From the NCBI RefSeq assembly GCF_015999245.1, contig NZ_JAEAMR010000003.1:728633-792632 (forward strand): DNA of 64,000 nt, read 5' to 3'. Position 1 is the stretch's first letter; each line of letters starts with the position of its first letter. The notes beneath the pieces are model-generated. The model saw only the letters and a program-made list of their open reading frames with translations, had not been told where the DNA came from and did no database searches. This document shows, piece by piece, positions 1-64,000 of this stretch. The translations under genes were made by a program, and so were the position numbers. The stretch is from Streptomyces sp. AV19 (GTDB lineage Bacteria; Actinomycetota; Actinomycetes; Streptomycetales; Streptomycetaceae).

Positions 1-284
1 TCAAGGCCGTCGCCGACCGCTACGTCATCCAGCGCGAGGACCAGGAGAAGCTCCGCGCCGAGCAGCGCGTGGTCATCGCCGAGCTCGCGGACCGCCTCGT
101 GGCCCGCGCCCCCGACGGCCTCGACCCCCAGTTCCGTGCCCTGTTCACCGAGGCCGCCGACGACGCGGGCCGGCTGCGGGCCGTGATCGACCAGATCGCC
201 GCCCTCACCGACGCCTCCGCGCGCTCCCTGCACGCCCGGCTCACCGCCTCTCCGCCGGGGCGCGCGGACCGCGGGGCACCCTGA
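1..284 (+). CDS. dgt: dGTPase, C-terminal end (partial)
   Basis: This is the 3' end of a gene that begins before the window; the reading frame runs from base 3 to a TGA at 282-284, giving about 93 visible residues. It reads as a helical tail with motifs such as YVIQREDQ and [10 protein letters not shown], resembling the C-terminus of deoxyguanosinetriphosphate triphosphohydrolases, which hydrolyse dGTP to deoxyguanosine and triphosphate. The catalytic HD domain lies outside the window, so the call rests on the tail and on the known actinobacterial order dgt, flavoprotein, dnaG. The 185 bases that follow, up to the next start, hold no gene. Confidence 0.65.
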
Positions 285-469
285 GGGGGCATCCGCGCGG
301 GCAGTCCCTCTTCCGGCGGCCCGCCGGGTGCGGCACGCTCGCACTGGCCGTTGTCCGGCGCCCGGCCGGGGACGGTGACCACACCGAGGACGCACGACCG
401 ACACCGGGGACGCACACGTAGGCGCGGGCGCCCGTCAGGGCCCGCCGCGCGACAGCGAGGAGGCAGCAA

Positions 470-1732
470 GTGGTGGATGCGAACCAGACGTTCGTCATCG
501 TCGGAGGCGGGCTCGCCGGCGCGAAGGCCGCCGAGACGCTCCGCGCGGAGGGGTTCACCGGCCGGGTGATCCTCGTCTGCGACGAACGCGACCACCCCTA
601 CGAGCGTCCACCGCTCTCCAAGGGGTACCTGATCGGCAAGGACGAGCGCGACAGCGTCTTCGTGCACGAGCCCGCCTGGTACGCCCGGTCCGACATCGAG
701 CTGCACCTCGGCCAGCCCGCCGTCCACCTCGACCGCGAAGCGCGCACCGTGCGCCTGGGCGACGGCACCCTCGTCCACTACGACCGGCTGCTGCTGGCCA
801 CCGGCGCCGAGCCGCGCCGCCTGGACATCCCCGGCACCGGCCTGGCCGGCGTCCACCACCTGCGCCGCCTCGCGCACGCCGAGCGGCTGCGCGGCGTCCT
901 GGCCTCCCTCGGCCGCGACAACGGCCACCTCGTCATCGCCGGCGCCGGCTGGATCGGCCTCGAAGTGGCCGCCGCCGCCCGCGGCTACGGCGCCGAGGTG
1001 ACCGTCGTCGAGTCCGAGCCCACGCCGCTGCACGCCGCCCTCGGCCCCGAGCTCGGCCAGCTCTTCACCGACCTGCACAGCGAGCACGGCGTCCGCTTCC
1101 ACTTCGGCGCCCGGCTCACCGAGATCACCGGCCAGGACGGCATGGTGCTGGCCGTGCGTACCGACGACGGCGAGGAGCACCCCGCCCACGCCGTCCTCGC
1201 CGCCATCGGCGCCGCCCCGCGCACCGCGCTCGCCGAGGCCGCCGGCCTGGCCCTGGTCGACCGCGAGGACGGCGGGGGCATCGCCGTCGACGCCTCGCTG
1301 CGCACTTCCGACCCCGACATCTACGCGGCCGGTGACGTCGCGGCCGCCGAGCACCCCTGGATGGGCGTCCGCCTGCGGGTCGAGCACTGGGCCAACGCCC
1401 TCCACGAGGGCCCGGCCGCCGCCCGCGCCATGCTGGGCCGGGAGGTCGCCTACGACCGCGTCCCCTACTTCTACTCCGACCAGTACGACCTGGGCATGGA
1501 GTACTCGGGCTACGCCCCGCCCGGCTCGTACGACCAGGTGGTGTGCCGGGGCGACGTCGGCAAGCGCGAGTTCGTCGCCTTCTGGCTCAAAGAGGGCAGG
1601 GTGCTGGCCGGGATGAACGTGAACGTGTGGGACGTCACCAAGACCGTCCAGAAGCTCATCCGTTCCGGTGCCACGCCCGGTGCCGAGGCGCTGGCCGACC
1701 CGGGGGTCCCGCTGGAGTCGCTGCTCCCGTGA
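470..1732 (+). CDS. FAD-dependent NAD(P)/ferredoxin reductase-type oxidoreductase
   Basis: A 420-residue flavoprotein of the pyridine nucleotide-disulfide oxidoreductase fold, like ferredoxin or rubredoxin reductases that pass electrons from NAD(P)H through FAD to a small redox partner. Seen: a Rossmann motif at residues 12-17 (GGGLAG) for FAD, a second dinucleotide motif near residues 155-163 (IAGAGWIGLE) for NAD(P)H, and the FAD motif IYAAGDVA near 282-290. The C-terminal 80 residues match the reductase dimerisation domain. The GTG at 470 is preceded by GAGGAGG about 7 bases upstream. No partner ferredoxin or P450 gene is adjacent, so the electron acceptor is unknown. Confidence 0.85.
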   Translation: MVDANQTFVIVGGGLAGAKAAETLRAEGFTGRVILVCDERDHPYERPPLSKGYLIGKDERDSVFVHEPAWYARSDIELHLGQPAVHLDREARTVRLGDGTLVHYDRLLLATGAEPRRLDIPGTGLAGVHHLRRLAHAERLRGVLASLGRDNGHLVIAGAGWIGLEVAAAARGYGAEVTVVESEPTPLHAALGPELGQLFTDLHSEHGVRFHFGARLTEITGQDGMVLAVRTDDGEEHPAHAVLAAIGAAPRTALAEAAGLALVDREDGGGIAVDASLRTSDPDIYAAGDVAAAEHPWMGVRLRVEHWANALHEGPAAARAMLGREVAYDRVPYFYSDQYDLGMEYSGYAPPGSYDQVVCRGDVGKREFVAFWLKEGRVLAGMNVNVWDVTKTVQKLIRSGATPGAEALADPGVPLESLLP

Positions 1733-1764
1733 GCCCGCGGGGCCGGCGTGTCCGCGGCCGCCAG

Positions 1765-1776
1765 TAGACTTCACGC
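1765..1776 (+). promoter_or_regulatory. Putative leaderless -10 element of dnaG
   Basis: TAGACT at 1765-1770 is followed by exactly six bases and then the GTG start. No ribosome-binding site is visible. In actinobacteria this TANNNT-N6-start layout typically places the transcription start on the start codon, so dnaG is probably translated from a leaderless mRNA. Confidence 0.5.
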
Positions 1777-3675
1777 GTGGCAGGCAGGATCAACGATGAC
1801 GATGTGAAGGCGGTCCGGGACGCCGTCCCGATCGACGCCGTCGTGTCCGAGTACCTCCAGCTCCGCAACGCCGGCGGCGGCAATCTCAAGGGCCTGTGCC
1901 CCTTCCACGACGAGAAGTCCCCGTCCTTCCACGTCAGCCCAGCCAAGGGGCTGTACCACTGCTTCGGCTGCCAGGAAGGCGGGGACACGGTCGACTTCGT
2001 GATGAAGATCGACCACCTCTCCTTCGCCGAGACCATCGAGCGGCTCGCCGCCCAGGCCGGCATCACCCTGCGCTACGAGGAGGGCGGCTACACCCCGGGC
2101 CGCCAGCAGGGCGAGCGCACCCGCCTGGTCGAGGCGCACAAGGTCGCCGCCCAGTTCTACGCCGAGCAACTGGGCGGCGCCGAGGCCGAGATCGCGCGGA
2201 AGTTCCTCGCCGGCCGCGGCTTCGACCAGTCCGCCGCCGCGCACTTCGGCGTCGGCTACAGCCCCGCCGGCTGGGACCACCTCACCCGCTTCCTGCGCGG
2301 CCGCGGCTTCAGCGACAAGGAGCTGATCCTCTCCGGCCTCTCCCAGGACGGCCGCCGCGGCCCCATCGACCGCTTCCGCGGCCGCCTGATGTGGCCCATC
2401 CGCGACATCACCGGCGACGTCGTCGGCTTCGGCGCCCGCAAGCTCCGCGACGACGACAACGGCCCGAAGTACCTCAACACCCCCGAGACCCCCATCTACC
2501 GCAAGTCGCACGTCCTGTACGGCATCGACCTGGCGAAGAAGGACATCGCCAAGGGCAACCGGGCGGTCGTCGTCGAGGGCTACACCGACGTGATGGCCTG
2601 CCACCTGGCCGGCGTCACCACCGCCATCGCCACCTGCGGCACCGCCTTCGCCGGCGAGCACGTCAAGATCCTGCGCCGGCTCCTGATGGACAACTCCCGC
2701 GCCAAGGTGATCTTCACCTTCGACGGCGACGCGGCCGGCCAGCGCGCCGCCCTGCGCGCCTTCGAGGACGACCAGAAGTTCGCCGCCCACACCAACATCG
2801 CCGTCAGCCCCGGCGGCATGGACCCCTGCGAGCTGCGCCTGGACCGCGGCGACGAAGGGGTGCGCGCGCTGATCGAGGAGAGCACCCCGCTCTTCGAGTT
2901 CGCGATCCGCTCCGTCGTCGCCCGGCACGAGGTGGACACCCCCGAGGGCCAGGCGGCCGCCCTCGAGGAGGCCGCCCCCATCGTCGCCGGCATCAAGGAC
3001 AGCTCCATCCGCCACCAGTACGCGGTGCGCCTCGCCGGCCTGCTGGGCATCCTCGACACCCAGTTCGTCGTCATGCGGGTCGGCCAGCTCGCCCGCTGGG
3101 CCCGCGAGCGGGCCGAGCGCGGCGACAGCCGGCAGCGGCCCGCGGCCGCCCGCCCCGCCGCCGACGGGCCCGCCCGCCCGCCCGCCCCCCGCGGCCCCGC
3201 GCTCAACCTGCGCAGCCCCGCCCACCGCACCGAGCGCGAGCTGCTCAAGCTCGCCCTCCAGCACCCCGAGCTGGTCGCCCCCGCCTTCGACGCCTACGGG
3301 GAGGACGAGTTCACCGCCGCGCCCTACGCCGTCGTCCGCCGCGCCATCGAGCAGGCCGGCGGCGTCGCGGCGGCCGACGGGGAGTACCTGACCCGGGTGC
3401 GCGACGCCGCCCCCGACGACACGGTCCGCTCGATGGTCACCGAGCTGGCCGTGGAGCCCGTCCACGCCCGCACGGTCGACGAGGTCTACGCCGGGACGCA
3501 GCTGGTCCAGGTCCGGCTGCGGGCCGTCGAGCGGCGCGTCAAGGAGGTCCAGGGCAGCCTGGTCCGCCTGGGCGCCACCTCCTCGCCGGACCATCTGGCC
3601 GCCGTGCAGAACGAGTTGTGGGTGCTCCAGCAGTACGGCAAGTCGCTCCAGGACCGCGGCGCCGCGGCCCTCTGA
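1777..3675 (+). CDS. dnaG: DNA primase DnaG
   Basis: Primase that lays RNA primers at the replication fork, 632 residues, the usual actinobacterial size. Seen in order: an N-terminal CHC2 zinc-binding domain with C41, H44, C62 and C65; the catalytic core (about 130-340); a TOPRIM domain with the conserved glutamate E267 (VVVEGYTDV) and the metal-binding pair D316/D318 (FDGDAAGQ); a Pro/Ala-rich linker near 445-480; and a C-terminal helical domain expected to bind the DnaB helicase. The GTG start leaves the zinc domain complete. Its neighbours, dgt upstream and an hrd sigma gene downstream, form a block known in Streptomyces. Confidence 0.97.
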   Translation: MAGRINDDDVKAVRDAVPIDAVVSEYLQLRNAGGGNLKGLCPFHDEKSPSFHVSPAKGLYHCFGCQEGGDTVDFVMKIDHLSFAETIERLAAQAGITLRYEEGGYTPGRQQGERTRLVEAHKVAAQFYAEQLGGAEAEIARKFLAGRGFDQSAAAHFGVGYSPAGWDHLTRFLRGRGFSDKELILSGLSQDGRRGPIDRFRGRLMWPIRDITGDVVGFGARKLRDDDNGPKYLNTPETPIYRKSHVLYGIDLAKKDIAKGNRAVVVEGYTDVMACHLAGVTTAIATCGTAFAGEHVKILRRLLMDNSRAKVIFTFDGDAAGQRAALRAFEDDQKFAAHTNIAVSPGGMDPCELRLDRGDEGVRALIEESTPLFEFAIRSVVARHEVDTPEGQAAALEEAAPIVAGIKDSSIRHQYAVRLAGLLGILDTQFVVMRVGQLARWARERAERGDSRQRPAAARPAADGPARPPAPRGPALNLRSPAHRTERELLKLALQHPELVAPAFDAYGEDEFTAAPYAVVRRAIEQAGGVAAADGEYLTRVRDAAPDDTVRSMVTELAVEPVHARTVDEVYAGTQLVQVRLRAVERRVKEVQGSLVRLGATSSPDHLAAVQNELWVLQQYGKSLQDRGAAAL

Positions 3676-3945
3676 CGCAACCGCCGACGGGACGCGCCCT
3701 TCCCTCACTGGCTCACCGGTGGGGGCGGCACCCCCATCACCGGCCGCCCGTCACCCGGGGCTCACCCGCCGACCACAGAAAGTGGCCGCACGCCCCTCGT
3801 GGCGGGACCTCGTCGTGCCCCACACTGGTGGGCGGTGCCTGAGTCCTCCGGAGCAGTGGCACGGACCGGGAACCCCCGCGAACCGCTCGGCCGCCGCCGC
3901 GCCGAGTCCTCTGCCCACGCAGCGATCACCCTGGAGGTCGCCCCC

Positions 3946-4992
3946 GTGCAGACCCGGACCCCCACCATCGCCGAGGCCCCCGCCCGCCCGGCACCGGCCG
4001 TGCCGAGGCAGCCCGGCCCGCCCCCGACCGAGATCCTCGACAGTCGGCCGCCGGAGCGCGAGCGGCGCCCGGACACCGGCGGCCCGTCCTCCGACCTGTT
4101 CCGCCAGTACCTGCGCGAGATCGGCCGCATCCCGCTGCTCACGGCGGTCGAGGAGGTCGAGCTGGCCCGCCGGGTGGAGGCCGGGCTGTTCGCCGAGGAG
4201 AAGCTCTCCACCCACCCCGACCTCGACACCGCCCTCGCCCTGGACCTCGACCGGCTGGTGGTGCTCGGCCGGATGGCCAAGCGCCGCCTCATCGAGGCCA
4301 ACCTGCGCCTGGTGGTGTCCGTCGCCAAGCGCTACATCGGCCGCGGGCTGACCATGCTCGACCTCGTCCAGGAGGGCAACCTGGGCCTGATCAGGGCGGT
4401 CGAGAAGTTCGACTACGCCCGCGGCTACAAGTTCTCCACGTACGCGACCTGGTGGATCCGCCAGGCCATGTCCCGCGCGCTGGCCGACCAGGCCCGCACC
4501 ATCCGGGTGCCGGTGCACGTCGTCGAGCTGATCAACCGCGTCGTCCGCGTCCAGCGCCGCATGCTCCAGGAGCGCGGCAGCGAGCCCACCGCCGAGGAGG
4601 TCGCCGCCTACCTCGACCTCTCCGAGGAGCGGGTCAGCGAGGTGCTGCGCCTCGCCCAGGAGCCGGTGTCCCTGCACGCGCCCGTCGGCGAGGAGGACGA
4701 CGTCGCCCTCGGCGACCTCATCGAGGACGGCGACGCCGCCTCGCCCGTCGAGTCCGCGGCCTTCCTGCTGCTGCGCGAACACCTGGAGGCGGTCCTCTCC
4801 ACCCTCGGCGAGCGCGAGCGCAAGGTCGTGCAGCTGCGCTACGGGCTGGTGGACGGGCGTCCGCGCACCCTGGAGGAGATCGGCCGGATATTCGGCGTCA
4901 CCCGGGAGCGGATCCGCCAGATCGAGTCCAAGACCCTCAACAAGCTCCGCGACCACGCCTTCGCCGACCAGCTGCGGGGCTATCTGGACTAG
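3946..4992 (+). CDS. hrdA: Group 2 RNA polymerase sigma factor (HrdA-like)
   Basis: Sigma-70 family factor of 348 residues. Seen: a Pro-rich N-terminus, sigma region 1.2 ([15 protein letters not shown]), region 2 with the promoter-melting segment ([16 protein letters not shown]), region 3, and region 4 with the -35 helix-turn-helix ([12 protein letters not shown]). The frame stays open back to 3799, but the GTG at 3946 has GGAG 9 bases upstream and removes a low-complexity extension. Known: Streptomyces have four hrd genes, and the copy close downstream of dnaG is hrdA, a non-essential relative of HrdB. The name therefore rests on context. It is convergent with the kinase gene at 5011, with only 18 bases between. 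Confidence 0.85.
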
Positions 4993-5010
4993 ATCTGGAC
5001 CAGATCCGGA

Positions 5011-6447
5011 CTACTGGCCGTTCCCGAACGCCCCGGGATGCGTCTGCTCGCGCACGGTCCCGTACTGCTGCCGCACGGCCTGGCCGGCCGGCAGCTCCTC
5101 GCCCGGCTCGTGCACCTGCCCGGCGCCGTACGGCCAGTGCGGCGGCTCCTGCGGGGAGCGGACGCCGTGCTGCACCCCCAGCGACCAGGCGGCCTGCCGG
5201 GCCGCGCCCAGCGCCGCCCAGTCCGCCGGCTGCGGGACGACGACCTGGGTGCCGAACAGCGCCGGCGCCAGCGCCCGCACCGCGGGCAGCTCCGCCGCGG
5301 CGCCCAGCAGGAAGACCCGCCGCACCACGACGCCGCGCCCGCGCAGCACGTCCAGCGCGTCGGTGAGCCCGCACAGCATGCCCTCGAACGCGGCCCGCGC
5401 CAGGTGCTCCGGCTTCATGCTCTCGCGCCGCAGCCCGGTCAGCGTCCCGGCCGTGTGCGGCAGGTGCGGGGTCCGCTCGCCCTCCAGATAGGGCAGCAGC
5501 ACCATTCCGTACGCGCCCCAGGAGGAGCGCAGCGCCAGCTCGGACAGTCCCGCCAGGTCCGTCCCCAGCAGCTCGGCCGTGCCGCGCAGCACCCGGACCG
5601 CGTTCTGCGTGTGGACGACGGGCAGGTGCATGCCGGTCGCGTCGGCGAACGAGGTGATCGTGCCCTGCGCGTCCGCCAGCGCCTGGTGGTGCACGGCGAA
5701 GACCGAACCGGAGGCCCCCAGCGAGACCACCGCGTCCCCGGGGCCCACGCCCAGGCCGAAGGCCGCCGCCATCGTCTCGCCCGTCCCGGCGGAGATGAGC
5801 AGCCCCTCGGGGGTGTGCCCGGCCGGCTCCGCGGGCGCGAGCACGTCCGGCAGCGCGGCCTGGTGCCCCAGGGCCAGCTCCACGAGGTCCGGCCGCCAGC
5901 CGCCGGTGGCCGCCGACCAGTAGCCGGTGGCGGACGCGGCGCCGCGGTCCGTGGTGCGCCGCGCCGGGCGCCCCAGCAACTGCCACACCAGCCACTCGTG
6001 CGGCTGGAGCAGCATCGCCGTGCGCGTCGCCGACTCGGGCTCGTTCCGCGCCAGCCAGCGCAGCTTCGCCACCGCCAGCTGGGCCTGCGGCACCGTGCCC
6101 ACGGCCTGCGCCCACGCGGCCCGGCCGCCCAGCGCGTCCGTGAGGTCGGCGGCCGCGGCCTGCGCCCGTTTGTCGTTGCCCAGCAGCGCGGGACGGACGA
6201 GCACGCCGCCCGCGTCCAGCGCCAGCAGCCCGTGCTGCTGCGCCGAGACGCCGATGGCCTGCACACCCTCCAGCAGCCCGCCCGCGGCGGCCTCGCCCAG
6301 GGAGATCAGCCAGCCCTGGGGGTCGCCCTCGGCGGCGGACGGCGGGTGCGGCGCGTACCCCTGGCGGAGCACGGTGCCCGTGTCCGCGTCGCAGACGACG
6401 ATTCGTGTGCTCTCGCTGGAACTGTCCAGCCCGGCGACTATCCCCAT
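5011..6447 (-). CDS. FGGY-family carbohydrate kinase (xylulokinase-like)
   Basis: A 478-residue sugar kinase of the FGGY family, closest in look to D-xylulose kinases that use ATP to make xylulose 5-phosphate. Seen: the N-terminal phosphate motif (AGLDSSSESTRI), a substrate-side motif GVSAQQHGL, the TDRGAASATGYW stretch carrying the likely catalytic Asp, and the C-terminal ATP-site glycines (ISAGTGETMAAAFGLG). No xylose isomerase, transporter or sugar regulator lies nearby, so the true substrate could be another pentulose or polyol. Start is an ATG at the upper end of the frame. Confidence 0.8.
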   Translation of the reverse strand: MGIVAGLDSSSESTRIVVCDADTGTVLRQGYAPHPPSAAEGDPQGWLISLGEAAAGGLLEGVQAIGVSAQQHGLLALDAGGVLVRPALLGNDKRAQAAAADLTDALGGRAAWAQAVGTVPQAQLAVAKLRWLARNEPESATRTAMLLQPHEWLVWQLLGRPARRTTDRGAASATGYWSAATGGWRPDLVELALGHQAALPDVLAPAEPAGHTPEGLLISAGTGETMAAAFGLGVGPGDAVVSLGASGSVFAVHHQALADAQGTITSFADATGMHLPVVHTQNAVRVLRGTAELLGTDLAGLSELALRSSWGAYGMVLLPYLEGERTPHLPHTAGTLTGLRRESMKPEHLARAAFEGMLCGLTDALDVLRGRGVVVRRVFLLGAAAELPAVRALAPALFGTQVVVPQPADWAALGAARQAAWSLGVQHGVRSPQEPPHWPYGAGQVHEPGEELPAGQAVRQQYGTVREQTHPGAFGNGQ

Positions 6448-6498
6448 GCGGAGGATGATGCCAAACCTTCCCGTCCGTCCCGCATCCGGTGCTTCGGC

Positions 6499-6786
6499 TC
6501 AGGTGTTGCTGGTGCCCCACTCGTCCTCGTCGTCGCCCCGCTGCTCGCGCAGCGAGCGCACCCGGTCGGCCACCGAGGCGGGGATCCGGTCGGCGGCCTT
6601 GTCGAAGGCGCGGGTGGCCAGCGACCGGCCGTTCACCGCGGCCGCCTCCGCGGTGTTGCGCACCACGGGGTTCTGCGCGATCCGCTGCGCCCCCTTGCGC
6701 AGCGCCTCGTACCGCTCGCGGCCGGCCCGCGCGCCGAACACGTACCCGACGGCAGCCCCAGCGATGAACGTCAGCCGGTAGCGCAT
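6499..6786 (-). CDS. Small YtxH-like protein
   Basis: A 95-residue protein with one N-terminal hydrophobic segment (TFIAGAAVGYVFGARAGRER) followed by a basic, amphipathic helical tail ending in acidic residues. The AGxxxGYxxGARAGRxRYE pattern is typical of YtxH-family small membrane-anchored proteins common in actinobacteria. The frame extends to 6882, but the ATG at 6786 has AAGGACGG about 7 bases upstream and starts right at the hydrophobic segment. It lies 51 bases upstream of the FGGY kinase on the same strand, possibly cotranscribed. Function is unknown; similar proteins are often linked to general stress. Confidence 0.75.
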   Translation of the reverse strand: MRYRLTFIAGAAVGYVFGARAGRERYEALRKGAQRIAQNPVVRNTAEAAAVNGRSLATRAFDKAADRIPASVADRVRSLREQRGDDEDEWGTSNT

Positions 6787-6994
6787 CCCGCACCGTCCTT
6801 CCCTCGGATCCCCTGAATCCCGCCTGAATCCCGCGCGACCGCGGGCCCGGCCCACCGCCTGCCCGGTGTCCCCGGAGATCACTCCCGGGATACCGATTGG
6901 CGGAGCACCCCCCTGCTTGCGCTAATGTATGTCTCGCAGCGAGCGCACGCCGCCCGGGAGACCGGACGAAGATGCATTCGAGGCAACGCGACAA

Positions 6995-7067
6995 TCCCCT
7001 GTAGCTCAATTGGCAGAGCAGCCGGCTGTTAACCGGCAGGTTACTGGTTCGAGTCCAGTCGGGGGAG
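6995..7067 (+). tRNA. tRNA-Asn (GTT)
   Basis: A 73-nt cloverleaf with acceptor TCCCCTG pairing with CGGGGGA, D-arm, a GCCGG/CCGGC anticodon stem with anticodon GTT at 7028-7030, and a GGTTCGAGTCC T-arm. Discriminator is G and CCA is not encoded. First of a tandem pair. Confidence 0.97.
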
Positions 7068-7072
7068 CGCGA

Positions 7073-7145
7073 TCCTCTGTAGCTCAATTGGCAGAGCAGC
7101 CGGCTGTTAACCGGCAGGTTACTGGTTCGAGTCCAGTCGGAGGAG
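7073..7145 (+). tRNA. tRNA-Asn (GTT), second copy
   Basis: Begins five bases after the first tRNA-Asn and is identical to it except for one compensated base pair in the acceptor stem: position 4 is T instead of C and the matching 3' base is A instead of G. Anticodon GTT at 7106-7108. Followed by a strong terminator. Confidence 0.97.
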
Positions 7146-7155
7146 CCACCCGGAG

Positions 7156-7183
7156 AAGGACCCCCCGCCGGGGGTCCTTTTTT
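7156..7183 (+). terminator. Rho-independent terminator of the tRNA-Asn pair
   Basis: A 10-bp perfect stem (AAGGACCCCC with GGGGGTCCTT) and a CGCC loop, followed by TTTT, starting 11 bases after the second tRNA. Confidence 0.9.
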
Positions 7184-7341
7184 CGTGCCCGGATTCGCGC
7201 CGGGCGGGAACCGATCCCGCCACGGCCGAAGTCCTCAAGGTCAGGCTGGTCACACGATGTGCCCCCACCGGGGCAGCAGATCGTATGAGCGGCTATGCTG
7301 CGGCAGACGGCGCGCACAGATGTGCGCGACGCGCCGTGAAC

Positions 7342-7415
7342 GGGGCGGTAGCTCAGCCGGTTAGAGCAGCGGACTCATAATCCGTCGGTCGTGGGTTCGA
7401 GTCCCACCCGCCCCA
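7342..7415 (+). tRNA. tRNA with CAT anticodon (Ile2 or elongator Met)
   Basis: A 74-nt cloverleaf with GGGGCGG/CCGCCCC acceptor, anticodon CAT at 7376-7378 in a CTCATAA loop, and discriminator A. It lacks initiator features: position 1 pairs with 72 and the three G-C pairs of initiator anticodon stems are absent. A CAT anticodon can be elongator Met or, after lysidine modification, the isoleucine ATA reader. The sequence alone does not settle which. Confidence 0.9.
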
Positions 7416-7426
7416 CTTCGCGGCTC

Positions 7427-7454
7427 AGGTGCAGAAACGATCCGAGCTGCACCT
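7427..7454 (+). terminator. Hairpin after the CAT tRNA
   Basis: AGGTGCAG at 7427-7434 pairs with CTGCACCT at 7447-7454 across a 12-base loop, 11 bases beyond the tRNA. It also lies just past the stop of the convergent DUF1259 gene, so it may serve both. Confidence 0.6.
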
Positions 7455-7478
7455 CTCTCATGGACCGGCATGGACCGG

Positions 7479-8510
7479 CTACTCGTTGGCCCCCGCCGGC
7501 GACACATTGGTGTGGTCCACCGCCGCCCGCAGCGCCCGGGCCAGCCGCACGCCGTCGTCGATGCCCCAGAAGTGCAGGAAGAACAGCCGCGGTTCCTCGA
7601 ACAGCATGTGGCTGTGGATCGAGACGATGTCGACCCCGCCCTGCCGCAGGGCCCGGACGACGTGCTGCATCTCCTGACCCGTCATCACGAAGTCCCCGCT
7701 GATGATCGCCCGGCCCCGGCCGACCGGCTGGAAGGAGATCGCCGTCGTCGCACCCGTCATCCGCGGCAGGACGCGGTCGTGGTCGATAATCGTCTCCCGC
7801 CGGGCGAAGGTGATCTTGTAGATCTCGCCCTCGGTGCCGCCCTTGGTGCCCAGCGCCTCGTCGATGCCGGAGGTGTCCAGGTCGACGTCGGCCGGCTCCG
7901 GGATGCCGGCCGAGGGCGGGGTGCCGGTGACCGCCAGCGCCTCCCGCAGGGCCCGGGCGAGCATCAACTCGTCGCGGTGGAGCCCGTGGATGTGCATCCA
8001 CCACACGTGCGGCTCGTGGGAGAGCAGGTGCTTGTGGATCGCCGTCTGTCCGATCCCGTGCCCGTCCAGGACGTCGATCACCCGCTGCATCTCGCCCTCG
8101 GTGACCGCCATGTCGCCCATCAGCATCGTCCGCCCGTCCTCGTACCGGACGAAGGAGACGAACGACCCGATGCCCAGGCTCGGGGCGAGGGAGTGCCCGT
8201 ACGACTTCACCCGCAGGTCGTGCCGGAGGAACCCCATCCGGTAGACCTGGTCGCCGCCCATCCGGCCCTTGTGCGACAGCACGTCGGTGACGCCCTGCCA
8301 GTGGGACTCGGCGGTGTTCACCGGATGGATCAGTCTCCGGTCGTGGCACGGATCCGTGGTGCGGCGGCCGTCGTCGTGGGCCCGCGCCGTGCCGGTGCCG
8401 GCCAGCATCGGGGCGAGGGCGGCGGTGGCGAGCACGAGACGCCGCGAGGTCGCCGCGCGTGCCGGCCGGTCGGGAGATCCGTCACCGTTCTGCGGTCTGT
8501 CGCCGGTCAT
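7479..8510 (-). CDS. Secreted DUF1259 protein (LppY/LpqO-like)
   Basis: A 343-residue exported protein with an N-terminal signal (SRR followed by a long Ala/Leu-rich segment ending near TARA) that could use the Tat route. After it come two homologous halves, each with a histidine-rich motif: HKHLLSHEPHVWWMHIHG in the first and HSHMLFEEPRLFFLHFWG in the second, the mark of DUF1259. Known: the family is of unknown function; the paired histidines suggest a metal site, which is inference. GGAGGTG lies 8 bases before the ATG. It is divergent from thioredoxin. Confidence 0.85.
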   Translation of the reverse strand: MTGDRPQNGDGSPDRPARAATSRRLVLATAALAPMLAGTGTARAHDDGRRTTDPCHDRRLIHPVNTAESHWQGVTDVLSHKGRMGGDQVYRMGFLRHDLRVKSYGHSLAPSLGIGSFVSFVRYEDGRTMLMGDMAVTEGEMQRVIDVLDGHGIGQTAIHKHLLSHEPHVWWMHIHGLHRDELMLARALREALAVTGTPPSAGIPEPADVDLDTSGIDEALGTKGGTEGEIYKITFARRETIIDHDRVLPRMTGATTAISFQPVGRGRAIISGDFVMTGQEMQHVVRALRQGGVDIVSIHSHMLFEEPRLFFLHFWGIDDGVRLARALRAAVDHTNVSPAGANE

Positions 8511-8675
8511 ACAAGAACACCTCCGCCGATGATGTAACCACGGTCACACCGCTTGTCCGCGGAGGCGGCTGTAGGCCGAACGGTGGCCGCGGAATACGGT
8601 GCGGCGTCGCCCGGTTACCGATCCTGAGCCGTACGAACCGGGCCACACACGACCATCGGAAGCGGGTAGGCACGT

Positions 8676-9074
8676 ATGAGCAGCACCGTGGAGCTCACCA
8701 AGGACAACTTCGACGACGTCGTCTCGGGCGCCGACTTCGTCCTCATCAACTTCTGGGCCACCTGGTGCGGTCCGTGCAAGCGATTCGCGCCCGTCTACGA
8801 CCGCGTGGCCGCCAAGCACGAGGACCTGGTCTTCACCAAGGTCGAGACCGACTCCCAGGCCGAGCTCTCGGCCGCCTTCGAGATCAGCTCCGTGCCGACG
8901 CTGATGATCGTCCGGGACAACATCGCGGTGTACGCCCAGCCGGGCGCGCTGCCGGAGGCCGCTCTGGAGGACGTCATCCGGCAGGCCCGCGCCCTGGACA
9001 TGGACGAGGTCCGGGCGTCGGTGGCCGAGGCGCAGGCGAAGGCCGGGGAGGGCTCCGGCCCCGCCAATGGCTGA
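8676..9074 (+). CDS. Thioredoxin
   Basis: A 132-residue thioredoxin-fold protein with the redox-active pair in WCGPC (C31, C34) and the cis-proline in SVPTLM. Thioredoxins reduce disulfides in cytosolic proteins with electrons from thioredoxin reductase. The C-terminal 25 residues, an acidic helical Ala/Glu-rich tail, extend past the usual fold. Its last 8 bases overlap the histidine phosphatase gene, so the two are translationally coupled. No thioredoxin reductase is nearby, so this is an accessory rather than the main trxA copy. Confidence 0.92.
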   Translation: MSSTVELTKDNFDDVVSGADFVLINFWATWCGPCKRFAPVYDRVAAKHEDLVFTKVETDSQAELSAAFEISSVPTLMIVRDNIAVYAQPGALPEAALEDVIRQARALDMDEVRASVAEAQAKAGEGSGPANG

Positions 9075-9729
9075 GCTGCTGCTCGTCCGGCACGGCGAGA
9101 CCGAGTGGAGCCGCGACGGCCTCCACACCAGCTGGACCGACAAGCCGCTGACCGCGCGCGGCGAGCGCCAGGCGGCCGCCCTGCGGCCGTTGCTCGCGGC
9201 GCGCCGGGTCGGCCACGTCCTGGTGAGCCCGCTGGCGCGGGCGCGGCGCACCGCCGAGCTGGCGGGGCTGCGGGACGCCGTGGTCGAACCGGGCCTGCGG
9301 GAGTGGGACTACGGCGGCTACGAGGGCGTCACCACCGCCGAGATCCACCGCACCCGGCCGGACTGGTTCCTCTTCGACGACGGGGTCGTCCCCGGGCCCG
9401 CCGGGCACCCGGGGGAGTCGCCCGCCGAGGCCGGGGCGCGCGCCGACCGGGTGCTGGCCCGGATCGGCCCGTGGCTGGACGAGGACGGGGGCGACGTGGT
9501 GCTCGTCGGTCACGCGCACTTCCTGCGGGTGCTGACGGCCCGTAGGCTCGGCCTGCCGCCCGCGGCCGGGGCGCTGTTCCGGCTGGACACCGGGACGGTG
9601 AGCCGGATCGGCACCGAGCACGGGCGTCCGGCGCTGGTGGCGTGGAACGCGGCCGGGGCCGCGCCGGCGCGGGACGCGGCCGTCCCGGGCCAGGACGGAC
9701 GCGCCGGGACCGCCGCCGTCTCCGTATGA
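9067..9729 (+). CDS. Histidine phosphatase family protein
   Basis: A 220-residue branch-1 histidine phosphatase (phosphoglycerate mutase-like). Seen: the phosphohistidine motif LLVRHGETEWS with H9, the fold's arginine in PLARARRTAEL, an acid residue in LREWDYGGYEG, and the second catalytic histidine near 149 (LVGHAHFLRVL). Such enzymes remove phosphate from small metabolites; substrate is not predictable here. The ATG overlaps the end of the thioredoxin gene. The last 25 residues are Ala/Gly-rich and probably unstructured. Confidence 0.9.
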   Translation: MAELLLVRHGETEWSRDGLHTSWTDKPLTARGERQAAALRPLLAARRVGHVLVSPLARARRTAELAGLRDAVVEPGLREWDYGGYEGVTTAEIHRTRPDWFLFDDGVVPGPAGHPGESPAEAGARADRVLARIGPWLDEDGGDVVLVGHAHFLRVLTARRLGLPPAAGALFRLDTGTVSRIGTEHGRPALVAWNAAGAAPARDAAVPGQDGRAGTAAVSV

Positions 9730-9778
9730 TCGTTTGGGCCCGGGCCCCCGGGCCCACCCACCCCTCTGGAGGACCTCC

Positions 9779-10204
9779 GTGGCCACGACCCGTACCGCGC
9801 ACACCGTCTGGGAGGGCGAGCTGCTCTCCGGCAGCGGCACCGTCACCTTCGACTCGTCCGGCATCGGCTCCCAGCCGGTCTCCTGGCCGTCCCGCGCCGA
9901 GCAGGCCAACGGCAAGACGAGCCCGGAGGAGCTGATCGCCGCCGCTCACTCCAGCTGCTTCAGCATGGCGCTCTCGCACGGTCTGACGGGCGCGGGCACC
10001 CCGCCCACCCGCCTGGAGACCAAGGCCGACGTCACCTTCCAGCCGGGCGAGGGCATCACCGGCATCCACCTCTGGGTCCGGGGCGAGGTGCCCGGCCTGG
10101 ACGAGGACGGCTTCATCGCCGCCGCCGAGGGCGCCAAGAAGAACTGCCCGGTCAGCCAGGCGCTCACCGGGACGACGATCACCCTCACCGCCGAGCTCGC
10201 CTGA
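9779..10204 (+). CDS. OsmC/Ohr-family peroxiredoxin-like protein
   Basis: A 141-residue OsmC-family protein that reduces organic hydroperoxides through two cysteines, here C60 in AHSSCFSMALS and C123 in KNCPVSQAL, both at the family's positions. The upstream frame is open, but the GTG at 9779 has GGAGG 6 bases before it and gives the usual OsmC length. It follows the thioredoxin-phosphatase pair by 49 bases and may share their transcript. Its 3' end overlaps by 20 bases the convergent DUF1275 gene. Confidence 0.93.
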   Translation: MATTRTAHTVWEGELLSGSGTVTFDSSGIGSQPVSWPSRAEQANGKTSPEELIAAAHSSCFSMALSHGLTGAGTPPTRLETKADVTFQPGEGITGIHLWVRGEVPGLDEDGFIAAAEGAKKNCPVSQALTGTTITLTAELA

Positions 10205-10859
10205 CGCCTGTCAGCAGGGTCCCCGAGGCGAGCAGCGCCACGCCGCCCGCCGTGAGGGCCAGTGGCCACACCGGGCCGTGGCGGTTCACCAGCCACGCCC
10301 CGGCGGCCGCCCCGAGCGCCATGGCCAGCACCGACCCCACCCGTCGTCCGAGGTAGGGGTCGGTGCCCCCGGCCGGGCGGGAGTCCGCGGCGAGTCCGGT
10401 CAGGGTGCGGGTCAGGATGACCGTCATCATGTCCGGCACGGCCAGCCGCCGGACGGTGGCGACCCGCAGCCCCATCGCCAGCGCCAGCACGGAGATCACG
10501 GCGTAGCGCCGGCCCTCCCCTCCCGGGCCGGTCGCCAGTGCCGCCGCCGCGCCGACGAGCAGTGCCTCGGCGGCCAGTGCCCCGCCGATCCACAGCCGCC
10601 TCGGCCGTCCCTCCATCACCACCCCGAACCGTCCGCCGAGCAGCGCCCCCACCAGGAAGCCGCCCACGGCCAGCCCCGAGGCGGGCACCGAGAAACCGGC
10701 CGCACCGGCGGCCGAGAAGCCCAGGAAGACGACGTTGCCGGTCATGTTCGCGGTGAAGACGTGACCCAGCCCGAGGAAGCTCACCGCGTCGACGGCACCG
10801 GCGGCGACGGTGAGCGCCAGCAGCGTGGCGAGCAGGGGCCGCGGCGTCCGGTGCGTCAC
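10185..10859 (-). CDS. DUF1275 (YoaK-like) integral membrane protein
   Basis: A 224-residue membrane protein with about six hydrophobic segments. The N-terminal motif AGAVDAVSFLGLGHVFTANM and the following TGNVVFLGF are diagnostic for DUF1275/YoaK proteins, whose function is unknown. It starts 4 bases after the stop of the sortase gene, so the two form an operon with the sortase first. Confidence 0.88.
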   Translation of the reverse strand: MTHRTPRPLLATLLALTVAAGAVDAVSFLGLGHVFTANMTGNVVFLGFSAAGAAGFSVPASGLAVGGFLVGALLGGRFGVVMEGRPRRLWIGGALAAEALLVGAAAALATGPGGEGRRYAVISVLALAMGLRVATVRRLAVPDMMTVILTRTLTGLAADSRPAGGTDPYLGRRVGSVLAMALGAAAGAWLVNRHGPVWPLALTAGGVALLASGTLLTGVRRARR

Positions 10860-10863
10860 GCCC

Positions 10864-11451
10864 TCATGGTCGCAGCGTGGCGTGGACGACGAGGTTCCGC
10901 GCGGGCCGTTCGCCGGGGTCCGGGGCGCCCGCGCACGTGACCAGGAGCAGCTTCCGCTCCTGCGATGCCGGCTGCTCCTTCCGGGCGACGGGCACGCTCT
11001 TCTCGACGGTCTCGGTCCGGGTGACGACGAAGTGCAGCACCCGGCCGTCGCCCCGCTCGACGTCGATCACCGTGCCCTCGTCCACGGCGTCCAGCTTCCG
11101 GAAGACCGCCGTCCGGCCGTCCCGGTCGTCCCGGTGCCCGATGATCACGGCGACGCCGCGCTCGCCGGGGATGGCGCCGCCGCTGTACCAGCCGGCCGTC
11201 ATCCCCTGCTCGGGCGGCGGGCCCTGGACGCTGCGGTCCTTGCCGAGGGTGTTGACGCGGATCAGCGGGCTGTCCACGCCGAGGGACGGGATGCGCACCC
11301 GCTGCGGCTCGTCGGCCGACGCCGGGGTGCCGATGGCCTTGTCGTCGACGCCGCCGACGCGCCCGAAGCAGCCGCCGCCCAGCAGGGCCAGGGGCAGCGC
11401 CAGACAGGCCAGCCCGGCGAGGCCGAGGGCGATCTGGCGTGCACGGGACAT
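10864..11451 (-). CDS. Class F-like sortase
   Basis: A 195-residue sortase with one N-terminal membrane segment (about residues 7-28) and an extracytoplasmic catalytic domain. Seen: catalytic H106 (IIGHRDD), C173 (LLVTCAG) and a nearby arginine at R182 or R185. Sortases cleave a sorting signal and join proteins to the cell wall or each other. Class F members, common in actinobacteria, are short like this one and rarely sit beside a substrate gene; none with LPXTG is seen here. The ATG at 11451 is chosen over a TTG at 11475 because it has GGAG 7 bases upstream. Confidence 0.88.
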   Translation of the reverse strand: MSRARQIALGLAGLACLALPLALLGGGCFGRVGGVDDKAIGTPASADEPQRVRIPSLGVDSPLIRVNTLGKDRSVQGPPPEQGMTAGWYSGGAIPGERGVAVIIGHRDDRDGRTAVFRKLDAVDEGTVIDVERGDGRVLHFVVTRTETVEKSVPVARKEQPASQERKLLLVTCAGAPDPGERPARNLVVHATLRP

Positions 11452-11594
11452 GGATCCGCTCCGGTTCGGGGGCAAAGGACGGGCCCCACGCTACGGAGGC
11501 CCGCCGTGCGGCCGCCTCGGGTAAACGGCCAGAGTTGCCGGCCCCGCATCAGCCGAAAGGATGAGGCCCGCGGTTCGGAACAGACGCGGTCGAT

Positions 11595-12164
11595 TCAGCG
11601 CACGAGTCGCTGGAAGAGGCCCCACGTGAACTCCGCCACGTGCTCCGCGCGGCGGCCGGACGCGTCCGGGGCCGTGAAGGCGAGCTGCCAGCGGGTGGGG
11701 GCGGTGCCCTCCATGGGGCGGGCGGGGGCGAAGGCGCGGGCGGTCTCGTCCACCGTGCAGGACCAGGGGGTCAGGTCCTCGACGGTGCGCGGGGCGGGGG
11801 AAGGGGCGCCGGGGGCGCGGACGAGCCATTCGTTCCAGACGGCGCCGCCCGGGGCGGTGAGGACCTCGAAGCGGAGGTCCGGCCAGAGGGGGACGGGCCA
11901 GGTCGCGGCCCGCGCGGTGAGGTCGCCGACGCGGCGCTCGGCGACGTGCTCCGGCGGGCCGAGGACGGAGCGGTAGCGGGGGCCCGCGCCGCGGCGGCGG
12001 GGGGAGTGGAGCATGGCCTGCCAGCGGCGGTTGGCCTCGCGCATCTCGGCCCGGGTGACGTGGAGTCGGCGGAGGGCGTCCTCGACGAGGTCCGGCTGAT
12101 GGTCGGCCATGCGACGGAGGAGGACGAGCTGGAAGTCGAGGGGGGTGAAGGGGGCGGGGTCCAT
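11595..12164 (-). CDS. Hypothetical protein (189 aa)
   Basis: I do not recognise this family. The protein starts [19 protein letters not shown], has a helical N-terminal third with basic residues and a C-terminal part rich in Trp and aromatic residues (LPWxP-like stretches and [13 protein letters not shown] at the end). No signal or membrane segment is visible. The longer frame reaching 12764 overlaps the MarR gene in another frame and is rejected; the ATG at 12164 begins 41 bases after the MarR stop on the same strand, which suggests cotranscription with MarR. Confidence 0.6.
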
Positions 12165-12205
12165 GGGGTCATGGTGGTGCACGGGGCGGGTGGGCGGAGG
12201 GGGTT

Positions 12206-12733
12206 TCACTCCGCCTCCCCCGACTCTCCTGCGTCCCTTGCTTCCCCCGCCTCTCCCGCTTCCCCTAGCGCCTCTCCCACCTCTCCCGCTTCCCCCAGCA
12301 TTCGCCGCAGCAGGTCCCGCAGCGTCGTCCGCTCCTCCGGCGACAGGCGGCTCAGGGGTTCGCGCGCGAAGTCCAGGCCCTCGCGCAGGCGCTCCGCCGT
12401 CCCGCGGCCGTCGGGGGTGACCGCGGCCACCTTGACGCGGCGGTCGGCCGGGTCCGGGCGGCGCTCGACCAGGCCGCGGGCGGCGAGGCGGTCGACGATG
12501 CCCGTCACGTTCGACGGCTCGCACTTGAGCCGCTCCGCGATCCGCCGCATCGGCAGCGGCTCGCGGGCCAGGAGGGCGAGGACGCGGGCCTGGGCGCCGG
12601 TGAGGGAGTGGCGGGCGGCCGCCTCGTCGTACTCCTCGTGGTAGCGCACCACGACCGTCCCGATGAGGTCCACGACTTCGACGGTCAGAGGGTCGGGGCT
12701 CTTCCGGGGTGCCGGTGTCGACGACAGTGCCAT
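12206..12733 (-). CDS. MarR-family transcriptional regulator
   Basis: A 175-residue winged-helix repressor. Seen: dimerisation helix at the N-terminus, recognition helix around [20 protein letters not shown] and the wing with the family signature [16 protein letters not shown]. The last 30 residues are a low-complexity Gly-Glu-Ala tail encoded by a polypyrimidine tract (on the + strand), unusual for MarR. It is divergent from an NADP-dependent oxidoreductase 87 bases away. Known MarR pairs of this kind repress the neighbouring gene until a phenolic or electrophilic ligand binds; that role is inferred. Confidence 0.9.
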
Positions 12734-12750
12734 GGGACCAGCCTACCCGG

Positions 12751-12812
12751 TTGCTTGACAACATAAAATATCTAGGTCAACTATTGTTTCATCTGCTGAA
12801 GCAAATAGGAGG
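12751..12812. promoter_or_regulatory. AT-rich divergent promoter with nested dyads
   Basis: A strikingly AT-rich stretch between the MarR and oxidoreductase genes. TTGCTT at 12751 is matched by AAGCAA at 12799-12804, and TTGAC at 12755 by GTCAA at 12776-12780, giving nested inverted repeats. TTGACA at 12755-12760 could be a -35 box. AGGAGG at 12807-12812 is the ribosome-binding site of the gene at 12821. The dyads are the likely MarR operator (inference). Confidence 0.5.
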
Positions 12813-12820
12813 CCCTCACC

Positions 12821-13840
12821 GTGTCCATTCCCGCCACCGCCCGCGCCTGGCACCTCGTCTCCCGCCCGGTCGGCGAGCCGAGGCCCGGGGACTTCGCGCT
12901 CCGCGAGGAGCCCGTCGCCGAGCCCGCCGACGGGCAGATCGTCGTCCGCAACCTCCACCTGTCCGTCGATCCGTACATGCGCGGGCGGATGAGCGACCGC
13001 AAGTCGTACGTGCCGCCGTACGTGCTCGACCGGCCGATGACCGGCGGCGCCGTGGGCGAGGTCGTCGCCTCGCGGGCCGAGGGGTTCGCCGTGGGCGACC
13101 ACGTCCTGCACGACCTGGGCTGGCGCGAGTACGCCGTGCTCGACGCCGCGAACGCGTTCCGGGTGGACGCGGGCGCCGCGCCGCTCTCCGCCTACCTCGG
13201 CGCCCTCGGCATGCCCGGGATGACCGCCTATGCGGGTCTGCTGGACGTCGCCTCCTTCCGGGAGGGGGACGCCGTCTTCGTCTCCGGCGCAGCCGGGGCG
13301 GTGGGCAGCATGGTCGGGCAGATCGCCCGGCTCAAGGGGGCCTCGCTGGTCGTCGGCAGCGCGGGCTCGGACGAGAAGGTGCGCCGGCTCGTAGAGGAGT
13401 ACGGCTTCGACGCGGCGTTCAACTACAAGAAGGACGGCCCGGTCGCGGAGCAGCTCGCGGAGGTGGCGCCCGACGGGATCGACGTCTACTTCGACAACGT
13501 CGGCGGGGAGCACCTGGAGGCGGCGATCGGGGCGCTGCGGCCGCACGGGCGGGCGACGCTGTGCGGGGCGATCGCGCAGTACAACGCGACGGAGCCGGTG
13601 CCGGGGCCGAACAATCTGGCGCTGGCGATCGGGAAGCGGCTGCGGCTGCAGGGCATGATCGTCATGGACCACGGGGCGCTGCGGCCGCGGTTCGTGGAGG
13701 AGGTGGGGGGCTGGGTCCGCTCGGGGGAGCTGAAGCGGGACGAGACCGTCGTCCATGGTGTGGAGCGGGCCGTGGACGCGTTCCTCGGGCTGCTGCGCGG
13801 GGACAACACGGGCAAGATGATCGTCAGCCTGGGTGGCTGA
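12821..13840 (+). CDS. NADP-dependent MDR-superfamily oxidoreductase (CurA/PTGR-like)
   Basis: A 339-residue zinc-independent medium-chain reductase like bacterial CurA and leukotriene B4 12-hydroxydehydrogenase, which reduce alpha,beta-unsaturated carbonyls with NADPH. Seen: the substrate-domain motif LSVDPYMRGRM, the nucleotide-binding motif VFVSGAAGAVGSMVGQ near residues 148-163, and VYFDNVGGE near 222-230. The zinc-ligand cysteines of alcohol dehydrogenases are absent. GTG start with AGGAGG 8 bases upstream. Divergent from a MarR gene, which fits a detoxification enzyme induced by its own reactive substrate. Confidence 0.92.
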   Translation: MSIPATARAWHLVSRPVGEPRPGDFALREEPVAEPADGQIVVRNLHLSVDPYMRGRMSDRKSYVPPYVLDRPMTGGAVGEVVASRAEGFAVGDHVLHDLGWREYAVLDAANAFRVDAGAAPLSAYLGALGMPGMTAYAGLLDVASFREGDAVFVSGAAGAVGSMVGQIARLKGASLVVGSAGSDEKVRRLVEEYGFDAAFNYKKDGPVAEQLAEVAPDGIDVYFDNVGGEHLEAAIGALRPHGRATLCGAIAQYNATEPVPGPNNLALAIGKRLRLQGMIVMDHGALRPRFVEEVGGWVRSGELKRDETVVHGVERAVDAFLGLLRGDNTGKMIVSLGG

Positions 13841-13845
13841 CGGGG

Positions 13846-14280
13846 TTTTCTCCCCGCCCCGCCCTTTCACCGTTTCCCGGGGCGGGGCCCCGGCCCCGAG
13901 CCGCCCTCCGGGCGGCAGCCCCCGGATTCGTGCGCGGCGCGGGCGGGCGGGGCTCCGCCCCTGCGCCCCGCCGGGGGCTGCGCCCCCTGGACCCCGGGTC
14001 CATGCTCCGTGCGGGTGGGTGGGGCTGTGCCTCCTGTGCCCCGGGCCCGCGTTCCGCGCGGGGCTTTGGCCCGTCATCCCGCCGGGGCTGCGCCCCCCGG
14101 ACTCGGGCCCGTGCTTCGCGTGGGTGGGTGAGGCTCCGCCCCTGCGCTCCACCGGGGCTCCGCCCTCGGGGCCGCGCGCTGCGCGGGCGGGGCTCCGTCC
14201 CATGTGCCACCGCGCTCAGCGGGTGGGCGGGGGCTTCGCCCCCTGCCCGTCCCTCGTGCATCGCCCTCCGGGCGATGGCG
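13846..14280. repeat. GC-rich intergenic mosaic repeat, locus 1
   Basis: A 440-base stretch without a credible gene between convergent genes. It opens with a 35-base module (TTTTCTCCCCGCCCC... ending CCGTTTCCCGG) that recurs near 18982 and 27793 and, inverted, at 19598. The rest is a string of short palindromes of the GGGGCTCCGCCCC or GGGGCTGCGCCCC type, separated by variable GC-rich spacers. All six frames give low-complexity Arg/Pro/Gly products, so no coding region is called. Confidence 0.75.
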
Positions 14281-14282
14281 GT

Positions 14283-15035
14283 TCAGCGGGCCGGCAGGCC
14301 GGCTTCCACGCCGGTCTCGACATCGGCCTTCGCCAGCACCAGCCCCGCATCCGCACGTTCCGCCAGGACGCGGCCGTCGGGGCCCCAGACGGCGCTCAGG
14401 CCGCAGGCCGTGAAGGCGCCCGACGGGCCCACGTGGTTGGCCAGGGCCACGTACAGGGCGTTGTCCCGGGCCATGGCCGGGTAGAGGGTGGCCAGTTTGC
14501 GGGGGCCGTCCTCCGTGTCGTGGAGGGAACTCGCCAGCAGGAGGCGGCAGTTGTCGGCGGCCGCGCGGGCGGCCACGTCGGGGAACGACGTGTCGTAGCA
14601 GATCGCCAGGGCGGCGCGGACGCCGTCGACGGTGAAGCGGCCGTCCGCCGTGCCGGGGACGAAGCCCGCCGCCTGCTCCGTCTCCGTCACGTGGACCTTG
14701 TCGTAGCGGGTGAGGAGTGAGCCGTCGGGGCCGTAGACGTACGAGGTGATGGTGGGGCCGTGATCGGACCGGGCGGGGCAGTTGACCACCGCGGTGACGG
14801 CGGACGCGCGGCACGCCTCGCGCAGGGGGGACAGTTCCGGGGCGTCGGGGGCGAAGGACAGCAGGTCCGGGTCGGCGTTGACGGCGGCCGGCTCGTAGCC
14901 GGTGACGGCCAGTTCCGGGAAGACGACCAGGGTCGCGCCGGCCCCGGCCGCCTCCGCTATGAGGCCGGCCATGGCCTCGACGTTGGCCGCGACCTCGCAC
15001 GGCCGGGGCGTGAACTGCGCACTCGCGATGATCAT
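14283..15035 (-). CDS. Carbon-nitrogen hydrolase (nitrilase superfamily)
   Basis: A 250-residue amidohydrolase with the complete Glu-Lys-Cys triad: E41 (VVFPELAVTGYE), K113 (RYDKVHV) and C146 (AICYDTSFPD). Members hydrolyse amides or nitriles of small molecules such as omega-amidates or N-carbamoyl compounds; the substrate cannot be told here. No transport or signal segment, so cytosolic. It starts 7 bases after the stop of the secreted C15-like gene, which suggests one transcript, although their functions do not obviously connect. Confidence 0.9.
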   Translation of the reverse strand: MIIASAQFTPRPCEVAANVEAMAGLIAEAAGAGATLVVFPELAVTGYEPAAVNADPDLLSFAPDAPELSPLREACRASAVTAVVNCPARSDHGPTITSYVYGPDGSLLTRYDKVHVTETEQAAGFVPGTADGRFTVDGVRAALAICYDTSFPDVAARAAADNCRLLLASSLHDTEDGPRKLATLYPAMARDNALYVALANHVGPSGAFTACGLSAVWGPDGRVLAERADAGLVLAKADVETGVEAGLPAR

Positions 15036-15042
15036 GCCCTCA

Positions 15043-16311
15043 TCATGGCCGGTGCACGGTGCCCGCGGCCACCCCGATCAGCGATCGGACCTGGGCGACG
15101 ATCGCCCGGCGGTTCCGCTCGAAGTCGGGGTCCGTGACGCGGCCCCCGGCCGGCCCGTTGCCGTCGGCGAACCGCAGGACGGGCGTGTGGAGATGGCCGC
15201 CGGGGACGCGCAATCGCATCACGTCGCGCAGCAGGGTCGCCCGGTAGGCGATCTCGTTGGAGAGGTAGTCGCCCCCGCCGCCCGCGCGCGCCGCCGAGCC
15301 GGGCGTCGGGCCGTCCGGGCGCTCGACGGGCGTCGTCGAACCGGCCGGGACCTCGGTGACGGACGTGTTGTCGTGGACGGGGTACGGACCGGTCGTCGTC
15401 GAGGTGAGGACGGCGTACGGGAGGGTTGTGCGGGTCCACTGGGGCTGAGGGTGCTGCCGTACGGGGACGGGCGCCGGCCCGCGCCGCAGGCCCTCGTTGT
15501 CCGTCCCGGAGCCGCGCCACGCCCCGTTGGTGCGCTCGACGTCGAAGCGGCCCGGGCGGCCCTGGCTGATGGTGGTGAAGAGGTCGGCCCGGCGGGGGCC
15601 CGGGCGGAAGTGCGGCAGGAGCGTCCGCTCGACCGTGCCCCGGGCGAAGTCGTCCCAGCGGACGGGGAAGACGGTGGCCTCGATCCGGGCCGGGCCCGAG
15701 GGGGTGTTGACGGTGGTGCCGTCCAGGGCGAGCGCCGACGCGCCGGACGGGTTGGAGCGCCGTATGTCGTCGTCGAGCTGGAACGGGTCGAAGCCGGTCA
15801 CCAGCACCCGCTTGACGCCGCGGCCCGCCGGGAAGCCGATCGAGTCCTGGCCGCGGGAGGTGCGTTCCAGGGAGGCGAGCAGGTCCGCGCGCCGCCGCTC
15901 GGAGAGGGGGAACGGGGGCTGCCAGCGGTGCAGCGTCCTCGTCAGGTCCAGCCGCGCCCAGTACAGCGGGCGGTCGTCGTCGCGCGGCAGGTCGCCGGCG
16001 CGGACGGTCCCCCGCCCCTGGGCCCGGTCCACCGCGTGCCGCCACAACCGCCGCCCGGTGTCGGCCGTCAGCCGCTCGGCCTGCCGCGGGGTGCGCGCAC
16101 GCGCCAGCGCGGCGGCGAACCCGGCGCCCTCCCCGTCGAATCCGCCGCGCCGCAGGATCTCCTGCGGGACGGCGGATTCCAGGCGGCTCTCCTCACGGGT
16201 GAGTGGGGCTTCGGCCGCCGCCCGAGCGGGATCGGCGAGGGCGGGGACGGTCAGGAGCGCGGCGAGAAGAGCGGCGCTCCGGGCGGACGATGTGCGCGTG
16301 GTGATTCCCAT
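15043..16311 (-). CDS. Secreted pyroglutamyl-peptidase (C15)-like protein, catalytic Cys replaced by Ser
   Basis: A 422-residue exported protein with a signal peptide (cleavage near PARAAAEA) and, after about 120 residues, a domain matching pyroglutamyl-peptidase I. Seen: VLVTGFDPF...NPSG, the QGRPGRFDVER segment with E259 at the catalytic Glu position, and GGHLHTP with H375 at the catalytic His position. The motif that normally reads AGTYLCN is DYLSNE here, with S351 where the nucleophilic Cys should be. So it is either inactive or works as a Ser variant. C15 enzymes are normally cytosolic and about 215 residues, so export and length are also unusual. Start uncertain: ATG at 16311 or TTG at 16329, neither with a clear ribosome-binding site. 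Confidence 0.75.
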   Translation of the reverse strand: MGITTRTSSARSAALLAALLTVPALADPARAAAEAPLTREESRLESAVPQEILRRGGFDGEGAGFAAALARARTPRQAERLTADTGRRLWRHAVDRAQGRGTVRAGDLPRDDDRPLYWARLDLTRTLHRWQPPFPLSERRRADLLASLERTSRGQDSIGFPAGRGVKRVLVTGFDPFQLDDDIRRSNPSGASALALDGTTVNTPSGPARIEATVFPVRWDDFARGTVERTLLPHFRPGPRRADLFTTISQGRPGRFDVERTNGAWRGSGTDNEGLRRGPAPVPVRQHPQPQWTRTTLPYAVLTSTTTGPYPVHDNTSVTEVPAGSTTPVERPDGPTPGSAARAGGGGDYLSNEIAYRATLLRDVMRLRVPGGHLHTPVLRFADGNGPAGGRVTDPDFERNRRAIVAQVRSLIGVAAGTVHRP

Positions 16312-16400
16312 GAGGCCGTATGAAACCAATGGGAGGGGGAAGGCGGTAGGTGTATGTCAACCACCGGTCCATAGCGGCGATTTCGCGCCACAATGGCCGG

Positions 16401-17192
16401 ATGGATATAGCCGAGTTCACGGGAGTTCACCAGGCTGTCATCAGTGGTTCGCCATGGGCGGCCCCACCGTTGTTCGGCACGGCCGCCGGCCAGGGCGTCC
16501 GGCAGTTCGCCGAACTGGGCCTGGCCCTGCTGCTGTCGCTGCTCATCGGGCTGGAGCGGGAGCTCCAGCAGAAGAGCGCGGGGTTGCGCACCCACACGCT
16601 GGTCGGGGTGGGGAGCGCGCTGTTCATGGAGGTGTCGATCCACGGGTTCGGCTCCCTCGCGGACGTCACCGGCGAGGCCCGGGTGGACGTCTCGCGGGTC
16701 GCGGCGCAGATCGTCTCGGGCATCGGATTCATCGGCGGCGGCCTCATCTTCGTCCGCCGCGACGCGGTCCGCGGACTGACCACCGCGGCGACGATCTGGC
16801 TGACCTGCGCGGTCGGCATGGCGTGCGGCGGCGGCCTGCCGCTGCTCGGCGCGGGGGCGACGCTGGTGCACTTCCTCGTGGTGCGCGGCCTCCCGCTGGC
16901 GACCCGGCGGCTGGCGAACGGCCGCGCCGTCGCCCAGGTGGAGCTGCGGCTCTCCTACCGGACGCGCAGAGGGCTGCTGGGCCGGGTGCTGGAGCTGTGC
17001 ACCAGCCGCGGCTTCCGCGTGACCGACGTGCACATCCACTCCGAGACCAGCGAGTCGGGCAAGGTGAAGGAGGCCGACGTGGTGCTGGGGCTGGAGGGAC
17101 GGGCGTCCCCCCATCCGCTCGTCGAGGAGCTGACGGAGTGGGAGGGCATCCTGGGCGTGGGCCTGCACGCGCCCGGGGACAGCACCGAATGA
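16401..17192 (+). CDS. MgtC/SapB-family membrane protein
   Basis: A 263-residue membrane protein with an MgtC domain: LLLSLLIGLERELQQKSAGLRTHTLVGVGSALF and the GIGFIGGGLIF motif, about four to five membrane segments, then a soluble ACT-like C-terminal domain of roughly 90 residues. Known MgtC proteins aid growth at low magnesium and modulate membrane energetics in some pathogens. Start: CACAAT at 16389-16394, exactly six bases before the ATG at 16401, favours a leaderless start; a GTG at 16350 behind a purine-rich stretch is the alternative and adds 17 residues. Confidence 0.88.
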   Translation: MDIAEFTGVHQAVISGSPWAAPPLFGTAAGQGVRQFAELGLALLLSLLIGLERELQQKSAGLRTHTLVGVGSALFMEVSIHGFGSLADVTGEARVDVSRVAAQIVSGIGFIGGGLIFVRRDAVRGLTTAATIWLTCAVGMACGGGLPLLGAGATLVHFLVVRGLPLATRRLANGRAVAQVELRLSYRTRRGLLGRVLELCTSRGFRVTDVHIHSETSESGKVKEADVVLGLEGRASPHPLVEELTEWEGILGVGLHAPGDSTE

Positions 17193-17242
17193 CGGCCTGA
17201 ACTGGCTTGGCGCGGGGGCGAGTTCATCGGCTACCGTGCCCG

Positions 17243-17282
17243 GGGCAGGGGCGGGCCCACCTGACGGGCGCCGCCCCTGCCC
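17243..17282. terminator. Bidirectional terminator hairpin
   Basis: GGGCAGGGGCGG at 17243-17254 pairs perfectly with CCGCCCCTGCCC at 17271-17282. It lies between the convergent MgtC and SGNH hydrolase genes and could end both transcripts. No T-run follows. Confidence 0.65.
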
Positions 17283-17286
17283 GCGC

Positions 17287-18174
17287 TCAGGCGGCCGGCT
17301 GCGCGGCGGCGGTGATCCGCCGGTACGCCAGCTCGGCCAGCTCCTGCTGGCCCTTGCGGTTGGGGTGGAACCAGTCCCAGCGGCTGAGGTGCTCGCCGGT
17401 GAAGGCGTAGGCGTGCACCGAGCCACCGTCGTAGCGGCACAGCCGGTCGCGTCGGCAGACGTCCTCCAGCGCGGCGTTGTACTCCTTCACCCGCCGGCTC
17501 ACCCGGTCCCGCCGCTCCTGCGAGGCGGCGTCCAGCAGGTCCGCGTCCTTCAGCATCGACGGGCAGATCCCCAGCTTCCACACCTGCTTGCCCAGGGCGC
17601 TCCTGCTCCCCTCGGACCACAGGCGTTTGAGGTCCGGCACGCTCGCCACGTACACCTGCGTCCGGGGCAGCGCCCGGCGCAGCTCCGCCAGGGACTTCTC
17701 GAAGTCGGCGCGGTAGCCGGCCACGGGCGTCATCAGTCCGGCATCGGTGCGGCAGGCGTCGTTCGCCCCCATCAGCACCGTCACCAGCTGCGGGCGCTGC
17801 CCGACCGCCGAGCGCATCTGGCCGGGCAGGTCGGCCATCCGGGCGCCGGTCCTCGCGTAGTTCCGGCTCTGCGTGGCCGGGGACGGCAGGAGGCGGGCGG
17901 CCAGGCTGTCCACCTGGGTACCGGTCGCCCAGGACACCTCGGGGCAGTCCTCCAGGAGGGAACAGGCGTCGAAGCCGCGGGTGATGGAGTCGCCCAGCGA
18001 GGCCATCGAGGTGGGGCGGGTGTTCCAGACGGGGCCCGCGGGTTTCTTCGCCTCGGGGGCGACGGCTGCCCCCTGGGGCGTGCCCTCGCAGCCGGTGGCG
18101 AGGAGGGCGGCGGCGAGGGCCACCGCCGCCGCCAGGGCGGTCCGTGTCGGGCGGCGGCCCGTGCTGCTGCGCAT
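17287..18174 (-). CDS. SGNH/GDSL-family hydrolase lipoprotein
   Basis: A 295-residue lipid-anchored esterase-like protein. Seen: a signal peptide with lipobox LLATGC (lipidated C29), block I GDSIT with nucleophile S63, block III GANDACR, and block V WDWFHPN with the catalytic Asp-x-x-His. The lipobox places it on the outer face of the membrane. Conserved cysteines in the mature part may form disulfides. Such enzymes deacylate lipids, esters or polysaccharides; the substrate is unknown. GGAGGGGGA lies 7 bases before the ATG. Confidence 0.92.
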   Translation of the reverse strand: MRSSTGRRPTRTALAAAVALAAALLATGCEGTPQGAAVAPEAKKPAGPVWNTRPTSMASLGDSITRGFDACSLLEDCPEVSWATGTQVDSLAARLLPSPATQSRNYARTGARMADLPGQMRSAVGQRPQLVTVLMGANDACRTDAGLMTPVAGYRADFEKSLAELRRALPRTQVYVASVPDLKRLWSEGSRSALGKQVWKLGICPSMLKDADLLDAASQERRDRVSRRVKEYNAALEDVCRRDRLCRYDGGSVHAYAFTGEHLSRWDWFHPNRKGQQELAELAYRRITAAAQPAA

Positions 18175-18346
18175 CGTCCATCCCCCTCCGGCCGGGTGAT
18201 ATCGGTCCTGGACCGACGGTACGTCACCGCGGTGACCTCAGCGCACGATAGCTTTTTCCCGGAGTGACCGAGCTGTTCCCGGTCATGTCCGCTCCTCGGC
18301 CCCGCCGGATCACCCGACGTCACATCCTGTCCCTTTTCAGGAGAAT

Positions 18347-18409
18347 TGCCCCCAATGGTGTTTACTGTTGGTTACCTCGCGAGCTGGTGCGGGAGTGGCC
18401 ATTGGGGCA
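18347..18409. promoter_or_regulatory. Long-range dyad in the leader of the DUF3145 gene
   Basis: In the 311-base gap before 18486, TGCCCCCAATGG at 18347-18358 is mirrored by CCATTGGGGCA at 18399-18409, with 40 bases between. It could fold as a leader stem or bind a dimeric regulator. The rest of the gap holds no credible gene. Confidence 0.35.
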
Positions 18410-18485
18410 GGACCGTTACGTGTGCGTTCGCGAGGCCGCTGGGGCCGCTCGGGAAGGCGACCCTCGAACCGCACTGGAGGTCCCG

Positions 18486-18980
18486 GTGACGACACGTGGC
18501 GTTCTCTACGTGCACTCCGCGCCGCGCGCGCTGTGCCCGCACGTCGAATGGGCCGTCGCGGACGTACTCGGCGGGCGCGTCACGCTCGACTGGATCAGGC
18601 AGCCGGTGGCACCGGGCACCTGGCGGTCGGAGTTCTCCTGGCAGGGCCGGCCCGGCACCGCCTCCCGTCTCGCGTCGGCGCTGCGCGGCTGGCATCTGCT
18701 GCGCTTCGAGGTGACGGCGGAGCCGTGCGCCGGGGCGGAGGGGGAGCGCTACAGCTCCACGCCGGATCTGGGGATCTTCCACGCGGTGACCGGGATCCAC
18801 GGGGACATTTTGATCCCCGAGGACCGGCTGCGGGCGGCGCTGGGGCGAGCGCAGCGGGGGGAGGCGGAGCTGGCGGGGGAGGTCGCGCGGTTGCTGGGGA
18901 AGCCGTGGGATGACGAGTTGGAGCCGTTTCGGCATGCGGGGGAGGGGGCGCCGGTGCGGTGGCTGCACCAGGTGGTGTGA
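18486..18980 (+). CDS. DUF3145 protein
   Basis: A 164-residue cytosolic protein beginning VTTRGVLYVHSAPRALCPH, with LDWIRQPVAPGTWRSEFSW and a TPDLGIFHAVTGIHGDIL motif, all characteristic of DUF3145, an actinobacterial family of unknown function. The frame extends upstream to 18264, but the GTG at 18486 has GGAGG 5 bases before it and gives the family's normal length. No operon partner is evident; a repeat-rich stretch follows. Confidence 0.88.
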   Translation: MTTRGVLYVHSAPRALCPHVEWAVADVLGGRVTLDWIRQPVAPGTWRSEFSWQGRPGTASRLASALRGWHLLRFEVTAEPCAGAEGERYSSTPDLGIFHAVTGIHGDILIPEDRLRAALGRAQRGEAELAGEVARLLGKPWDDELEPFRHAGEGAPVRWLHQVV

Positions 18981-18981
18981 G

Positions 18982-19631
18982 TTTTCTCCCCGCCCCGCCC
19001 TTTCACCGTTTCCGCGGGGGCTCCGCCCCTGCGCCACCCTGCGCCACCCTGCGGCGCGCGGTGCGCGCCGGGGCGCGGGACTCCGCCCCTGCACCCCGCT
19101 CCGGGGCTCCGCCCCGGACCCCGCAATGCGGCTTCGCCGCATTTGTCCTCAAGCGCCGGACGGGCTGGATCGGGCTCCGCCCCGGATCCCCGCAACGCGG
19201 GGCAGGGTGAAATCGCATCGTGGCTCGGGGCGGAGCTCCGGAGGGGGCGCGAGGCGGACGTCGGTCGGGGCTCGGGGCGGAGTCCCGGAGGGGGCGCGAG
19301 GCGGACGTCGGTCGGGGCTCGGGGCGGAGTCCCGGAGGGGGCGCGAGGCGAGACGCCGGTCGGGGTCCGGGGCGGAGTCCCGGAGGGGGCAGGGGCGCAG
19401 CACCGGTGGGGGACACGGGGGTGCAGCACCGGTGCGAGTGCAGGGGGTGCAGCACTGGTGGGGGTGCGGGGGCGGAGCCCCCGGTGGGGTGCAGGGGCGT
19501 AGCCCCGCCTGTCCGGGTGTGGCGCTGGTTCGGGGTGCAGGGGGCGGAGCCCCCGCTTGCCGCCCGGGGGGGGCGGCTCGGGGGCCGGGGGCCCGTTCCG
19601 GGAAACGGTGAAAGGGCGGGGTGGGGGAGAG
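18982..19631. repeat. GC-rich intergenic mosaic repeat with inverted ends, locus 2
   Basis: About 690 bases without a credible gene. The left edge (18982-19013) carries the 32-base TTTTCTCC...CCGTTTCCG module and the right edge (19598-19631) carries its reverse complement, so the whole block has imperfect inverted ends. Inside are GGGGCTCCGCCCC palindromes, a segment around 19136-19165 containing TTTGTCCTCAAGCGCCGGAC that recurs at 44335 and inverted at 28010, and a 47-bp tandem repeat. Open frames here are low-complexity Arg/Gly/Pro and are rejected. Confidence 0.75.
19222..19390 (+). repeat. 47-bp tandem repeat, about 3.6 copies
   Basis: Units begin at 19222, 19269, 19316 and 19364 (periods 47, 47, 48). 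Each contains GGCTCGGGGCGGAG, a GGAGGGGGCGCGAGGC block and a CGTCGGTCGGGG link. The fourth copy is partial and diverges into shorter GCAGCACCGGTG-type repeats. Confidence 0.85.
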
Positions 19632-19674
19632 CCGTCCTTGCCCTCGAGCGCACTCCAAGCCCTACCGTTCCCCC

Positions 19675-20547
19675 ATGACCACCAACTCCCCCACCGTCGC
19701 CGTCCTCGGCACCGGCATCATGGGCACCCCCATGGCGCGGAATCTCGTCCGGGCCGGGCTGGCCGTCAGCGTCTGGAACCGCAGCCGTGCCAAGGCCGAG
19801 CCGCTCGCCGCCGACGGGGCGCGCGTCGCGGGCGGGCCGGCGGAGGCCGTCCGGGGCGCGGGCGTCGTGCTCACGATGCTCCATGACGCCGAGGCCGTCC
19901 TCGACGTCATGCGGCAGGCCGCGCCGGGGCTGGAGCCCGGCGCGGTCTGGGTCCAGTCGACCACCGCCGGCCTCGACGCGCTCGACGACTTCGCGGCCTT
20001 CGCCGCCGAGCAGCGGATCACCTTCGTCGACGCCCCGGTGCTCGGTACGAAGGCACCGGCGGAGGCGGGCGCGCTGACCGTCCTCGCCGCCGGTCCCGAG
20101 GCCGTGCGGTCCTCGCTCGCGCCCGTCTTCGAAGCGATCGGCTCGCGCACCGTCTGGCTGGACGGGGAGGGCGCCGCGTCGCGGCTCAAACTGGTGCTCA
20201 ACAGCTGGGTGCTGACCGTCACCCACGGCACGGCGGAAGCGCTGGCGCTGGCCAAGGGCCTCGGCGTGGAGGCGGCGGACTTCCTCGACGCGGTCGCCGG
20301 CGGCCCGCTGGACATGGGCTACCTGCGCGCCAAGGCCGGCCTCGTGCTCAAGGACGCCCTCACCCCGCCGAGCTTCGCCACCACCACGGCCGAGAAGGAC
20401 GCCCGGCTGATCGTGGCCGCGGGGGAGCGGGCCGGGGTGCGGATGGACGTCGCGGCCGCGGGCGCCGAACGGTTCCGGCGGGCCGTGGCCCAGGGGCACG
20501 GGGAGGAGGACATGGCGGCCTCGTACTTCGCCAGCTTCACCCCGTGA
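19675..20547 (+). CDS. NAD(P)-dependent beta-hydroxyacid dehydrogenase-like protein
   Basis: A 290-residue member of the 6-phosphogluconate/3-hydroxyisobutyrate dehydrogenase family. Seen: the N-terminal dinucleotide fold VAVLGTGIMGTPMARNLVRAG, the substrate motif FVDAPVLGTKAPAEAGAL and the catalytic-lysine region LKLVLNSWVL. Likely oxidises a 3-hydroxyacid or reduces a semialdehyde; substrate unknown. The ATG at 19675 is preceded by TACCGT at 19663-19668 with a six-base gap and no ribosome-binding site, so it may be leaderless, with its promoter in the repeat-flanking sequence. Confidence 0.88.
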   Translation: MTTNSPTVAVLGTGIMGTPMARNLVRAGLAVSVWNRSRAKAEPLAADGARVAGGPAEAVRGAGVVLTMLHDAEAVLDVMRQAAPGLEPGAVWVQSTTAGLDALDDFAAFAAEQRITFVDAPVLGTKAPAEAGALTVLAAGPEAVRSSLAPVFEAIGSRTVWLDGEGAASRLKLVLNSWVLTVTHGTAEALALAKGLGVEAADFLDAVAGGPLDMGYLRAKAGLVLKDALTPPSFATTTAEKDARLIVAAGERAGVRMDVAAAGAERFRRAVAQGHGEEDMAASYFASFTP

Positions 20548-20560
20548 GACATTCGCTCCC

Positions 20561-22042
20561 ATGATCAATGGGATACGCGCGGCCAAGGGGGCGGCGCTCG
20601 CCGCGGCCGGGGCCGTCCTCGGCTGGGCGCCGCTCTTCCTGGTGCTCAATCTGGCAGGGCCGAACCGTTGCGGCGCAGGTGCCTGCCCCAGTGGCAGCGA
20701 TGCCGCCAACGGGCTGACCCTCGCCTTCTTCTTCCTCGGGCTCTTCGGGACGCTCGGGGCCGTGGCCTGGGCGGCCGGCGAACCCTGGCGCAGGCGGCGG
20801 ATCCTCGGCATCGCCGGCTGCGGGCTGCTGCTGGGGCTCGCGCCCGGCTGGTTCTGGCACGAGTCCCTCCACGGCCCCCGCCTCGACGCCGTCTGGGCCG
20901 CGCCGCCCGACCGCCCGTCGGACGTGCGGGGCGTGGGCAACTGGGGCGTCGGCACCACCCTCGTCCGCGCCCGCCCCGACGGGCTCACCGCGTACAACAC
21001 CCGTGACGGGCAGGAGCGTTGGACGTTCGCGGCCCCGCCGCGGCAGAGCGTGTGCGCCATGAGCTCGCGCACCGCAGGAGGTACGGGCCTCGTCGGCTTC
21101 GCCGCGCACGGGAAGCCGTGCGCGGCCGTCGCGCTGGTGGACCTGTCCACCGGCAGGCAGCGCTGGCGGCAACCGGTCGCCGGGGACGGGCGGTTCACCG
21201 AGCCGACGGACGACAGGATCGCGCTCGCCGACGGAACGGCCGTCGTGGCCGAGGACACGGCCGTCCGCGGCCTCAAGTCGGCGGACGGCGGCCGGAGTTG
21301 GCGGCGCACCCTGGACCGGGGCTGCCAGGCCCTGTCCGTGGACGCCTCCGCCGCGCGCGTCCTCCTCGTCGAGCAGTGCGGGACTAGGGACTCCGTCCGC
21401 ATGCGGCTCGGCTCGCTGGACGCCCGTACCGGCGAACCGCGTTGGAGCGCCCGGCTGCCCGTCGCCTCCCGCTGGGAGCAGCTCTACGTGCTGTCGGCCG
21501 AGCCCGCCGTGATCGCGCTCCGCGAGAGCGACAAGCGCGGCACCGCCGCCGTGCTGTCCTTCGACGACAAGGGCCGGCGCCGGGCCGCCGTACCGCTGTC
21601 GGGCCGGCGGGAGGACGTGATGCTGCGCGCCGGGACGTACGACTTCGCGGCCCGCCCGGCCCTGGCCGCCACGATCGTGGACGACGTCCTGGTGACGGCC
21701 GTGCGGCGGCCGGCGGACCACGACGTGCACCGGCTGGCCGCGTACTCCCTGGCCGACGGCACCACACGGTGGGACCGGAGCTTCAAGGACGCCGTCGCCG
21801 CGCTGACCCGCCGCCCCGACGGGGGCCTCGCCGTGCTCACCCGCTCCGGCTCCGACGGGACCGTGCACCGCCTCGACCCGCGCACCGGCGCCGCGTCCGG
21901 CGAGCCCGAACCCGTGGGCGGGGAGGACGAACTGGTCGAGATCTGGACCTCGGAGCTGTATCACGACGGCCACGGCTACACCGTCGTCAACCGGGACGGG
22001 ACGGACGACAACCCGCCCGCCTTCGGGGCCCGGCCCCGCTGA
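20561..22042 (+). CDS. Membrane-anchored PQQ-like beta-propeller protein
   Basis: A 493-residue protein with three hydrophobic segments in the first 105 residues, followed by a large domain of repeated strands with motifs like AYNTRDGQERWTF, LVDLSTGRQRWRQPV, LDARTGEPRWSARL and YSLADGTTRWDRSF. The recurring D-G-x-x-x-W pattern marks a PQQ-like (YVTN/quinoprotein-type) beta-propeller. No enzyme active site is recognisable, so a binding or scaffold role outside the membrane is inferred. It starts 13 bases after the dehydrogenase stop. Confidence 0.75.
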   Translation: MINGIRAAKGAALAAAGAVLGWAPLFLVLNLAGPNRCGAGACPSGSDAANGLTLAFFFLGLFGTLGAVAWAAGEPWRRRRILGIAGCGLLLGLAPGWFWHESLHGPRLDAVWAAPPDRPSDVRGVGNWGVGTTLVRARPDGLTAYNTRDGQERWTFAAPPRQSVCAMSSRTAGGTGLVGFAAHGKPCAAVALVDLSTGRQRWRQPVAGDGRFTEPTDDRIALADGTAVVAEDTAVRGLKSADGGRSWRRTLDRGCQALSVDASAARVLLVEQCGTRDSVRMRLGSLDARTGEPRWSARLPVASRWEQLYVLSAEPAVIALRESDKRGTAAVLSFDDKGRRRAAVPLSGRREDVMLRAGTYDFAARPALAATIVDDVLVTAVRRPADHDVHRLAAYSLADGTTRWDRSFKDAVAALTRRPDGGLAVLTRSGSDGTVHRLDPRTGAASGEPEPVGGEDELVEIWTSELYHDGHGYTVVNRDGTDDNPPAFGARPR

Positions 22043-22051
22043 ACGCCGAAG

Positions 22052-22081
22052 GCCCGCCCGGTCGGTGACGACCGGGCGGGC
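22052..22081. terminator. Bidirectional terminator before fabF
   Basis: GCCCGCCCGGTCG at 22052-22064 pairs perfectly over 13 bp with CGACCGGGCGGGC at 22069-22081 around a GTGA loop. It lies between the convergent beta-propeller gene and fabF and can end the fatty-acid operon. Confidence 0.85.
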
Positions 22082-22100
22082 CCGTGGGACGAAGCGCGCG

Positions 22101-23363
22101 TCAGACCGTCCGCAGCGCGAGCACCACGTTGTGCCCGCCGAAGCCGAACGAGTTGTTGATCGCCGCGATGGTGCCCTCGGGGAGCTTGCGCGGCTCGTCG
22201 CGCACGATGTCCGCGTCGATCTCCTCGTCGAGCTCGTCGATGTTGATGGTCGGCGGAGCCGTGCGGTGGTACAGCGCGAGGACGGTGGCGACCGTCTCGA
22301 CGCCGCCCGCGCCGCCCAGCAGGTGGCCGGTCATCGACTTGGTGGCGGAGACCGCGACGTGGTCGAGGTCGTCGCCGAGGACCTTGCGCAGCGCCTTGAT
22401 CTCCGCGAGGTCGCCCTGCGGGGTCGAGGTGGCGTGCGCGTTGAGGTGCACGACCTCCGACGGCTTCAGGTCGCTGGACTCCAGCAGGGACTGCAGCGCC
22501 GCCGCGATGCCGCGGCCGGTCGGCTCGGGCTGCGCGATGTGGTGGCTGTCCGCGGACAGGCCCTGGCCCAGCACCTCGCAGTAGACGCGGGCGCCGCGCC
22601 GCGCGGCGTGCTCGGCCGACTCCAGGACGATCACACCGGCGCCCTCGCCGAGGACGAAGCCGTCGCGGCCCTTGTCGTAGGGGCGGGAGGCCTTCTCCGG
22701 CTCGTCGTTGTTCTTGGACATCGCCATCATGCTGGCGAAGGCCGCGACGGGCAGCGGGTGGATGGCCGCCTCGGTGCCGCCGGCGACGACCACGTCGGCA
22801 CGGCCGGTGCGGATCATCTCCACGGCGTAGCCGATGGCCTCGGCGCCGGACGCGCAGGCGCTGACCGGGGTGTGCACGCCCGCCTGGGCGTTGACCTCCA
22901 GGCCGACGTTGGCGGACGGGCTGTTGGGCATCAGCATCGGCACGGTGTGCGGGGAGACGCGGCGGGCGCCCTTCTCCTTGAGCACGTCGTACTGGTCGAG
23001 CAGGGTCTGCACGCCGCCGATGCCGGAGGCGATGACGGCGCCCAGGCGCTCGGGGGCGATGCTGCCGTCCTCGCCGGCCTTCGCGGTGTACCCCGCGTCG
23101 GCCCAGGCCTCGCGGGCCGCGATCAGCGCGAGCTGCGCCGAGCGGTCCAGCTTGCGGCAGAGCGGGCGGGGCAGGACGTCGCCCGGGTCGACCGCGGCCG
23201 GGGCGGCGATGCGGACCGGGAGGTCGGCGAAGCGCTCGTCCTCCAGGGACTTCACGCCGGAGCGTCCGGCGAGCAGCCCTTCCCAGGTTGATGCGCTGTC
23301 GCCACCCAGCGGTGTGGTTGCGCCGATACCGGTGACGACCACGGTGCGATTGGTCGAGTTCAC
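22101..23363 (-). CDS. fabF: Beta-ketoacyl-ACP synthase II
   Basis: KAS II condenses malonyl-ACP with acyl-ACP to extend fatty acids by two carbons. The 420-residue protein has the nucleophile C170 (TPVSACASG), the two catalytic histidines in NAHATSTPQGD and NSFGFGGHN, and the thiolase-fold N-terminus (VVVTGIGATTPLG). It is the last gene of the fabD-fabH-acpP-fabF operon, starting 67 bases after the acpP stop with a GTG. In Streptomyces this enzyme supplies the elongation steps for branched-chain fatty acids. Confidence 0.97.
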   Translation of the reverse strand: MNSTNRTVVVTGIGATTPLGGDSASTWEGLLAGRSGVKSLEDERFADLPVRIAAPAAVDPGDVLPRPLCRKLDRSAQLALIAAREAWADAGYTAKAGEDGSIAPERLGAVIASGIGGVQTLLDQYDVLKEKGARRVSPHTVPMLMPNSPSANVGLEVNAQAGVHTPVSACASGAEAIGYAVEMIRTGRADVVVAGGTEAAIHPLPVAAFASMMAMSKNNDEPEKASRPYDKGRDGFVLGEGAGVIVLESAEHAARRGARVYCEVLGQGLSADSHHIAQPEPTGRGIAAALQSLLESSDLKPSEVVHLNAHATSTPQGDLAEIKALRKVLGDDLDHVAVSATKSMTGHLLGGAGGVETVATVLALYHRTAPPTINIDELDEEIDADIVRDEPRKLPEGTIAAINNSFGFGGHNVVLALRTV

Positions 23364-23430
23364 AGGGATTCTGTCTCCACGTGTAGAGGTGCTGGAACCG
23401 CCACCCGCCGGGGTGGCGACGAACGCAGGA

Positions 23431-23679
23431 TCAGGCCTGGTGCTTGAGGATGTAGCCGGCGGCGTCGCCGACGGTCTTCAGGTTCTTGACGTCCTCGTCC
23501 GGGATCTTGACGTCGAAGCGCTCCTCGGCGGCGACGACGACCTCGACCATGGACAGGGAGTCGACGTCCAGGTCGTCGGTGAAGGACTTGTCCAGCTGGA
23601 CGTCCTCGACGGGGATGCCGGCGATCTCGTTGACGATCTCGGCGAGGCCCTTGAGGATCTCTTCCTGCGTGGCGGCCAT
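23431..23679 (-). CDS. acpP: Acyl carrier protein
   Basis: An acidic 82-residue helical protein that carries growing acyl chains on a phosphopantetheine arm. The attachment serine is S41 in DVDSLSMVE. Length and charge are typical of primary-metabolism ACP, and its place between fabH and fabF separates it from polyketide ACPs. The ATG is preceded by GGAG. A 105-base gap separates it from fabH, long enough for an internal promoter, which would fit the high ACP demand (inference). Confidence 0.97.
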   Translation of the reverse strand: MAATQEEILKGLAEIVNEIAGIPVEDVQLDKSFTDDLDVDSLSMVEVVVAAEERFDVKIPDEDVKNLKTVGDAAGYILKHQA

Positions 23680-23784
23680 TGCGGCGCTCCTTAATTGTGC
23701 GGTGATACGGGTAAAACTGCTGAGGGACTGCTGTCGGCGAGGTTCCGCGCAGTGGCCGGCCGGTGCCGGTCCGTGCGATCTCGC

Positions 23785-24792
<1,008 letters not shown>

Positions 24793-24807
24793 GTGGTCCA
24801 GGGCTCC

Positions 24808-25767
24808 TTAGGCGGCCGACGACGCATCGCCGGACGGGGCCGAGTGCTCGGCGATCAGCTGCCGGGCGGCGTCCAGGTCGGCCGGCGTCTTGAGGGGCAG
24901 CGTCCTGACGCCCGGCAGGGCGCGCTTGGCGATGCCGGTCAGCGTGCCGCCGGGCAGCGCCTCGATGATCGCGGTGACGCCGAGCTCCTTGAAGGTCTCC
25001 ATGCACAGGTCCCAGCGGACCGGGTTGGCCACCTGGCCCACCAGGCGGCGTACGACGTCCGCGCCTCCGGTCACGACCGCGCCGTCGCGGTTGGAGACGT
25101 AGCGGGTGTGCGGGTCGGCCGGGTTCAGCTCGGCCGCGGCGGACTCCAGGACCGAGACGGCCGGGGCCATGTGCTCGGTGTGGAAGGCGCCGGCGACCTT
25201 GAGCGGGACGACGCGGCGCGTGCCCTCGGGCTTGTCCTCGGCGAGCGCGGCCAGCTGCTCCATCGTTCCGGCGGCCACGATCTGGCCGGCGCCGTTGACG
25301 TTCGCCGGGGTCAGGCCGAGCTTCTCCAGGTGCGGCAGGACGACGTCGGCCTCGCCGCCGAGCAGCGCGGACATGCCGGTCTCGGTGACCTTCGCGGCCT
25401 CGGCCATGGCCAGGCCGCGCCGGCGGACCAGGCGCAGGGCCTCCTCCTCGGTCAGCACGCCGGACAGCGCGGCCGCCGCCAGCTCGCCGACGCTGTGCCC
25501 GGCGGTGGTCCCGACCAGGCGCGCGACGTCGCCGCCCGTGGGGAAGAGCTGCCGCGCGGAGAGCAGGGAGGCGGCCACCAGCAGCGGCTGGGCGACGGCG
25601 GTGTCACGGATCTCGTCCGCGTCGGCGTTCGTGCCGTAGTGGACCAGGTCCAGGTCGATGACGGACGACCACTCCCGCAGGCGGTCTTCCACGCCGGGGA
25701 GGTCGAGCCAGGGGGTCAGGAAGCCGGGCGCCTGAGCGCCCTGGCCGGGAGCGACGAGTACGAGCAC
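24808..25767 (-). CDS. fabD: Malonyl-CoA:ACP acyltransferase
   Basis: Transfers malonyl from CoA to ACP, providing extender units for fatty acids. The 319-residue protein has the N-terminal VLVAPGQGAQ motif, the GHSVGELAAAAL nucleophile elbow with the active serine and a downstream catalytic His (VAGAFHTEHM). The frame runs on to 25944, but GTG codons at 25767 and 25773 fit the family start; 25767 lies 8 bases after a GAGAGAG stretch. First gene of the fab operon, downstream of fasR. Confidence 0.96.
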   Translation of the reverse strand: MLVLVAPGQGAQAPGFLTPWLDLPGVEDRLREWSSVIDLDLVHYGTNADADEIRDTAVAQPLLVAASLLSARQLFPTGGDVARLVGTTAGHSVGELAAAALSGVLTEEEALRLVRRRGLAMAEAAKVTETGMSALLGGEADVVLPHLEKLGLTPANVNGAGQIVAAGTMEQLAALAEDKPEGTRRVVPLKVAGAFHTEHMAPAVSVLESAAAELNPADPHTRYVSNRDGAVVTGGADVVRRLVGQVANPVRWDLCMETFKELGVTAIIEALPGGTLTGIAKRALPGVRTLPLKTPADLDAARQLIAEHSAPSGDASSAA

Positions 25768-25835
25768 CCTCACACTCTCTCTCGTGGACGGCTCCGCCCA
25801 CCCGTGGGGACAGGGACGAAGAACCGTCGGGGGAA

Positions 25836-25852
25836 TTGTTTGCGTTCTACAA
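25836..25852. promoter_or_regulatory. Dyad in the fabD promoter region
   Basis: An A/T-rich island with TTGT at 25836-25839 and ACAA at 25849-25852 around nine bases, in the 98-base gap between fasR and fabD. Known: FasR activates fab transcription in Streptomyces coelicolor by binding upstream of fabD. This dyad is a candidate site or promoter core. Confidence 0.35.
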
Positions 25853-25865
25853 AAGCGTACGGCGG

Positions 25866-27041
25866 TCACTCGGCGTCGGCCAGACGCCCCAGGATCAGCG
25901 CGATGCGGAGAGTGAAGGCCGAGCGCACATCGGAGGGCGACCATCCGGTGACGTCCGTCACACGTCGGAGCCGGTACCGCACGGTGTTTGGGTGGACGAA
26001 GAGCATCCGCGCCGCGCCCTCCAGGCTGCTGGCCTGTTCCAGATAGACGCTGAGCGTCTCCAGCAGCGCCGAGCCCGCCTCCTCCAGCGGTCTGTAGATC
26101 TCCTCCACCAGCTGCCGGCGCGCCACCGGATCACCGGCCATCGCGCGCTCCGGCAGCAGGTCGTCGGCCAGAACCGGACGAGGCGCGTCCGGCCAGGCCG
26201 CGCACGCCTTGAGACTGGCCGCCGCGGCCTGCGCGGACCGGGTCGCCGCCAGCAGGTCGGGGACCACCGGGCCGGCCACCACCGGCCCCCTGGCGAACGG
26301 GCCGATCAGCGCCCTGGCGGTCTGCAGCGGGTTGTCGCTGCCGCCCGCGATGACCACCAGGCGGTCGCCGAGCACCCCGGTCAGGACCTGGAGCTTGGCG
26401 TGCCGCGAGGCGCGCCGGATGGCCTCCACGGTCAGCTCGCTGTCGCCGTTGGGAGCGGTGCCCAGCACCACGCAGACGTTCGCGGGCGCGTTCCAGCCGA
26501 GCGCGGCGGCCCGGGACAGCGCGCCCTCGTCCGCCTCGCCCGACAGCACCGCGTTGACCACCAGGGACTCCAGCCGGGCGTCCCAGGCGCCGCGCGCCTC
26601 GGCGGCCTGCGCGTACACCTGTGCGGTGGCGAAAGCGATCTCCCGCGCGTAGACGAGCAGGGCCTCGCGCAGCGCCGACTCGTCGCCGGGCGCGGCCACC
26701 TCGTCGATGGCCGACTCCATCACCTCGATGGTGGTGCGCACCATCTCCACGGTCTGGCGCAGGGTGATCGCCCTGGTCAGCTCGCGGGGAGCGGTGCCGA
26801 AGACGTCGGTGCTGATCGCCTGGGGGGTCTCCGGGTGCCGGAACCACTCGGTGAAGGCCGCGATGCCGGCCTGGGCCACCAGGCCGATCCAGGACCGGTT
26901 CTCCGGCGGCATCGCCCTGTACCACGGAAGCTGCGCGTCCATCCTGGCGATGGCGGCCGCGGCCAGCGTTCCCGATGACTTCTCGAGGTTGCGGAGGGTG
27001 GCGCTGTGCGGGTGCGGGGGGTGAGCAGCGGATTCAGGCAC
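25866..27041 (-). CDS. fasR: PucR-type activator of the fatty-acid operon (FasR-like)
   Basis: A 391-residue transcription factor with a central sensory/GGDEF-like region and a C-terminal PucR helix-turn-helix (SLEGAARMLFVHPNTVRYRLRRV). Known: the gene directly upstream of fabD-fabH-acpP-fabF in Streptomyces encodes FasR, which activates the operon and couples fatty-acid synthesis to antibiotic production. Position, strand and domain layout all match. Start is a GTG at 27041, with no other credible start closer to the first helix. Confidence 0.9.
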   Translation of the reverse strand: MPESAAHPPHPHSATLRNLEKSSGTLAAAAIARMDAQLPWYRAMPPENRSWIGLVAQAGIAAFTEWFRHPETPQAISTDVFGTAPRELTRAITLRQTVEMVRTTIEVMESAIDEVAAPGDESALREALLVYAREIAFATAQVYAQAAEARGAWDARLESLVVNAVLSGEADEGALSRAAALGWNAPANVCVVLGTAPNGDSELTVEAIRRASRHAKLQVLTGVLGDRLVVIAGGSDNPLQTARALIGPFARGPVVAGPVVPDLLAATRSAQAAAASLKACAAWPDAPRPVLADDLLPERAMAGDPVARRQLVEEIYRPLEEAGSALLETLSVYLEQASSLEGAARMLFVHPNTVRYRLRRVTDVTGWSPSDVRSAFTLRIALILGRLADAE

Positions 27042-27097
27042 GGGACAAGCCTGCCCTATTCGGGTGCGGTGCGGGGTGGCCGGGCTACCGTAGCCCG

Positions 27098-27784
27098 GTG
27101 ATCGAGGCGCGGATTCAGGTGCGGCGGGCGGCGGAGCGGTTCCTCGGCGGGGACGCGGGGGCGGGCATCTCGACCCGGCACGCGTTCTCCTTCTCGGGCT
27201 TCTACGACCCGGACAACGTGCGGTTCGGACCGCTCTCCGCCTGCAACGAGGAGCTGCTGGCCCCGGGCGCCGGATTCGCCGAGCACCCGCACCGGGATGT
27301 GGAGATCGTCACGTGGGTCGTCGAGGGCGAACTCGTCCACGAGGACTCGACGGGGCACGTCGAGACCGTCCGCCCCGGGGACGTGCAGTGGCTCAGCGCG
27401 GGGGACGGCGTGCGGCACGTCGAACGCAACGGGGGCGCGGGGCCGCTGCGGTTCGTGCAGATGTGGCTGACGCCGGCCGAGGCCGGGGGTCCTCCGTCGT
27501 ACGGGGTGGCGCGGTCCGTCGCGGACGGGGCGGTGTGCGCGCTGTCGCGCGCGGAGGCGGTGCTGCATGTGCGGCGGCCGGGGGCGGGGGAGCGCTGCGC
27601 TCTGCCGGGGGCGCGGTGGTTGTACGTGCACGTGGTGCGGGGGGCTGTGCGGCTGGCGGAGTGGACGCTGTCCGCGGGGGACTCGGCTCGCGTCCAGGAC
27701 GCGATGGACTTGGATGCGGTGGCGTCCGATGAGGGCGCGGAGGTGTTGCTGTGGGAGATGCACGCGGAGGCGCGTTTTCCCTGA
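27098..27784 (+). CDS. Pirin-family cupin protein
   Basis: A 228-residue bicupin of the pirin/YhhW type. Seen: the N-terminal metal-binding pattern FAEHPHRDVEIVTWVVEG, then QWLSAGDGVRHVERN, with His-x-His and later His residues in the expected order for one iron site. Bacterial pirins include quercetinase-like enzymes and regulators; which applies is unknown. The GTG at 27098 follows TACCGT (27086-27091) by six bases with no ribosome-binding site, a leaderless layout; the longer upstream frame overlaps fasR and is rejected. Confidence 0.88.
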   Translation: MIEARIQVRRAAERFLGGDAGAGISTRHAFSFSGFYDPDNVRFGPLSACNEELLAPGAGFAEHPHRDVEIVTWVVEGELVHEDSTGHVETVRPGDVQWLSAGDGVRHVERNGGAGPLRFVQMWLTPAEAGGPPSYGVARSVADGAVCALSRAEAVLHVRRPGAGERCALPGARWLYVHVVRGAVRLAEWTLSAGDSARVQDAMDLDAVASDEGAEVLLWEMHAEARFP

Positions 27785-27792
27785 GGTGGGGG

Positions 27793-28060
27793 TTTTCTCC
27801 CCGCCCCGCCCTTTCTCCCCCAGAGGGGGTGCCCCCAGTTTCTTCCGGGGCTGCGCCCCTCGGCCCCGCATCGCCCTGCGGGCGATGTCCTCGGGGGGGT
27901 ATTGCCCCCGCCCCCCCCCTTCCCCGGTCCCCGGGGGCCCCCCCCCCCCCCCCCCCCCGGCGGGGGGGCGCCCCCACCCCCGGCCGGGGCTAAAATCCCC
28001 CCGGCCGGGCGCTTGAGGACGAACGCGGCGCAGCCGCGTTGCCTCCGCGCGGAGGCAAAC
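27793..28060. repeat. GC-rich intergenic mosaic repeat, locus 3, with a 21-base C run
   Basis: Begins with the TTTTCTCCCCGCCCC module right after the pirin gene, then an AGAGGGGGTGCCCCCAG palindrome, a TTTCTTCCGGGGCTGCGCCCC block shared with 44286-44305, a run of 21 C residues at 27938-27958, and near 28008-28045 the reverse complement of the CAACGCGGCTGCGCCGCGTT-GTCCTC module seen at 44316-44342. No gene is supported. Confidence 0.75.
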
Positions 28061-28062
28061 CC

Positions 28063-28872
28063 CTACAGCTCCGCCAAGACCGCATCCGTCAGCAGCGGCC
28101 ACGCCTCCACCGCCCACGCCCCGAAGTCCCGGTCCGACAGGGCCACGCACGCCGCGCCCGCGTCGGGGTCCACCCACAGGAACGTCCCGGACTGGCCGAA
28201 GTGTCCGAACGTCCGGGGCGAGCTCTTCGTCCCCGTCCAGTGCGGCGACTTCGCGTCGCGGATCTCGAAGCCCAGGCCCCAGTCGTTGGGCCGGTGGTGC
28301 CCGTACCCGGGCAGGACGCCGCCCACCCCGGGGAAGACCACCCGCGTCGCCTCGTCCAGCGTCTGACGCGACAGCAGCCGCGGCGCCTGGAGTTCGGCGG
28401 CGAAGCGGACGAGGTCGTCGACGGTCGAGACGCCGTCCTTCGCGGGCGAGCCCGCCAGGTGCGTGGCGGTCATGCCGAGCGGTTCAAGCACCGCCTGCCG
28501 CAGGTACTCGGGGAAGGGGATGTCCGTCGCCTTGGCGATGTGGTCGCCGAGCGCGTCGAAGCCGGAGTTGGAGTACAGCCGGCGGGTGCCCGGCTCGGCC
28601 ATCGTCCGGTCCTCCTCGAAGGCCAACCCCGAGGTATGGGCGAGGAGATGACGGACCGTCGAACCGGGCGGCCCGGCCGGCTCGTCCAGCTCGACCGCGC
28701 CCTCCTCGACGGCGATCAGCGCCGCGTACGCGGCCAGAGGTTTGGTGACGGAGGCCAGGCGGAAGCGGTGCCCGGTCGGGCCGCGGGCCCCCGCGAGCGT
28801 GCCGTCCGCCCGGACGACCGCAGCGGCGGCGGTCGGCACGGGCCAGTCATCGATCTTCCGCAGGCTCTCCAT
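28063..28872 (-). CDS. Serine hydrolase of the beta-lactamase/PBP4* family
   Basis: A 269-residue class C beta-lactamase-like esterase or peptidase. Seen: the SxxK catalytic pair S41/K44 (LASVTKP), the YSN motif with general-base Tyr (RLYSNSGFDALG) and HFGQSG in place of the KTG box. No signal peptide, so probably cytosolic. The frame is open to 29001, but the ATG at 28872 is preceded on its strand by TAGGCT and seven bases (28873-28885), a leaderless arrangement. Divergent from the MerR gene. Confidence 0.85.
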   Translation of the reverse strand: MESLRKIDDWPVPTAAAAVVRADGTLAGARGPTGHRFRLASVTKPLAAYAALIAVEEGAVELDEPAGPPGSTVRHLLAHTSGLAFEEDRTMAEPGTRRLYSNSGFDALGDHIAKATDIPFPEYLRQAVLEPLGMTATHLAGSPAKDGVSTVDDLVRFAAELQAPRLLSRQTLDEATRVVFPGVGGVLPGYGHHRPNDWGLGFEIRDAKSPHWTGTKSSPRTFGHFGQSGTFLWVDPDAGAACVALSDRDFGAWAVEAWPLLTDAVLAEL

Positions 28873-28931
28873 GGCGACGAGCCTATCCCGGGCGGCCGGT
28901 TTCAAAGATTCCGTCAAGACTGCGCTTGCCT

Positions 28932-28943
28932 GGAGTGCACTCC
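28932..28943. promoter_or_regulatory. MerR-type operator palindrome
   Basis: GGAGTGCACTCC, a perfect 12-bp palindrome, directly follows TTGCCT (28926-28931), which could be a -35 box. An operator inside a long promoter spacer is the hallmark of MerR regulation. It precedes the MerR gene by 69 bases, which suggests autoregulation. Confidence 0.55.
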
Positions 28944-29012
28944 GACTCACTGGCGTTGACGCAGTCACAGGGGCACGAGCACGAGGCCCACGGGGACACA
29001 AGGGGGAACCGC

Positions 29013-29459
29013 ATGACCGTGATCGACAGCGTGCCGGTACCGGCCGCCCGGCCGGAGGGCCGGGAGCGCTACACGATCGGCGAAGTCGCCGACTACGCGG
29101 GACTGTCCGCGCACACCCTGCGCTGGTACGAGCGGATCGGGCTGATGCCGCACGTCGACCGTTCCCACACCGGCCAGCGCCGCTACACCGACCGGGACCT
29201 GGACTGGCTGGACCTCGTCGGCAAGCTCCGGCTCACGGGCATGCCGGTGGCGGACATGGTCCGCTACGCGGAGATGGTGCGCGAGGGCGACCACACCGTC
29301 GTCGACCGCCTGCGGCTGCTCGGCGCGCACCGCGAGGACGTGCGGCGCCGCATCGCCGAGCTGCAGAGCACCCTCGACGTCCTCGACCACAAGATCGACC
29401 GCTACGGCGAGCTGTGCGGCCTTCAGGCCGCCCCGGGCTTCACCAGCCCCGACTCGTAG
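29013..29459 (+). CDS. MerR-family transcriptional regulator
   Basis: A 148-residue regulator with an N-terminal winged helix (YTIGEVADYAGLSAHTLRWYERIGL), the family's RRYTDRD wing and a dimerisation coiled coil. The effector end holds a single cysteine (GELCGL), so it lacks the Cys pairs of metal sensors and more likely responds to an organic or redox signal (inference). The ATG at 29013 is preceded by AAGGGGG. Its last 37 bases overlap the end of the convergent response-regulator gene. Confidence 0.9.
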   Translation: MTVIDSVPVPAARPEGRERYTIGEVADYAGLSAHTLRWYERIGLMPHVDRSHTGQRRYTDRDLDWLDLVGKLRLTGMPVADMVRYAEMVREGDHTVVDRLRLLGAHREDVRRRIAELQSTLDVLDHKIDRYGELCGLQAAPGFTSPDS

Positions 29460-30100
29460 GCGAAGATCACCGCCTGTGCCCGGTCGCGCAGCCCCAGCTT
29501 GGCCAGCACCCGCCCGATGTGCGTCTTGACGGTCTGTTCGGCCAGCACCAGGGACGCCGCGATCTCCTGGTTGGACAGCCCGCGGGCGATCAGCTCCAGC
29601 ACCTCCGTCTCGCGCGGGGTGAGGCCCTTGAGCCGCAGCGACCGGTCCTTGCGAGGGGCCGGCCGCTGCTGGGCGAAGTCCGCGATCAGGCGGCGGGTGA
29701 CGGACGGCGCGAGCAGCGCCTCGCCGGCGGCGACGACCCGCACCGCGGAGATCAGGTCGGCCGGCGGGGCGTCCTTGAGCAGGAAGCCGGACGCGCCGGC
29801 GCGCAGCGCCTCGTAGACGTAGTCGTCCACGTCGAAGGTGGTCAGCATCAGCACCTTCGGCCGGTGGATGACGCCGGGCGGCGGGTCCAGCAGGCGGCGG
29901 GCCGCCTCCAGCCCGTCCATCTCGGGCATGCGGACGTCCATGAGCACCACGTCCGGGTGGAGGCGGCGGCTCGCCTCCACGCCGCGCGCCCCGTCGGGGG
30001 CGTCCCCGACGACGTCGATGTCGGTCTGCGCGGCGAGGAGCGCGGCGAAGCCCGCCCGCACCATCGCCTGGTCGTCGACGATGAGCACCTTGATGGTCAT
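29423..30100 (-). CDS. LuxR/NarL-type response regulator
   Basis: A 225-residue two-component regulator: receiver domain with acidic pair D9/D10, phosphoacceptor D55 (VVLMDVRMPEMDG) and a conserved Lys in FLLKDAPP, then a C-terminal LuxR helix-turn-helix (LTPRETEVLELIARGLSNQEIAASL). The start ATG overlaps the stop of the kinase gene by four bases. Target genes are unknown. Confidence 0.95.
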   Translation of the reverse strand: MTIKVLIVDDQAMVRAGFAALLAAQTDIDVVGDAPDGARGVEASRRLHPDVVLMDVRMPEMDGLEAARRLLDPPPGVIHRPKVLMLTTFDVDDYVYEALRAGASGFLLKDAPPADLISAVRVVAAGEALLAPSVTRRLIADFAQQRPAPRKDRSLRLKGLTPRETEVLELIARGLSNQEIAASLVLAEQTVKTHIGRVLAKLGLRDRAQAVIFAYESGLVKPGAA

Positions 30101-31437
30101 GCGGCCGGGGATTCCTTGTCCGTCGTGGTCGATGTCGATGTGAACGGCAGCCGGGCCGCCACCCGGAAGCCTCCGCCGGGCAGCGGGCCGGTGTCCAGGG
30201 TGCCGCCGACCAGGCGGACCCGCTCGCGCATCCCGACGAGGCCGTGGCCCGTCCCGGCGGTCTCCAGGGGCGTGTGCGGCCCGTCCGCCGGGTCGTTGAC
30301 GACCAGGACGGTCAGCCCCTCGTCGTCCGCCGACACCGACACCCGGGCGAGCGCGCCCGGCGCGTGCCGGACCACGTTGGCCAGGGCCTCCTGGACGATG
30401 CGGTACGCGGACAGGTCCACGGCCTGCGGGAGCGCGGCCGACGCCGGCTCCTGATCCAGTGTCAACTCCACCGGCTGGCCCGCCCGTACGGTCGCCTCCA
30501 CCAGCTGCCCGATCCGGTCCACGCCGGGCTGCGGGGTCTTCACGCCGCCGCCCTCCCCGGCGTCCTCGCTGCGCAGCACGCCCAGCAGCCGGCGCATCTC
30601 GGCGAGCGACTCGCGCGCGGTGGCGGCGATGGAGCCGAACTCCTCGGCCGCGGCGGGCGGCAGGTCCGTGAGGCGGTACGGGGCGCTGTCCGCCTGCACG
30701 GTGATCACCGACATGTGGTGGGCGACGACGTCGTGCAGCTCGCGGGCGATCCGGGTGCGCTCCTCCAGCAGCGTGCGGCGGGAGCGTTCGGCCTCGCTGA
30801 TCGTCTCCTGCTCGGCGAGCGCCCGCCGGTCGGTGCTGCTGCGCCGCAGGGCGCCGCCGAGCAGCATCAGCAGCCCGCCGAGGATGACCACGACCAGCCA
30901 GGAGGCGTTGACCGGGCCCCCCACGAGGGCGATGAGGGCGTAGCTGACCAGGGTGACCACCGTCCAGACGGCGGCCAGGGTCCGGGGGCGCTCGCGCAGG
31001 CTCACCGCGAGCATCAGCGCCAGCATGGCGACGATCTGCGCGGCCGGCCAGGGCCACGGCAGGACATCGCCGTAGGGCCCTTGCCAGTGGGGCGTGAGCG
31101 CCGCGCTCACGGTGCCGGCCGTGAACACGATGCCCCAGGCGAGGAGCGGCCTGCGGACGGCGAGCAGCAGCGGGACGCTCTGCAGGACGGCCAGCGCGAA
31201 GGCCAGATCGCTGTGCATCCCGTAGTCCCGGGGGAGCGTCGTGGCGGTGACCGGCCACACGATGGCGACGAGGACCAGGGCGATCAGATAGGGCAGTCGG
31301 CGCACGAAGCGGTACCGGGACTGGCCGAAGAGGGGGTCCGGAGGTCCGGCCGGGGTGAAGAGGTCGCGGAGCCGGGCGGGCAGGGTGTGGGGCATGGCGT
31401 GTTCAGGGTACGGGGGCGGGTGCGGCGGGGGCGTCAT
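30097..31437 (-). CDS. Sensor histidine kinase (HisKA_3 type)
   Basis: A 446-residue membrane kinase with about five to six N-terminal membrane segments, a HisKA_3 dimerisation domain carrying the phospho-His in RIARELHDVVAHHMSVI, and a HATPase domain with VRHAPGA and GHGLVGMRERV boxes. The sensing part is almost entirely within the membrane, as in LiaS/DesK-like kinases that detect envelope stress or membrane state (inference). It is cotranscribed with its regulator. An in-frame ATG at 31395 is an alternative start. Confidence 0.93.
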   Translation of the reverse strand: MTPPPHPPPYPEHAMPHTLPARLRDLFTPAGPPDPLFGQSRYRFVRRLPYLIALVLVAIVWPVTATTLPRDYGMHSDLAFALAVLQSVPLLLAVRRPLLAWGIVFTAGTVSAALTPHWQGPYGDVLPWPWPAAQIVAMLALMLAVSLRERPRTLAAVWTVVTLVSYALIALVGGPVNASWLVVVILGGLLMLLGGALRRSSTDRRALAEQETISEAERSRRTLLEERTRIARELHDVVAHHMSVITVQADSAPYRLTDLPPAAAEEFGSIAATARESLAEMRRLLGVLRSEDAGEGGGVKTPQPGVDRIGQLVEATVRAGQPVELTLDQEPASAALPQAVDLSAYRIVQEALANVVRHAPGALARVSVSADDEGLTVLVVNDPADGPHTPLETAGTGHGLVGMRERVRLVGGTLDTGPLPGGGFRVAARLPFTSTSTTTDKESPAA

Positions 31438-31453
31438 ACCGGGGTATCAGGTT

Positions 31454-31497
31454 GGGTGCCCCGCCCCTGCCCCCTCCGGGGGAGGGCCGGGGCACCC
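31454..31497 (-). terminator. Hairpin after the DUF4429 gene
   Basis: GGGTGCCCC at 31454-31462 pairs with GGGGCACCC at 31489-31497, with a smaller inner stem (CCCTCC with GGAGGG). It starts 3 bases beyond the DUF4429 stop on the minus strand and precedes the kinase gene. Confidence 0.65.
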
Positions 31498-31499
31498 CC

Positions 31500-32363
31500 T
31501 CACAGCTCCGCCAGAAGCTCCGCCTTCTTCGCCGTGAACTCCGCGTCCGTCAGCAGCCCCGCCGAGTGCAGCGCCCCCAGGTGCCGGATCCGGTCCGCGA
31601 CCGCCGCCGGGTCGGGGCGGACCGCCGCGGAGACCGTCGCCGCCGCCGGCGAGGCGCACCGTACCGCCGCCAGCACCGCCGCCGCGAAGGGCAACGACTC
31701 GTGCAGCAGGCCGTACCCCCGGCCGAAGACGACGGCCGCCGCATCCTGGTCGGCGGCCGAGGGGGCCGCGGCCAGGGCGTCGGCGCCCCGGCGCAGCAGC
31801 CGCAGGCGGCCGCCGGGCGCGTCGGGGGAGCGCCATTCCACCCCGGCCAGTTCCTCGACGGCGAAGTGCTGGTCCCCGGCCTTCCACTTCGCCGTCGAGG
31901 CACCGGTCCGCGACCAGCGGAAGGACACCGTCCGGCCGTCGAAGGCGGCCTTGCCGTCGTACGCCTTGAAGGACAGCGGAGGGTCCGGCGCCGCGACGAG
32001 GTGGCGCTCGGCCGGCTCGTCCGCCGACGGGCCGAGCGCGCCGCGTATCTCGTCGGCCCAGTACGCGGCGAGCGGCTCGCGCTCGGCGGGCAGCTCCAGC
32101 CGGTACGGGTCGGAGGTCTCCCGCAGCTGGTCCCCGGCGGCCTCCATCAGCGGGTCCGCGCCCGGTCTGGGCACGGCGCGCAGCGCCACCGTGCCGCGTC
32201 TGCCGGGTACCCGCTCGACGGCCGCCAGCGCCTCGTGGGGGATGCGCCGCTCGCCGAGCGCCTGGAGCAGCTTCGGTGTGCGGATCCCCCGTTCGAAGCG
32301 GATGAGCACGGAGTCGGTGTCGAACTCCCAGACGGTGTGGAAACCGGCCAGCACATCACCCAT
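31500..32363 (-). CDS. DUF4429 protein with SHOCT-like C-terminus
   Basis: A 287-residue cytosolic protein. It opens MGDVLAGFHTVWEF and contains two beta-rich repeats with RFERGIRTPKLL and VSFRWSR, the DUF4429 pattern, and ends with a short SHOCT-type helix pair (IRHLGALHSAGLLTDAEFTAKKAELL), a module seen at the end of many actinobacterial proteins. Function unknown. The ATG at 32363 is preceded on its strand by TACGAT and seven bases, a leaderless layout; an upstream in-frame ATG at 32372 is less likely. Confidence 0.8.
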   Translation of the reverse strand: MGDVLAGFHTVWEFDTDSVLIRFERGIRTPKLLQALGERRIPHEALAAVERVPGRRGTVALRAVPRPGADPLMEAAGDQLRETSDPYRLELPAEREPLAAYWADEIRGALGPSADEPAERHLVAAPDPPLSFKAYDGKAAFDGRTVSFRWSRTGASTAKWKAGDQHFAVEELAGVEWRSPDAPGGRLRLLRRGADALAAAPSAADQDAAAVVFGRGYGLLHESLPFAAAVLAAVRCASPAAATVSAAVRPDPAAVADRIRHLGALHSAGLLTDAEFTAKKAELLAEL

Positions 32364-32458
32364 GCGGCTCATCGTAAGCGGCGTCCGGCCGGAGGTTCCC
32401 CCTCCGGCCGGGACGGCCGCGAGGGCGGTGCTACGCGCGTCAAGCGCCGGGCGCCGGG

Positions 32459-33673
32459 TCAGACGGCGCAGTCGGGGGCGGACGCGGCGCAGCGGATCCC
32501 GCCGAGGCTCCCGGCGCCGATGCCGGCGAAGTTGGCCAGGCTCGTGGTGCCGGGTTCGAAGTAGCCGGTGTGGCCCTCGGCCCCGGCGGCGGACAGCCGC
32601 CGGGCCCCGAAGCCCGCCGCGACCGGGTCGGCGCCGTGGCCGAGGCCGCCCACCTCCAGGTGCGGGACGTCCTGGATCCAGTCGTCCGCGTCGCGCATGG
32701 CCCAGACCCGGGCGCTGGTGTGCAGCTCGGAGACGTGCCCCGCGCGCATGCCGGGGCTGCCGGCGACGGCGATGTCGGTGACGCGCGCGTCGAGGTCGCG
32801 GGCGGCGACGCCGCACACCACGGAGCCGTAGCTGTGGCAGAACAGGGCGACGGACGAGCCGCCGGGCAGCCCGCGCACCAGCGAGCGCAGCCGCAGCGCC
32901 CCCTCGGCGGCCAGCTTGCCCGTCGCCGCGTCCATGCCGACGCCGGCGGGGGAGGTGTAGTCGGCCCAGGCGATGACCGCGGTACGGGTGCCGGGGCGGG
33001 TGGTGCGCTCGGCGGCGTAGAGGGTGTTGGCCATTCCGACGGGGGCCGTGTACGGACGGCCGCTCTTCTCGAAGGTGAGGACGTTCGTATCGACACCGGG
33101 CACCACGACGGAGACCCGGTCGGCGCGGTCGAGGTCGCCGAAGACCTCGGCGACCCGTCCGGGCCCGCCGGGGTCGAAGGCGAGGATCTGCCGGCCGTCG
33201 GAGAGCAGCGAGTCGAAGCGGTGCATGCGCCGGCCCGCCTCGTTGCGGCCGGCGGGGGTGAGCCCGTTGTCGTGGGTGCGGCGTTCCTCGACCGCGCGGG
33301 CCTGGGTGAGCGAGGTCCGGTTGGCGCGGTAACGCAGGCTCACGGGCGCGCCGTTGAGGTTGCCGACGACCAACGGGTAGCGGTCGGCGAGGCGCAGCCG
33401 CTCGCCCGGGGAGAGCGCGGCGAAGAAGCGGGACAGGGTGCCGGGTTCGGCGTACGGGGAGGGCAGCGGCCGGCCGCCGCTGCTGCCGTGCAGCCAGGCG
33501 GAGAGCGCCACCTGCCGGGGATCGGCGTCCGCCCCGCGTCCGCGCACGGCCGTCCAGCCGGTCGTGGCGAGCATCACGAAGACGACGGCGAGTGCGAGCA
33601 GGGCGCGCCACACCGTGGCCGCGTTCGTCCAAGGCAGGGAGGAGGGGGAGCCGAGCTCCGGGAAGGAAGTCAC
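32459..33673 (-). CDS. DUF1023 alpha/beta hydrolase, membrane-anchored
   Basis: A 404-residue protein with one N-terminal membrane segment (about residues 15-40) and a DUF1023-type hydrolase domain. Seen: DRADRVSVVVPGVDTN, the nucleophile elbow FCHSYGSVV, an acid site in ADDWIQDVPH and the C-terminal GHTGYFEPGT with the catalytic His. Probably an extracytoplasmic esterase or lipase. The GTG at 33673 is preceded by TAGGGT eight bases upstream; the open frame to 33772 lacks any start signal. Confidence 0.82.
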   Translation of the reverse strand: MTSFPELGSPSSLPWTNAATVWRALLALAVVFVMLATTGWTAVRGRGADADPRQVALSAWLHGSSGGRPLPSPYAEPGTLSRFFAALSPGERLRLADRYPLVVGNLNGAPVSLRYRANRTSLTQARAVEERRTHDNGLTPAGRNEAGRRMHRFDSLLSDGRQILAFDPGGPGRVAEVFGDLDRADRVSVVVPGVDTNVLTFEKSGRPYTAPVGMANTLYAAERTTRPGTRTAVIAWADYTSPAGVGMDAATGKLAAEGALRLRSLVRGLPGGSSVALFCHSYGSVVCGVAARDLDARVTDIAVAGSPGMRAGHVSELHTSARVWAMRDADDWIQDVPHLEVGGLGHGADPVAAGFGARRLSAAGAEGHTGYFEPGTTSLANFAGIGAGSLGGIRCAASAPDCAV

Positions 33674-33796
33674 CGCGGACCACCCTAGGAGAAACCGGAG
33701 CGCGTCCGCCAAGTCAGTGACACGTCTCACGTTTGACAGGAGGTGACGCTGGACATGTGTGCGTCGCCTCACGTCGGGTTCCGGCCGGGGCGCGCG

Positions 33797-34468
33797 TCAG
33801 GGGGCGGGGGCCGCCCGCCAGCCCTCCGCCAGCGCCGGGCCGATCTGCTCCAGGTATGTGGTGATCAGCCGCATCAGGCCGTCCAGGTCGGCCTCCTCGT
33901 CCTCGCCCCAGACCCGGGACGCCGCCCGCATCACCCCGCTGCACGCGGCCACCAGCACCCGGGGCCTGGGGTCGGTGGCCGGATCCAGCCCCTCGCGGCG
34001 GGCGATCTCCGCCGCGAACCGCTCCTCCAGGGCGGCGAGCCGGCGCAGCCGGGCGGCCAGCAGCTGCGGCGTGGACTCGATCATCCGCTGGGTGCTCAGG
34101 TAGAGCCCGAGCGGGACGACGGCCTCGATGGTCGCGCCGATGGACCGCCTGGAGTCCACGGCGGCGTTGCACAGCGCGGTGAGCGGCGGCTCGTGCGGCG
34201 GGCGGGACGCCAGGGAGGCGAAGGCGACCTCCTCCTCCGCCTCCTGGAGGGCGAGGGCGACCTCCTCCTTGTTGGCGAAGTAGCGGAAGAACGTGCGCTG
34301 GGAGACGTCCGCGGCCTCGGCGATCTCGTCGACGGTGGTGCCGTCGTAGCCCTGGCGGGCGAAGAGGTCCAGGGCGCACCTGGTGAGGGCGTTGCGCGTC
34401 CGCTGCTTCTTGCGCTCCCGCAGTCCCGGAAGCGCCTCGCGTTCCGCCACGCTGTCGATCGCCTGCAT
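33797..34468 (-). CDS. TetR-family transcriptional regulator
   Basis: A 223-residue repressor with an N-terminal TetR helix-turn-helix (GYDGTTVDEIAEAADVSQRTFFRYFANKEE) and a helical ligand-binding domain. Divergent from an MFS multidrug exporter with 115 bases between, the usual arrangement for a drug-responsive repressor and its target. The ATG at 34468 is behind AGAAGAGG; the longer frame to 34555 would run into the exporter promoter. Confidence 0.92.
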   Translation of the reverse strand: MQAIDSVAEREALPGLRERKKQRTRNALTRCALDLFARQGYDGTTVDEIAEAADVSQRTFFRYFANKEEVALALQEAEEEVAFASLASRPPHEPPLTALCNAAVDSRRSIGATIEAVVPLGLYLSTQRMIESTPQLLAARLRRLAALEERFAAEIARREGLDPATDPRPRVLVAACSGVMRAASRVWGEDEEADLDGLMRLITTYLEQIGPALAEGWRAAPAP

Positions 34469-34547
34469 GGGCCCCTGCCTCTTCTCGCTGTTCGCGCTGG
34501 TCAGAATAGTCGCCGGGCAAGCTGTCGGAGGACGGCTCATGGCACCC

Positions 34548-34583
34548 TTGGTCAATTGTCAGCGTCTGCCATAACCTCGGTCC
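34548..34583 (+). promoter_or_regulatory. Promoter of the MFS exporter (leaderless)
   Basis: TTGGTC at 34548-34553 and TAACCT at 34572-34577, 18 bases apart, then six bases to the ATG at 34584. AATTGTCAGCG in the spacer may form part of the TetR operator. Confidence 0.55.
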
Positions 34584-36179
34584 ATGACGCCTCAGACCGC
34601 TGTCGCAGGTGCGACACCACCGGACCTCGGACCCCGGAGCGGACTGCGGGGCCGCCCCTGGCTGACCCTGCTCACCGTCGCCACAGGCGTGATGATGGTC
34701 GCGCTCGACGGCACGATCGTCTTCATCGCCAACCCGGTCATCCAGAAGGGTCTGGGAGCCTCGCTCGCCGACGTCCAATGGATCACCAATGCCTATCTCC
34801 TCGCCCTCGCCGTCGCCCTGATCACCGCGGGCAAGCTCGGTGACCGCTTCGGCCACCGCCTGATCTTCCTTATCGGTACCACCGGCTTCGCCGCGTCCTC
34901 CGGAGTCATCGCCCTCTCCGACAGCGTGTCGATGGTCGTCGCCCTCCGGGTCCTCCAGGGCCTGAGCGGGGCGATGCTGATGCCGGCCGCGCTGGGCCTG
35001 CTGCGGGCCACGTTCCCGGCCGGGAAGCTCAACATGGCGATCGGCCTGTGGGGCGGTGTCATCGGCGGCTCGGCCGCGGCCGGGCCGATCGTCGGCGGCC
35101 TGCTGGTCGAGCACGTCAACTGGCAGTCCGTCTTCTTCATCAACGTGCCGGTCGGCGCGCTCGCGCTGGCGCTCGGCCTGCTAGTGCTGAAGGACCACCG
35201 GGCCGAGAACGCCCCCCGCTCCTTCGACCTGCTCGGCATCGTGCTGCTCTCGGGCGCGATGTTCTGCCTGATCTGGGCACTGATCAAGGCGCCGACCTGG
35301 TCCTGGGGGAACGCCCGCACCCTGCTCTTCCTGGGCGTCTCGCTCCTCGCGTTCGTCGCCTTCACCCTGTGGCAGACCAGGAGCCGCGAACCGCTGCTGC
35401 CGCTGCGGCTGTTCCGGTCCGTGCCGCTCTCCGCGGGCACGGCCCTGATGATCCTGATGGCCTTCTCCTTCATGGGGGGCCTCTTCTACGTCACGTTCTA
35501 CCTGCAGAACGTGCACGGGATGTCGCCCATCGACGCGGGCCTGCACCTGCTGCCGCTCACCGGCATGATGATCTTCGCGTCACCGGCCGCGGGGGCGCTG
35601 ATCACCCGCGTGGGGCCGCGCATCCCGGTCTTCGGCGGCATGGTCCTCACCGCGGGCGCCTGCTTCGGCATGTCCACCCTGGAGGTGGACTCGGGCACGC
35701 CGCTGATGTCGGTGCTGTTCGCCGTCTTCGGGATCGGGCTCGCGCCGGTGGTGGTCGGCGCGACGGAGGTCATCGTCGGCAACGCGCCGCTGGAGCACGC
35801 GGGGCTGGCCGGAGGGCTTCAGCAGGGGGCCATGCAGGTGGGCGGGACGCTGGGGACGGCCGTGCTCGGGGCGGTGGTGGCGTCCCGGGTGGGGCACGTC
35901 CTGCCGGACGAGTGGGCCGGGGCGGGACTGCCGCCGCTGAGCGGTCCGCAGCGGAAGGCGGCTTCGTCGGCCGTCGAGGTGGGGATCGCGCCGGTGCCGA
36001 AGGGGACTCCGCCGGAGTACGCGGTGAAGATCGCGGACGCCGCGCACGAGACGTTCGTGTCGGCGATGAGCACGTCGTTCGTCGTCGCGGGATGCGTGGC
36101 CGTTGCCGCGGCGGTGCTCGCGCTCTTCACCAAGCCTGGCGAGAACGCGGGTGCGGCCCAGGGGACCGCGCACATCTGA
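34584..36179 (+). CDS. MFS transporter, DHA2 (EmrB/QacA) family
   Basis: A 531-residue drug:proton antiporter with about 14 membrane segments. Seen: the segment-1 motif MMVALDGTIVFIANPVI with the family's Asp, motif A GKLGDRFGHR in loop 2-3 and motif C-like glycines in WGGVIGGSAAAGPIVGGLL. Such pumps export lipophilic drugs. Regulated by the divergent TetR gene (inference). Its 3' end is followed by a terminator shared with aceE. Confidence 0.93.
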   Translation: MTPQTAVAGATPPDLGPRSGLRGRPWLTLLTVATGVMMVALDGTIVFIANPVIQKGLGASLADVQWITNAYLLALAVALITAGKLGDRFGHRLIFLIGTTGFAASSGVIALSDSVSMVVALRVLQGLSGAMLMPAALGLLRATFPAGKLNMAIGLWGGVIGGSAAAGPIVGGLLVEHVNWQSVFFINVPVGALALALGLLVLKDHRAENAPRSFDLLGIVLLSGAMFCLIWALIKAPTWSWGNARTLLFLGVSLLAFVAFTLWQTRSREPLLPLRLFRSVPLSAGTALMILMAFSFMGGLFYVTFYLQNVHGMSPIDAGLHLLPLTGMMIFASPAAGALITRVGPRIPVFGGMVLTAGACFGMSTLEVDSGTPLMSVLFAVFGIGLAPVVVGATEVIVGNAPLEHAGLAGGLQQGAMQVGGTLGTAVLGAVVASRVGHVLPDEWAGAGLPPLSGPQRKAASSAVEVGIAPVPKGTPPEYAVKIADAAHETFVSAMSTSFVVAGCVAVAAAVLALFTKPGENAGAAQGTAHI

Positions 36180-36260
36180 GGTGGTGGACAGTCGTTCCGC
36201 AGGGCAATGGAGGAGGGCGGGCACCACCGGCCCGCACCCGTACGACGGCGCCGGGTACGG

Positions 36261-36294
36261 CGAACGCCCGGACCCTCAAGGGCCCGGGCGTTCG
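36261..36294. terminator. Bidirectional terminator between MFS and aceE
   Basis: CGAACGCCCGG at 36261-36271 pairs with CCGGGCGTTCG at 36284-36294; the 12-base loop holds GGGCC-type inner pairing. It lies between convergent genes. Confidence 0.8.
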
Positions 36295-36321
36295 TCACTG
36301 TTCAGGCTGAGCGCCCGGCGA

Positions 36322-39054
36322 CTACGCGTCGCCGCCCGCGGCACCCGGGTCGGCCGCCGAGACGTCCAGGAGCTGGTAGCGGTCGATCGCCTGCTTCAGG
36401 GCCGAGCGGTCGATCTTGCCCTCCTTGGCGAGCTCGGTGAGCACGCCGAGGACGATCGACTGCGCGTCGATGTGGAAGAAGCGACGGGCCGCGCCACGCG
36501 TGTCCGCGAAGCCGAAGCCGTCCGCGCCCAGCGACTGGTACGTGCCCGGCACCCAGCGCGCGATCTGGTCCGGAACGGCGCGCATCCAGTCGGACACGGC
36601 CACCTTCGGGCCCTCGGCGCCGGCGAGCTTCGACGTCACGTACGGGACGCGCTGCTCCTCCTCCGGGTGGAGCAGGTTGTGCTCCTCCACCGCGATGGCG
36701 TCGTTGCGCAGCTCGTTCCAGGAGGTCGCCGACCAGACGTCCGCCTTGACGTTCCACTCCTCGGCGAGGATCTTCTGGGCCTCGATCGCCCACGGCACCG
36801 CCACGCCGGAGGCGAGGATCTGCGCCGGGATCGCGCCCTTCTCGCCCTCCTTGAAGCGGTACAGACCCTTCAGGATGCCCTCGGCGTCCACGTTCTCCGG
36901 CTCGGCCGGGTGCTGGATCGGCTCGTTGTAGACGGTCATGTAGTAGAAGATGTCCTCGGCGTTCTCGCCGTACATCCTCCGCAGACCGTCCTTGACGATG
37001 TGCGCGATCTCGTAGCCGAACGCCGGGTCGTACGCGACGACGGCCGGGTTGGTCGAGGCGAGCAGGTGCGAGTGGCCGTCCGCGTGCTGGAGGCCCTCAC
37101 CCGTCAGGGTCGTACGACCGGCGGTCGCACCCAGGACGAAACCGCGCGCCAGCTGGTCGGCCATCTGCCAGAACTGGTCACCGGTGCGCTGGAACCCGAA
37201 CATCGAGTAGAAGACGTAGATCGGGATCAGCGGCTCGCCGTGCGTGGCGTAGGCGGAACCGGCGGCGATCAGCGAGGCGGTGCAGCCCGCCTCGGAGATG
37301 CCGTCGTGCAGCATCTGGCCGGTCGGGGACTCCTTGTAGGCGAGCAGCAGCTCGCGGTCCACGGCCTCGTACTGCTGGCCCAGCGGGTTGTAGATCTTCG
37401 CCGAGGGGAACAGCGAGTCCATGCCGAAGGTGCGGTACTCGTCGGGCGCGATCGGCACGAAGCGCTTGCCGATCTCCTTGTCCCGCATGAGGTCCTTGAG
37501 CAGGCGGACGAACGCCATGGTGGTGGCGATCGACTGCTGGCCGGAGCCCTTCCTGGTGGCCGCGTAGGCCTTGTCGCCCGGCAGCGTCAGCGGCTTGGAG
37601 CGGTCCACACGGGAGGGCACGTACCCGCCGAGCGCCTTGCGGCGGTCGTGCATGTACTGGATCTCCTCGGAGTCCTTGCCCGGGTGGTAGTACGGCGGCA
37701 GGCCGGACTCCAGCTCCTTGTCCGCGATCGGGATGTGCAGGCGGTCGCGGAAGCGCTTGAGGTCCTCGACCGTCAGCTTCTTCATCTGGTGGGTCGCGTT
37801 GCGGCCCTCGAAGTTCGGGCCGAGCGTCCAGCCCTTGACCGTCTGCGCCAGGATCACGGTCGGCTGGCCCTTGTGGGCCTTGGCCGCCGCGTACGCCGCG
37901 TAGATCTTCTTGTGGTCGTGACCGCCGCGGCCCAGGTGCAGGATCTGGTCGTCGGTCATGCCCTCGACCATCTTGCGGAGACGCTGGTCGTCGCCGAAGA
38001 AGTGCTCGCGGATGTACGCGCCGGTCTCGGTGGCGTACGTCTGGAACTGGCCGTCGGGGGTGCTGTTCAGCTTGTTGACCAGGACGCCGTCGCGGTCCTG
38101 GGCCAGCAGCGGGTCCCAGGAGCGGTCCCACACCAGCTTGATCACGTTCCAGCCGGCGCCGCGGAACTGCGACTCCAGCTCCTGCATGATCTTGCCGTTG
38201 CCGCGGACCGGGCCGTCGAGGCGCTGCAGGTTGCAGTTGACCACGAAGGTCAGGTTGTCCAGGCCCTCACGGGCGGCCAGGGACAGCTGGCCGAGCGACT
38301 CGGGCTCGTCCATCTCGCCGTCGCCCAGGTACGCCCAGACGTGCGACTTGGAGGTGTCGGCGATGCCGCGGGCCTCCATGTAGCGGTTCATCCGGGCCTG
38401 GTAGATCGCGCCGAGCGGGCCGAGGCCCATGGAGACGGTCGGGAACTCCCAGAAGTCCGGCATCAGGCGCGGGTGGGGGTACGACGACAGGCCGTAGGGG
38501 GCCTTCGACTTCTCCTGGCGGAACGCGTCGAGCTGCTGCTCGGTCAGTCGGTCCAGCAGGAAGGCGCGGGCGTAGACGCCGGGGGAGGCGTGGCCCTGGA
38601 AGAAGATCTGGTCGCCGCCGTCGCCCTCGTCCTTGCCTCGGAAGAAGTGGTTGAAGCCCACGTCGTAGAGCGAGGCGGAGGAGGCGAAGGTGGCGATGTG
38701 ACCGCCGACGCCGATGCCCGGGCGCTGGGCGCGGGACACCATCACGGCGGCGTTCCACCGGGTCGCGTTCAGGACCTTGCGCTCGATCTCCTCGTTGCCG
38801 GGGAAGAACGGCTCGTCCTTGGTCGCGATGGTGTTGACGTAGTCCGTGCTGCGCATCTCGGGCACGGCCACGCGCTTCTCGCGTGCGCGCTCGATCAGGC
38901 GAAGCATGAGGTAGCGGGCACGTTCCCGGCCTCGCTCATCGACGGCTGCGTCGAGCGAGTCGAGCCATTCCTGGGTCTCTTCGGGATCGAAGTCCGGGAC
39001 CTGGCTGGGAAGACCGCCAATGATGATCGGGTTGCGATCGGATCCGGAAGCCAC
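36322..39054 (-). CDS. aceE: Pyruvate dehydrogenase E1 component (homodimeric)
   Basis: The thiamine-diphosphate enzyme that decarboxylates pyruvate and feeds the dihydrolipoyl transacetylase, linking glycolysis to acetyl-CoA. At 910 residues it is the homodimeric type used by actinobacteria. Seen: [17 protein letters not shown], the ThDP-binding [14 protein letters not shown]...[12 protein letters not shown] segment and the catalytic domain with [12 protein letters not shown]. The GTG at 39054 has AAGGA about 7 bases upstream; the frame to 39129 lacks a start signal. Unlike operon-borne PDH genes, aceE stands alone, as is usual in Streptomyces. Confidence 0.97.
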
Positions 39055-39537
39055 GCTGTTCCTTCGCTGTTCGGTCGTGTCGTGCTCTGCACGCGATCTT
39101 TGCCGCATCGATGCTGCGCACGCGGTCACATGCAGTGTCTGGTTATGCCGCGCCGGCTCCCATCGTGGACCGCGGCGACGGAAACGTCATCTCTACTGGG
39201 CAGTAACCACCACTCACGAGATGAAGTGTTCGGGGTCGGCCGCACGGGGGCGGCCAAATCGCAACCTTACGCCCCCTATGGGGGTCCCCCGCGTACGGCC
39301 GTTCGGCCTCGGGGGCCGCAATCCCAGGGAGTAACTTCACAAACCCGGCACAACGCTGTGGTGTGAATCACTCTCGGTTGCTGCCTCATGGTGGGAGTTG
39401 CCATGAGACGTCAACGTTTGGGAGGGATCGCTGAGCGGGTACTTGCGCGATCCGTCCGTCACGTGTGGACTACGCCCCATGCCTCGCGTATACGGGGGGC
39501 ATCGGAGCATTTCTCGAAAGATGACAGGAGGCACTCA
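39055..39537. other. Gene-free divergent regulatory region, aceE/DUF3052
   Basis: A 483-base gap between divergent genes, less GC-biased than its surroundings. I see several short dyads: GGCCGC/GCGGCC at 39238-39255, CCCCC-TAT-GGGGG near 39272-39284, and a CTCATGG/CCATGAG pair near 39387-39409. No open frame with a start signal is convincing. Promoters for both genes must lie here. Confidence 0.6.
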
Positions 39538-39960
39538 GTGAGCGCGACCGCGGACCACGCGGAGGAGCGGACCAACCCCGCCGCACGGCTGGGTTTCGAG
39601 CCCGGACAGGTGGTCCAGGAGATCGGTTACGACGACGACGTCGACCAGGATCTCCGTGAAGGCATCGAGTCCCTCATCGGCCAGGACCTCGTAGACGAGG
39701 ATTACGACGACGTGGCCGACGTCGTCGTCCTGTGGTTCCGGGACGAGGACGGAGACCTCACGGACGCGCTGGTGGATGCCATCGGTCTGCTCGAGGAGGG
39801 CGGCACCATCTGGCTGCTGACGCCCAAGACCGGCCGTGACGGCTACGTCGAGCCGAGTGACGTCAACGATGCGGCGCAGACGGCGGGGCTCAGCCCGGCC
39901 AAGAGCATCAGCGTGGCCAAGGACTGGAGCGGCACCCGCCTGAAGTCCGGCAAGCGCTGA
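39538..39960 (+). CDS. DUF3052 protein
   Basis: A 140-residue acidic protein of the actinobacterial DUF3052 family: ARLGFEPGQVVQEIGYDDDVDQDLR, an acidic DEDYDDVADVVVLWFRDEDGDLTD stretch and GTIWLLTPKTGRDGYVEPSDV. Biochemical role unknown. AGGAGG lies 5 bases before the GTG at 39538; the open frame to 39388 has no start signal. Its acidic clusters recall TerD-type calcium-binding loops, but the fold is different and I claim no link beyond adjacency. Confidence 0.88.
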   Translation: MSATADHAEERTNPAARLGFEPGQVVQEIGYDDDVDQDLREGIESLIGQDLVDEDYDDVADVVVLWFRDEDGDLTDALVDAIGLLEEGGTIWLLTPKTGRDGYVEPSDVNDAAQTAGLSPAKSISVAKDWSGTRLKSGKR

Positions 39961-39984
39961 TCGCAGCCGCGTCGGTACCGGAAT

Positions 39985-40027
39985 CGCATCGCGCCCCCCA
40001 CAGCTGTGCTGTGGGGGGCGCGATGCG
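39985..40027 (+). terminator. Very strong terminator hairpin
   Basis: A 19-bp perfect stem: 39985-40003 pairs with 40009-40027 around a five-base loop (CTGTG). It follows the DUF3052 stop by 24 bases and separates it from the peroxiredoxin gene. Confidence 0.9.
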
Positions 40028-40110
40028 TTCCGGATCCGGGGCAGTGACAGACTGGGCGTCCAGCCGAGCCCGGCCCGTGGCCGGCCACCGCAGAGAGAGG
40101 GAAGCGCTCC

Positions 40111-40569
40111 ATGGCGATCGACGCCGGCACCAAGGCCCCTGATTTCGCGCTCAAGAACCAGCACGGCGAGACCGTCCGTCTCTCGGACTTCCGCGGCGAG
40201 AAGAACGTCGTCCTGCTCTTCTACCCCTTCGCCTTCACCGGCGTGTGCACCGGCGAGCTGTGCGCCCTGCGCGACAACCTGCCGGCCTTCGTCAACGACG
40301 ACGTGCAGCTGCTCGCCGTCTCCAACGACTCGCCGTTCTCCCTGCGCGTCTTCGCCGAGCAGGAGAAGCTCGGCTACCCGCTGCTGTCCGACTTCTGGCC
40401 GCACGGCGAGGTCAGCCGCGCCTACGGCGTCTTCGACGAGGAGAAGGGCTGCGCGCTGCGCGGCACCTTCGTCATCGACAAGGAGGGCGTCGTCCGCTGG
40501 ACGATCGTCAACGGCCTGCCGGACGCGCGTGACCTGAACGAGTACGCGGCGGAGCTGGCCAAGCTCTGA
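40111..40569 (+). CDS. AhpE/Bcp-type peroxiredoxin
   Basis: A 152-residue peroxiredoxin. Seen: peroxidatic Cys C46 in PFAFTGVCTGELC with the preceding Thr, a second Cys at C51 five residues on, and the active-site Arg in GTFVIDKEG-type context (ALRGTFVID). It reduces hydrogen and organic peroxides. AhpE of Mycobacterium is a one-Cys enzyme; C51 here could act as resolving Cys as in Bcp-type 2-Cys forms. It precedes the ter genes, consistent with a shared oxidative or metal stress theme. Confidence 0.93.
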   Translation: MAIDAGTKAPDFALKNQHGETVRLSDFRGEKNVVLLFYPFAFTGVCTGELCALRDNLPAFVNDDVQLLAVSNDSPFSLRVFAEQEKLGYPLLSDFWPHGEVSRAYGVFDEEKGCALRGTFVIDKEGVVRWTIVNGLPDARDLNEYAAELAKL

Positions 40570-40705
40570 CGTCCGGGCCCGTCGCTGTGCGCAAGACCCT
40601 GCAATCGGTGGGAACCGGTCACTAGGATCCAGACGTTGACCGGTTGCCATCGCACAACCGGGGGCATGGGCCCGACGGCCCGCCCCTCGAACCAATGGAG
40701 GACTC

Positions 40706-41281
40706 GTGGGAGTCAGTCTCAGCAAGGGCGGCAACGTCTCCCTGACCAAGGCGGCCCCGAACCTGACCGCGGTGATCGTCGGTCTCGGCTGGGACGCCCG
40801 TACCACCACCGGTACGGACTTCGACCTGGACGCGAGCGCGCTGCTGACCAACGAGCAGGGCAAGGTCGTCTCCGACCAGCACTTCGTCTTCTTCAACAAC
40901 CTGAAGAGCCCCGACGGTTCGGTCGAGCACACCGGTGACAACCTGACCGGTGAGGGCGAGGGCGACGACGAGGTCGTCAAGGTCAACCTGGCCGGCGTCC
41001 CGGCGGATGTGCAGAAGATCGTGTTCCCGGTGTCCATCTACGACGCCGAGACCCGTCAGCAGAGCTTCGGCCAGGTGCGCAACGCGTACATCCGCGTGGT
41101 CAACCAGGCCGACGGCTCCGAGCTGGCCCGCTACGACCTGAGCGAGGACGCCTCGACCGAGACCGCGATGGTCTTCGGCGAGCTCTACCGCCACGGCGCG
41201 GAGTGGAAGTTCCGCGCGGTGGGCCAGGGTTACGCCTCCGGCCTGCGCGGCATCGCCCAGGATTTCGGCGTCAACGTCTGA
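40706..41281 (+). CDS. terD: TerD-family tellurium resistance/stress protein (copy 1)
   Basis: A 191-residue TerD-domain protein. TerD proteins bind calcium through conserved acidic loops, seen here as [21 protein letters not shown] and [12 protein letters not shown], and are linked to resistance to tellurite, phages and other stresses and, in Streptomyces, to development. The start is a GTG behind GGAGG. Followed by a strong terminator, so it can be expressed separately from copy 2. About 80 percent of residues match copy 2. Confidence 0.96.
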
Positions 41282-41301
41282 TCCGACGCCAGTGACCGCA
41301 T

Positions 41302-41341
41302 CCGGCGCCGCACCCCCGCAATACCGGGGGTGCGGCGCCGG
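41302..41341 (+). terminator. Terminator between the terD copies
   Basis: A 16-bp perfect stem, 41302-41317 with 41326-41341, and an eight-base loop. Lies in the gap between the two terD genes. Confidence 0.88.
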
Positions 41342-41388
41342 ACGCGCACGGTGACGCGCAACGTTCGATTCGGGGAGGAAGCAAGATC

Positions 41389-41964
41389 ATGGGTGTCACG
41401 CTCGCCAAGGGAGGCAATGTCTCCCTCTCCAAGGCCGCGCCGAACCTGACCGCGATCGTCGTCGGTCTCGGCTGGGACGCCCGCACCACGACCGGTGCGG
41501 ACTACGACCTGGACGCCAGCGCGCTGTTGTGCGCCGCGGGCCGGGTGCTGGGCGACGAGTACTTCGTCTTCTACAACAACCTCAAGAGTCCCGAGGGTTC
41601 GGTCGAGCACACCGGCGACAACCTCACCGGGCAGGGCGACGGCGACGACGAGACGATCCTGGTGGACCTCGGCAAGGTCCCGGCCGCCTGCGACAAGATC
41701 GTCTTTCCCGTCTCCATCCACGAGGCCGACGTCCGGGGCCAGAACTTCGGCCAGGTGCGCAACGCCTACATCCGCGTGGTCAACCAGGCCGACGGCTCCG
41801 AGCTGGCCCGCTACGACCTGAGCGAGGACGCCTCCAGCGAGACGGCCATGATCTTCGGCGAGGTCTACCGCTACGGCGGCGAGTGGAAGTTCCGCGCGGT
41901 GGGCCAGGGTTACGCGTCCGGGCTGCGGGGCATCGCCATGGACTTCGGCGTCAACGTTTCGTGA
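41389..41964 (+). CDS. terD: TerD-family tellurium resistance/stress protein (copy 2)
   Basis: A 191-residue paralogue of the upstream TerD with the same acidic calcium-binding loops ([21 protein letters not shown] and [12 protein letters not shown]). It carries two cysteines (ALLCAAG and PAACDKI) that copy 1 lacks. The stretch encoding [20 protein letters not shown] and the next dozen residues is nearly base-identical to copy 1. ATG start behind GGAGGAAG. Its end is repeated several times downstream. Confidence 0.96.
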
Positions 41965-42033
41965 CGTTCGGCGTCAACGTTTCATGCGTTCGGCGTCAAT
42001 GTCTTGTGACGTTCGGCGTCAGCGTCCTGTGAC
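41941..42033 (+). repeat. 22-23 bp tandem repeat derived from the terD 3' end
   Basis: TTCGGCGTCAACGTTTC-type units begin at 41944, 41967, 41989 and 42012, the first covering the last codons of terD (FGVNVS and stop) and the next three lying beyond the stop. A related copy with GACTTCGGGGTCAATGTTTC lies at 42081-42100, just before the DUF475 gene. Confidence 0.85.
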
Positions 42034-42146
42034 GGAGGGTGCGCGGATACGCCCGTCCCGCCCCGACGGAGGGGCCCTTAGACTTCGGGGTCAATGTTTC
42101 GCAAAACCCCGCTCGTGCGGGGGGAACCCGAGCAACGAAGGATTGG

Positions 42147-43298
42147 GTGGCAGTGCTCCTGAAAACCTTTGGCTGGTCGTTCGCCGTCACGGCGGGCGGG
42201 CTTGCCCTGGCCGGTGTGCTCTGGGGGTGGAAGGGGCTGGCGCTCGTCGCGATCCTGTCCATCCTGGAGATCTCGCTGTCCTTCGACAACGCGGTCATCA
42301 ACGCGGGCATCCTGCGGAAGATGAACCCGTTCTGGCAGAAGATGTTCCTGACGCTGGGCATCCTCATCGCCGTCTTCGGCATGAGGCTGGTCTTCCCGGT
42401 CGTCATCGTGGCCATCACCGCCAAGCTCGGGCCCATCGACGCCGTCGACGTCGCGATCAACGACCACGAACGTTATGAGCAGTTGGTCACCAGCGCCCAC
42501 CCGGCCATCGCCGCGTTCGGCGGAATGTTCCTGCTGATGATTTTCCTTGACTTCATCTTCGAGGACCGGGACATCAAGTGGCTCAGCTGGCTGGAGCGCC
42601 CCTTCGCCCGGATCGGACGGGTCGAGAGCCTGTCGGTCATCGTCTCGCTGGTGGTGCTGATCATCACGGCCACCACGGTCGCGACGGCCGTGCCGGTGCA
42701 CGGCGGTGAGGGCACGATCGACAAGGCGTCCACCGTCCTGCTCGCCGGAGTCGGCGGACTGCTCACGTACTTGATCGTCGGCGGCATCTCCGCGTTCTTC
42801 GAGGAGCGGCTGGAGGACGAGGCGGATGAGGCGGACGACGCCGGCGAGGCGTCCGCGCCCGCGAAGAGCTCCGGCGCCGCCGTCGCCGGGCTGGCCGGCA
42901 AGGCCGCGTTCTTCATGTTCCTCTACCTGGAGGTCATCGACGCCTCGTTCTCCTTCGACGGCGTCATCGGTGCCTTCGCGATCACCAACGACATCTTCGT
43001 GATGGCGCTGGGCCTGGGCATCGGCGCGATGTACATCCGATCGCTGACGGTCTTCCTCGTCCGCAAGGGGACCCTGGACGACTACGTCTACCTCGAGCAC
43101 GGCGCGCACTACGCGATCGGCGCGCTCGCCGTGATCCTGCTCGCCACGATCAAGTACGAGATCAACGAGGTGATCACGGGCACCATCGGCGTCCTCCTGA
43201 TCGCCCTGGCCTTCTGGTCCTCGGTGCGGCGCAACCGCAAGGAGACCGGGGCGGGCGCCGGCGGCGGGGACCGTCAGGAGGTCGCGTCCGGGGTGTGA
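42147..43298 (+). CDS. DUF475 TerC-like integral membrane protein
   Basis: A 383-residue membrane protein with about nine hydrophobic segments. Two acidic membrane motifs, EISLSFDNAVINAGIL and EVIDASFSFDGVIGAF, are the hallmark of the TerC/DUF475 superfamily and probably bind a cation; TerC proteins are implicated in metal (notably manganese) export and Ter stress responses. A charged loop (about 230-250) is rich in Asp/Glu. GAAGGA precedes the GTG at 42147; a GTG two codons later is possible. The open frame to 42039 runs through a terD-like repeat and is rejected. Confidence 0.9.
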   Translation: MAVLLKTFGWSFAVTAGGLALAGVLWGWKGLALVAILSILEISLSFDNAVINAGILRKMNPFWQKMFLTLGILIAVFGMRLVFPVVIVAITAKLGPIDAVDVAINDHERYEQLVTSAHPAIAAFGGMFLLMIFLDFIFEDRDIKWLSWLERPFARIGRVESLSVIVSLVVLIITATTVATAVPVHGGEGTIDKASTVLLAGVGGLLTYLIVGGISAFFEERLEDEADEADDAGEASAPAKSSGAAVAGLAGKAAFFMFLYLEVIDASFSFDGVIGAFAITNDIFVMALGLGIGAMYIRSLTVFLVRKGTLDDYVYLEHGAHYAIGALAVILLATIKYEINEVITGTIGVLLIALAFWSSVRRNRKETGAGAGGGDRQEVASGV

Positions 43299-43347
43299 GA
43301 CCCCGTCCGGCCCGGGTGTGACCCCGGCACGTGCGCGGGAACCCTCT

Positions 43348-43389
43348 GAGCGGGGCGGTGGTGAGTTTCAGCTCACCGCCGCCCCGCTC
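43348..43389 (+). terminator. Terminator between DUF475 and the TerA-like gene
   Basis: An 18-bp stem with one wobble pair: 43348-43365 with 43372-43389, six-base loop (TTTCAG). Confidence 0.85.
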
Positions 43390-43443
43390 ACCGGTTTCCG
43401 GAGGGGAGACCGGACCACGAGGGTCACGAGGGTGGGGGCCGTC

Positions 43444-44196
43444 ATGACGGTATGGGACAAGCTGTTCGGCAACTGGGGGCGTGGGGCCGCCTGGCAGTTC
43501 GACGCTCCGCACGGCGGGAGCGGGGCGGTCGAGCTGACCAAGCGGCGCCCGGTCTACTCGCTGACCAAGAACGGCGCGGTCAGCGGCAACATGCGGGTCA
43601 ATCTGTCCTGGCAGATGCGGACCTCGGACCTGCACGAGCGGCGGTCGGCCGCCCGCGGGTCGTCCGTACGGCATCCGTTCCGGAAGTTCACGCCGGAAGT
43701 CGTGCAGGCGCAGGGGACGGCCATGGTCACCGTGGACCTCGACCTCGCCTGCATGTATGAGCTGTGGGACGGGTCGAAGGGCGTAGTCCAGCCGCTCGGG
43801 AACATACTGGGCAGCGTCAACTCGCCGCCGTATGTGCAGTTGAGCGGTGACGACCGGTTCGGGGCCGGGTCGGGCGAGACGATCTACATCAACATGGACC
43901 ATCGGGAAGAGATCAAGCGACTGCTGATCTTCGTCTACATCTATGACGGGACCCCGGCGTTCGACCGTACGCAGGCCACGGTGACGCTGTACCCGGGCAA
44001 CGGCCCCCGGCTCGAGGTCTCGCTCCACGAGCGGGCGCCGGAGGCGCGGTCGTGCGCGGTGGCGCTGATCGAGAACGACAAGAAGGAGATTGTCGTGCGG
44101 AGGGAGATGCGGTACGTGTACGGGTTCCAGTCGGAGCTGGATCGGTTGTACGGGTGGGGGTTGCAGTGGGGGCGGGGGTACAAGAGCAAGGTGTGA
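43444..44196 (+). CDS. TerA-like tellurium resistance protein
   Basis: A 250-residue protein resembling TerA-type members of the TerD superfamily. Seen: an N-terminal MTVWDKLFGNWG helix, a first beta domain (GAVELTKRRPVYSLTKNG), then a TerD-like core (VTVDLDLACMYELWDGSKGVVQPLG, DDRFGAGSGETIYINM, IYDGTPAFDRTQATVTLYPG). The acidic loops are sparser than in TerD, so calcium binding may be weaker. It sits between the DUF475 gene and the inverted-repeat element and completes a TerD-TerD-TerC-TerA set on one strand. Confidence 0.82.
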   Translation: MTVWDKLFGNWGRGAAWQFDAPHGGSGAVELTKRRPVYSLTKNGAVSGNMRVNLSWQMRTSDLHERRSAARGSSVRHPFRKFTPEVVQAQGTAMVTVDLDLACMYELWDGSKGVVQPLGNILGSVNSPPYVQLSGDDRFGAGSGETIYINMDHREEIKRLLIFVYIYDGTPAFDRTQATVTLYPGNGPRLEVSLHERAPEARSCAVALIENDKKEIVVRREMRYVYGFQSELDRLYGWGLQWGRGYKSKV

Positions 44197-44241
44197 GGGG
44201 TGGGTGTTGGCGGGGGCGGGTGCCGCTGACGTGTTGAGGGT

Positions 44242-44435
44242 GCCCTGGTCCCTCCCCCAGAGGGGGGGCACCCCTACTTTCACCGTTTCTTCCGGGGCTG
44301 CGCCCCTCGGCCCCGCAACGCGGCTGCGCCGCGTTCGTCCTCAAACGCCGGACGGGCTGGATCGGGGGTGCAGGGGGCGGAGCCCGGAAGAAACGGTGAA
44401 AGTAGGGGTGCCCCCCTCTGGGGAAGGGGCCAGGG
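44242..44435. repeat. 194-bp element with 55-58 bp terminal inverted repeats
   Basis: The left arm (44242-44299) and right arm (44381-44435) are near-perfect reverse complements sharing CACCCCTACTTTCACCG and the GTTTCTTCCGGG edge; they differ by a few substitutions and single-base gaps. The 81-base core holds CGGCCCCGCAACGCGGCTG and the CGTCCTCAAACGCCGGACGG module found at two other loci. It lies in the gap between convergent TerA-like and TerD-tail genes and encodes nothing. Structure is MITE-like or that of a giant transcriptional hairpin. Confidence 0.85.
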
Positions 44436-44444
44436 CGGAATCCC

Positions 44445-45281
44445 CTACCCGCCCGGCAGGAACTGCGGGCCCTGCGGCGGCAGTCGGAAGGCCGGGTCCG
44501 GTGCCGGCACCGCGCCCTGCGGCGGATACCCGTACGACGGCTGCGCCGTCGGATACTGCGGGTAGCCGTACGCGGGCTGTGCGGCGTCGGCCGGCGGAGC
44601 CGCCGGCGGTGCCGGTGCCGGGATCGCCGGCGGCACGGACGGCGGCGGGGGGTAAGCGCCGGACGCCGGCGTCGTCGGCGGTATGGGCTGTATCGGCTCG
44701 GCCGGGTCCGGGTCCGGGCCGGGCGTCGGCGCCCCGGAGTCCTCCACCGAGATCCCGAACTCCGTCGCCAGCCCCACCAGCCCGGACGCGTACCCCTGCC
44801 CCAGCGCCCGGAACTTCCAGCCCTCCCCGCGCCGGTACAGCTCCCCGCAGATCATCGCCGTCTCGTCCCCCGTCTCCGGCCGGACGTCGAAGCGGGCCAC
44901 CGCGTCGCCGCCGGGGGCCGCCGCCGTGTCGTACAGCAGCACGCACAGGTCCTCGACCCGGCCGAACGTCCCGCCGTCCGCCGACGCCGCGAGCACCACG
45001 CGGCGCACCGAGCCGTCCAGTGCCGCCAGGTCGGTCTCGATGGAGTCGGTCAGGCCCTCCGGCAGCCGCTTCTTGGGGAGGTGACGCACCAGGCCGGACG
45101 GGTGGCGCGGCTGGTTGTAGAAGACGAAGTCCTCGTCGGAGCGCACGCGGCCGTCGTCGCCCAGCAGCAGGGCGGAGGCGTCGACGTCGGGGACGCCCGG
45201 ACCGGGGGTCCAGCGCAGCACGGCCCGAACGGCCGGGGCCTCCAGCGGGATGTTCGATCCCTTCAGCATCGCGTGCGTCAT
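44445..45281 (-). CDS. TerD-domain protein with proline-rich tail
   Basis: A 278-residue protein: a TerD domain (about 1-180) with acidic motifs [42 protein letters not shown] and [16 protein letters not shown], then a 95-residue disordered tail of Pro, Ala, Gly and Tyr ([20 protein letters not shown]). TerD-plus-tail proteins act as stress sensors or scaffolds in predicted Ter systems; the tail may mediate assembly (inference). GGAGGGCAGG lies upstream of the ATG at 45281. Divergent from the metabolite operon at 45453. Confidence 0.9.
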
Positions 45282-45351
45282 GCCCGCAATCCTGCCCTCC
45301 CGTACGGGCCCCGGACAACGCGGGCCGATGTGCCGCCCGTTTGGGGAACTC

Positions 45352-45380
45352 TTGACCCACCGCCGAGCGTACGATAATCG
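45352..45380 (+). promoter_or_regulatory. Promoter of the Ter metabolite operon
   Basis: TTGACC at 45352-45357 and TAATCG at 45375-45380, with a 17-base spacer. It lies in the 171-base gap between the divergent TerD-tail gene and the lyase operon. Confidence 0.5.
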
Positions 45381-45452
45381 GCCACACAGGACGGCCGACG
45401 GCCGGACCGACCGGCGGTACGCCATCCGCAATGGGGAGCAACGGGGAGAAAA

Positions 45453-46625
45453 ATGCGGCATTTTGGACACCTTGCGCCCGAGGTGCGGAATGGGTTGTTC
45501 CACCAGGAGCCGGCCGAGTTCGACGCCGGCTCCCCGGTCCCCGTGCTCGCCGCCGCCCTCGGCGCCACGCTCTACAGCCCCGCCACCCGCCCCACCCTCG
45601 CCCGGGACGTCGTCAAACAGGCCGGCCAGGGTGTCGTGTCCATGGTCCTGTGCCTGGAGGACTCGATCGGCGACGCCGACGTCCCCGCCGCCGAGGAGAA
45701 CCTCGTCCGGCAGTTCGCCGAGCTCGCGGCGGCGCCGTCGCACACGCCGCTGCTGTTCGTCCGCGTCCGCGAACCGGAACAGATCACCGATCTGGCACGC
45801 CGGCTCGGCCCCGCCCGCCGGCTGCTCTCCGGCTTCGTCCTGCCCAAGTTCACCGAGGACCGCGGGCTGCCCTTCCTGGAAGCCGTCGCCGAGGCCGAAG
45901 CCGTTCACGGGCAGCGGCTGTTGGCCATGCCCATCCTCGAATCCCCCGAGCTTCTCCACCTGGAGACCCGCGCCGACACCCTGGCCGGCATCGCCCGCGC
46001 CACAGGCAAGCACCGCGAGCGCGTGCTCGCCCTGCGGCTCGGCGTCACCGACTTCTGCTCCGCGTACGGACTGCGCCGCGCGCCCGACATGACCGCCTAC
46101 GACGTCCAGCTCGTCGCCTCCGTCATCGCCGACGTCGTCAACGTCCTCGGACGCGCGGACGGCAGCGGGTTCACCGTCACCGGTCCCGTGTGGGAGTACT
46201 TCCGCCAGCACCAGCGGATGTTCAAACCGCAGCTGCGCCGCAGCCCGTTCGCCGGGCCCGCGGAGGCGCTGCGCTCCGCCCTGATCGAGCACGACATGGA
46301 CGGGCTGCTGCGCGAGATCGAACTCGACCGCGCCAACGGCCTGCTGGGCAAGACCTGCATCCACCCCACGCACGTGGCGCCGGTGCACGCCCTGTCGGTC
46401 GTCAGTCACGAGGAGTTCAGCGACGCGCGGGACATCCTGCGGTCGGTCGACGGGGGCGGGGGCGGGGTGCTGCGCTCCTCGTACACCAACAAGATGAACG
46501 AGGTGAAGCCGCACCGGGCCTGGGCAGAAAGGACCCTGCTGAGGGCGGGGGCGTTCGGTGTGGCCAGAGAGGAAGTCGGTTTCGTGGAACTGCTGGGCGC
46601 GAGCGTACGAGGAGCGATCCTGTGA
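45453..46625 (+). CDS. CitE/HpcH-like C-C bond lyase of the Ter system
   Basis: A 390-residue TIM-barrel aldolase-type protein of the HpcH/HpaI/citrate lyase beta superfamily. Seen: [15 protein letters not shown] (metal-binding acid), [22 protein letters not shown] and [13 protein letters not shown]. Known: this branch (Pfam C-C_Bond_Lyase) is encoded next to PRTase, StiP and HAD genes in Ter operons and is predicted to build or cleave the side chain of a nucleoside-like metabolite. Its stop overlaps the next gene's GTG by four bases. GGGGAG lies just before the ATG. Confidence 0.9.
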
Positions 46626-49099
46626 CCCCGTCGACCTGGTCGGGACAGTGGGTGGCGGACCGCCTCGGCGTACGGCTGGAGGGCGACGCCGCCCTCCCCG
46701 GACTGCTGGGCCTCGCGCTGCGGCGCAACCCGCGGCGGGCGCACCTCCTCGTCTCCAACGTCCTCGGCAAGCACGTGCCGCAGCGGCCGTCGGCCGTGCA
46801 CGGCGCCGGGCTCGGGCTCGGGCGGCGCGTCCGCGAGCTCCTCGGCGAGGCGGACGCGGCCCGGTCGGTCGTCCTCGGATACGCGGAGACCGCGACCGGC
46901 CTGGGCCACTCCGTCGCGGACGGGCTGGCCCTCGCCCCGTATCTGCACTCCACGCGCCGCCCGGTGCGGGGCGTCGCACCGGTCGGCGGCTTCGAGGAGG
47001 AGCACAGCCACGCGACGTCGCATCTGCTGCTCCCGGACGATCCGGCGCTGCTCGCGTCCGACGGGCCGCTGGTGCTCGTGGACGACGAGTTCTCCACGGG
47101 CCGTACGGTCATGAACACCATCGCTGCCCTGCACCGCCGGTACCCGCGCGACCGCTACGTGATCGTCGCCCTGGTCGACATGCGCGGCGCCGACGACCGC
47201 GCCGGGCTGGACGCCTTCGCGGCGGAACTGGGCGCCCGCGTGGACCTGATCGCCCTCGCGTCGGGGACGGTGACCCTGCCGGAGGACGTCCTGGAGCGCG
47301 GCCAGGAGCTCGTGGCGCGCTGGTCGGGCCCGGAGGCGGCGCCGTCCCCCACCGCTCCGGGGGAAACGGGAGGGGGCGGGGAGAACTCCCGCCGCCACGG
47401 CGAGCAGCCGGCCACGGCCGTTCCGGCGGTGCCGGGCCGTCCGCACCCGGGAGGCGACGCCGCCCGCGTCGACCTCCGCTGGCCCGCCGGTCTCCCCGAC
47501 GGCGGGCGGCACGGGTTCACCCCCGCGCACCGCGCCCGCCTGGAGCGCGAACTGCCGCGCATGGCACGGGAGATCGCCCGCCACCTGGAGCCGGACTCCC
47601 GCGTCCTCGTCCTCGGCAACGAGGAGCTGATGTACGCCCCGCTGCGCCTCGCCGAGGCGCTGGAGACGCGGCAGGGCGTGGATGTGCGGTTCTCCACCAC
47701 CACCCGTTCCCCCGTCCTCCCCGTGGACGACCCGGGATACGCCATCCGCACCCGGCTCCGCTTCCCCGCCCACGACGCCCCCGCCGACGGCCCGGGCGAC
47801 CGCTACGCGTACAACGTCGCGGGCGCCGGCTTCGACGCCGTCGTCGCGGTCGTCGACTCCACCGCCGACACCCCCGAACTGCACGCGCCCGGCGGCCTGC
47901 TGGACCGCCTGGCCGCACACACCGGAAAGGTGCTGCTCGCCGTGATCCCCTCCCACCGGGCCCCGCGCGAACCCCTGCGCGGCCCCGCGTTCTCGTCGTA
48001 CGCGCCCGAGGACGTCGGCTGGCTGCTCCAGGACCTCTCCGGCGTCACCCTGGAGGCGCCCATCGAGGAGCGCGAGGAGGCGATCCAGAGCGGCGGCGCG
48101 CACTACGCCGAGTCGCTGCCCGTCGAGTACCAGCCCTGCGAGCGCTACCAGGCGCTCTACCACGCCGCCCTCGACGCCTCGGCCGACCGCCTCGCCCGCG
48201 CCGTCGGCGTCGTCACCGAGACCGTGCTCGCCGAGCGGTCCCCCCGCCCGGTGCTCGTCTCGCTGGCCCGCGCCGGCACCCCCGTCGGCGTGCTGATGCG
48301 CCGCTGGGCCCGGCACGCGCACGGCCTGGACCTGCCGCACTACGCCGTCTCCATCGTCCGCGGCCGGGGCATCGACACCGCCGCCCTGCGCTGGCTCGCC
48401 GAGCGGCACGACCCGTCCGACGTCGTCTTCGTCGACGGCTGGACCGGCAAGGGCGCCATCACCCGCGAGCTCGAAGCGGCCCTGGAGGAGAGCGAGTTCG
48501 ACCCGCGGCTCGCCGTGCTCGCCGATCCCGGGTCCTGTGTGACGACCTACGGCACGCGCGACGACTTCCTCATCCCCTCCGCCTGCCTCAACTCCACCGT
48601 CTCCGGGCTGATATCGCGCACCGTCCTGCGCGCCGACCTGGTCGGGCCGGACGACTTCCACGGCGCCAAGTACTACCGGGAGCTGGCCGGTTCGGACGTC
48701 TCCCGCGCCTTCCTGGACGCCGTCGCCGCCCGCTTCGACGCCGTCGCCGAGGACGTCGCCCACGACGCCAAGGAGCTCGCCGCCGCCGACCGCACCCCCA
48801 CCTGGCAGGGCTGGGCCGCCGTCGAGCGGATCAGCGAGGAGTACGGCATCCACGACCCCAACCTCGTCAAGCCCGGCGTCGGCGAGACCACCCGCGTCCT
48901 GCTGCGCCGCGTCCCCTGGAAGATCCTCGCCAAGCGCGGCGCGGGCGCCGGGCTCGACCACGTACGCCTGCTCGCCGCCCAGCGCGGCGTCCCCGTGGAG
49001 GAGGTGGACGGGCTGCCGTACAGCTGCGTCGGCCTCGTCCACCCCCGGTACACCAGGGGCGCCACCGGCGCCGACGGAAAGGCTGTCCCCACCTCATGA
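46622..49099 (+). CDS. PRTase-TRSP-StiP-Pelota four-domain fusion of the Ter system
   Basis: An 825-residue fusion. In order: an orotate-PRTase-like domain (about 1-235) with the PRPP-binding loop [13 protein letters not shown] (D154); a linker rich in Gly, Pro and Ala (about 240-285) containing a trace of the intergenic repeat; a TRSP domain with its name-giving motif at residues 361-364 (STTTRSPV); a StiP-like domain (about 440-700) with [30 protein letters not shown] and [11 protein letters not shown]; and a Pelota-type RNA-binding domain at the end ([16 protein letters not shown]). Known: PRTase_2-TRSP and StiP-Pelota are Ter-operon partners predicted to make a nucleoside-like product, more often as separate genes. 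GTG start and ATGA overlap with the next gene. Confidence 0.9.
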
Positions 49100-49932
49100 G
49101 CACCCTGCTGGCCAGCGACCTCGACCGGACGCTGATCTACTCCTCCGCCGCCCTCCGCCTCGCCGGGCCGGACGCGGACGCCCCCCGGCTGATGTGCGTC
49201 GAGGTGTACGAGGGCAGACCGCTGTCGTACCTGACCGAGACCGCCGCCGGGCTCCTCGCGGAGCTCGCCGGCACCGGCGCCCTCGTCCCCGCCACCACCC
49301 GCACCGTCGCCCAGTACCGCCGCGTCCGGCTGCCCGGGCCGCCGCCCCGGTACGCGGTCTGCGCCAACGGCGGCGAGATCCTCGTCGACGGCGAACCCGA
49401 CACCGCCTGGCGGACCCGCGTACGCCGGGCCGTCGCGGACGGCTGCGCCTCCCTCGACGAGATCCGCGCGTACATCGCCCGCACCGCCGACCCCGTCTGG
49501 CTGCTGAAGGACCGCACCGCGGACGACCTCTTCGCCTACCTCGTCGTCGACCGGGAGCGCCTGCCCGCGGCCTGGGTGGACGAACTGGCCGCCTGGGCCG
49601 GCGCACGCGGCTGGAACGTCTCCCTCCAGGGGCGCAAGGTCTACGCCGTGCCCCGCCCGGTCACCAAGGGCGCCGCCGTCACCGAGGTCGCCCGCCGCGC
49701 CGGGGCCACCCGCGTCCTCGCCGCCGGCGACTCGCTGCTCGACGCCGACCTGCTGCTGGCCGCCGACCGCGGCTGGCGGCCCGGCCACGGCGAGCTCGCC
49801 GACAGCGGCTGGAGCGCCCCGCACGTCACGGCCCTGGAGACGGTCGGCGTCGCGGCGGGGGAGGAGATCGTCCGGGCCTTCGCGGCAGTGATGGCCGAGG
49901 ACCGTGCGGCGGTTGGTGTCCGGAACGTCTGA
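49096..49932 (+). CDS. HAD-family phosphatase of the Ter system
   Basis: A 278-residue HAD hydrolase of the Cof/sucrose-phosphatase type. Seen: motif I DLDRTL with nucleophile D8 and D10, motif II Thr in VPATTRTVAQ, a cap domain (about 90-190) and motif III/IV K in TKGAAV and GDSLLDADLL. It probably dephosphorylates the product of the PRTase/StiP steps (inference from operon). The ATG overlaps the fusion gene's TGA. Confidence 0.92.
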   Translation: MSTLLASDLDRTLIYSSAALRLAGPDADAPRLMCVEVYEGRPLSYLTETAAGLLAELAGTGALVPATTRTVAQYRRVRLPGPPPRYAVCANGGEILVDGEPDTAWRTRVRRAVADGCASLDEIRAYIARTADPVWLLKDRTADDLFAYLVVDRERLPAAWVDELAAWAGARGWNVSLQGRKVYAVPRPVTKGAAVTEVARRAGATRVLAAGDSLLDADLLLAADRGWRPGHGELADSGWSAPHVTALETVGVAAGEEIVRAFAAVMAEDRAAVGVRNV

Positions 49933-50031
49933 CCAAGGGCTGTTGTGGCCGGACTTCGGCTCATAAGGTCGTTCACGCATCAACGTATCGCGCTGTGCCA
50001 CCCCGTTGTGCCACCTCACCGAGGAGTCCCC

Positions 50032-50694
50032 GTGATCGTGAAGAAGAGCATCACGCTCAGCCCCGAGCTCTACCAGTACCTCCTCGACCACAACCCGCCG
50101 CTCGACCCCGTCCTGCGGAAGCTGGTCGACACCACCCGCTCCCTGCTCCCCGGGGACGCCTACCTCCAGGTCGCCGAGGAGCAGGCCCCGCTGCTCGCCT
50201 TCCTCGTCCGCCTCACCGGCGCCCGCCGCGTCCTGGAGATCGGCACCTTCACCGGGCTCTCCTCCCTGGCCATGGCCCAGGCCCTGCCCGCCGACGGCAG
50301 CCTGACCGCCTTCGACGTCTCCGAGGAGTGGACCGCCCACGCCCGCCGCGCCTGGGCCGAGGCGGGCGTCGCCGACCGCATCGACCTGCGCATCGGCGAC
50401 GGCCTGGAGTCCCTGCGGGCCCTGCCCGCCGAGCCGCACCTCGACCTCGTCTTCCTCGACGCGGACAAGGAGAACTACGTCAACTACTGGGAGGAGATCG
50501 TCCCCCGGCTGCGGACGGGCGGCCTGCTCGCCGTCGACAACACCCTCTTCCAGGGCACCGTGATCGAACCCGGCGTCACCGGGGCGGGCGCGGGCGTCCG
50601 GCGGTTCAACGATCACGCCGCGGCGGACAAGCGCATGGAGTCGGTCATGCTGAACGTCGCCGACGGCCTGACGCTGGCCCGCAAGGTGTCCTGA
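50032..50694 (+). CDS. SAM-dependent O-methyltransferase (COMT/CCoAOMT-like)
   Basis: A 220-residue class I methyltransferase like bacterial catechol or caffeoyl-CoA O-methyltransferases. Seen: SAM motif I VLEIGTFTGLSSLAMA, motif II DVSEEWTAHAR and the metal-binding DLVFLDADKENYVNYW with the later VDNTLFQG and NDH segment. GAGGAG lies before the GTG at 50032. It follows the HAD gene by 99 bases, so it may be separate from the Ter operon; whether it acts on the same metabolite is unknown. Confidence 0.92.
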   Translation: MIVKKSITLSPELYQYLLDHNPPLDPVLRKLVDTTRSLLPGDAYLQVAEEQAPLLAFLVRLTGARRVLEIGTFTGLSSLAMAQALPADGSLTAFDVSEEWTAHARRAWAEAGVADRIDLRIGDGLESLRALPAEPHLDLVFLDADKENYVNYWEEIVPRLRTGGLLAVDNTLFQGTVIEPGVTGAGAGVRRFNDHAAADKRMESVMLNVADGLTLARKVS

Positions 50695-50717
50695 ACCCCC
50701 TTGTCCACCGGCGGTTT

Positions 50718-50933
50718 TCAGCCGCAGCAGCCGCCCCCGCAGCACCCGCCGCCGCCACCGGCGGGCGGTGCGGCGGAGGCGGCCGAGACGCCGGTCACGG
50801 CGACGGCCGACAGCAACTTCACGGTGTCCGCGTGCCCTTCGGGGCAGACCGCCGGGTCGGACGACCGCGCCATCGGCCGGTTCAGCTCGAAGGTGTCACC
50901 GCAGGAGCGGCACCGGTATTCGTAACGAGGCAT
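50718..50933 (-). CDS. FmdB-family zinc-ribbon protein
   Basis: A 71-residue protein opening MPRYEYRCRSCGDTFELNRPM, the FmdB/CxxC signature, with C8, C11, C30 and the CPEGH site as zinc ligands. It ends in a Gly-rich tail with two CC pairs (GGGGGCCGGGCCG), unusual among zinc ribbons and perhaps a further metal site. Function unknown; FmdB proteins regulate formamide use in some bacteria. Convergent with the methyltransferase. Confidence 0.9.
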   Translation of the reverse strand: MPRYEYRCRSCGDTFELNRPMARSSDPAVCPEGHADTVKLLSAVAVTGVSAASAAPPAGGGGGCCGGGCCG

Positions 50934-50958
50934 GCGCGCAGCTTAGATGACCTCTTGG

Positions 50959-52344
50959 TCAGGGCCGGCCGCCGCGCTCCTCCCGGATCCTGGCCACGAC
51001 CTCCGCGACCGACCGCCGCACCGCCTCCGTCTCGGTCAGGAAGCGCCACCAGTCCGGATGCCGGCCCTCCAGGCCCGCCACGGCGCCGTCCAGCCGGGCC
51101 ACCGCCCCGTCCAGCGGGGCCGCGTGCCGCGGGTCCGGCGTGCTGCGCCCGGCCATCGCCAGGCGCTGGGCGTCCCGGATCGCGAACCGCGTCCGCTCGA
51201 TCTCGCCCTGCCGGTCCGCCGACACCTCGTCCAGCCGCCGCAGCCGGTCGCCGGCCGCCGACACCGACTCGTCGGTCGTCGTCAGCAGCGCCCGCACCGT
51301 CGACAGCAGCGCCGTCGCGTCCGGCCAGCGTTGCTCGTCGCGCGCCCGCCGCGCCTCGCGCAGCCTGGTCTCCGCCTGCTCCACCGCCTGCCGCGCCTCG
51401 TCCGGCACCTGCTGCAGGTCCTGCCAGCACGCCGCGCTGTAGCGGCGGCGCAGCTCGCTGAGGACGGGGGCGACGGCCCCGGCCCGGGTGGTGATCGCCT
51501 GCGCGCGGGTGCGCAGCGAGACGAGCCGCTTGTCGATCTCGGCCGCGCGCCGCGGCAGTTGCTCCGCCTCGGCGCGGATCGCCTCCGCCTCGCGCAGCGT
51601 CCGCCCGGCGCGCTCGATCGTCTGCGGTACGCCGTGCTGCCCGGCGCCCTCGTTGAGCCTCGTCAGCTCCGGGCCGAGCGCGGCCAGCCGGGCCGCCAGG
51701 CCGTCGGCCCGCAGCCCCGCGTCCCGCGCCGCGTCCAGGGCCTGGCTCGCGGCCAGCAGGCCCTGCCGGGCGCGCTCCACCGCCGGGGCGAGCTTCGTCA
51801 GCTCCCGCTCGGCCGCCGCCAGCAGCGGGCCCAGGCCCTGGCCGAACCGCTCCAGGTCGGCCTTGGCCCGTACGAGCTCGTCCTTGGCCCGGGTCAGGTC
51901 GGTGCGCGCCCGGGCGGCGGCCCCCGCGTCGAGGTCCTCCCGGTCCAGGTCGTGGGCGTCCACGGCCGTGATGTACGCGCCCGACACCTCGTCTATGCGG
52001 GCCCCGAACGCGGCGAACTGCCCGGCCGCCCGGCGGGCCGCCGCCGACGCGTCCACCGCGGTGATCGTCTCGATGGAGATCCGCAGGTCGCGCTGGGCGG
52101 TGTCCAGCTCGTAGAACGCGGCCGCCGCGGCGTCCTTGGCCGCCTGCGCCTCGGCCCGCTGCCCCTCGCCGCGGCCCCGGCCCCAGCGGCGGGTGCCCCC
52201 GCCGGCGAACGCGGCCGGCGCGGCGACGGCCGCCGCGGCCAGCAGGGGCAGCGGCAGCAGCACCAGCGCGACGGTCTCCCGGACCGCTCGCAGGGCCGGT
52301 CGTACGGACTGCGCGAAGGGGGTGGTGAAGGGGGTAACCGTCAC
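50959..52344 (-). CDS. Membrane-anchored coiled-coil protein
   Basis: A 461-residue protein with one hydrophobic segment (about residues 20-55) and then some 380 residues of Ala/Arg/Glu-rich helix with heptad character (LREARRARDEQRW, RLRRLDEVSADRQGEIERTRF), i.e. a long coiled coil. No enzyme motif is seen. It may be a cell-envelope scaffold. The GTG at 52344 has GGGAGAGG upstream; the ORF to 52398 is not favoured. I do not recognise a named family. Confidence 0.65.
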   Translation of the reverse strand: MTVTPFTTPFAQSVRPALRAVRETVALVLLPLPLLAAAAVAAPAAFAGGGTRRWGRGRGEGQRAEAQAAKDAAAAAFYELDTAQRDLRISIETITAVDASAAARRAAGQFAAFGARIDEVSGAYITAVDAHDLDREDLDAGAAARARTDLTRAKDELVRAKADLERFGQGLGPLLAAAERELTKLAPAVERARQGLLAASQALDAARDAGLRADGLAARLAALGPELTRLNEGAGQHGVPQTIERAGRTLREAEAIRAEAEQLPRRAAEIDKRLVSLRTRAQAITTRAGAVAPVLSELRRRYSAACWQDLQQVPDEARQAVEQAETRLREARRARDEQRWPDATALLSTVRALLTTTDESVSAAGDRLRRLDEVSADRQGEIERTRFAIRDAQRLAMAGRSTPDPRHAAPLDGAVARLDGAVAGLEGRHPDWWRFLTETEAVRRSVAEVVARIREERGGRP

Positions 52345-52424
52345 GTGCGCTCTGCCCTCTCCCGATTGGTCGCCCAGGCCAGGGAGCCATTCTCCCACCC
52401 GCCCCGGACATCCCCACGGGCCGG

Positions 52425-53231
52425 TCAGCCGCCCGCGCGCACCGCCACGTCGCCGTTGTCGCTGCGCGCCCGCACGGAGCGCCCGGCGGAGTCGTCGCGG
52501 CCCACGCCCACCTTCACCGAGCCGTTGACGCTCTTCGCGTCCACCCGGTACGTCGTTTCGCCCGGCACCGTGACCGTGACGTCCCCGTTGACGCTCTCGC
52601 CGTCCACCCGGTCCGGTGCGCGGCGCGGGCGCACGGTGACGTTCCCGTTGTCGGACCGCGCGGAGACGCGGCGCGAGTCGATCGCGTCCACGGCGCGGAT
52701 GTCGCCGTTCTCCGTCGTCAGCGTCAGCCGCCCGTCGGCCCCGCGGACGTCGAGGTCGCCGTTGTCCGACGTGAACCGCAGGTCGCCCTTGATGCCCTTG
52801 GAGGTGACCCCTCCGTTCTCGTCCTTGACGATCACCGTGACCCCCGGCGGCACCTCGATCCGGTGCTTCGCCTCACAGTGCTTGCTGATCCCGCCGCACT
52901 CCTGCCGGAGCCGGAGCGTGTCCCCGTCCATCTCCCACGACGTGCGGGTGGACCCGCCCACCGACCACCCGTCGAACCACCGGGTGACCTCGACCTCCTT
53001 GCCCTTCTTCCCCTTCTTCCCCGGCACCAGCTCGATCCGCGAGTCGTCGTTGTCCACGGTGAGCGTCCGCCCGCCGAGCGCGAACGCCCGGTGCTCGGGC
53101 TCCGCGCCGTCCACGTCCACCCGCCCGCACCCCGTCAGGGCCGCCCCCGCCATGACGATCCCCCCGGCCAGCAAGGTCAGACGGGCGGCGGCGCGAGGGC
53201 CACGGCGGGGCCGGCGGGTGCGGCGGGTCAT
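52425..53231 (-). CDS. DUF4097 (putative adhesin-like) lipoprotein
   Basis: A 268-residue lipoprotein with lipobox LTGCGR after a membrane segment. The mature part has about ten short repeats such as FTSDNGDLDVRG, LTTENGDIRAVDA, SARSDNGNVTVRP and AKSVNGSVKVG, which form the right-handed beta-helix of DUF4097. A Lys-rich KKGKKGK loop lies near residue 75. Surface-exposed; function unknown. GGGAG precedes the ATG at 53231. Confidence 0.88.
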   Translation of the reverse strand: MTRRTRRPRRGPRAAARLTLLAGGIVMAGAALTGCGRVDVDGAEPEHRAFALGGRTLTVDNDDSRIELVPGKKGKKGKEVEVTRWFDGWSVGGSTRTSWEMDGDTLRLRQECGGISKHCEAKHRIEVPPGVTVIVKDENGGVTSKGIKGDLRFTSDNGDLDVRGADGRLTLTTENGDIRAVDAIDSRRVSARSDNGNVTVRPRRAPDRVDGESVNGDVTVTVPGETTYRVDAKSVNGSVKVGVGRDDSAGRSVRARSDNGDVAVRAGG

Positions 53232-53413
53232 CCAAACTCCCAGGTCAGAGCAGTGATCATCAATCTTCCAGGCCGCCCCGAGCCTAGGGACCCCGCACCC
53301 CGCCCGACGATCCGGCCCGCCGCCGGATCGGGGTGGGGCTAACCCCCGGTCCGGCCCCCGGTCCGGAGTTTGCGGGGTGGTGGGAGGGGGCATGTAGGCT
53401 GTCGTTTCATTGC

Positions 53414-53485
53414 GGGTGCATAGCTCAGCGGTAGAGCGCCGCTCTTACAAAGCGGATGTCGGCGGTTCAAATCCGTCTGTGCCCA
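53414..53485 (+). tRNA. tRNA-Val (TAC)
   Basis: A 72-nt cloverleaf with GGGTGCA/TGTGCCC acceptor including two wobble pairs, a CCGCT/AGCGG anticodon stem and anticodon TAC at 53446-53448. CCA is encoded next (53486-53488), so the gene with CCA ends at 53488. Confidence 0.95.
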
Positions 53486-53490
53486 CCAGC

Positions 53491-53526
53491 CGAAGGCCCG
53501 GGAGCGATCGAGCTCCCGGGCCTTCG
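53491..53526. terminator. Bidirectional terminator after tRNA-Val
   Basis: CGAAGGCCCGGGAGC at 53491-53505 pairs perfectly with 53512-53526 around a GATCGA loop. It ends the tRNA and lies beyond the stop of the convergent multicopper oxidase. Confidence 0.88.
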
Positions 53527-53561
53527 TCGTGTCCGGCGGTGGAGTGGCGGTGCGACGCTGC

Positions 53562-55271
53562 TCAGCCGTGTTCCCCGGTGCCGCCGCAGTGGCACGGCGG
53601 GGTGATGAGGAGGTTGGCCATGGTGCCGTGGTCCTCGTGGGGGAGGACGTGGCAGTGGAAGACGGTTCTGCCGGGGGCGTCGGGGCGGAAGTAGGTGCGC
53701 AGGGTCAGTTCACCGTGCGGGGGCAGGCGATGGGTGTCCCACCAGATGCCGGGGTCGGTGTACCAGGACGCGTCCCCGCGCGGGATGCCCTTGGTGCCGA
53801 CGACCTGGAACGGGTTGACGTGGATGTGCATCGGGTGCTGGTAGGAGTCGTCGTTGACGAACCGCCACTCCTCGACCGTCCCGGCCTCGGCCTCCACGTC
53901 GACGCGGTCCATGTCGAAGAGCCGGCCGTTGACGAGGAACCGCGGGCCGGGGCCGTGGTGTCCGGAGTTGTCGCGGGAGAGGACCAGGGTGCGGTGCCGG
54001 GCGACGGGCAGGCCGGGCAGCCGGCGGGGGGCCACGAGGCGGCCCGGGACACGGCCCGACGCCTTGCGGCCGGTGACTTCGAGGGTGCCGAGCCGGAGGG
54101 CGGGCCGGGCGGCGCGGCCGCCGCCCGGGTGGTAGGCGGCCGCGTACACGCGGTAGCGGCCGGGTTTGCCGCCGCGCAGGACGAACTCGGCGCGGTTGCC
54201 GGGGGCCAGCATGACCGACGGTACGGGGCGGGTCCGGCCGAACGGGATCCCGTCCGCACCGATCCAGTGCAGGGTGTGGCCTTCGACGTGCAGCCAGAGT
54301 TCGCGGTGCGGCACGGCGTTGAGCACCCGCCACCGCTGGGTCTCGCCCGGCCTGATCCGGGCGACGGGCCGGATCAGGCCGTTGAGCGGGTAGAGCCGCT
54401 CGGCGTGGACGCCGGGCAGCGCGGTGTAGCCGTCGTCGTCGCCCGCGGGCAGCATGATGTCCGTGGGGTTCTCGCCGTGGCCGTCCACGCGCAGGGAGCT
54501 GACGACGATGGTGCGTTCGCGCATGGCGGCGATCTCGGGGACGCGGTCGATGTCGCCCTCGACGACGATGGGCCCGCTCAGCCCGGACCACGCCTGGTGG
54601 GTGGTGGACCCGTGGTGGTGGGGGTGGTACCAGTGCAGACCGGCGGGCTGGTCCTCGGGGACGTCGTAGACGTACTGGAAGTCGTCCCCGGGGTCGACGC
54701 GGACGTCCATGTTGTCCGAGTGCCCGCTGGGGGACACCTGGAGGCCGTGCACGTGGAGGTTGGTGGCGAGCGCGTCCTGACGGAGGTCGTGGACCTCCGG
54801 GAGGCCCTTGGCCCTGGGCAGGCAGTCGGTGCCCTTGTGGCCCTGGCCGTCGCACGCGGGGAGCAGGCCGCTGGGAACCATCCGGTTGCGCAGCAGGATC
54901 CGGACCCGGTCGCCGGGGCGGATGCGCAGGATCCCGCCGGGCAGTCCGTTGTTGTAGGTGTCCAGCCGGAGCCGGCGTCCGCCGATGTCCGCGCGGGTGG
55001 TGGCCATGGCCAGGGTGTGGTCGAGCCGTCCCGCGCGGCTGGAGACCTGCGGCAGGTCCCGCAGGGGCGGTCCGTCGTCGTGCCGGGTGGTGGTCCCGGC
55101 GGCGTCCGGGCCGGCCGCGGCGCCGGCGAGGCCGGCCAGTGCGCCGCCGGCGCCCAGCGCGCCCACTCCTCGCAGCACGCGTCGGCGGGACGGGTTCCGG
55201 TCCGGGGACGTGACGGGCCCGGGCTCGTGACGGGCGCTCCCCGCGGGGGACGGTCGGGAGTTGTCGCTCAT
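53562..55271 (-). CDS. Tat-exported multicopper oxidase
   Basis: A 569-residue laccase/CueO/bilirubin-oxidase-like enzyme with a Tat signal (PSRRRVLRGVGALGAGGAL). Copper ligands are complete: HVHGL and WYHPHHHG in domain 1, HPMHIHVNPF and HCHVLPHEDHGTM in domain 3, the last with the type-1 Cys and axial Met. It couples substrate oxidation to oxygen reduction outside the membrane, perhaps acting on Cu(I), Mn(II) or phenols. The C-terminus ends CHCGGTGEHG, two extra Cys and a His that could bind copper. No clear ribosome-binding site. Confidence 0.95.
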   Translation of the reverse strand: MSDNSRPSPAGSARHEPGPVTSPDRNPSRRRVLRGVGALGAGGALAGLAGAAAGPDAAGTTTRHDDGPPLRDLPQVSSRAGRLDHTLAMATTRADIGGRRLRLDTYNNGLPGGILRIRPGDRVRILLRNRMVPSGLLPACDGQGHKGTDCLPRAKGLPEVHDLRQDALATNLHVHGLQVSPSGHSDNMDVRVDPGDDFQYVYDVPEDQPAGLHWYHPHHHGSTTHQAWSGLSGPIVVEGDIDRVPEIAAMRERTIVVSSLRVDGHGENPTDIMLPAGDDDGYTALPGVHAERLYPLNGLIRPVARIRPGETQRWRVLNAVPHRELWLHVEGHTLHWIGADGIPFGRTRPVPSVMLAPGNRAEFVLRGGKPGRYRVYAAAYHPGGGRAARPALRLGTLEVTGRKASGRVPGRLVAPRRLPGLPVARHRTLVLSRDNSGHHGPGPRFLVNGRLFDMDRVDVEAEAGTVEEWRFVNDDSYQHPMHIHVNPFQVVGTKGIPRGDASWYTDPGIWWDTHRLPPHGELTLRTYFRPDAPGRTVFHCHVLPHEDHGTMANLLITPPCHCGGTGEHG

Positions 55272-55486
55272 ACGATCAGATACTCGGTTCGGCGGTGCGG
55301 CGGGGCCTCGCGCAACGCCGTGGGGTCCTCCGTCCGGCCCCTTCCGTGCGTGACGGGTTGCGTGACGGGTGCCGTTCCGGGGCGGAAGCGATCAGGGGCG
55401 CCCGGTTGATGAGGGTTTGATGAGCATCTTCTTAACTTGGGGGCGATCAAGGGGGCGTTGTCAGTGGGCGCCCGTAGCCTGTTCGC

Positions 55487-55678
55487 ATGTCCCTGGTCCG
55501 TGTGCGTCAGCAGTCTGTGCGTCAGCAGCCCTGTGCGGAGGAGATCAACCGCGCCATACGCGCCTTCCTGTCCGAGCGCCGGGGGCGTGCGCTCACCGCC
55601 GCCGAGCGGCGGGAGTACGAGCGGTTGCGCACGGACTGGCTGGCGGCGGGGCGGACGCGGCGGTGGGGGTGCGGATGA
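55487..55678 (+). CDS. Small conserved-looking protein (63 aa)
   Basis: A 63-residue basic helical protein (CAEEINRAIRAFLSERRGRALTAAERREYERLRTDWLAA). TAGCCT at 55475-55480 and a six-base gap before the ATG give a leaderless promoter, which supports expression. No domain is recognised; it may be a small DNA- or protein-binding adaptor. It stands between a large divergent oxidase and convergent small genes. Confidence 0.6.
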   Translation: MSLVRVRQQSVRQQPCAEEINRAIRAFLSERRGRALTAAERREYERLRTDWLAAGRTRRWGCG

Positions 55679-55718
55679 GCCGTGGAGCTCAGTGCTGGAG
55701 AGCTCAGTGCCGGAGAGT

Positions 55719-56024
55719 TCAGGGCTGGAGCGGGCGCAGGAAGCGGCGTTCGTAGCGCTTGATGCAGCGCGTCCTGCGGGCCAGTTCGAACGCCTCCTGG
55801 CACTCGGGGTCCGAGGCGCTGTCGAGGCGGTACTGCTCGTAGACGGCGAGGCTGGGGAAGGAGAAGAGGGCGTAGGCGATGTCGCTGTCGCCCTCGCTCG
55901 GCAGGAAGTATCCATGGTGGGTCCCGCCGAAGCGGTCGACGAGGTGGATCCAGCGGCGTGCGTACTCCTCGAAGTCCGCGAGGCGTTCGACGTCGATCTC
56001 GTACTTCAGGTGAATCGTGATCAC
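55719..56024 (-). CDS. NIPSNAP-family protein
   Basis: A 101-residue alpha-beta barrel (NIPSNAP/dimeric ferredoxin-like): MITIHLKYEID, RWIHLVDRFGGTHHGYFLPSEGDSDIAYALFSFPS and ARRTRCIKRYERRFLRPL. Family function is unclear. The GTG has AGGAG five bases upstream. It begins 12 bases after the glutamylcyclotransferase-like gene on the same strand, so the two form an operon. Confidence 0.88.
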   Translation of the reverse strand: MITIHLKYEIDVERLADFEEYARRWIHLVDRFGGTHHGYFLPSEGDSDIAYALFSFPSLAVYEQYRLDSASDPECQEAFELARRTRCIKRYERRFLRPLQP

Positions 56025-56036
56025 TGGTGCTCCTGG

Positions 56037-56474
56037 TTACTGTGCCGCGTTCGGTTGCTGTGCGGCGTTCCCCGCCGGGGCCGGGGCCGGGGCCGGGGCC
56101 GGGGCCGGGGCCGGGGCCGGGGCCGGGGCGTAGACCCAGGCGTGGGCGCCGGAGGCGAGCGGGGCGAGGGTGCGGGCGTAGTCGGCCACTTCGTAGTCGT
56201 CCGCGGCGGCCAGTTCGGTCCCGGTGACGGCGAGGGCGGTGCCCGCCACACGGTCCGCGGGGTCGCCGGTCGGGCGCAGGATGGGATGGTGGGCCGAGCC
56301 GCTGAGGGCGATGACGTCGGGGTCGGTGATCTCCACCGTGTCCAGGCGGTAGCCGGGCAGTTCCTCGGGAGTGCCGGTCACCTCGCGGCCGAAGAGGGAG
56401 CGCTGCACCTCGGGCTGGCGCAGGGTGCCGTAGGAGAAGAGGAGGACGGTGGTGTCGTCGAGCATGAGCCTCAT
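56037..56474 (-). CDS. Gamma-glutamylcyclotransferase-like (AIG2) protein with Ala-Pro tail
   Basis: A 145-residue GGCT/AIG2-like protein. Seen: the N-terminal FSYGTLRQPEVQ substrate loop, YRLDTVEITD and a Glu in DDYEVADYARTLAPL that aligns with the catalytic acid. Enzymes of this fold release 5-oxoproline from gamma-glutamyl compounds. After residue 115 the chain is a run of about nine Ala-Pro pairs encoded by a GGGGCC-type hexanucleotide repeat (read on the minus strand). ATG at 56474; an ATG at 56465 is possible. Confidence 0.85.
   Translation of the reverse strand: MRLMLDDTTVLLFSYGTLRQPEVQRSLFGREVTGTPEELPGYRLDTVEITDPDVIALSGSAHHPILRPTGDPADRVAGTALAVTGTELAAADDYEVADYARTLAPLASGAHAWVYAPAPAPAPAPAPAPAPAPAGNAAQQPNAAQ
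56077..56128 (+). repeat. GGGGCC hexanucleotide repeat, 8.7 units
   Basis: Eight full GGGGCC units and a final GGGG on the plus strand (56077-56128). The antisense gene reads them as a Pro-Ala tail, so gain or loss of units keeps the frame. The G-rich strand could fold as G-quadruplex. Confidence 0.95.
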
Positions 56475-56503
56475 GATCCGCAAGGGGCGGGGGTGGAGGC
56501 AAC

Positions 56504-57169
56504 GTGATTCCTGTCCCGTCTGAGGGGGTGGTCCCGCCTGAGCGTGTGGTCGCCGTACGGCACGGGGAGAGCACGGCGAACGTGCTGTTCGCGCGGGCGC
56601 GGGCGGAGGGGGCGCCGGTGGCCCTGCCGCCCGGGAGCGATGCCGGCGTGCCGCTGTCGGGGGCGGGGTGGGAGCAGGCCGCGCGGGTGGGGCGGTGGCT
56701 GGCCGGCGGGGAGGTGCCGGACGTGGTCGTCGTCTCGCCCTACCTGCGGGCCCGGCAGACGTGGGAGGAGATGGCCCGGCAGGTGCCGTCACGGCCGGAG
56801 CTCCGGGTCGACGAGCGGTTGCGGGACCGGGACATGGGGGTGTTCCACGGGCTCAACGAGATCGCCCTGCGGGAGCGGGCCCCCGAGGAGGCGGCGCGCC
56901 TGGCGGAGTGGGACCACCGGCCGCCCGGCGGCGAGTCGTTGCTCGACGTCGCCGGGCGCGTGCGCGAGCTGGTCGGTGAACTCGGCGGGCTGCGCGTGCT
57001 GTTCGTGGCCCACGACGCCGTGGTGGTGGCGCTGCGGCAGCTGTTCTCCGGCGAACGGCCGGCCGTTCCCTGGCCGGTGCCGAACGCGTCCGTGTCGCGG
57101 TGGGTCCGCGACGGGCCGGGGCTGAGACTGATCGACTTCGGGCGGCGGCCCTGGGCGGGGGCGGACTGA
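56504..57169 (+). CDS. Histidine phosphatase family protein
   Basis: A 221-residue phosphoglycerate-mutase-like phosphatase with the phosphohistidine in VVAVRHGESTANV, the acid helix LRDRDMGVFHGL and the second His in VLFVAHDAVVVAL. Distinct from the 9067 copy: it has a longer insert (EGAPVALPPGSDAGVPL) before PLSGAG. GTG start with GTGGAGG upstream. Substrate unknown. Confidence 0.9.
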   Translation: MIPVPSEGVVPPERVVAVRHGESTANVLFARARAEGAPVALPPGSDAGVPLSGAGWEQAARVGRWLAGGEVPDVVVVSPYLRARQTWEEMARQVPSRPELRVDERLRDRDMGVFHGLNEIALRERAPEEAARLAEWDHRPPGGESLLDVAGRVRELVGELGGLRVLFVAHDAVVVALRQLFSGERPAVPWPVPNASVSRWVRDGPGLRLIDFGRRPWAGAD

Positions 57170-57204
57170 GTCCCGAATGACCGGGCATGGGAGAATTGCG
57201 TGCT

Positions 57205-57936
57205 ATGGACGGTCGGCACCCCCTCAGCAACTCCGCCTCGGCGATCCTCTACCTCGTGGCGGGCCTCGCCGCCGTGGCCGGCTCCGCGTGGATGGCCGTT
57301 TCCTGGGTGCCCGGTCAGACCGCGGAGGAGCGGGCGTTCCGGTCCGCGCCGGCCTGTACGCGGGAGGTCCGGACGGACTGCGTCCGGGACGAGGAGTTCA
57401 CCGTCTCGGAGATCCGGCTGGGGAAGAAGGAGCGCAAGGCGACCCTGACCGACGCCAAGGGCGCGCCCCGGCGGGTCGGCTTCCCCGACGACGGGCCGCT
57501 GCTGAAGAAGCTGGACGACGGTGACCGGGTGACCGGCACCGTCTGGCGCGGCTCCGTCCAGGAGATCGCGGCCAGGGGCACGAAGCAGCCCACCTGGGCG
57601 GCCCCGGTCAACCCGCCCTCGGCGGATCTGGCCGCCGCGATCGGCCTGGGACCGGCCGGGCTGCTCCTGAGCGTGGCGTGCGCCTGGCGCCTGCGGCAGG
57701 GAGCCGATGCGAACGAGCCGACCTGGCGCATGCGTTACCTGGTCCGCCTCGCGTGCGGCATGGGTCTCGCCGGGGTCGTCACGGCCGTGGCCTTCGCGGC
57801 CCTCGGCGTCCGGCCGCTCTGGGCGGCCCCGGTGCTCTGGTCGCTGCTCGTCGCGCCGATGGCGGCCCTGACCGTACGCGCGTGGCGGCGGGCGCCGTAC
57901 CGGCCGCGCGAGCCGTGGAGGCCGACGCCGCTGTGA
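57205..57936 (+). CDS. Multi-pass membrane protein of unknown function
   Basis: A 243-residue protein with an N-terminal membrane segment, an extracytoplasmic region of about 100 residues (two cysteines, CTREVRTDCVRDEEF, perhaps a disulfide) and three or four C-terminal segments. No enzyme motif. The ATG at 57205 follows GGGAG at 57190-57194; an ATG at 57187 would add six residues. No named family recognised. Confidence 0.7.
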   Translation: MDGRHPLSNSASAILYLVAGLAAVAGSAWMAVSWVPGQTAEERAFRSAPACTREVRTDCVRDEEFTVSEIRLGKKERKATLTDAKGAPRRVGFPDDGPLLKKLDDGDRVTGTVWRGSVQEIAARGTKQPTWAAPVNPPSADLAAAIGLGPAGLLLSVACAWRLRQGADANEPTWRMRYLVRLACGMGLAGVVTAVAFAALGVRPLWAAPVLWSLLVAPMAALTVRAWRRAPYRPREPWRPTPL

Positions 57937-57964
57937 TGCGCGCAGTGATGCACGATGAGGAGTC

Positions 57965-58588
57965 ATGACCGCCCAACTCCTCGGATTCGCCGCCGCATCG
58001 CTCGCCATCATCGTCGTCCCCGGCCCCGACCTCGTCCTGCTGCTCCGCAACGCGGCGAGAGCCGGGCGCCGGGGCGCGGTGGCGACGGCCGTCGGCATCA
58101 TGCTCGGCAACGCGGTCCTGGCCGCGGCGGCGGTCGCGGGCCTGACCGTGCTGCTGACCGGGTCCCAAGTCCTGTACGCGGCCCTGCGCTTCGCCGGTGC
58201 GGCGTACCTCGTGTACCTCGGCGGACGCGCCCTGTTCGAGCTCGCCCGCGGCGGCGGGAGCGACGACGCCCCGAGTCCGCAACCCGCTGCCGCCGCCCCG
58301 CAGGCGTTCCGGCAGGGTCTGGTGAGCAATCTGCTCAACCCCAAGGTGGCCGCCTTCTACCTGTCGCTGTTCCCGCAGTTCGCGCTTCCCGGGATGCCGG
58401 TGCTCGCCCAACACGCCGTCATGGCAGGGTTGTTCTGGGGGCTGGCGTTGCTCTGGTACGTGGTGGTCGTCGCCGTGCTGGGGCGCGTGCAGGCGGTGTT
58501 GCGCCGGCGGCGCGTGCGGCGGGGGATCTCCGGGGTGTCCGGGGTGGTACTGGTCGGCCTGGGGGCGGCGTTGGCGCTGCGGGAGTAG
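57965..58588 (+). CDS. LysE-family amino-acid/homoserine lactone exporter
   Basis: A 207-residue LysE/RhtB transporter with six membrane segments and the family signature near the start (IIVVPGPDLVLLLRNAARAGRRGA) and FAGAAYLVYLGGRAL in segment 3. It exports amino acids or related small molecules. GAGGAG precedes the ATG. Cytosolic loop (about 100-115) is Ala/Pro-rich. Confidence 0.92.
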   Translation: MTAQLLGFAAASLAIIVVPGPDLVLLLRNAARAGRRGAVATAVGIMLGNAVLAAAAVAGLTVLLTGSQVLYAALRFAGAAYLVYLGGRALFELARGGGSDDAPSPQPAAAAPQAFRQGLVSNLLNPKVAAFYLSLFPQFALPGMPVLAQHAVMAGLFWGLALLWYVVVVAVLGRVQAVLRRRRVRRGISGVSGVVLVGLGAALALRE

Positions 58589-58634
58589 CGGGGCAGTGTG
58601 GTTGCCGTACATACGGCATCCTTGGGAGGTCGCT

Positions 58635-59546
58635 GTGCGCTTCGGGATAAATCTGCTCAACTTCGGCCCGGGTACGACCCCGGAGACACTCGCCCGGCAG
58701 GCGTCCGACGCCGCCGGACTGGGCTTCACCTTCGCCATGATCTCCGACCACATCGCGGTGACCGAGGACGTCGACGAGGTGTACCCCGCGCCCTTCTACG
58801 ACCAGTTCGCGCTCGCGGCCTATCTCGCCGGCCGGAACACCGGCCTCACCCTCGGCACCACCGTCACCGTCATCCCGTACCGCCACCCGCTGCACACCGC
58901 CCGGCTGGCTGCCAACATGGATCGGCTCAACGACGCCGGGTTCATCCTGGGAGCCGGTGTCGGCTGGTCCCGGCAGGAGTACGAGGCACTCGGCGTCCCC
59001 TTCGCCGAACGCGGCCGGATCACCGACGAGTTCCTGGCGGCGATACGGGCCGCCTGGACCCGGGACCCCTGCACGTTCCACGGGCGGTACGTCTCGTTCG
59101 AGGACGTGCGCACCGCTCCGGCGCCCGCCACCTCTCCCCACCCGCCCGTCTGGATCGGCGGGGACTCCCCGGCCGCACTGCGCAGGGCGGCGCGCCTGGG
59201 GGAAGGGTGGCACCCGTACGCTCCCACGCCGGCGACCCTGCGGGCGGCGCTGCCGGTCCTGACCGCCGAGGCGGAACGGGCCGGGCGCCCGGTCCCGGAA
59301 CTCGTGCCCCGGCTCCGGATCCGGATCACGGACCGGGTGACGGCGTCCGACCGCCCCCTGGGGCACGGCACAGTGGGCCGGATACGCGAGGACCTGGTCA
59401 CCCTGGCCGAACTCGGCGCGTCCCACGTGCTCTTCGACACCTACCCGGGCTCGGCGGGCGAACGCGCCACGGCCGAGGAGGACAGGCGCACCCTGGAACT
59501 GCTCACCGAGAAGGTCATCGACACGGCTCTGGGAGCTCCGCGCTGA
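58635..59546 (+). CDS. F420-dependent LLM-class oxidoreductase
   Basis: A 303-residue luciferase-like monooxygenase-fold enzyme. Seen: MRFGINLLNFGP, TFAMISDHIAV, the GLTLGTTVTVIPYRHPLHTARLAANMDRL core and WIGGDSPAALRRAARLGEGWHPYAP. Such actinobacterial members usually use coenzyme F420 to reduce or oxidise small molecules. GGGAGG lies six bases before the GTG at 58635. Substrate unknown. Confidence 0.92.
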   Translation: MRFGINLLNFGPGTTPETLARQASDAAGLGFTFAMISDHIAVTEDVDEVYPAPFYDQFALAAYLAGRNTGLTLGTTVTVIPYRHPLHTARLAANMDRLNDAGFILGAGVGWSRQEYEALGVPFAERGRITDEFLAAIRAAWTRDPCTFHGRYVSFEDVRTAPAPATSPHPPVWIGGDSPAALRRAARLGEGWHPYAPTPATLRAALPVLTAEAERAGRPVPELVPRLRIRITDRVTASDRPLGHGTVGRIREDLVTLAELGASHVLFDTYPGSAGERATAEEDRRTLELLTEKVIDTALGAPR

Positions 59547-59719
59547 GCGGTACGGAGCCGGCGGATCCACCCGGAAGGCTGATCGAGTCGGATGCGGAAC
59601 GGTGAACGGCTGAGTATCCTGCTCCCACCGGCCGCTCACGCGGTCGCGTACATGTGGAGCCCGACGCAGGGGGTACTGCGCCGGACTCCAGCAGAAGAGC
59701 ATTTTCAGGGCGTTGTAGC

Positions 59720-59744
59720 CCCCCGGTAAGTCATCTGCCGGGGG
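59720..59744 (-). terminator. Terminator of the 47-aa gene
   Basis: CCCCCGG at 59720-59726 pairs with CCGGGGG at 59738-59744, right after the minus-strand stop at 59746. Confidence 0.65.
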
Positions 59745-59745
59745 T

Positions 59746-59889
59746 CTACAGCCCGAACCTCACCTCCAACCAACGCCAGATCACGTGGCTCAGCACGAAC
59801 CCCGTCACGGGGATGCTGACCGCGATCAACCAGCGGAGGAAGGCCCCAAGGTGAGGAGGCCGGTTCTTCTGCCTTTTGTGGCGTGCCAT
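59746..59889 (-). CDS. Small membrane peptide (47 aa)
   Basis: A 47-residue frame: basic N-terminus (MARHKRQKNRPPHL) and one membrane segment with SIPVTGFVLSHVIWRWLEV, ending VRFGL. Support: a clear stop with an adjoining terminator, a start after GGAAG, and a decayed relative at 61691-61789 that keeps TGFALGHVIRW. Not predicted by usual length cut-offs. It lies downstream of the HTH/pseudo-trypsin gene; a link is inferred from adjacency. Confidence 0.55.
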   Translation of the reverse strand: MARHKRQKNRPPHLGAFLRWLIAVSIPVTGFVLSHVIWRWLEVRFGL

Positions 59890-59960
59890 CAGCGCCCGAT
59901 CTTCCAGGGTGGGTAGTCGCCCACCAGCGGTCGGACTCTCCGAACGGAGAGCCCGGCCAT

Positions 59961-60000
59961 GGGCGCGGCCGCATCCCGGTGCGACCGGGTGGCCGCGCCC
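59961..60000. other. Strong structured intergenic element
   Basis: Outer stem GGGCGCGGCC (59961-59970) with GGCCGCGCCC (59991-60000) encloses an inner CCCGGT/ACCGGG stem, a cruciform-like fold. It lies between the 60117 gene and the 47-aa gene. Could be a leader, attenuator or terminator. Confidence 0.5.
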
Positions 60001-60116
60001 CAGTCGGGTCCTCCCGGAAGAAGGTCCGACGGCAGCGGGCGCCCCGGAGGCGAACGCGTCAGCTCGTCACGAGCCGTGATCCTACACTCACTCAACCCCC
60101 CTATGGGGGCGGTGTT

Positions 60117-61343
60117 TTACAACTCGTCGGGCAGTTTGACCGTGGTCAGGGCGCGCAGCGACCCCACCGGCAGGAGCAGCCCCCGCTGTCCGTCCCGGCC
60201 GCAGCTCAGGAGCAGGCCCGTGAGCGCGCCCGCGCCGGAGAACGCGGGGGCGCCGATCAGTCCGTCGGGGAGTTCGCCGGTCACGCGCAGCCAGTTTCCC
60301 GTGCGGCCCTTGACGTCGAGGAGGCACGAGTACGGGCCGTTCGTGGTGTACGCGCTCACCAGGAGCTGTCTGCCCGGCATGAGGCGACGGTCGAAGGACA
60401 ACGGCCGGCCGGGGAAGGGCAGGGGTTTCTCCAGGCGCAGCACCACGAGCGGCGGCGAGGCGCGGGTCTCGAGCGATGTGGCCGGCACCTTCCGCCCGCC
60501 GACGTGGACCTTCACCGTGCGTTCCGTCTCGCTCCGCGTCCAGAGGGCCTCCGGCACCGGGCCCGGCGTGATCACCGTTTCGGCGTCGAAGAGCAGGCCG
60601 TTCCCGAGGTACCGGTGGTCCATGGCGTACAGCTGGACGCTCACGGACTCGACGAACTCCTCGTCCACCTGCCAGCTGTCGGTGTACACCATGACGCTGC
60701 TCAGGAACTGCTGCCCGGCGGCCACGTTGTTGTGGACGTCCGCCTCCGGGCGGAAGCCGGCCGGCAGAGGGGCCCTCTCCTCCGCCTCGGCCAGCTGGCG
60801 CTCCAACTGCTCGCAGCGATCCTCCGCCTGCTGGTGCAGGGCCTGTACGCGCACCAGCTCCTCCTTCAGGTCGCGTATCTCCTCGCGCAGCCGCGCCTCC
60901 AGCTCGCGATTGCGCATCTCCAGGTCGCGGATGCGGTGTTCACGGTCCTGGAGGGTGTCCTCCAGCCAGCGTTCCCGCGTGGCCGCGTGCCGCGCCTCCC
61001 CGTCGGCCGCCGCGAGTTCGCGTTCCAGGAGCTGCACCCGGTGGGCGGGACTGCCGCCGGACTCCAGCGCCGCCGTGTGCAGCGTCCGCAGCCTGTCGAT
61101 CGTTTCGGCGGTCGGTACGGAGCCCCGCGTCTCGCCCACGTCGTGCAGGAGGTTGAGGACGAACTCCCATGGCGGGACGCGTCGTCCGCTCAGGTAGCGG
61201 GAGACGGTGGACGAGTCGTACGCGCGGCGGGCCGCATAGCGGCGTGTGGAGACGCACAGGCCCGTGAAGAGATCGCGCAACGCCTGCGCGAGCACGGCCG
61301 CGGCGGGCGGCAGATCGTCGTCCACCGGCTTGAGTTCGCCCAT
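60117..61343 (-). CDS. HTH - coiled coil - degenerate trypsin-fold protein
   Basis: A 408-residue protein in three parts. N-terminal Xre-like helix-turn-helix (about 15-60: RRAYDSSTVSRYLSGRRVPPWE); long coiled coil (about 90-185: RELEARLREEIRDLKEELVRVQAL); C-terminal domain (about 200-405) with trypsin-fold traces (FSGAGALTGLL and LLFDAETVITPG). The catalytic His (expected in a TAxH motif) and the GDSGGP box are absent, so it is probably a non-catalytic sensor. Known: HTH-plus-trypsin-like proteins occur in predicted actinobacterial conflict and signalling systems. ATG at 61343 behind GGGGGA; an ATG at 61373 is possible. Confidence 0.75.
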   Translation of the reverse strand: MGELKPVDDDLPPAAAVLAQALRDLFTGLCVSTRRYAARRAYDSSTVSRYLSGRRVPPWEFVLNLLHDVGETRGSVPTAETIDRLRTLHTAALESGGSPAHRVQLLERELAAADGEARHAATRERWLEDTLQDREHRIRDLEMRNRELEARLREEIRDLKEELVRVQALHQQAEDRCEQLERQLAEAEERAPLPAGFRPEADVHNNVAAGQQFLSSVMVYTDSWQVDEEFVESVSVQLYAMDHRYLGNGLLFDAETVITPGPVPEALWTRSETERTVKVHVGGRKVPATSLETRASPPLVVLRLEKPLPFPGRPLSFDRRLMPGRQLLVSAYTTNGPYSCLLDVKGRTGNWLRVTGELPDGLIGAPAFSGAGALTGLLLSCGRDGQRGLLLPVGSLRALTTVKLPDEL

Positions 61344-61438
61344 CGCCGTCCCCCGCCGGTCGCTGCCGTTCATCCGGCAGCACCGCTGCGTCTGCCGCAG
61401 CACCCCGACCCTCCGTCAGCCTGGGCGCACCGCCAACC

Positions 61439-61624
61439 ATGACAGGGGCTTCGCGAATGCCGCAGCGCAACGGACGAACTCGGGATCTCGTCGTCTTCCT
61501 CGCCGTACTCGGCACGGGCACGGTGCTCGTCCTCCGCGGGGTCGCGGCGGAGTCCCTGGCGACGATCGCGGTCGCCGTCTCGGGGCTCTACGCCGCGTGG
61601 CGCGGCCCGCAGCCGCCCGCGTAA
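61439..61624 (+). CDS. Small membrane protein (61 aa)
   Basis: A 61-residue protein with a basic N-terminus and two hydrophobic segments (LVVFLAVLGTGTVLVL and LATIAVAVSGLYAAW). Divergent from the HTH/pseudo-trypsin gene with 95 bases between. No ribosome-binding site is clear and no family recognised, so it is a moderate call. Confidence 0.5.
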   Translation: MTGASRMPQRNGRTRDLVVFLAVLGTGTVLVLRGVAAESLATIAVAVSGLYAAWRGPQPPA

Positions 61625-61690
61625 ACCTGTGTCCGCCGGATCGCCGGACAGGGTGAGCCGCTGTTCAGCGGCTCGGGGACGCTCGGGTCG

Positions 61691-61789
61691 TCAGGCAGTG
61701 GTGGTACCGAGGGTCTGCAACCCTGACAGCACCTCCGTCCGCCACCGGATGACGTGGCCGAGCGCAAACCCCGTCGCGGGGCCGCCCAC
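61691..61789 (-). pseudogene. Decayed copy of the 47-aa membrane peptide
   Basis: On the minus strand a short frame from a GTG at 61789 to a TGA at 61691-61693 reads PATGFALGHVIRW, matching PVTGFVLSHVIWRW of the 59746 gene; flanking bases (GGGTCT...CACCTCC, GTGGC..AGC) also match it. The N-terminal membrane part is lost and the C-terminus diverges, so it is a relic or a cis-acting remnant. Confidence 0.5.
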
Positions 61790-61817
61790 GCGCGGGCGGC
61801 TGGCTAGCCTGGCGGGC

Positions 61818-62147
61818 ATGGCCTACGACGAAGTGCTGGCGGAACGGGTCCGGGAGCGGCTGGAGGAGGGCGGGTACGAGGCCGCCGAGAAGAAGATGTT
61901 CGGCGCGCTCGCGTTCCTGGACCGGGGGAACACGGTCGCCGGGGTGGAGGGCGACGACCTGTTCGTACGGGTCGGGCCCGAGGAGATCGAGGAGGCCCTG
62001 GGCCGGCCCGGCGCGCGGCCCTTCGAGTTCCGTGGCCGGACGTCGGCCGGCTGGGTGTACGTCTCGGGCGAGGCCCTCGACGACGAGGCGCTGGACGACT
62101 GGCTGAGGATCGGCTGGGAGGCCGCCGAGGGGCTCCCGCCGAAGTGA
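61818..62147 (+). CDS. TfoX N-terminal domain protein
   Basis: A 109-residue protein with a TfoX_N fold: MAYDEVLAERVRERL, EKKMFGALAFLDRGNTVAGVEGDDLFVRVGPEE and GRTSAGWVYVSGEAL. TfoX/Sxy proteins induce competence in some bacteria; standalone N-domain members in actinobacteria are of unknown role. TAGCCT at 61805-61810 is seven bases before the ATG, a leaderless start; a longer frame to 61629 covers the relic and is rejected. Confidence 0.88.
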   Translation: MAYDEVLAERVRERLEEGGYEAAEKKMFGALAFLDRGNTVAGVEGDDLFVRVGPEEIEEALGRPGARPFEFRGRTSAGWVYVSGEALDDEALDDWLRIGWEAAEGLPPK

Positions 62148-62154
62148 CAACCGG

Positions 62155-63324
62155 CTAGTTCGCGGCGTCGCACAGCGCGTCGTCCACCAGCTTCCGCGTC
62201 GCCCGGTTGAGGCGGACGCGGTCCGGGGTGTCGCCCGCGCTCGTGACCGAGACGGCGACGGCCCGGCGGCCGTCGTCCGTCACCCCGGTGCGGGTGTACG
62301 TGCCGAAGCCGTCGCCCTCGTGGTGCCAGTAGCCGCCCCCGCAGGTCAGTGGCGTCCAGCGGATGCCGAGGCCATAGCCGCCGCGCGGCCACTCCGCGAG
62401 GTCTTCGCGGGCGCCGGTGCGCTCCACCGTCCGCTTCATCTCGGCCAGTTGGGCCGGCGGCAGGAGCTTGCCGCCGAGCAGTGCGCGGAAGAACGTGTTG
62501 AGGTCGGCCGTGGTCGTCACCAGGCCCGAGTCGGCCGTGTGCTGGAGGCTGTGCTCGGTGACGTCGAGGACCGCGCCGCCGGGGGCGCGCAGGGTGACGC
62601 GGGCGTGCGGGCCGGGGAGGTACGGGTTCGCGCCGGGGACGTAAGTGTGGCGCAGGCCGAGCGGGGCGATGACGCGGTGCTCGACCAGGGTGCGCCAGTC
62701 GTCGCCGGACGCCTTCTCGGCGATCATTCCGGCGAGCAGGTAGTTGGTGTTGGAGTACGCCCAGCGCGGGTTCCGGTGGTCGGGGGTGAAGAGCGGGCGG
62801 TGGCGCACGGCGACGGCCACCCAGTCGCGGGCCGGGGTCGCGTCGTGGCGGACCTTCTCGAAGTCGCCGCCGAGGGCGGCCGCGAGAGCGGGGTCGTCGA
62901 CGTAGTCGAAGAGGCCGCTGGTCTGCCGGAGCAGGTCGCGGACGGTGATCCGGGAACCGTCGTTGCCGTTGCCGGAGACGACGCCGGGCAGCCACTTCTC
63001 GACGGTGTCGTCGAGCGACAGCTTCCGCTCGGCGGCGAGTTGGAGGACCACGGTGGCCGTGAACGTCTTCGTGGTGCTCGCGGCGCGGAACTGGGCGTTC
63101 CAGGGCGTGGGTTGAGTGCCGCCGCCCGCGCGGGCCCGGCGCACGCCGTGGCCGGTGTCCGTCTCGGCGAGGACGCGGACGTCGCCGCCGGCCGCGCGGA
63201 CGGCCCGTACGTCCGCGTCCAGCGAGGCGCGCGGGGCGCCGCTCGCGCCGGGGGCCTGGGTGGCGAGGCCCGCCACCAGGGCTCCGGTGACCAGGGCCAC
63301 GCCCGTCCAACGACTCATCCGCAT
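62155..63324 (-). CDS. Secreted serine hydrolase (beta-lactamase/D,D-peptidase family)
   Basis: A 389-residue exported class C-type hydrolase with a signal peptide (cleavage near GASGAPRA). Seen: SxxK pair in AASTTKTFTATV, YSNTNYLLAG and HHEGDGFGTYT as the third box. It resembles Streptomyces D-alanyl-D-alanine carboxypeptidases and esterases. Two cysteines in the C-terminal half (TPLTCGGGYW, DALCDAAN) may pair. GGGAG six bases before the ATG at 63324. Confidence 0.9.
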   Translation of the reverse strand: MRMSRWTGVALVTGALVAGLATQAPGASGAPRASLDADVRAVRAAGGDVRVLAETDTGHGVRRARAGGGTQPTPWNAQFRAASTTKTFTATVVLQLAAERKLSLDDTVEKWLPGVVSGNGNDGSRITVRDLLRQTSGLFDYVDDPALAAALGGDFEKVRHDATPARDWVAVAVRHRPLFTPDHRNPRWAYSNTNYLLAGMIAEKASGDDWRTLVEHRVIAPLGLRHTYVPGANPYLPGPHARVTLRAPGGAVLDVTEHSLQHTADSGLVTTTADLNTFFRALLGGKLLPPAQLAEMKRTVERTGAREDLAEWPRGGYGLGIRWTPLTCGGGYWHHEGDGFGTYTRTGVTDDGRRAVAVSVTSAGDTPDRVRLNRATRKLVDDALCDAAN

Positions 63325-63499
63325 GCTTTTCTCCCAGTCGTTCCGTGTCAACTGGTTCCAGCCAACCAGCGAGGAACGGCCCGGCCCATGGGCCTGAGGA
63401 CCGTGACCGGGGTGTACCTGGCACCACCCCGCACCCGTGACCCCTTGCGTCCCACGGCTGTTGGTCCACCACAGAGGTCGGCAGGGGAGGGACGGGAGC

Positions 63500-63922
63500 A
63501 TGGCCAAGCGGATCACCGGGGCGGACCGCGTGATCATGGGGAGGTTCACGGCACGGTGGCCGGACGGGCGGTGCGTGCTGGTGTACGCCCGGCACGAGTC
63601 GATGGCGGTGGTGGCGTCCGTCGCGGTGCCGGGGGCGCCTCCGGTGGAGGGCTCGTTGTGGGAGGTCGCGGGGCGCCACTGCGCGGTCAGCACCGCCAAC
63701 GAGGCGGACACGTACGGACGGTGGCTGCTGTGCGCGGGGTGGAGCATGAGCGTCATGCCGCCCGTCGGCGGGCTGGTGGTCAGCGGGGAGCCGTGGTCGG
63801 TGGACGTGCTGAAGACCGCGGTGCTCAAGGAGCCGGCGTACGGCTCGGAAGGGGTGTACGTGGGGCGGATGGCGTTCGAGAACGCGGAGGTGCTGGAGCG
63901 GGCGGGAGCCCTGCTGCGCTGA
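63500..63922 (+). CDS. Hypothetical protein (140 aa)
   Basis: A 140-residue protein with no signal or membrane segment: MAKRITGADRVIMGRFTARWPDGRCVLVYARHE, followed by Val/Gly-rich strands and EGVYVGRMAFENAEVL near the end. No family recognised. GGGAG lies just before the ATG at 63500. The 78 bases that follow, to the window end, show no gene start. Confidence 0.65.
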   Translation: MAKRITGADRVIMGRFTARWPDGRCVLVYARHESMAVVASVAVPGAPPVEGSLWEVAGRHCAVSTANEADTYGRWLLCAGWSMSVMPPVGGLVVSGEPWSVDVLKTAVLKEPAYGSEGVYVGRMAFENAEVLERAGALLR

Positions 63923-64000
63923 GCGCTCCGCCGGAAGTGCCGCGATGGGTCGTCGACCGGCTGCGGCGCCGTCGTGGCCGGTCGCGCCCACGCGGCGGAG

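Follow-up and report, generated by a model that had tools for sequence, protein, structure and literature searches.

What do the biosynthetic genes found beside TerD-type genes in Streptomyces sp. AV19 make, and what does it mean that four domains are joined there in a single 825-residue protein? The locus lies within a 64,000-nucleotide stretch of contig NZ_JAEAMR010000003.1, from here on called the window. It begins on the forward strand with two TerD-domain proteins, TerD1 (40706..41281, Pfam TerD 293 bits) and TerD2 (41389..41964, 276 bits), followed by a DUF475/TerC-family membrane protein (about 42147..43298, start codon uncertain; DUF475 441 bits, TerC 75 bits) and a TerA-like protein (43444..44196). 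The latter has no match in a Pfam search and was identified through its 37% identity to IncHI2 plasmid TerA (220 columns, E 5e-40); it also gave the sole match in a PHROGs search, to a family of unknown function. A third TerD protein with a long C-terminal tail, TerD3 (reverse strand, 44445..45281, 155 bits), is divergent from three forward-strand genes encoding a CitE-type C-C bond lyase (45453..46625, PF15617 (C-C_Bond_Lyase) 403 bits), the fusion protein with a GTG start (46622..49099) and a sugar-phosphate-type HAD phosphatase (49096..49932). The initial annotation had named all eight of these proteins, which Pfam and, for TerA, the plasmid comparison confirmed. It had also correctly called the operon fully overlapping: the lyase stop (46625) overlaps the GTG of the fusion (46622) and the fusion stop (49099) overlaps the ATG of the HAD gene (49096). 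TerD matches number 14 genome-wide while the lyase is single-copy, and a profile of four lyase relatives matches the citrate lyase structure 3qll (E 4.8e-15).

A Ter biosynthetic module comprising ATP-grasp, PRTase_2-TRSP, HAD, StiP-PELOTA and C-C lyase proteins was reportedly predicted on E. coli IncHI2 plasmids by Anantharaman, Iyer and Aravind in 2012. The parts that mark such a module are present in AV19 (PRTase_2-TRSP, StiP-PELOTA_1 and HAD beside TerD/TerC, plus a PF15617 lyase), with the same lyase, phosphoribosyltransferase (PRTase) and HAD families in a TerD/TerC/TerA context. In contrast to the plasmid module, PRTase_2-TRSP and StiP-PELOTA are fused, the gene order is lyase-PRTases-HAD, and the plasmid's adjacent TerB and VWA-type genes are not seen in the Streptomyces block. 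A Tsukamurella tyrosinosolvens plasmid locus (L121) shares the gene order of AV19, with TerD-TerD-DUF475, lyase, PRTase_2-TRSP, StiP-PELOTA and then HAD, and its plasmid gives no ATP-grasp match. However, it encodes two genes with a 4-bp overlap where Streptomyces has the fusion, and BLASTP shows no resemblance to TerA for the protein encoded between DUF475 and the lyase. In phage ME3, Pfam finds PRTase_2 but no TRSP.

No Ter ATP-grasp was found in the AV19 genome, where the best match (28.5-30.6 bits) lies in a generic ATP-grasp protein, compared with 129 bits for the E. coli Ter ATP-grasp. A three-sequence profile, whose positive controls (W02, W03 and G396) are its own members, gave a best genome match of 24 bits. 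An ATP-grasp at C19:110034 was rejected as the missing component because it is a generic ligase with LAL_C2 and because PF15632 gives matches in 13 of 14 control genomes. A Ter ATP-grasp is present in both proteobacterial loci examined and in three of five congeners tested, where it is encoded far from the locus. Components of the Ter module are named without ATP-grasp in the excerpted text of PMC7824862, so it is not treated as defining the module. TerB is encoded at other places in the genome (100.5 and 31.7 bits). The suggestion that the AV19 set is incomplete or dispersed is not supported: these searches found no Ter ATP-grasp anywhere in the genome. Nor was a complete ATP-grasp-containing copy found elsewhere in the genome, in which PELOTA_1, like the lyase, occurs once.

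Pfam places four domains in the fusion, all well above their cut-offs of 25-29 bits and in agreement with the initial annotation: PRTase_2 (residues 28-215, 46703..47266, 226 bits), TRSP (residues 293-428, 47498..47905, 138 bits), StiP (residues 458-701, 47993..48724, 357 bits) and PELOTA_1, an L7Ae-like domain (residues 728-807, 48803..49042, 114 bits), all on the forward strand. AF2 models were built from chosen sets of 101 and 100 sequences, and the fusion model has a pLDDT of 84.5. The PRTase_2 domain adopts an APRT-like predicted PRTase fold with an intact, conserved PRPP motif. TRSP is possibly a degenerate PRTase core: its profile scores 25.5 against PRTase_2, above all 60 column shuffles (best 21.05) and above the reversed profile (14.3), with an hhalign probability of just 8.7%, and the order of its secondary structure elements in the whole-fusion model resembles that of PRTase_2. 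TRSP does not appear as a separate match in the fold lists, which was not counted against a PRTase reading. Searches of the fusion against PDB sequences and NCBIfam, as well as a BFVD fold search, returned nothing informative.

The predicted StiP model also has a type I PRTase fold. Both domains share this fold with APRT, PyrR and HGPRT, and PRTase_2 also shares the PRPP motif, but they differ from these enzymes in their tandem arrangement and low identity (14% to 5zc7_A, 17-18% to 1xz8_A and 1ufr_A). Foldseek's own StiP alignments fit loosely (E 4.4e-05 at best, with an rmsd of 10.0 across 179 columns), and a StiP-PELOTA profile found no PRTase among PDB sequences. The top fold matches are mostly PyrR; PyrR, HGPRT and the capsule multienzyme 8a0c lie within roughly 1 Z unit of one another, and the StiP fold therefore gives no guide to the acceptor class. 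The StiP loop FxDGWxGKG (DGWTGKG in AV19) is kept in 11/11 sequences, selected from 248 aligned after the distant homologues L117-L119, in which the motif was not found, had been dropped. Compared with the canonical PRPP loop it is shortened and has no second Asp, which, together with the motif's absence from L117-L119, indicates that StiP may be a binding domain.

We propose that in this core Streptomyces locus the overlapping lyase, fusion and HAD genes make a ribosylated small molecule, a model to which we give about an even chance. The role of the CitE-like lyase would be to prepare or cleave an acceptor, PRTase_2 and StiP would each transfer 5-phosphoribosyl from PRPP, if both are catalytic, and the HAD protein would remove the 5-phosphate. 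The PELOTA/L7Ae-like domain would position an RNA or nucleotide ligand, TRSP may be structural or regulatory, and the product would be read by TerD/TerC-type proteins. For the HAD protein, a solved trehalose phosphatase is matched over its full length by a profile built from four Ter HADs (E 4.6e-48) and also by the single sequence (E 1.9e-9), the DxD, Lys and GDxxxD motifs are kept in 4/4 aligned sequences and the S6PP profile is barely passed (20.5 bits, cut-off 20.3). The trehalose phosphatase literature yielded nothing informative for this HAD, and no name for the Ter-system metabolite is given in the literature examined.

The same chemistry could act on another kind of acceptor. Close known systems are the Haemophilus influenzae type b capsule enzyme Bcs3, in which a PRTase-like ribosyltransferase (CriT) works with a HAD phosphatase (CrpP), and the glycan phosphoribosyltransferases (PMC10299916, PMC11127046). 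Such a pairing of a PRPP-dependent transferase with a HAD phosphatase is how ribofuranose is known to be added. StiP aligns 181 residues with 8a0c_B (residues 639-918), more than with any other structure except a 268-residue, 22-angstrom match to the same enzyme (8a0m_A). We take 8a0c as Bcs3 from its title and the excerpted PMC10299916, rather than from a stated entry code, and the aligned segment spans CriT-CAT as given there. Together with sigma-E-type envelope-stress control (see below), this would fit PRTases that ribosylate a glycan, lipid or protein hydroxyl, yielding an O-riboside that modifies the envelope rather than a soluble nucleoside-like signal. However, the Z scores tie with PyrR and HGPRT, the match of the Ter HAD is to a HAD of the trehalose phosphatase type (a comparison that did not include CrpP), and Bcs3, as described in those excerpts, acts on a polymer and has neither a lyase nor an L7Ae-like domain nor Ter genes. 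We consider such an O-riboside unlikely.

PyrR binds RNA, and the preponderance of PyrR among the StiP fold matches raises the question whether StiP-PELOTA is a regulator that binds RNA or modifies it, with PRTase_2 and HAD merely supplying or clearing its ligand. Within the PELOTA part, each of the 16 PDB-sequence matches is to an L7Ae, eL8, S12 or Snu13 protein, and all of them are weak (E 0.044 to 1.2). Since HGPRT ties structurally and the HAD and lyase suggest metabolite chemistry, an RNA regulator appears unlikely, and synthesis of a ribosylated small molecule is preferred.

Within Streptomyces, StiP was found in 291/295 genomes, and the four-domain fusion is the rule rather than a peculiarity of AV19. 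Comparison of 80 loci, kept from 233 relatives, showed TerD3 divergent from the lyase in 79, the remaining locus being cut. Of the 72 loci that include the region, 69 have the TerD-TerD-DUF475-TerA block next to the lyase, and the fusion and HAD genes overlap by 4 bp in 54 loci and by 1 bp in 10, with start codons picked mechanically. Given this synteny, the term island used in the initial annotation was rejected. Its statement that these domains are usually split between genes holds among the compared loci outside the Streptomyces group. The architecture survey also revealed natural splits inside the genus: in S. rimosus and strain CB02923, an in-frame TGA in the linker is followed by an ATG. 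Some 382-aa frames among the matches listed in the genus survey suggest further natural splits. A further listing, separate from this survey, comprises 120 of 6413 entries, with the window's own among them. Channelling of the intermediate, suggested in the initial annotation, found no support; the split forms suggest, from sequence comparison, that the covalent PRTase_2-TRSP/StiP-PELOTA link is dispensable. Strict channelling would thus probably not be required, and the fusion may instead fix the stoichiometry of two partners acting together. Across the phylum, StiP was found in 20/396 genomes, one below the cut-off, and 18 loci were scanned for motifs. A tree of 17 sequences with several weak nodes (44-70%) shows two fusions, which could alternatively represent one fusion followed by several splits. 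Scans of viral contigs, with two loci each, were uninformative.

Candidate ECF-sigma-like sites lie upstream of TerD1 (GGGAAC-N18-CGT, 40610..40636, forward strand) and of the lyase (GGGAAC-N18-CGT(ACGAT), 45344..45370, forward strand). The former pattern occurs in 71/71 TerD1 upstream regions against a mean of 0.2 in shuffles preserving base content only, a count that overstates its significance because the loci are related. Upstream of the lyase, GGAAC-N17-19-CGT is found in 75/79 regions, GGAAC-N18-CGTAC[GT]AT in 71 and GGGAAC-N18-CGT in 53 (20 of the 79 are displayed in the alignment). Only this conservation counts, since GGGAAC-N17/18-CGT occurs twice in the window with 1.78 expected by chance. 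Both sites fit the sigma-E class pattern tabulated in the excerpted PMC6767563 (-35 GGGAAC, spacer 17-18, -10 CGT). The sigma-E -10 given there is mostly CGTCT; the lyase site, reading CGTAC, may be recognized by another ECF sigma factor. TerD1 corresponds to S. coelicolor SCO2368, judged by an exact 17-nt match to the upstream site reported for that gene. PMC6767563 lists sco2368 in Streptomyces sigma-E data, with a site 317 bp upstream that corresponds here to the inside of a peroxiredoxin gene and not to the proposed site. A SCO2368-like protein rose 1.99-fold under oxidative stress in wild type (p 0.15; PMC3912134). None of seven locus proteins matched PADLOC models at E <= 0.001. The metal or phage stress initially proposed thus gives way to cell-envelope stress, under which the locus is probably active, and more weakly to oxidative stress; a sigma-E-type envelope-stress ECF sigma factor would co-induce the TerD and lyase genes.

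The most elaborate form of the small-molecule model has three PRTase folds, PRTase_2 and StiP catalytic and TRSP degenerate, capped by the L7Ae-like domain. These would add two phosphoribosyl units to, or ribosylate one after the other, an acid that the CitE-like lyase produces, giving an envelope-stress signal for TerD/TerC within one Streptomyces ECF-sigma regulon that needs no ATP-grasp; as a whole this is speculative and quite unlikely. Near-universality in the genus and the title of one paper linking SCO2368 to calcium homeostasis would also suit a locus with an ordinary housekeeping role in calcium or redox homeostasis, its biosynthetic genes being functionally unlinked neighbours of TerD. 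Yet Tsukamurella, E. coli, Pseudomonas and phage ME3 all have, as annotated, biosynthetic genes together with TerD-type genes, and the promoter type is common to TerD1 and the lyase, making mere proximity decidedly doubtful. The notion of a stress protease joined to a PRTase, prompted by the Pfam and NCBI names for StiP and by Cys 639 and 655 in 98% of 248 aligned, mostly Streptomyces sequences, is scarcely credible and was rejected, as in E. coli, Pseudomonas, phage ME3 and a prophage the two columns hold V, I, R, V and I, L, I, I, no StiP cysteine is invariant across six diverse sequences, the predicted fold is that of a type I PRTase and one paper's table enters PF11202 as PRTase_1.

The cysteine protease label on StiP proteins is thus probably wrong and would lead laboratories to choose an unsuitable assay. 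Many plasmids carry relatives of the fusion, with a match in 2567 of 72,556 plasmid records (details are given for 40 of the 2567). Judged by its sequence, the Streptomyces locus is a variant of the predicted Ter biosynthetic module, distinguished by the PRTase_2-TRSP/StiP-PELOTA_1 fusion as the rule of the genus. Streptomyces is harmless and genetically tractable and offers a compact, single-copy set of lyase, fused PRTase protein and HAD, in AV19 with no Ter ATP-grasp found in the genome; as this set stands behind a recognizable promoter, it can be tested directly which minimal set of genes works and what induces it.

Pfam profiles matched PRTase_2, TRSP, StiP and PELOTA_1 on a single product of 825 residues (46622-49099), each domain scoring above 110 bits, which bears out the four-domain fusion proposed in the initial annotation. 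The fusion gene overlaps the C-C_Bond_Lyase gene (45453-46625) and the HAD phosphatase gene (49096-49932) by 4 bp each, as also described there. Further Pfam neighbors are two TerD genes (TerD1, 40706-41281; TerD2, 41389-41964), a DUF475/TerC protein and a divergent third TerD gene (TerD3, 44445-45281). The TerA-like protein (43444-44196) has no Pfam match and is 37% identical to TerA of an IncHI2 plasmid. PELOTA_1 and the lyase are single-copy in the AV19 genome. Outside the window, a frame of 571 residues carries a C-terminal TerB domain (G000:C79:442419-442778). Between TerA and TerD3, a large imperfect palindrome (44242-44436; 73-nt arms 74% complementary, 8-nt spacer, outer 26-nt arms 92%) resembles a small repeat element or a terminator; 2 of 144 loci compared, both of the AV19 genome, contain a 21-nt stretch of the palindrome core.

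All 120 proteins listed, out of 6413 matches and including the window's own, share these four Pfam domains. The lyase precedes and the HAD gene follows the fusion in all 80 named loci, TerD3 is divergent in 79, the remaining locus being cut, and of the 72 loci that include the region directly upstream, 69 have TerD-TerD-DUF475-TerA there. StiP occurs in 291 of 295 Streptomyces genomes, compared with 20 of 396 genomes in an even phylum sample. Given its near-universal presence in the genus and the conserved gene order, this is a core locus and not the stress island initially suggested, and the gene block is not unusual within the genus. Synteny breaks are rare and include an inverted TerD block 5-9 kb downstream of the fusion (Streptomyces mashuensis), a block without the TerD pair (Streptomyces sp. 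SPB162) and a block about 5 kb away (Actinacidiphila rubida).

A Tsukamurella plasmid shares the gene order of the Streptomyces block, except that two genes replace the fusion. Plasmids of E. coli (IncHI2) and Pseudomonas encode an ATP-grasp protein, PRTase_2-TRSP, one or two intervening genes (HAD in E. coli), StiP-PELOTA and the lyase; phage ME3 carries PRTase_2, HAD and StiP-PELOTA with no TRSP match. A 65-kb IMG/VR record, virus or prophage, encodes ATP-grasp, PRTase_2-TRSP, a gene at the HAD position, StiP and C-C lyase. In the phylum sample, the fusion occurs in two genomes of another family and the split form in two genomes; in a 17-sequence tree this fused pair falls within a group of split relatives (nodes 93 and 99%, one 70%), which suggests either two separate fusion events or a single one and several subsequent splits. 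Joining that recurs in this way points to the two halves acting together. In S. rimosus and strain CB02923, 2 of the 80 loci, the linker contains an in-frame TGA and then an ATG, so the halves are separate again; these natural split forms speak against covalent channeling as a strict requirement. The distant StiP homologues L117-L119 come from a different family of the phylum and lie beside TerD-like genes; no DGWTGKG motif was found in their sequences. The titles and abstracts surveyed included none on the fusion; the text of Anantharaman 2012, outside that scope, may draw the four-domain Streptomyces architecture.

No Ter ATP-grasp was found in the AV19 genome (99.67% complete, 111 contigs) using PF15632 and a three-sequence profile; the profile reached 24 bits here, while three of the five congeners scored 122-127 bits. 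The best PF15632 match in AV19 was rejected as a generic ligase. By tblastn, none of the Streptomycetaceae loci among the 80 named loci contained the gene. In the three positive congeners it lies far from StiP; PF15632 was confirmed in the two proteins scanned, and none of the Ter-locus genes was found in the two surrounding regions examined. As none was found here and the gene is remote in congeners, the Streptomyces core set appears not to require the ATP-grasp.

A conserved promoter-like site emerged when the divergent intergenic regions were aligned. GGGAAC-N18-CGT precedes TerD1 in all 71 regions, where base shuffles predict 0.2, and the lyase is preceded by GGAAC-N18-CGTAC[GT]AT in 71 and GGGAAC-N18-CGT in 53 of 79. 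The loose form is seldom seen before the other genes: TerA (8/73), TerD3 (2/79), the fusion (2/80), TerD2 (1/71), and none of the peroxiredoxin, DUF475, HAD and OMT genes. Of 4000 random 300-bp stretches drawn from these loci with the true sites left in, 73 and 40 contain the first and the second strict pattern, respectively; within the window alone, two site matches equal chance expectation. Alike sites precede further AV19 TerD genes (L006, L007, L010). About 4.5 kb past the window end lies a second tandem TerD pair (G000:C35:797192-798404), likewise preceded by an ECF-like GGAAC-N18-CGT site. An ACAACGC box (45315-45321), about 30 bp upstream of the TerD3 start and kept in most of 20 aligned loci, is possibly part of TerD3's own promoter.

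Excerpts of PMC6767563 tabulate sigma-E promoters as GGGAAC-N17/18-CGT and list sco2368 as a sigma-E target, its product increasing under vancomycin. Seventeen nucleotides of the sco2368 upstream site given there occur once in the window (40417-40433), inside the peroxiredoxin gene before TerD1, tying TerD1 to SCO2368; that proposed site differs from the GGGAAC-N18-CGT site found here. In excerpts of PMC3912134, an S. viridochromogenes protein 92% identical to SCO2368 rose under oxidative stress; the wild-type change was 1.99-fold (p 0.15), and that of an aconitase mutant 0.41-fold. Together, the conserved sites and SCO2368 reports support, without proving, stress control of TerD1; for the biosynthetic genes it is inferred.

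In the comparative model, as excerpted from PMC7824862, PRTases and HAD phosphoesterases make a nucleoside or nucleotide derivative, possibly sensed by TerB/TerD, with TerC in the membrane; the window has PRTases, HAD, lyase, TerD, TerC-like and TerA-like proteins. The most economical reading would be PRPP-dependent ribosylation followed by dephosphorylation. The locus is a solid member of the known Ter system, to which it adds a StiP that, judging from its predicted type I PRTase fold, is probably a PRTase domain misnamed as a cysteine protease, a compact variant without the Ter ATP-grasp, as read from sequence, and a predicted shared ECF-type promoter.
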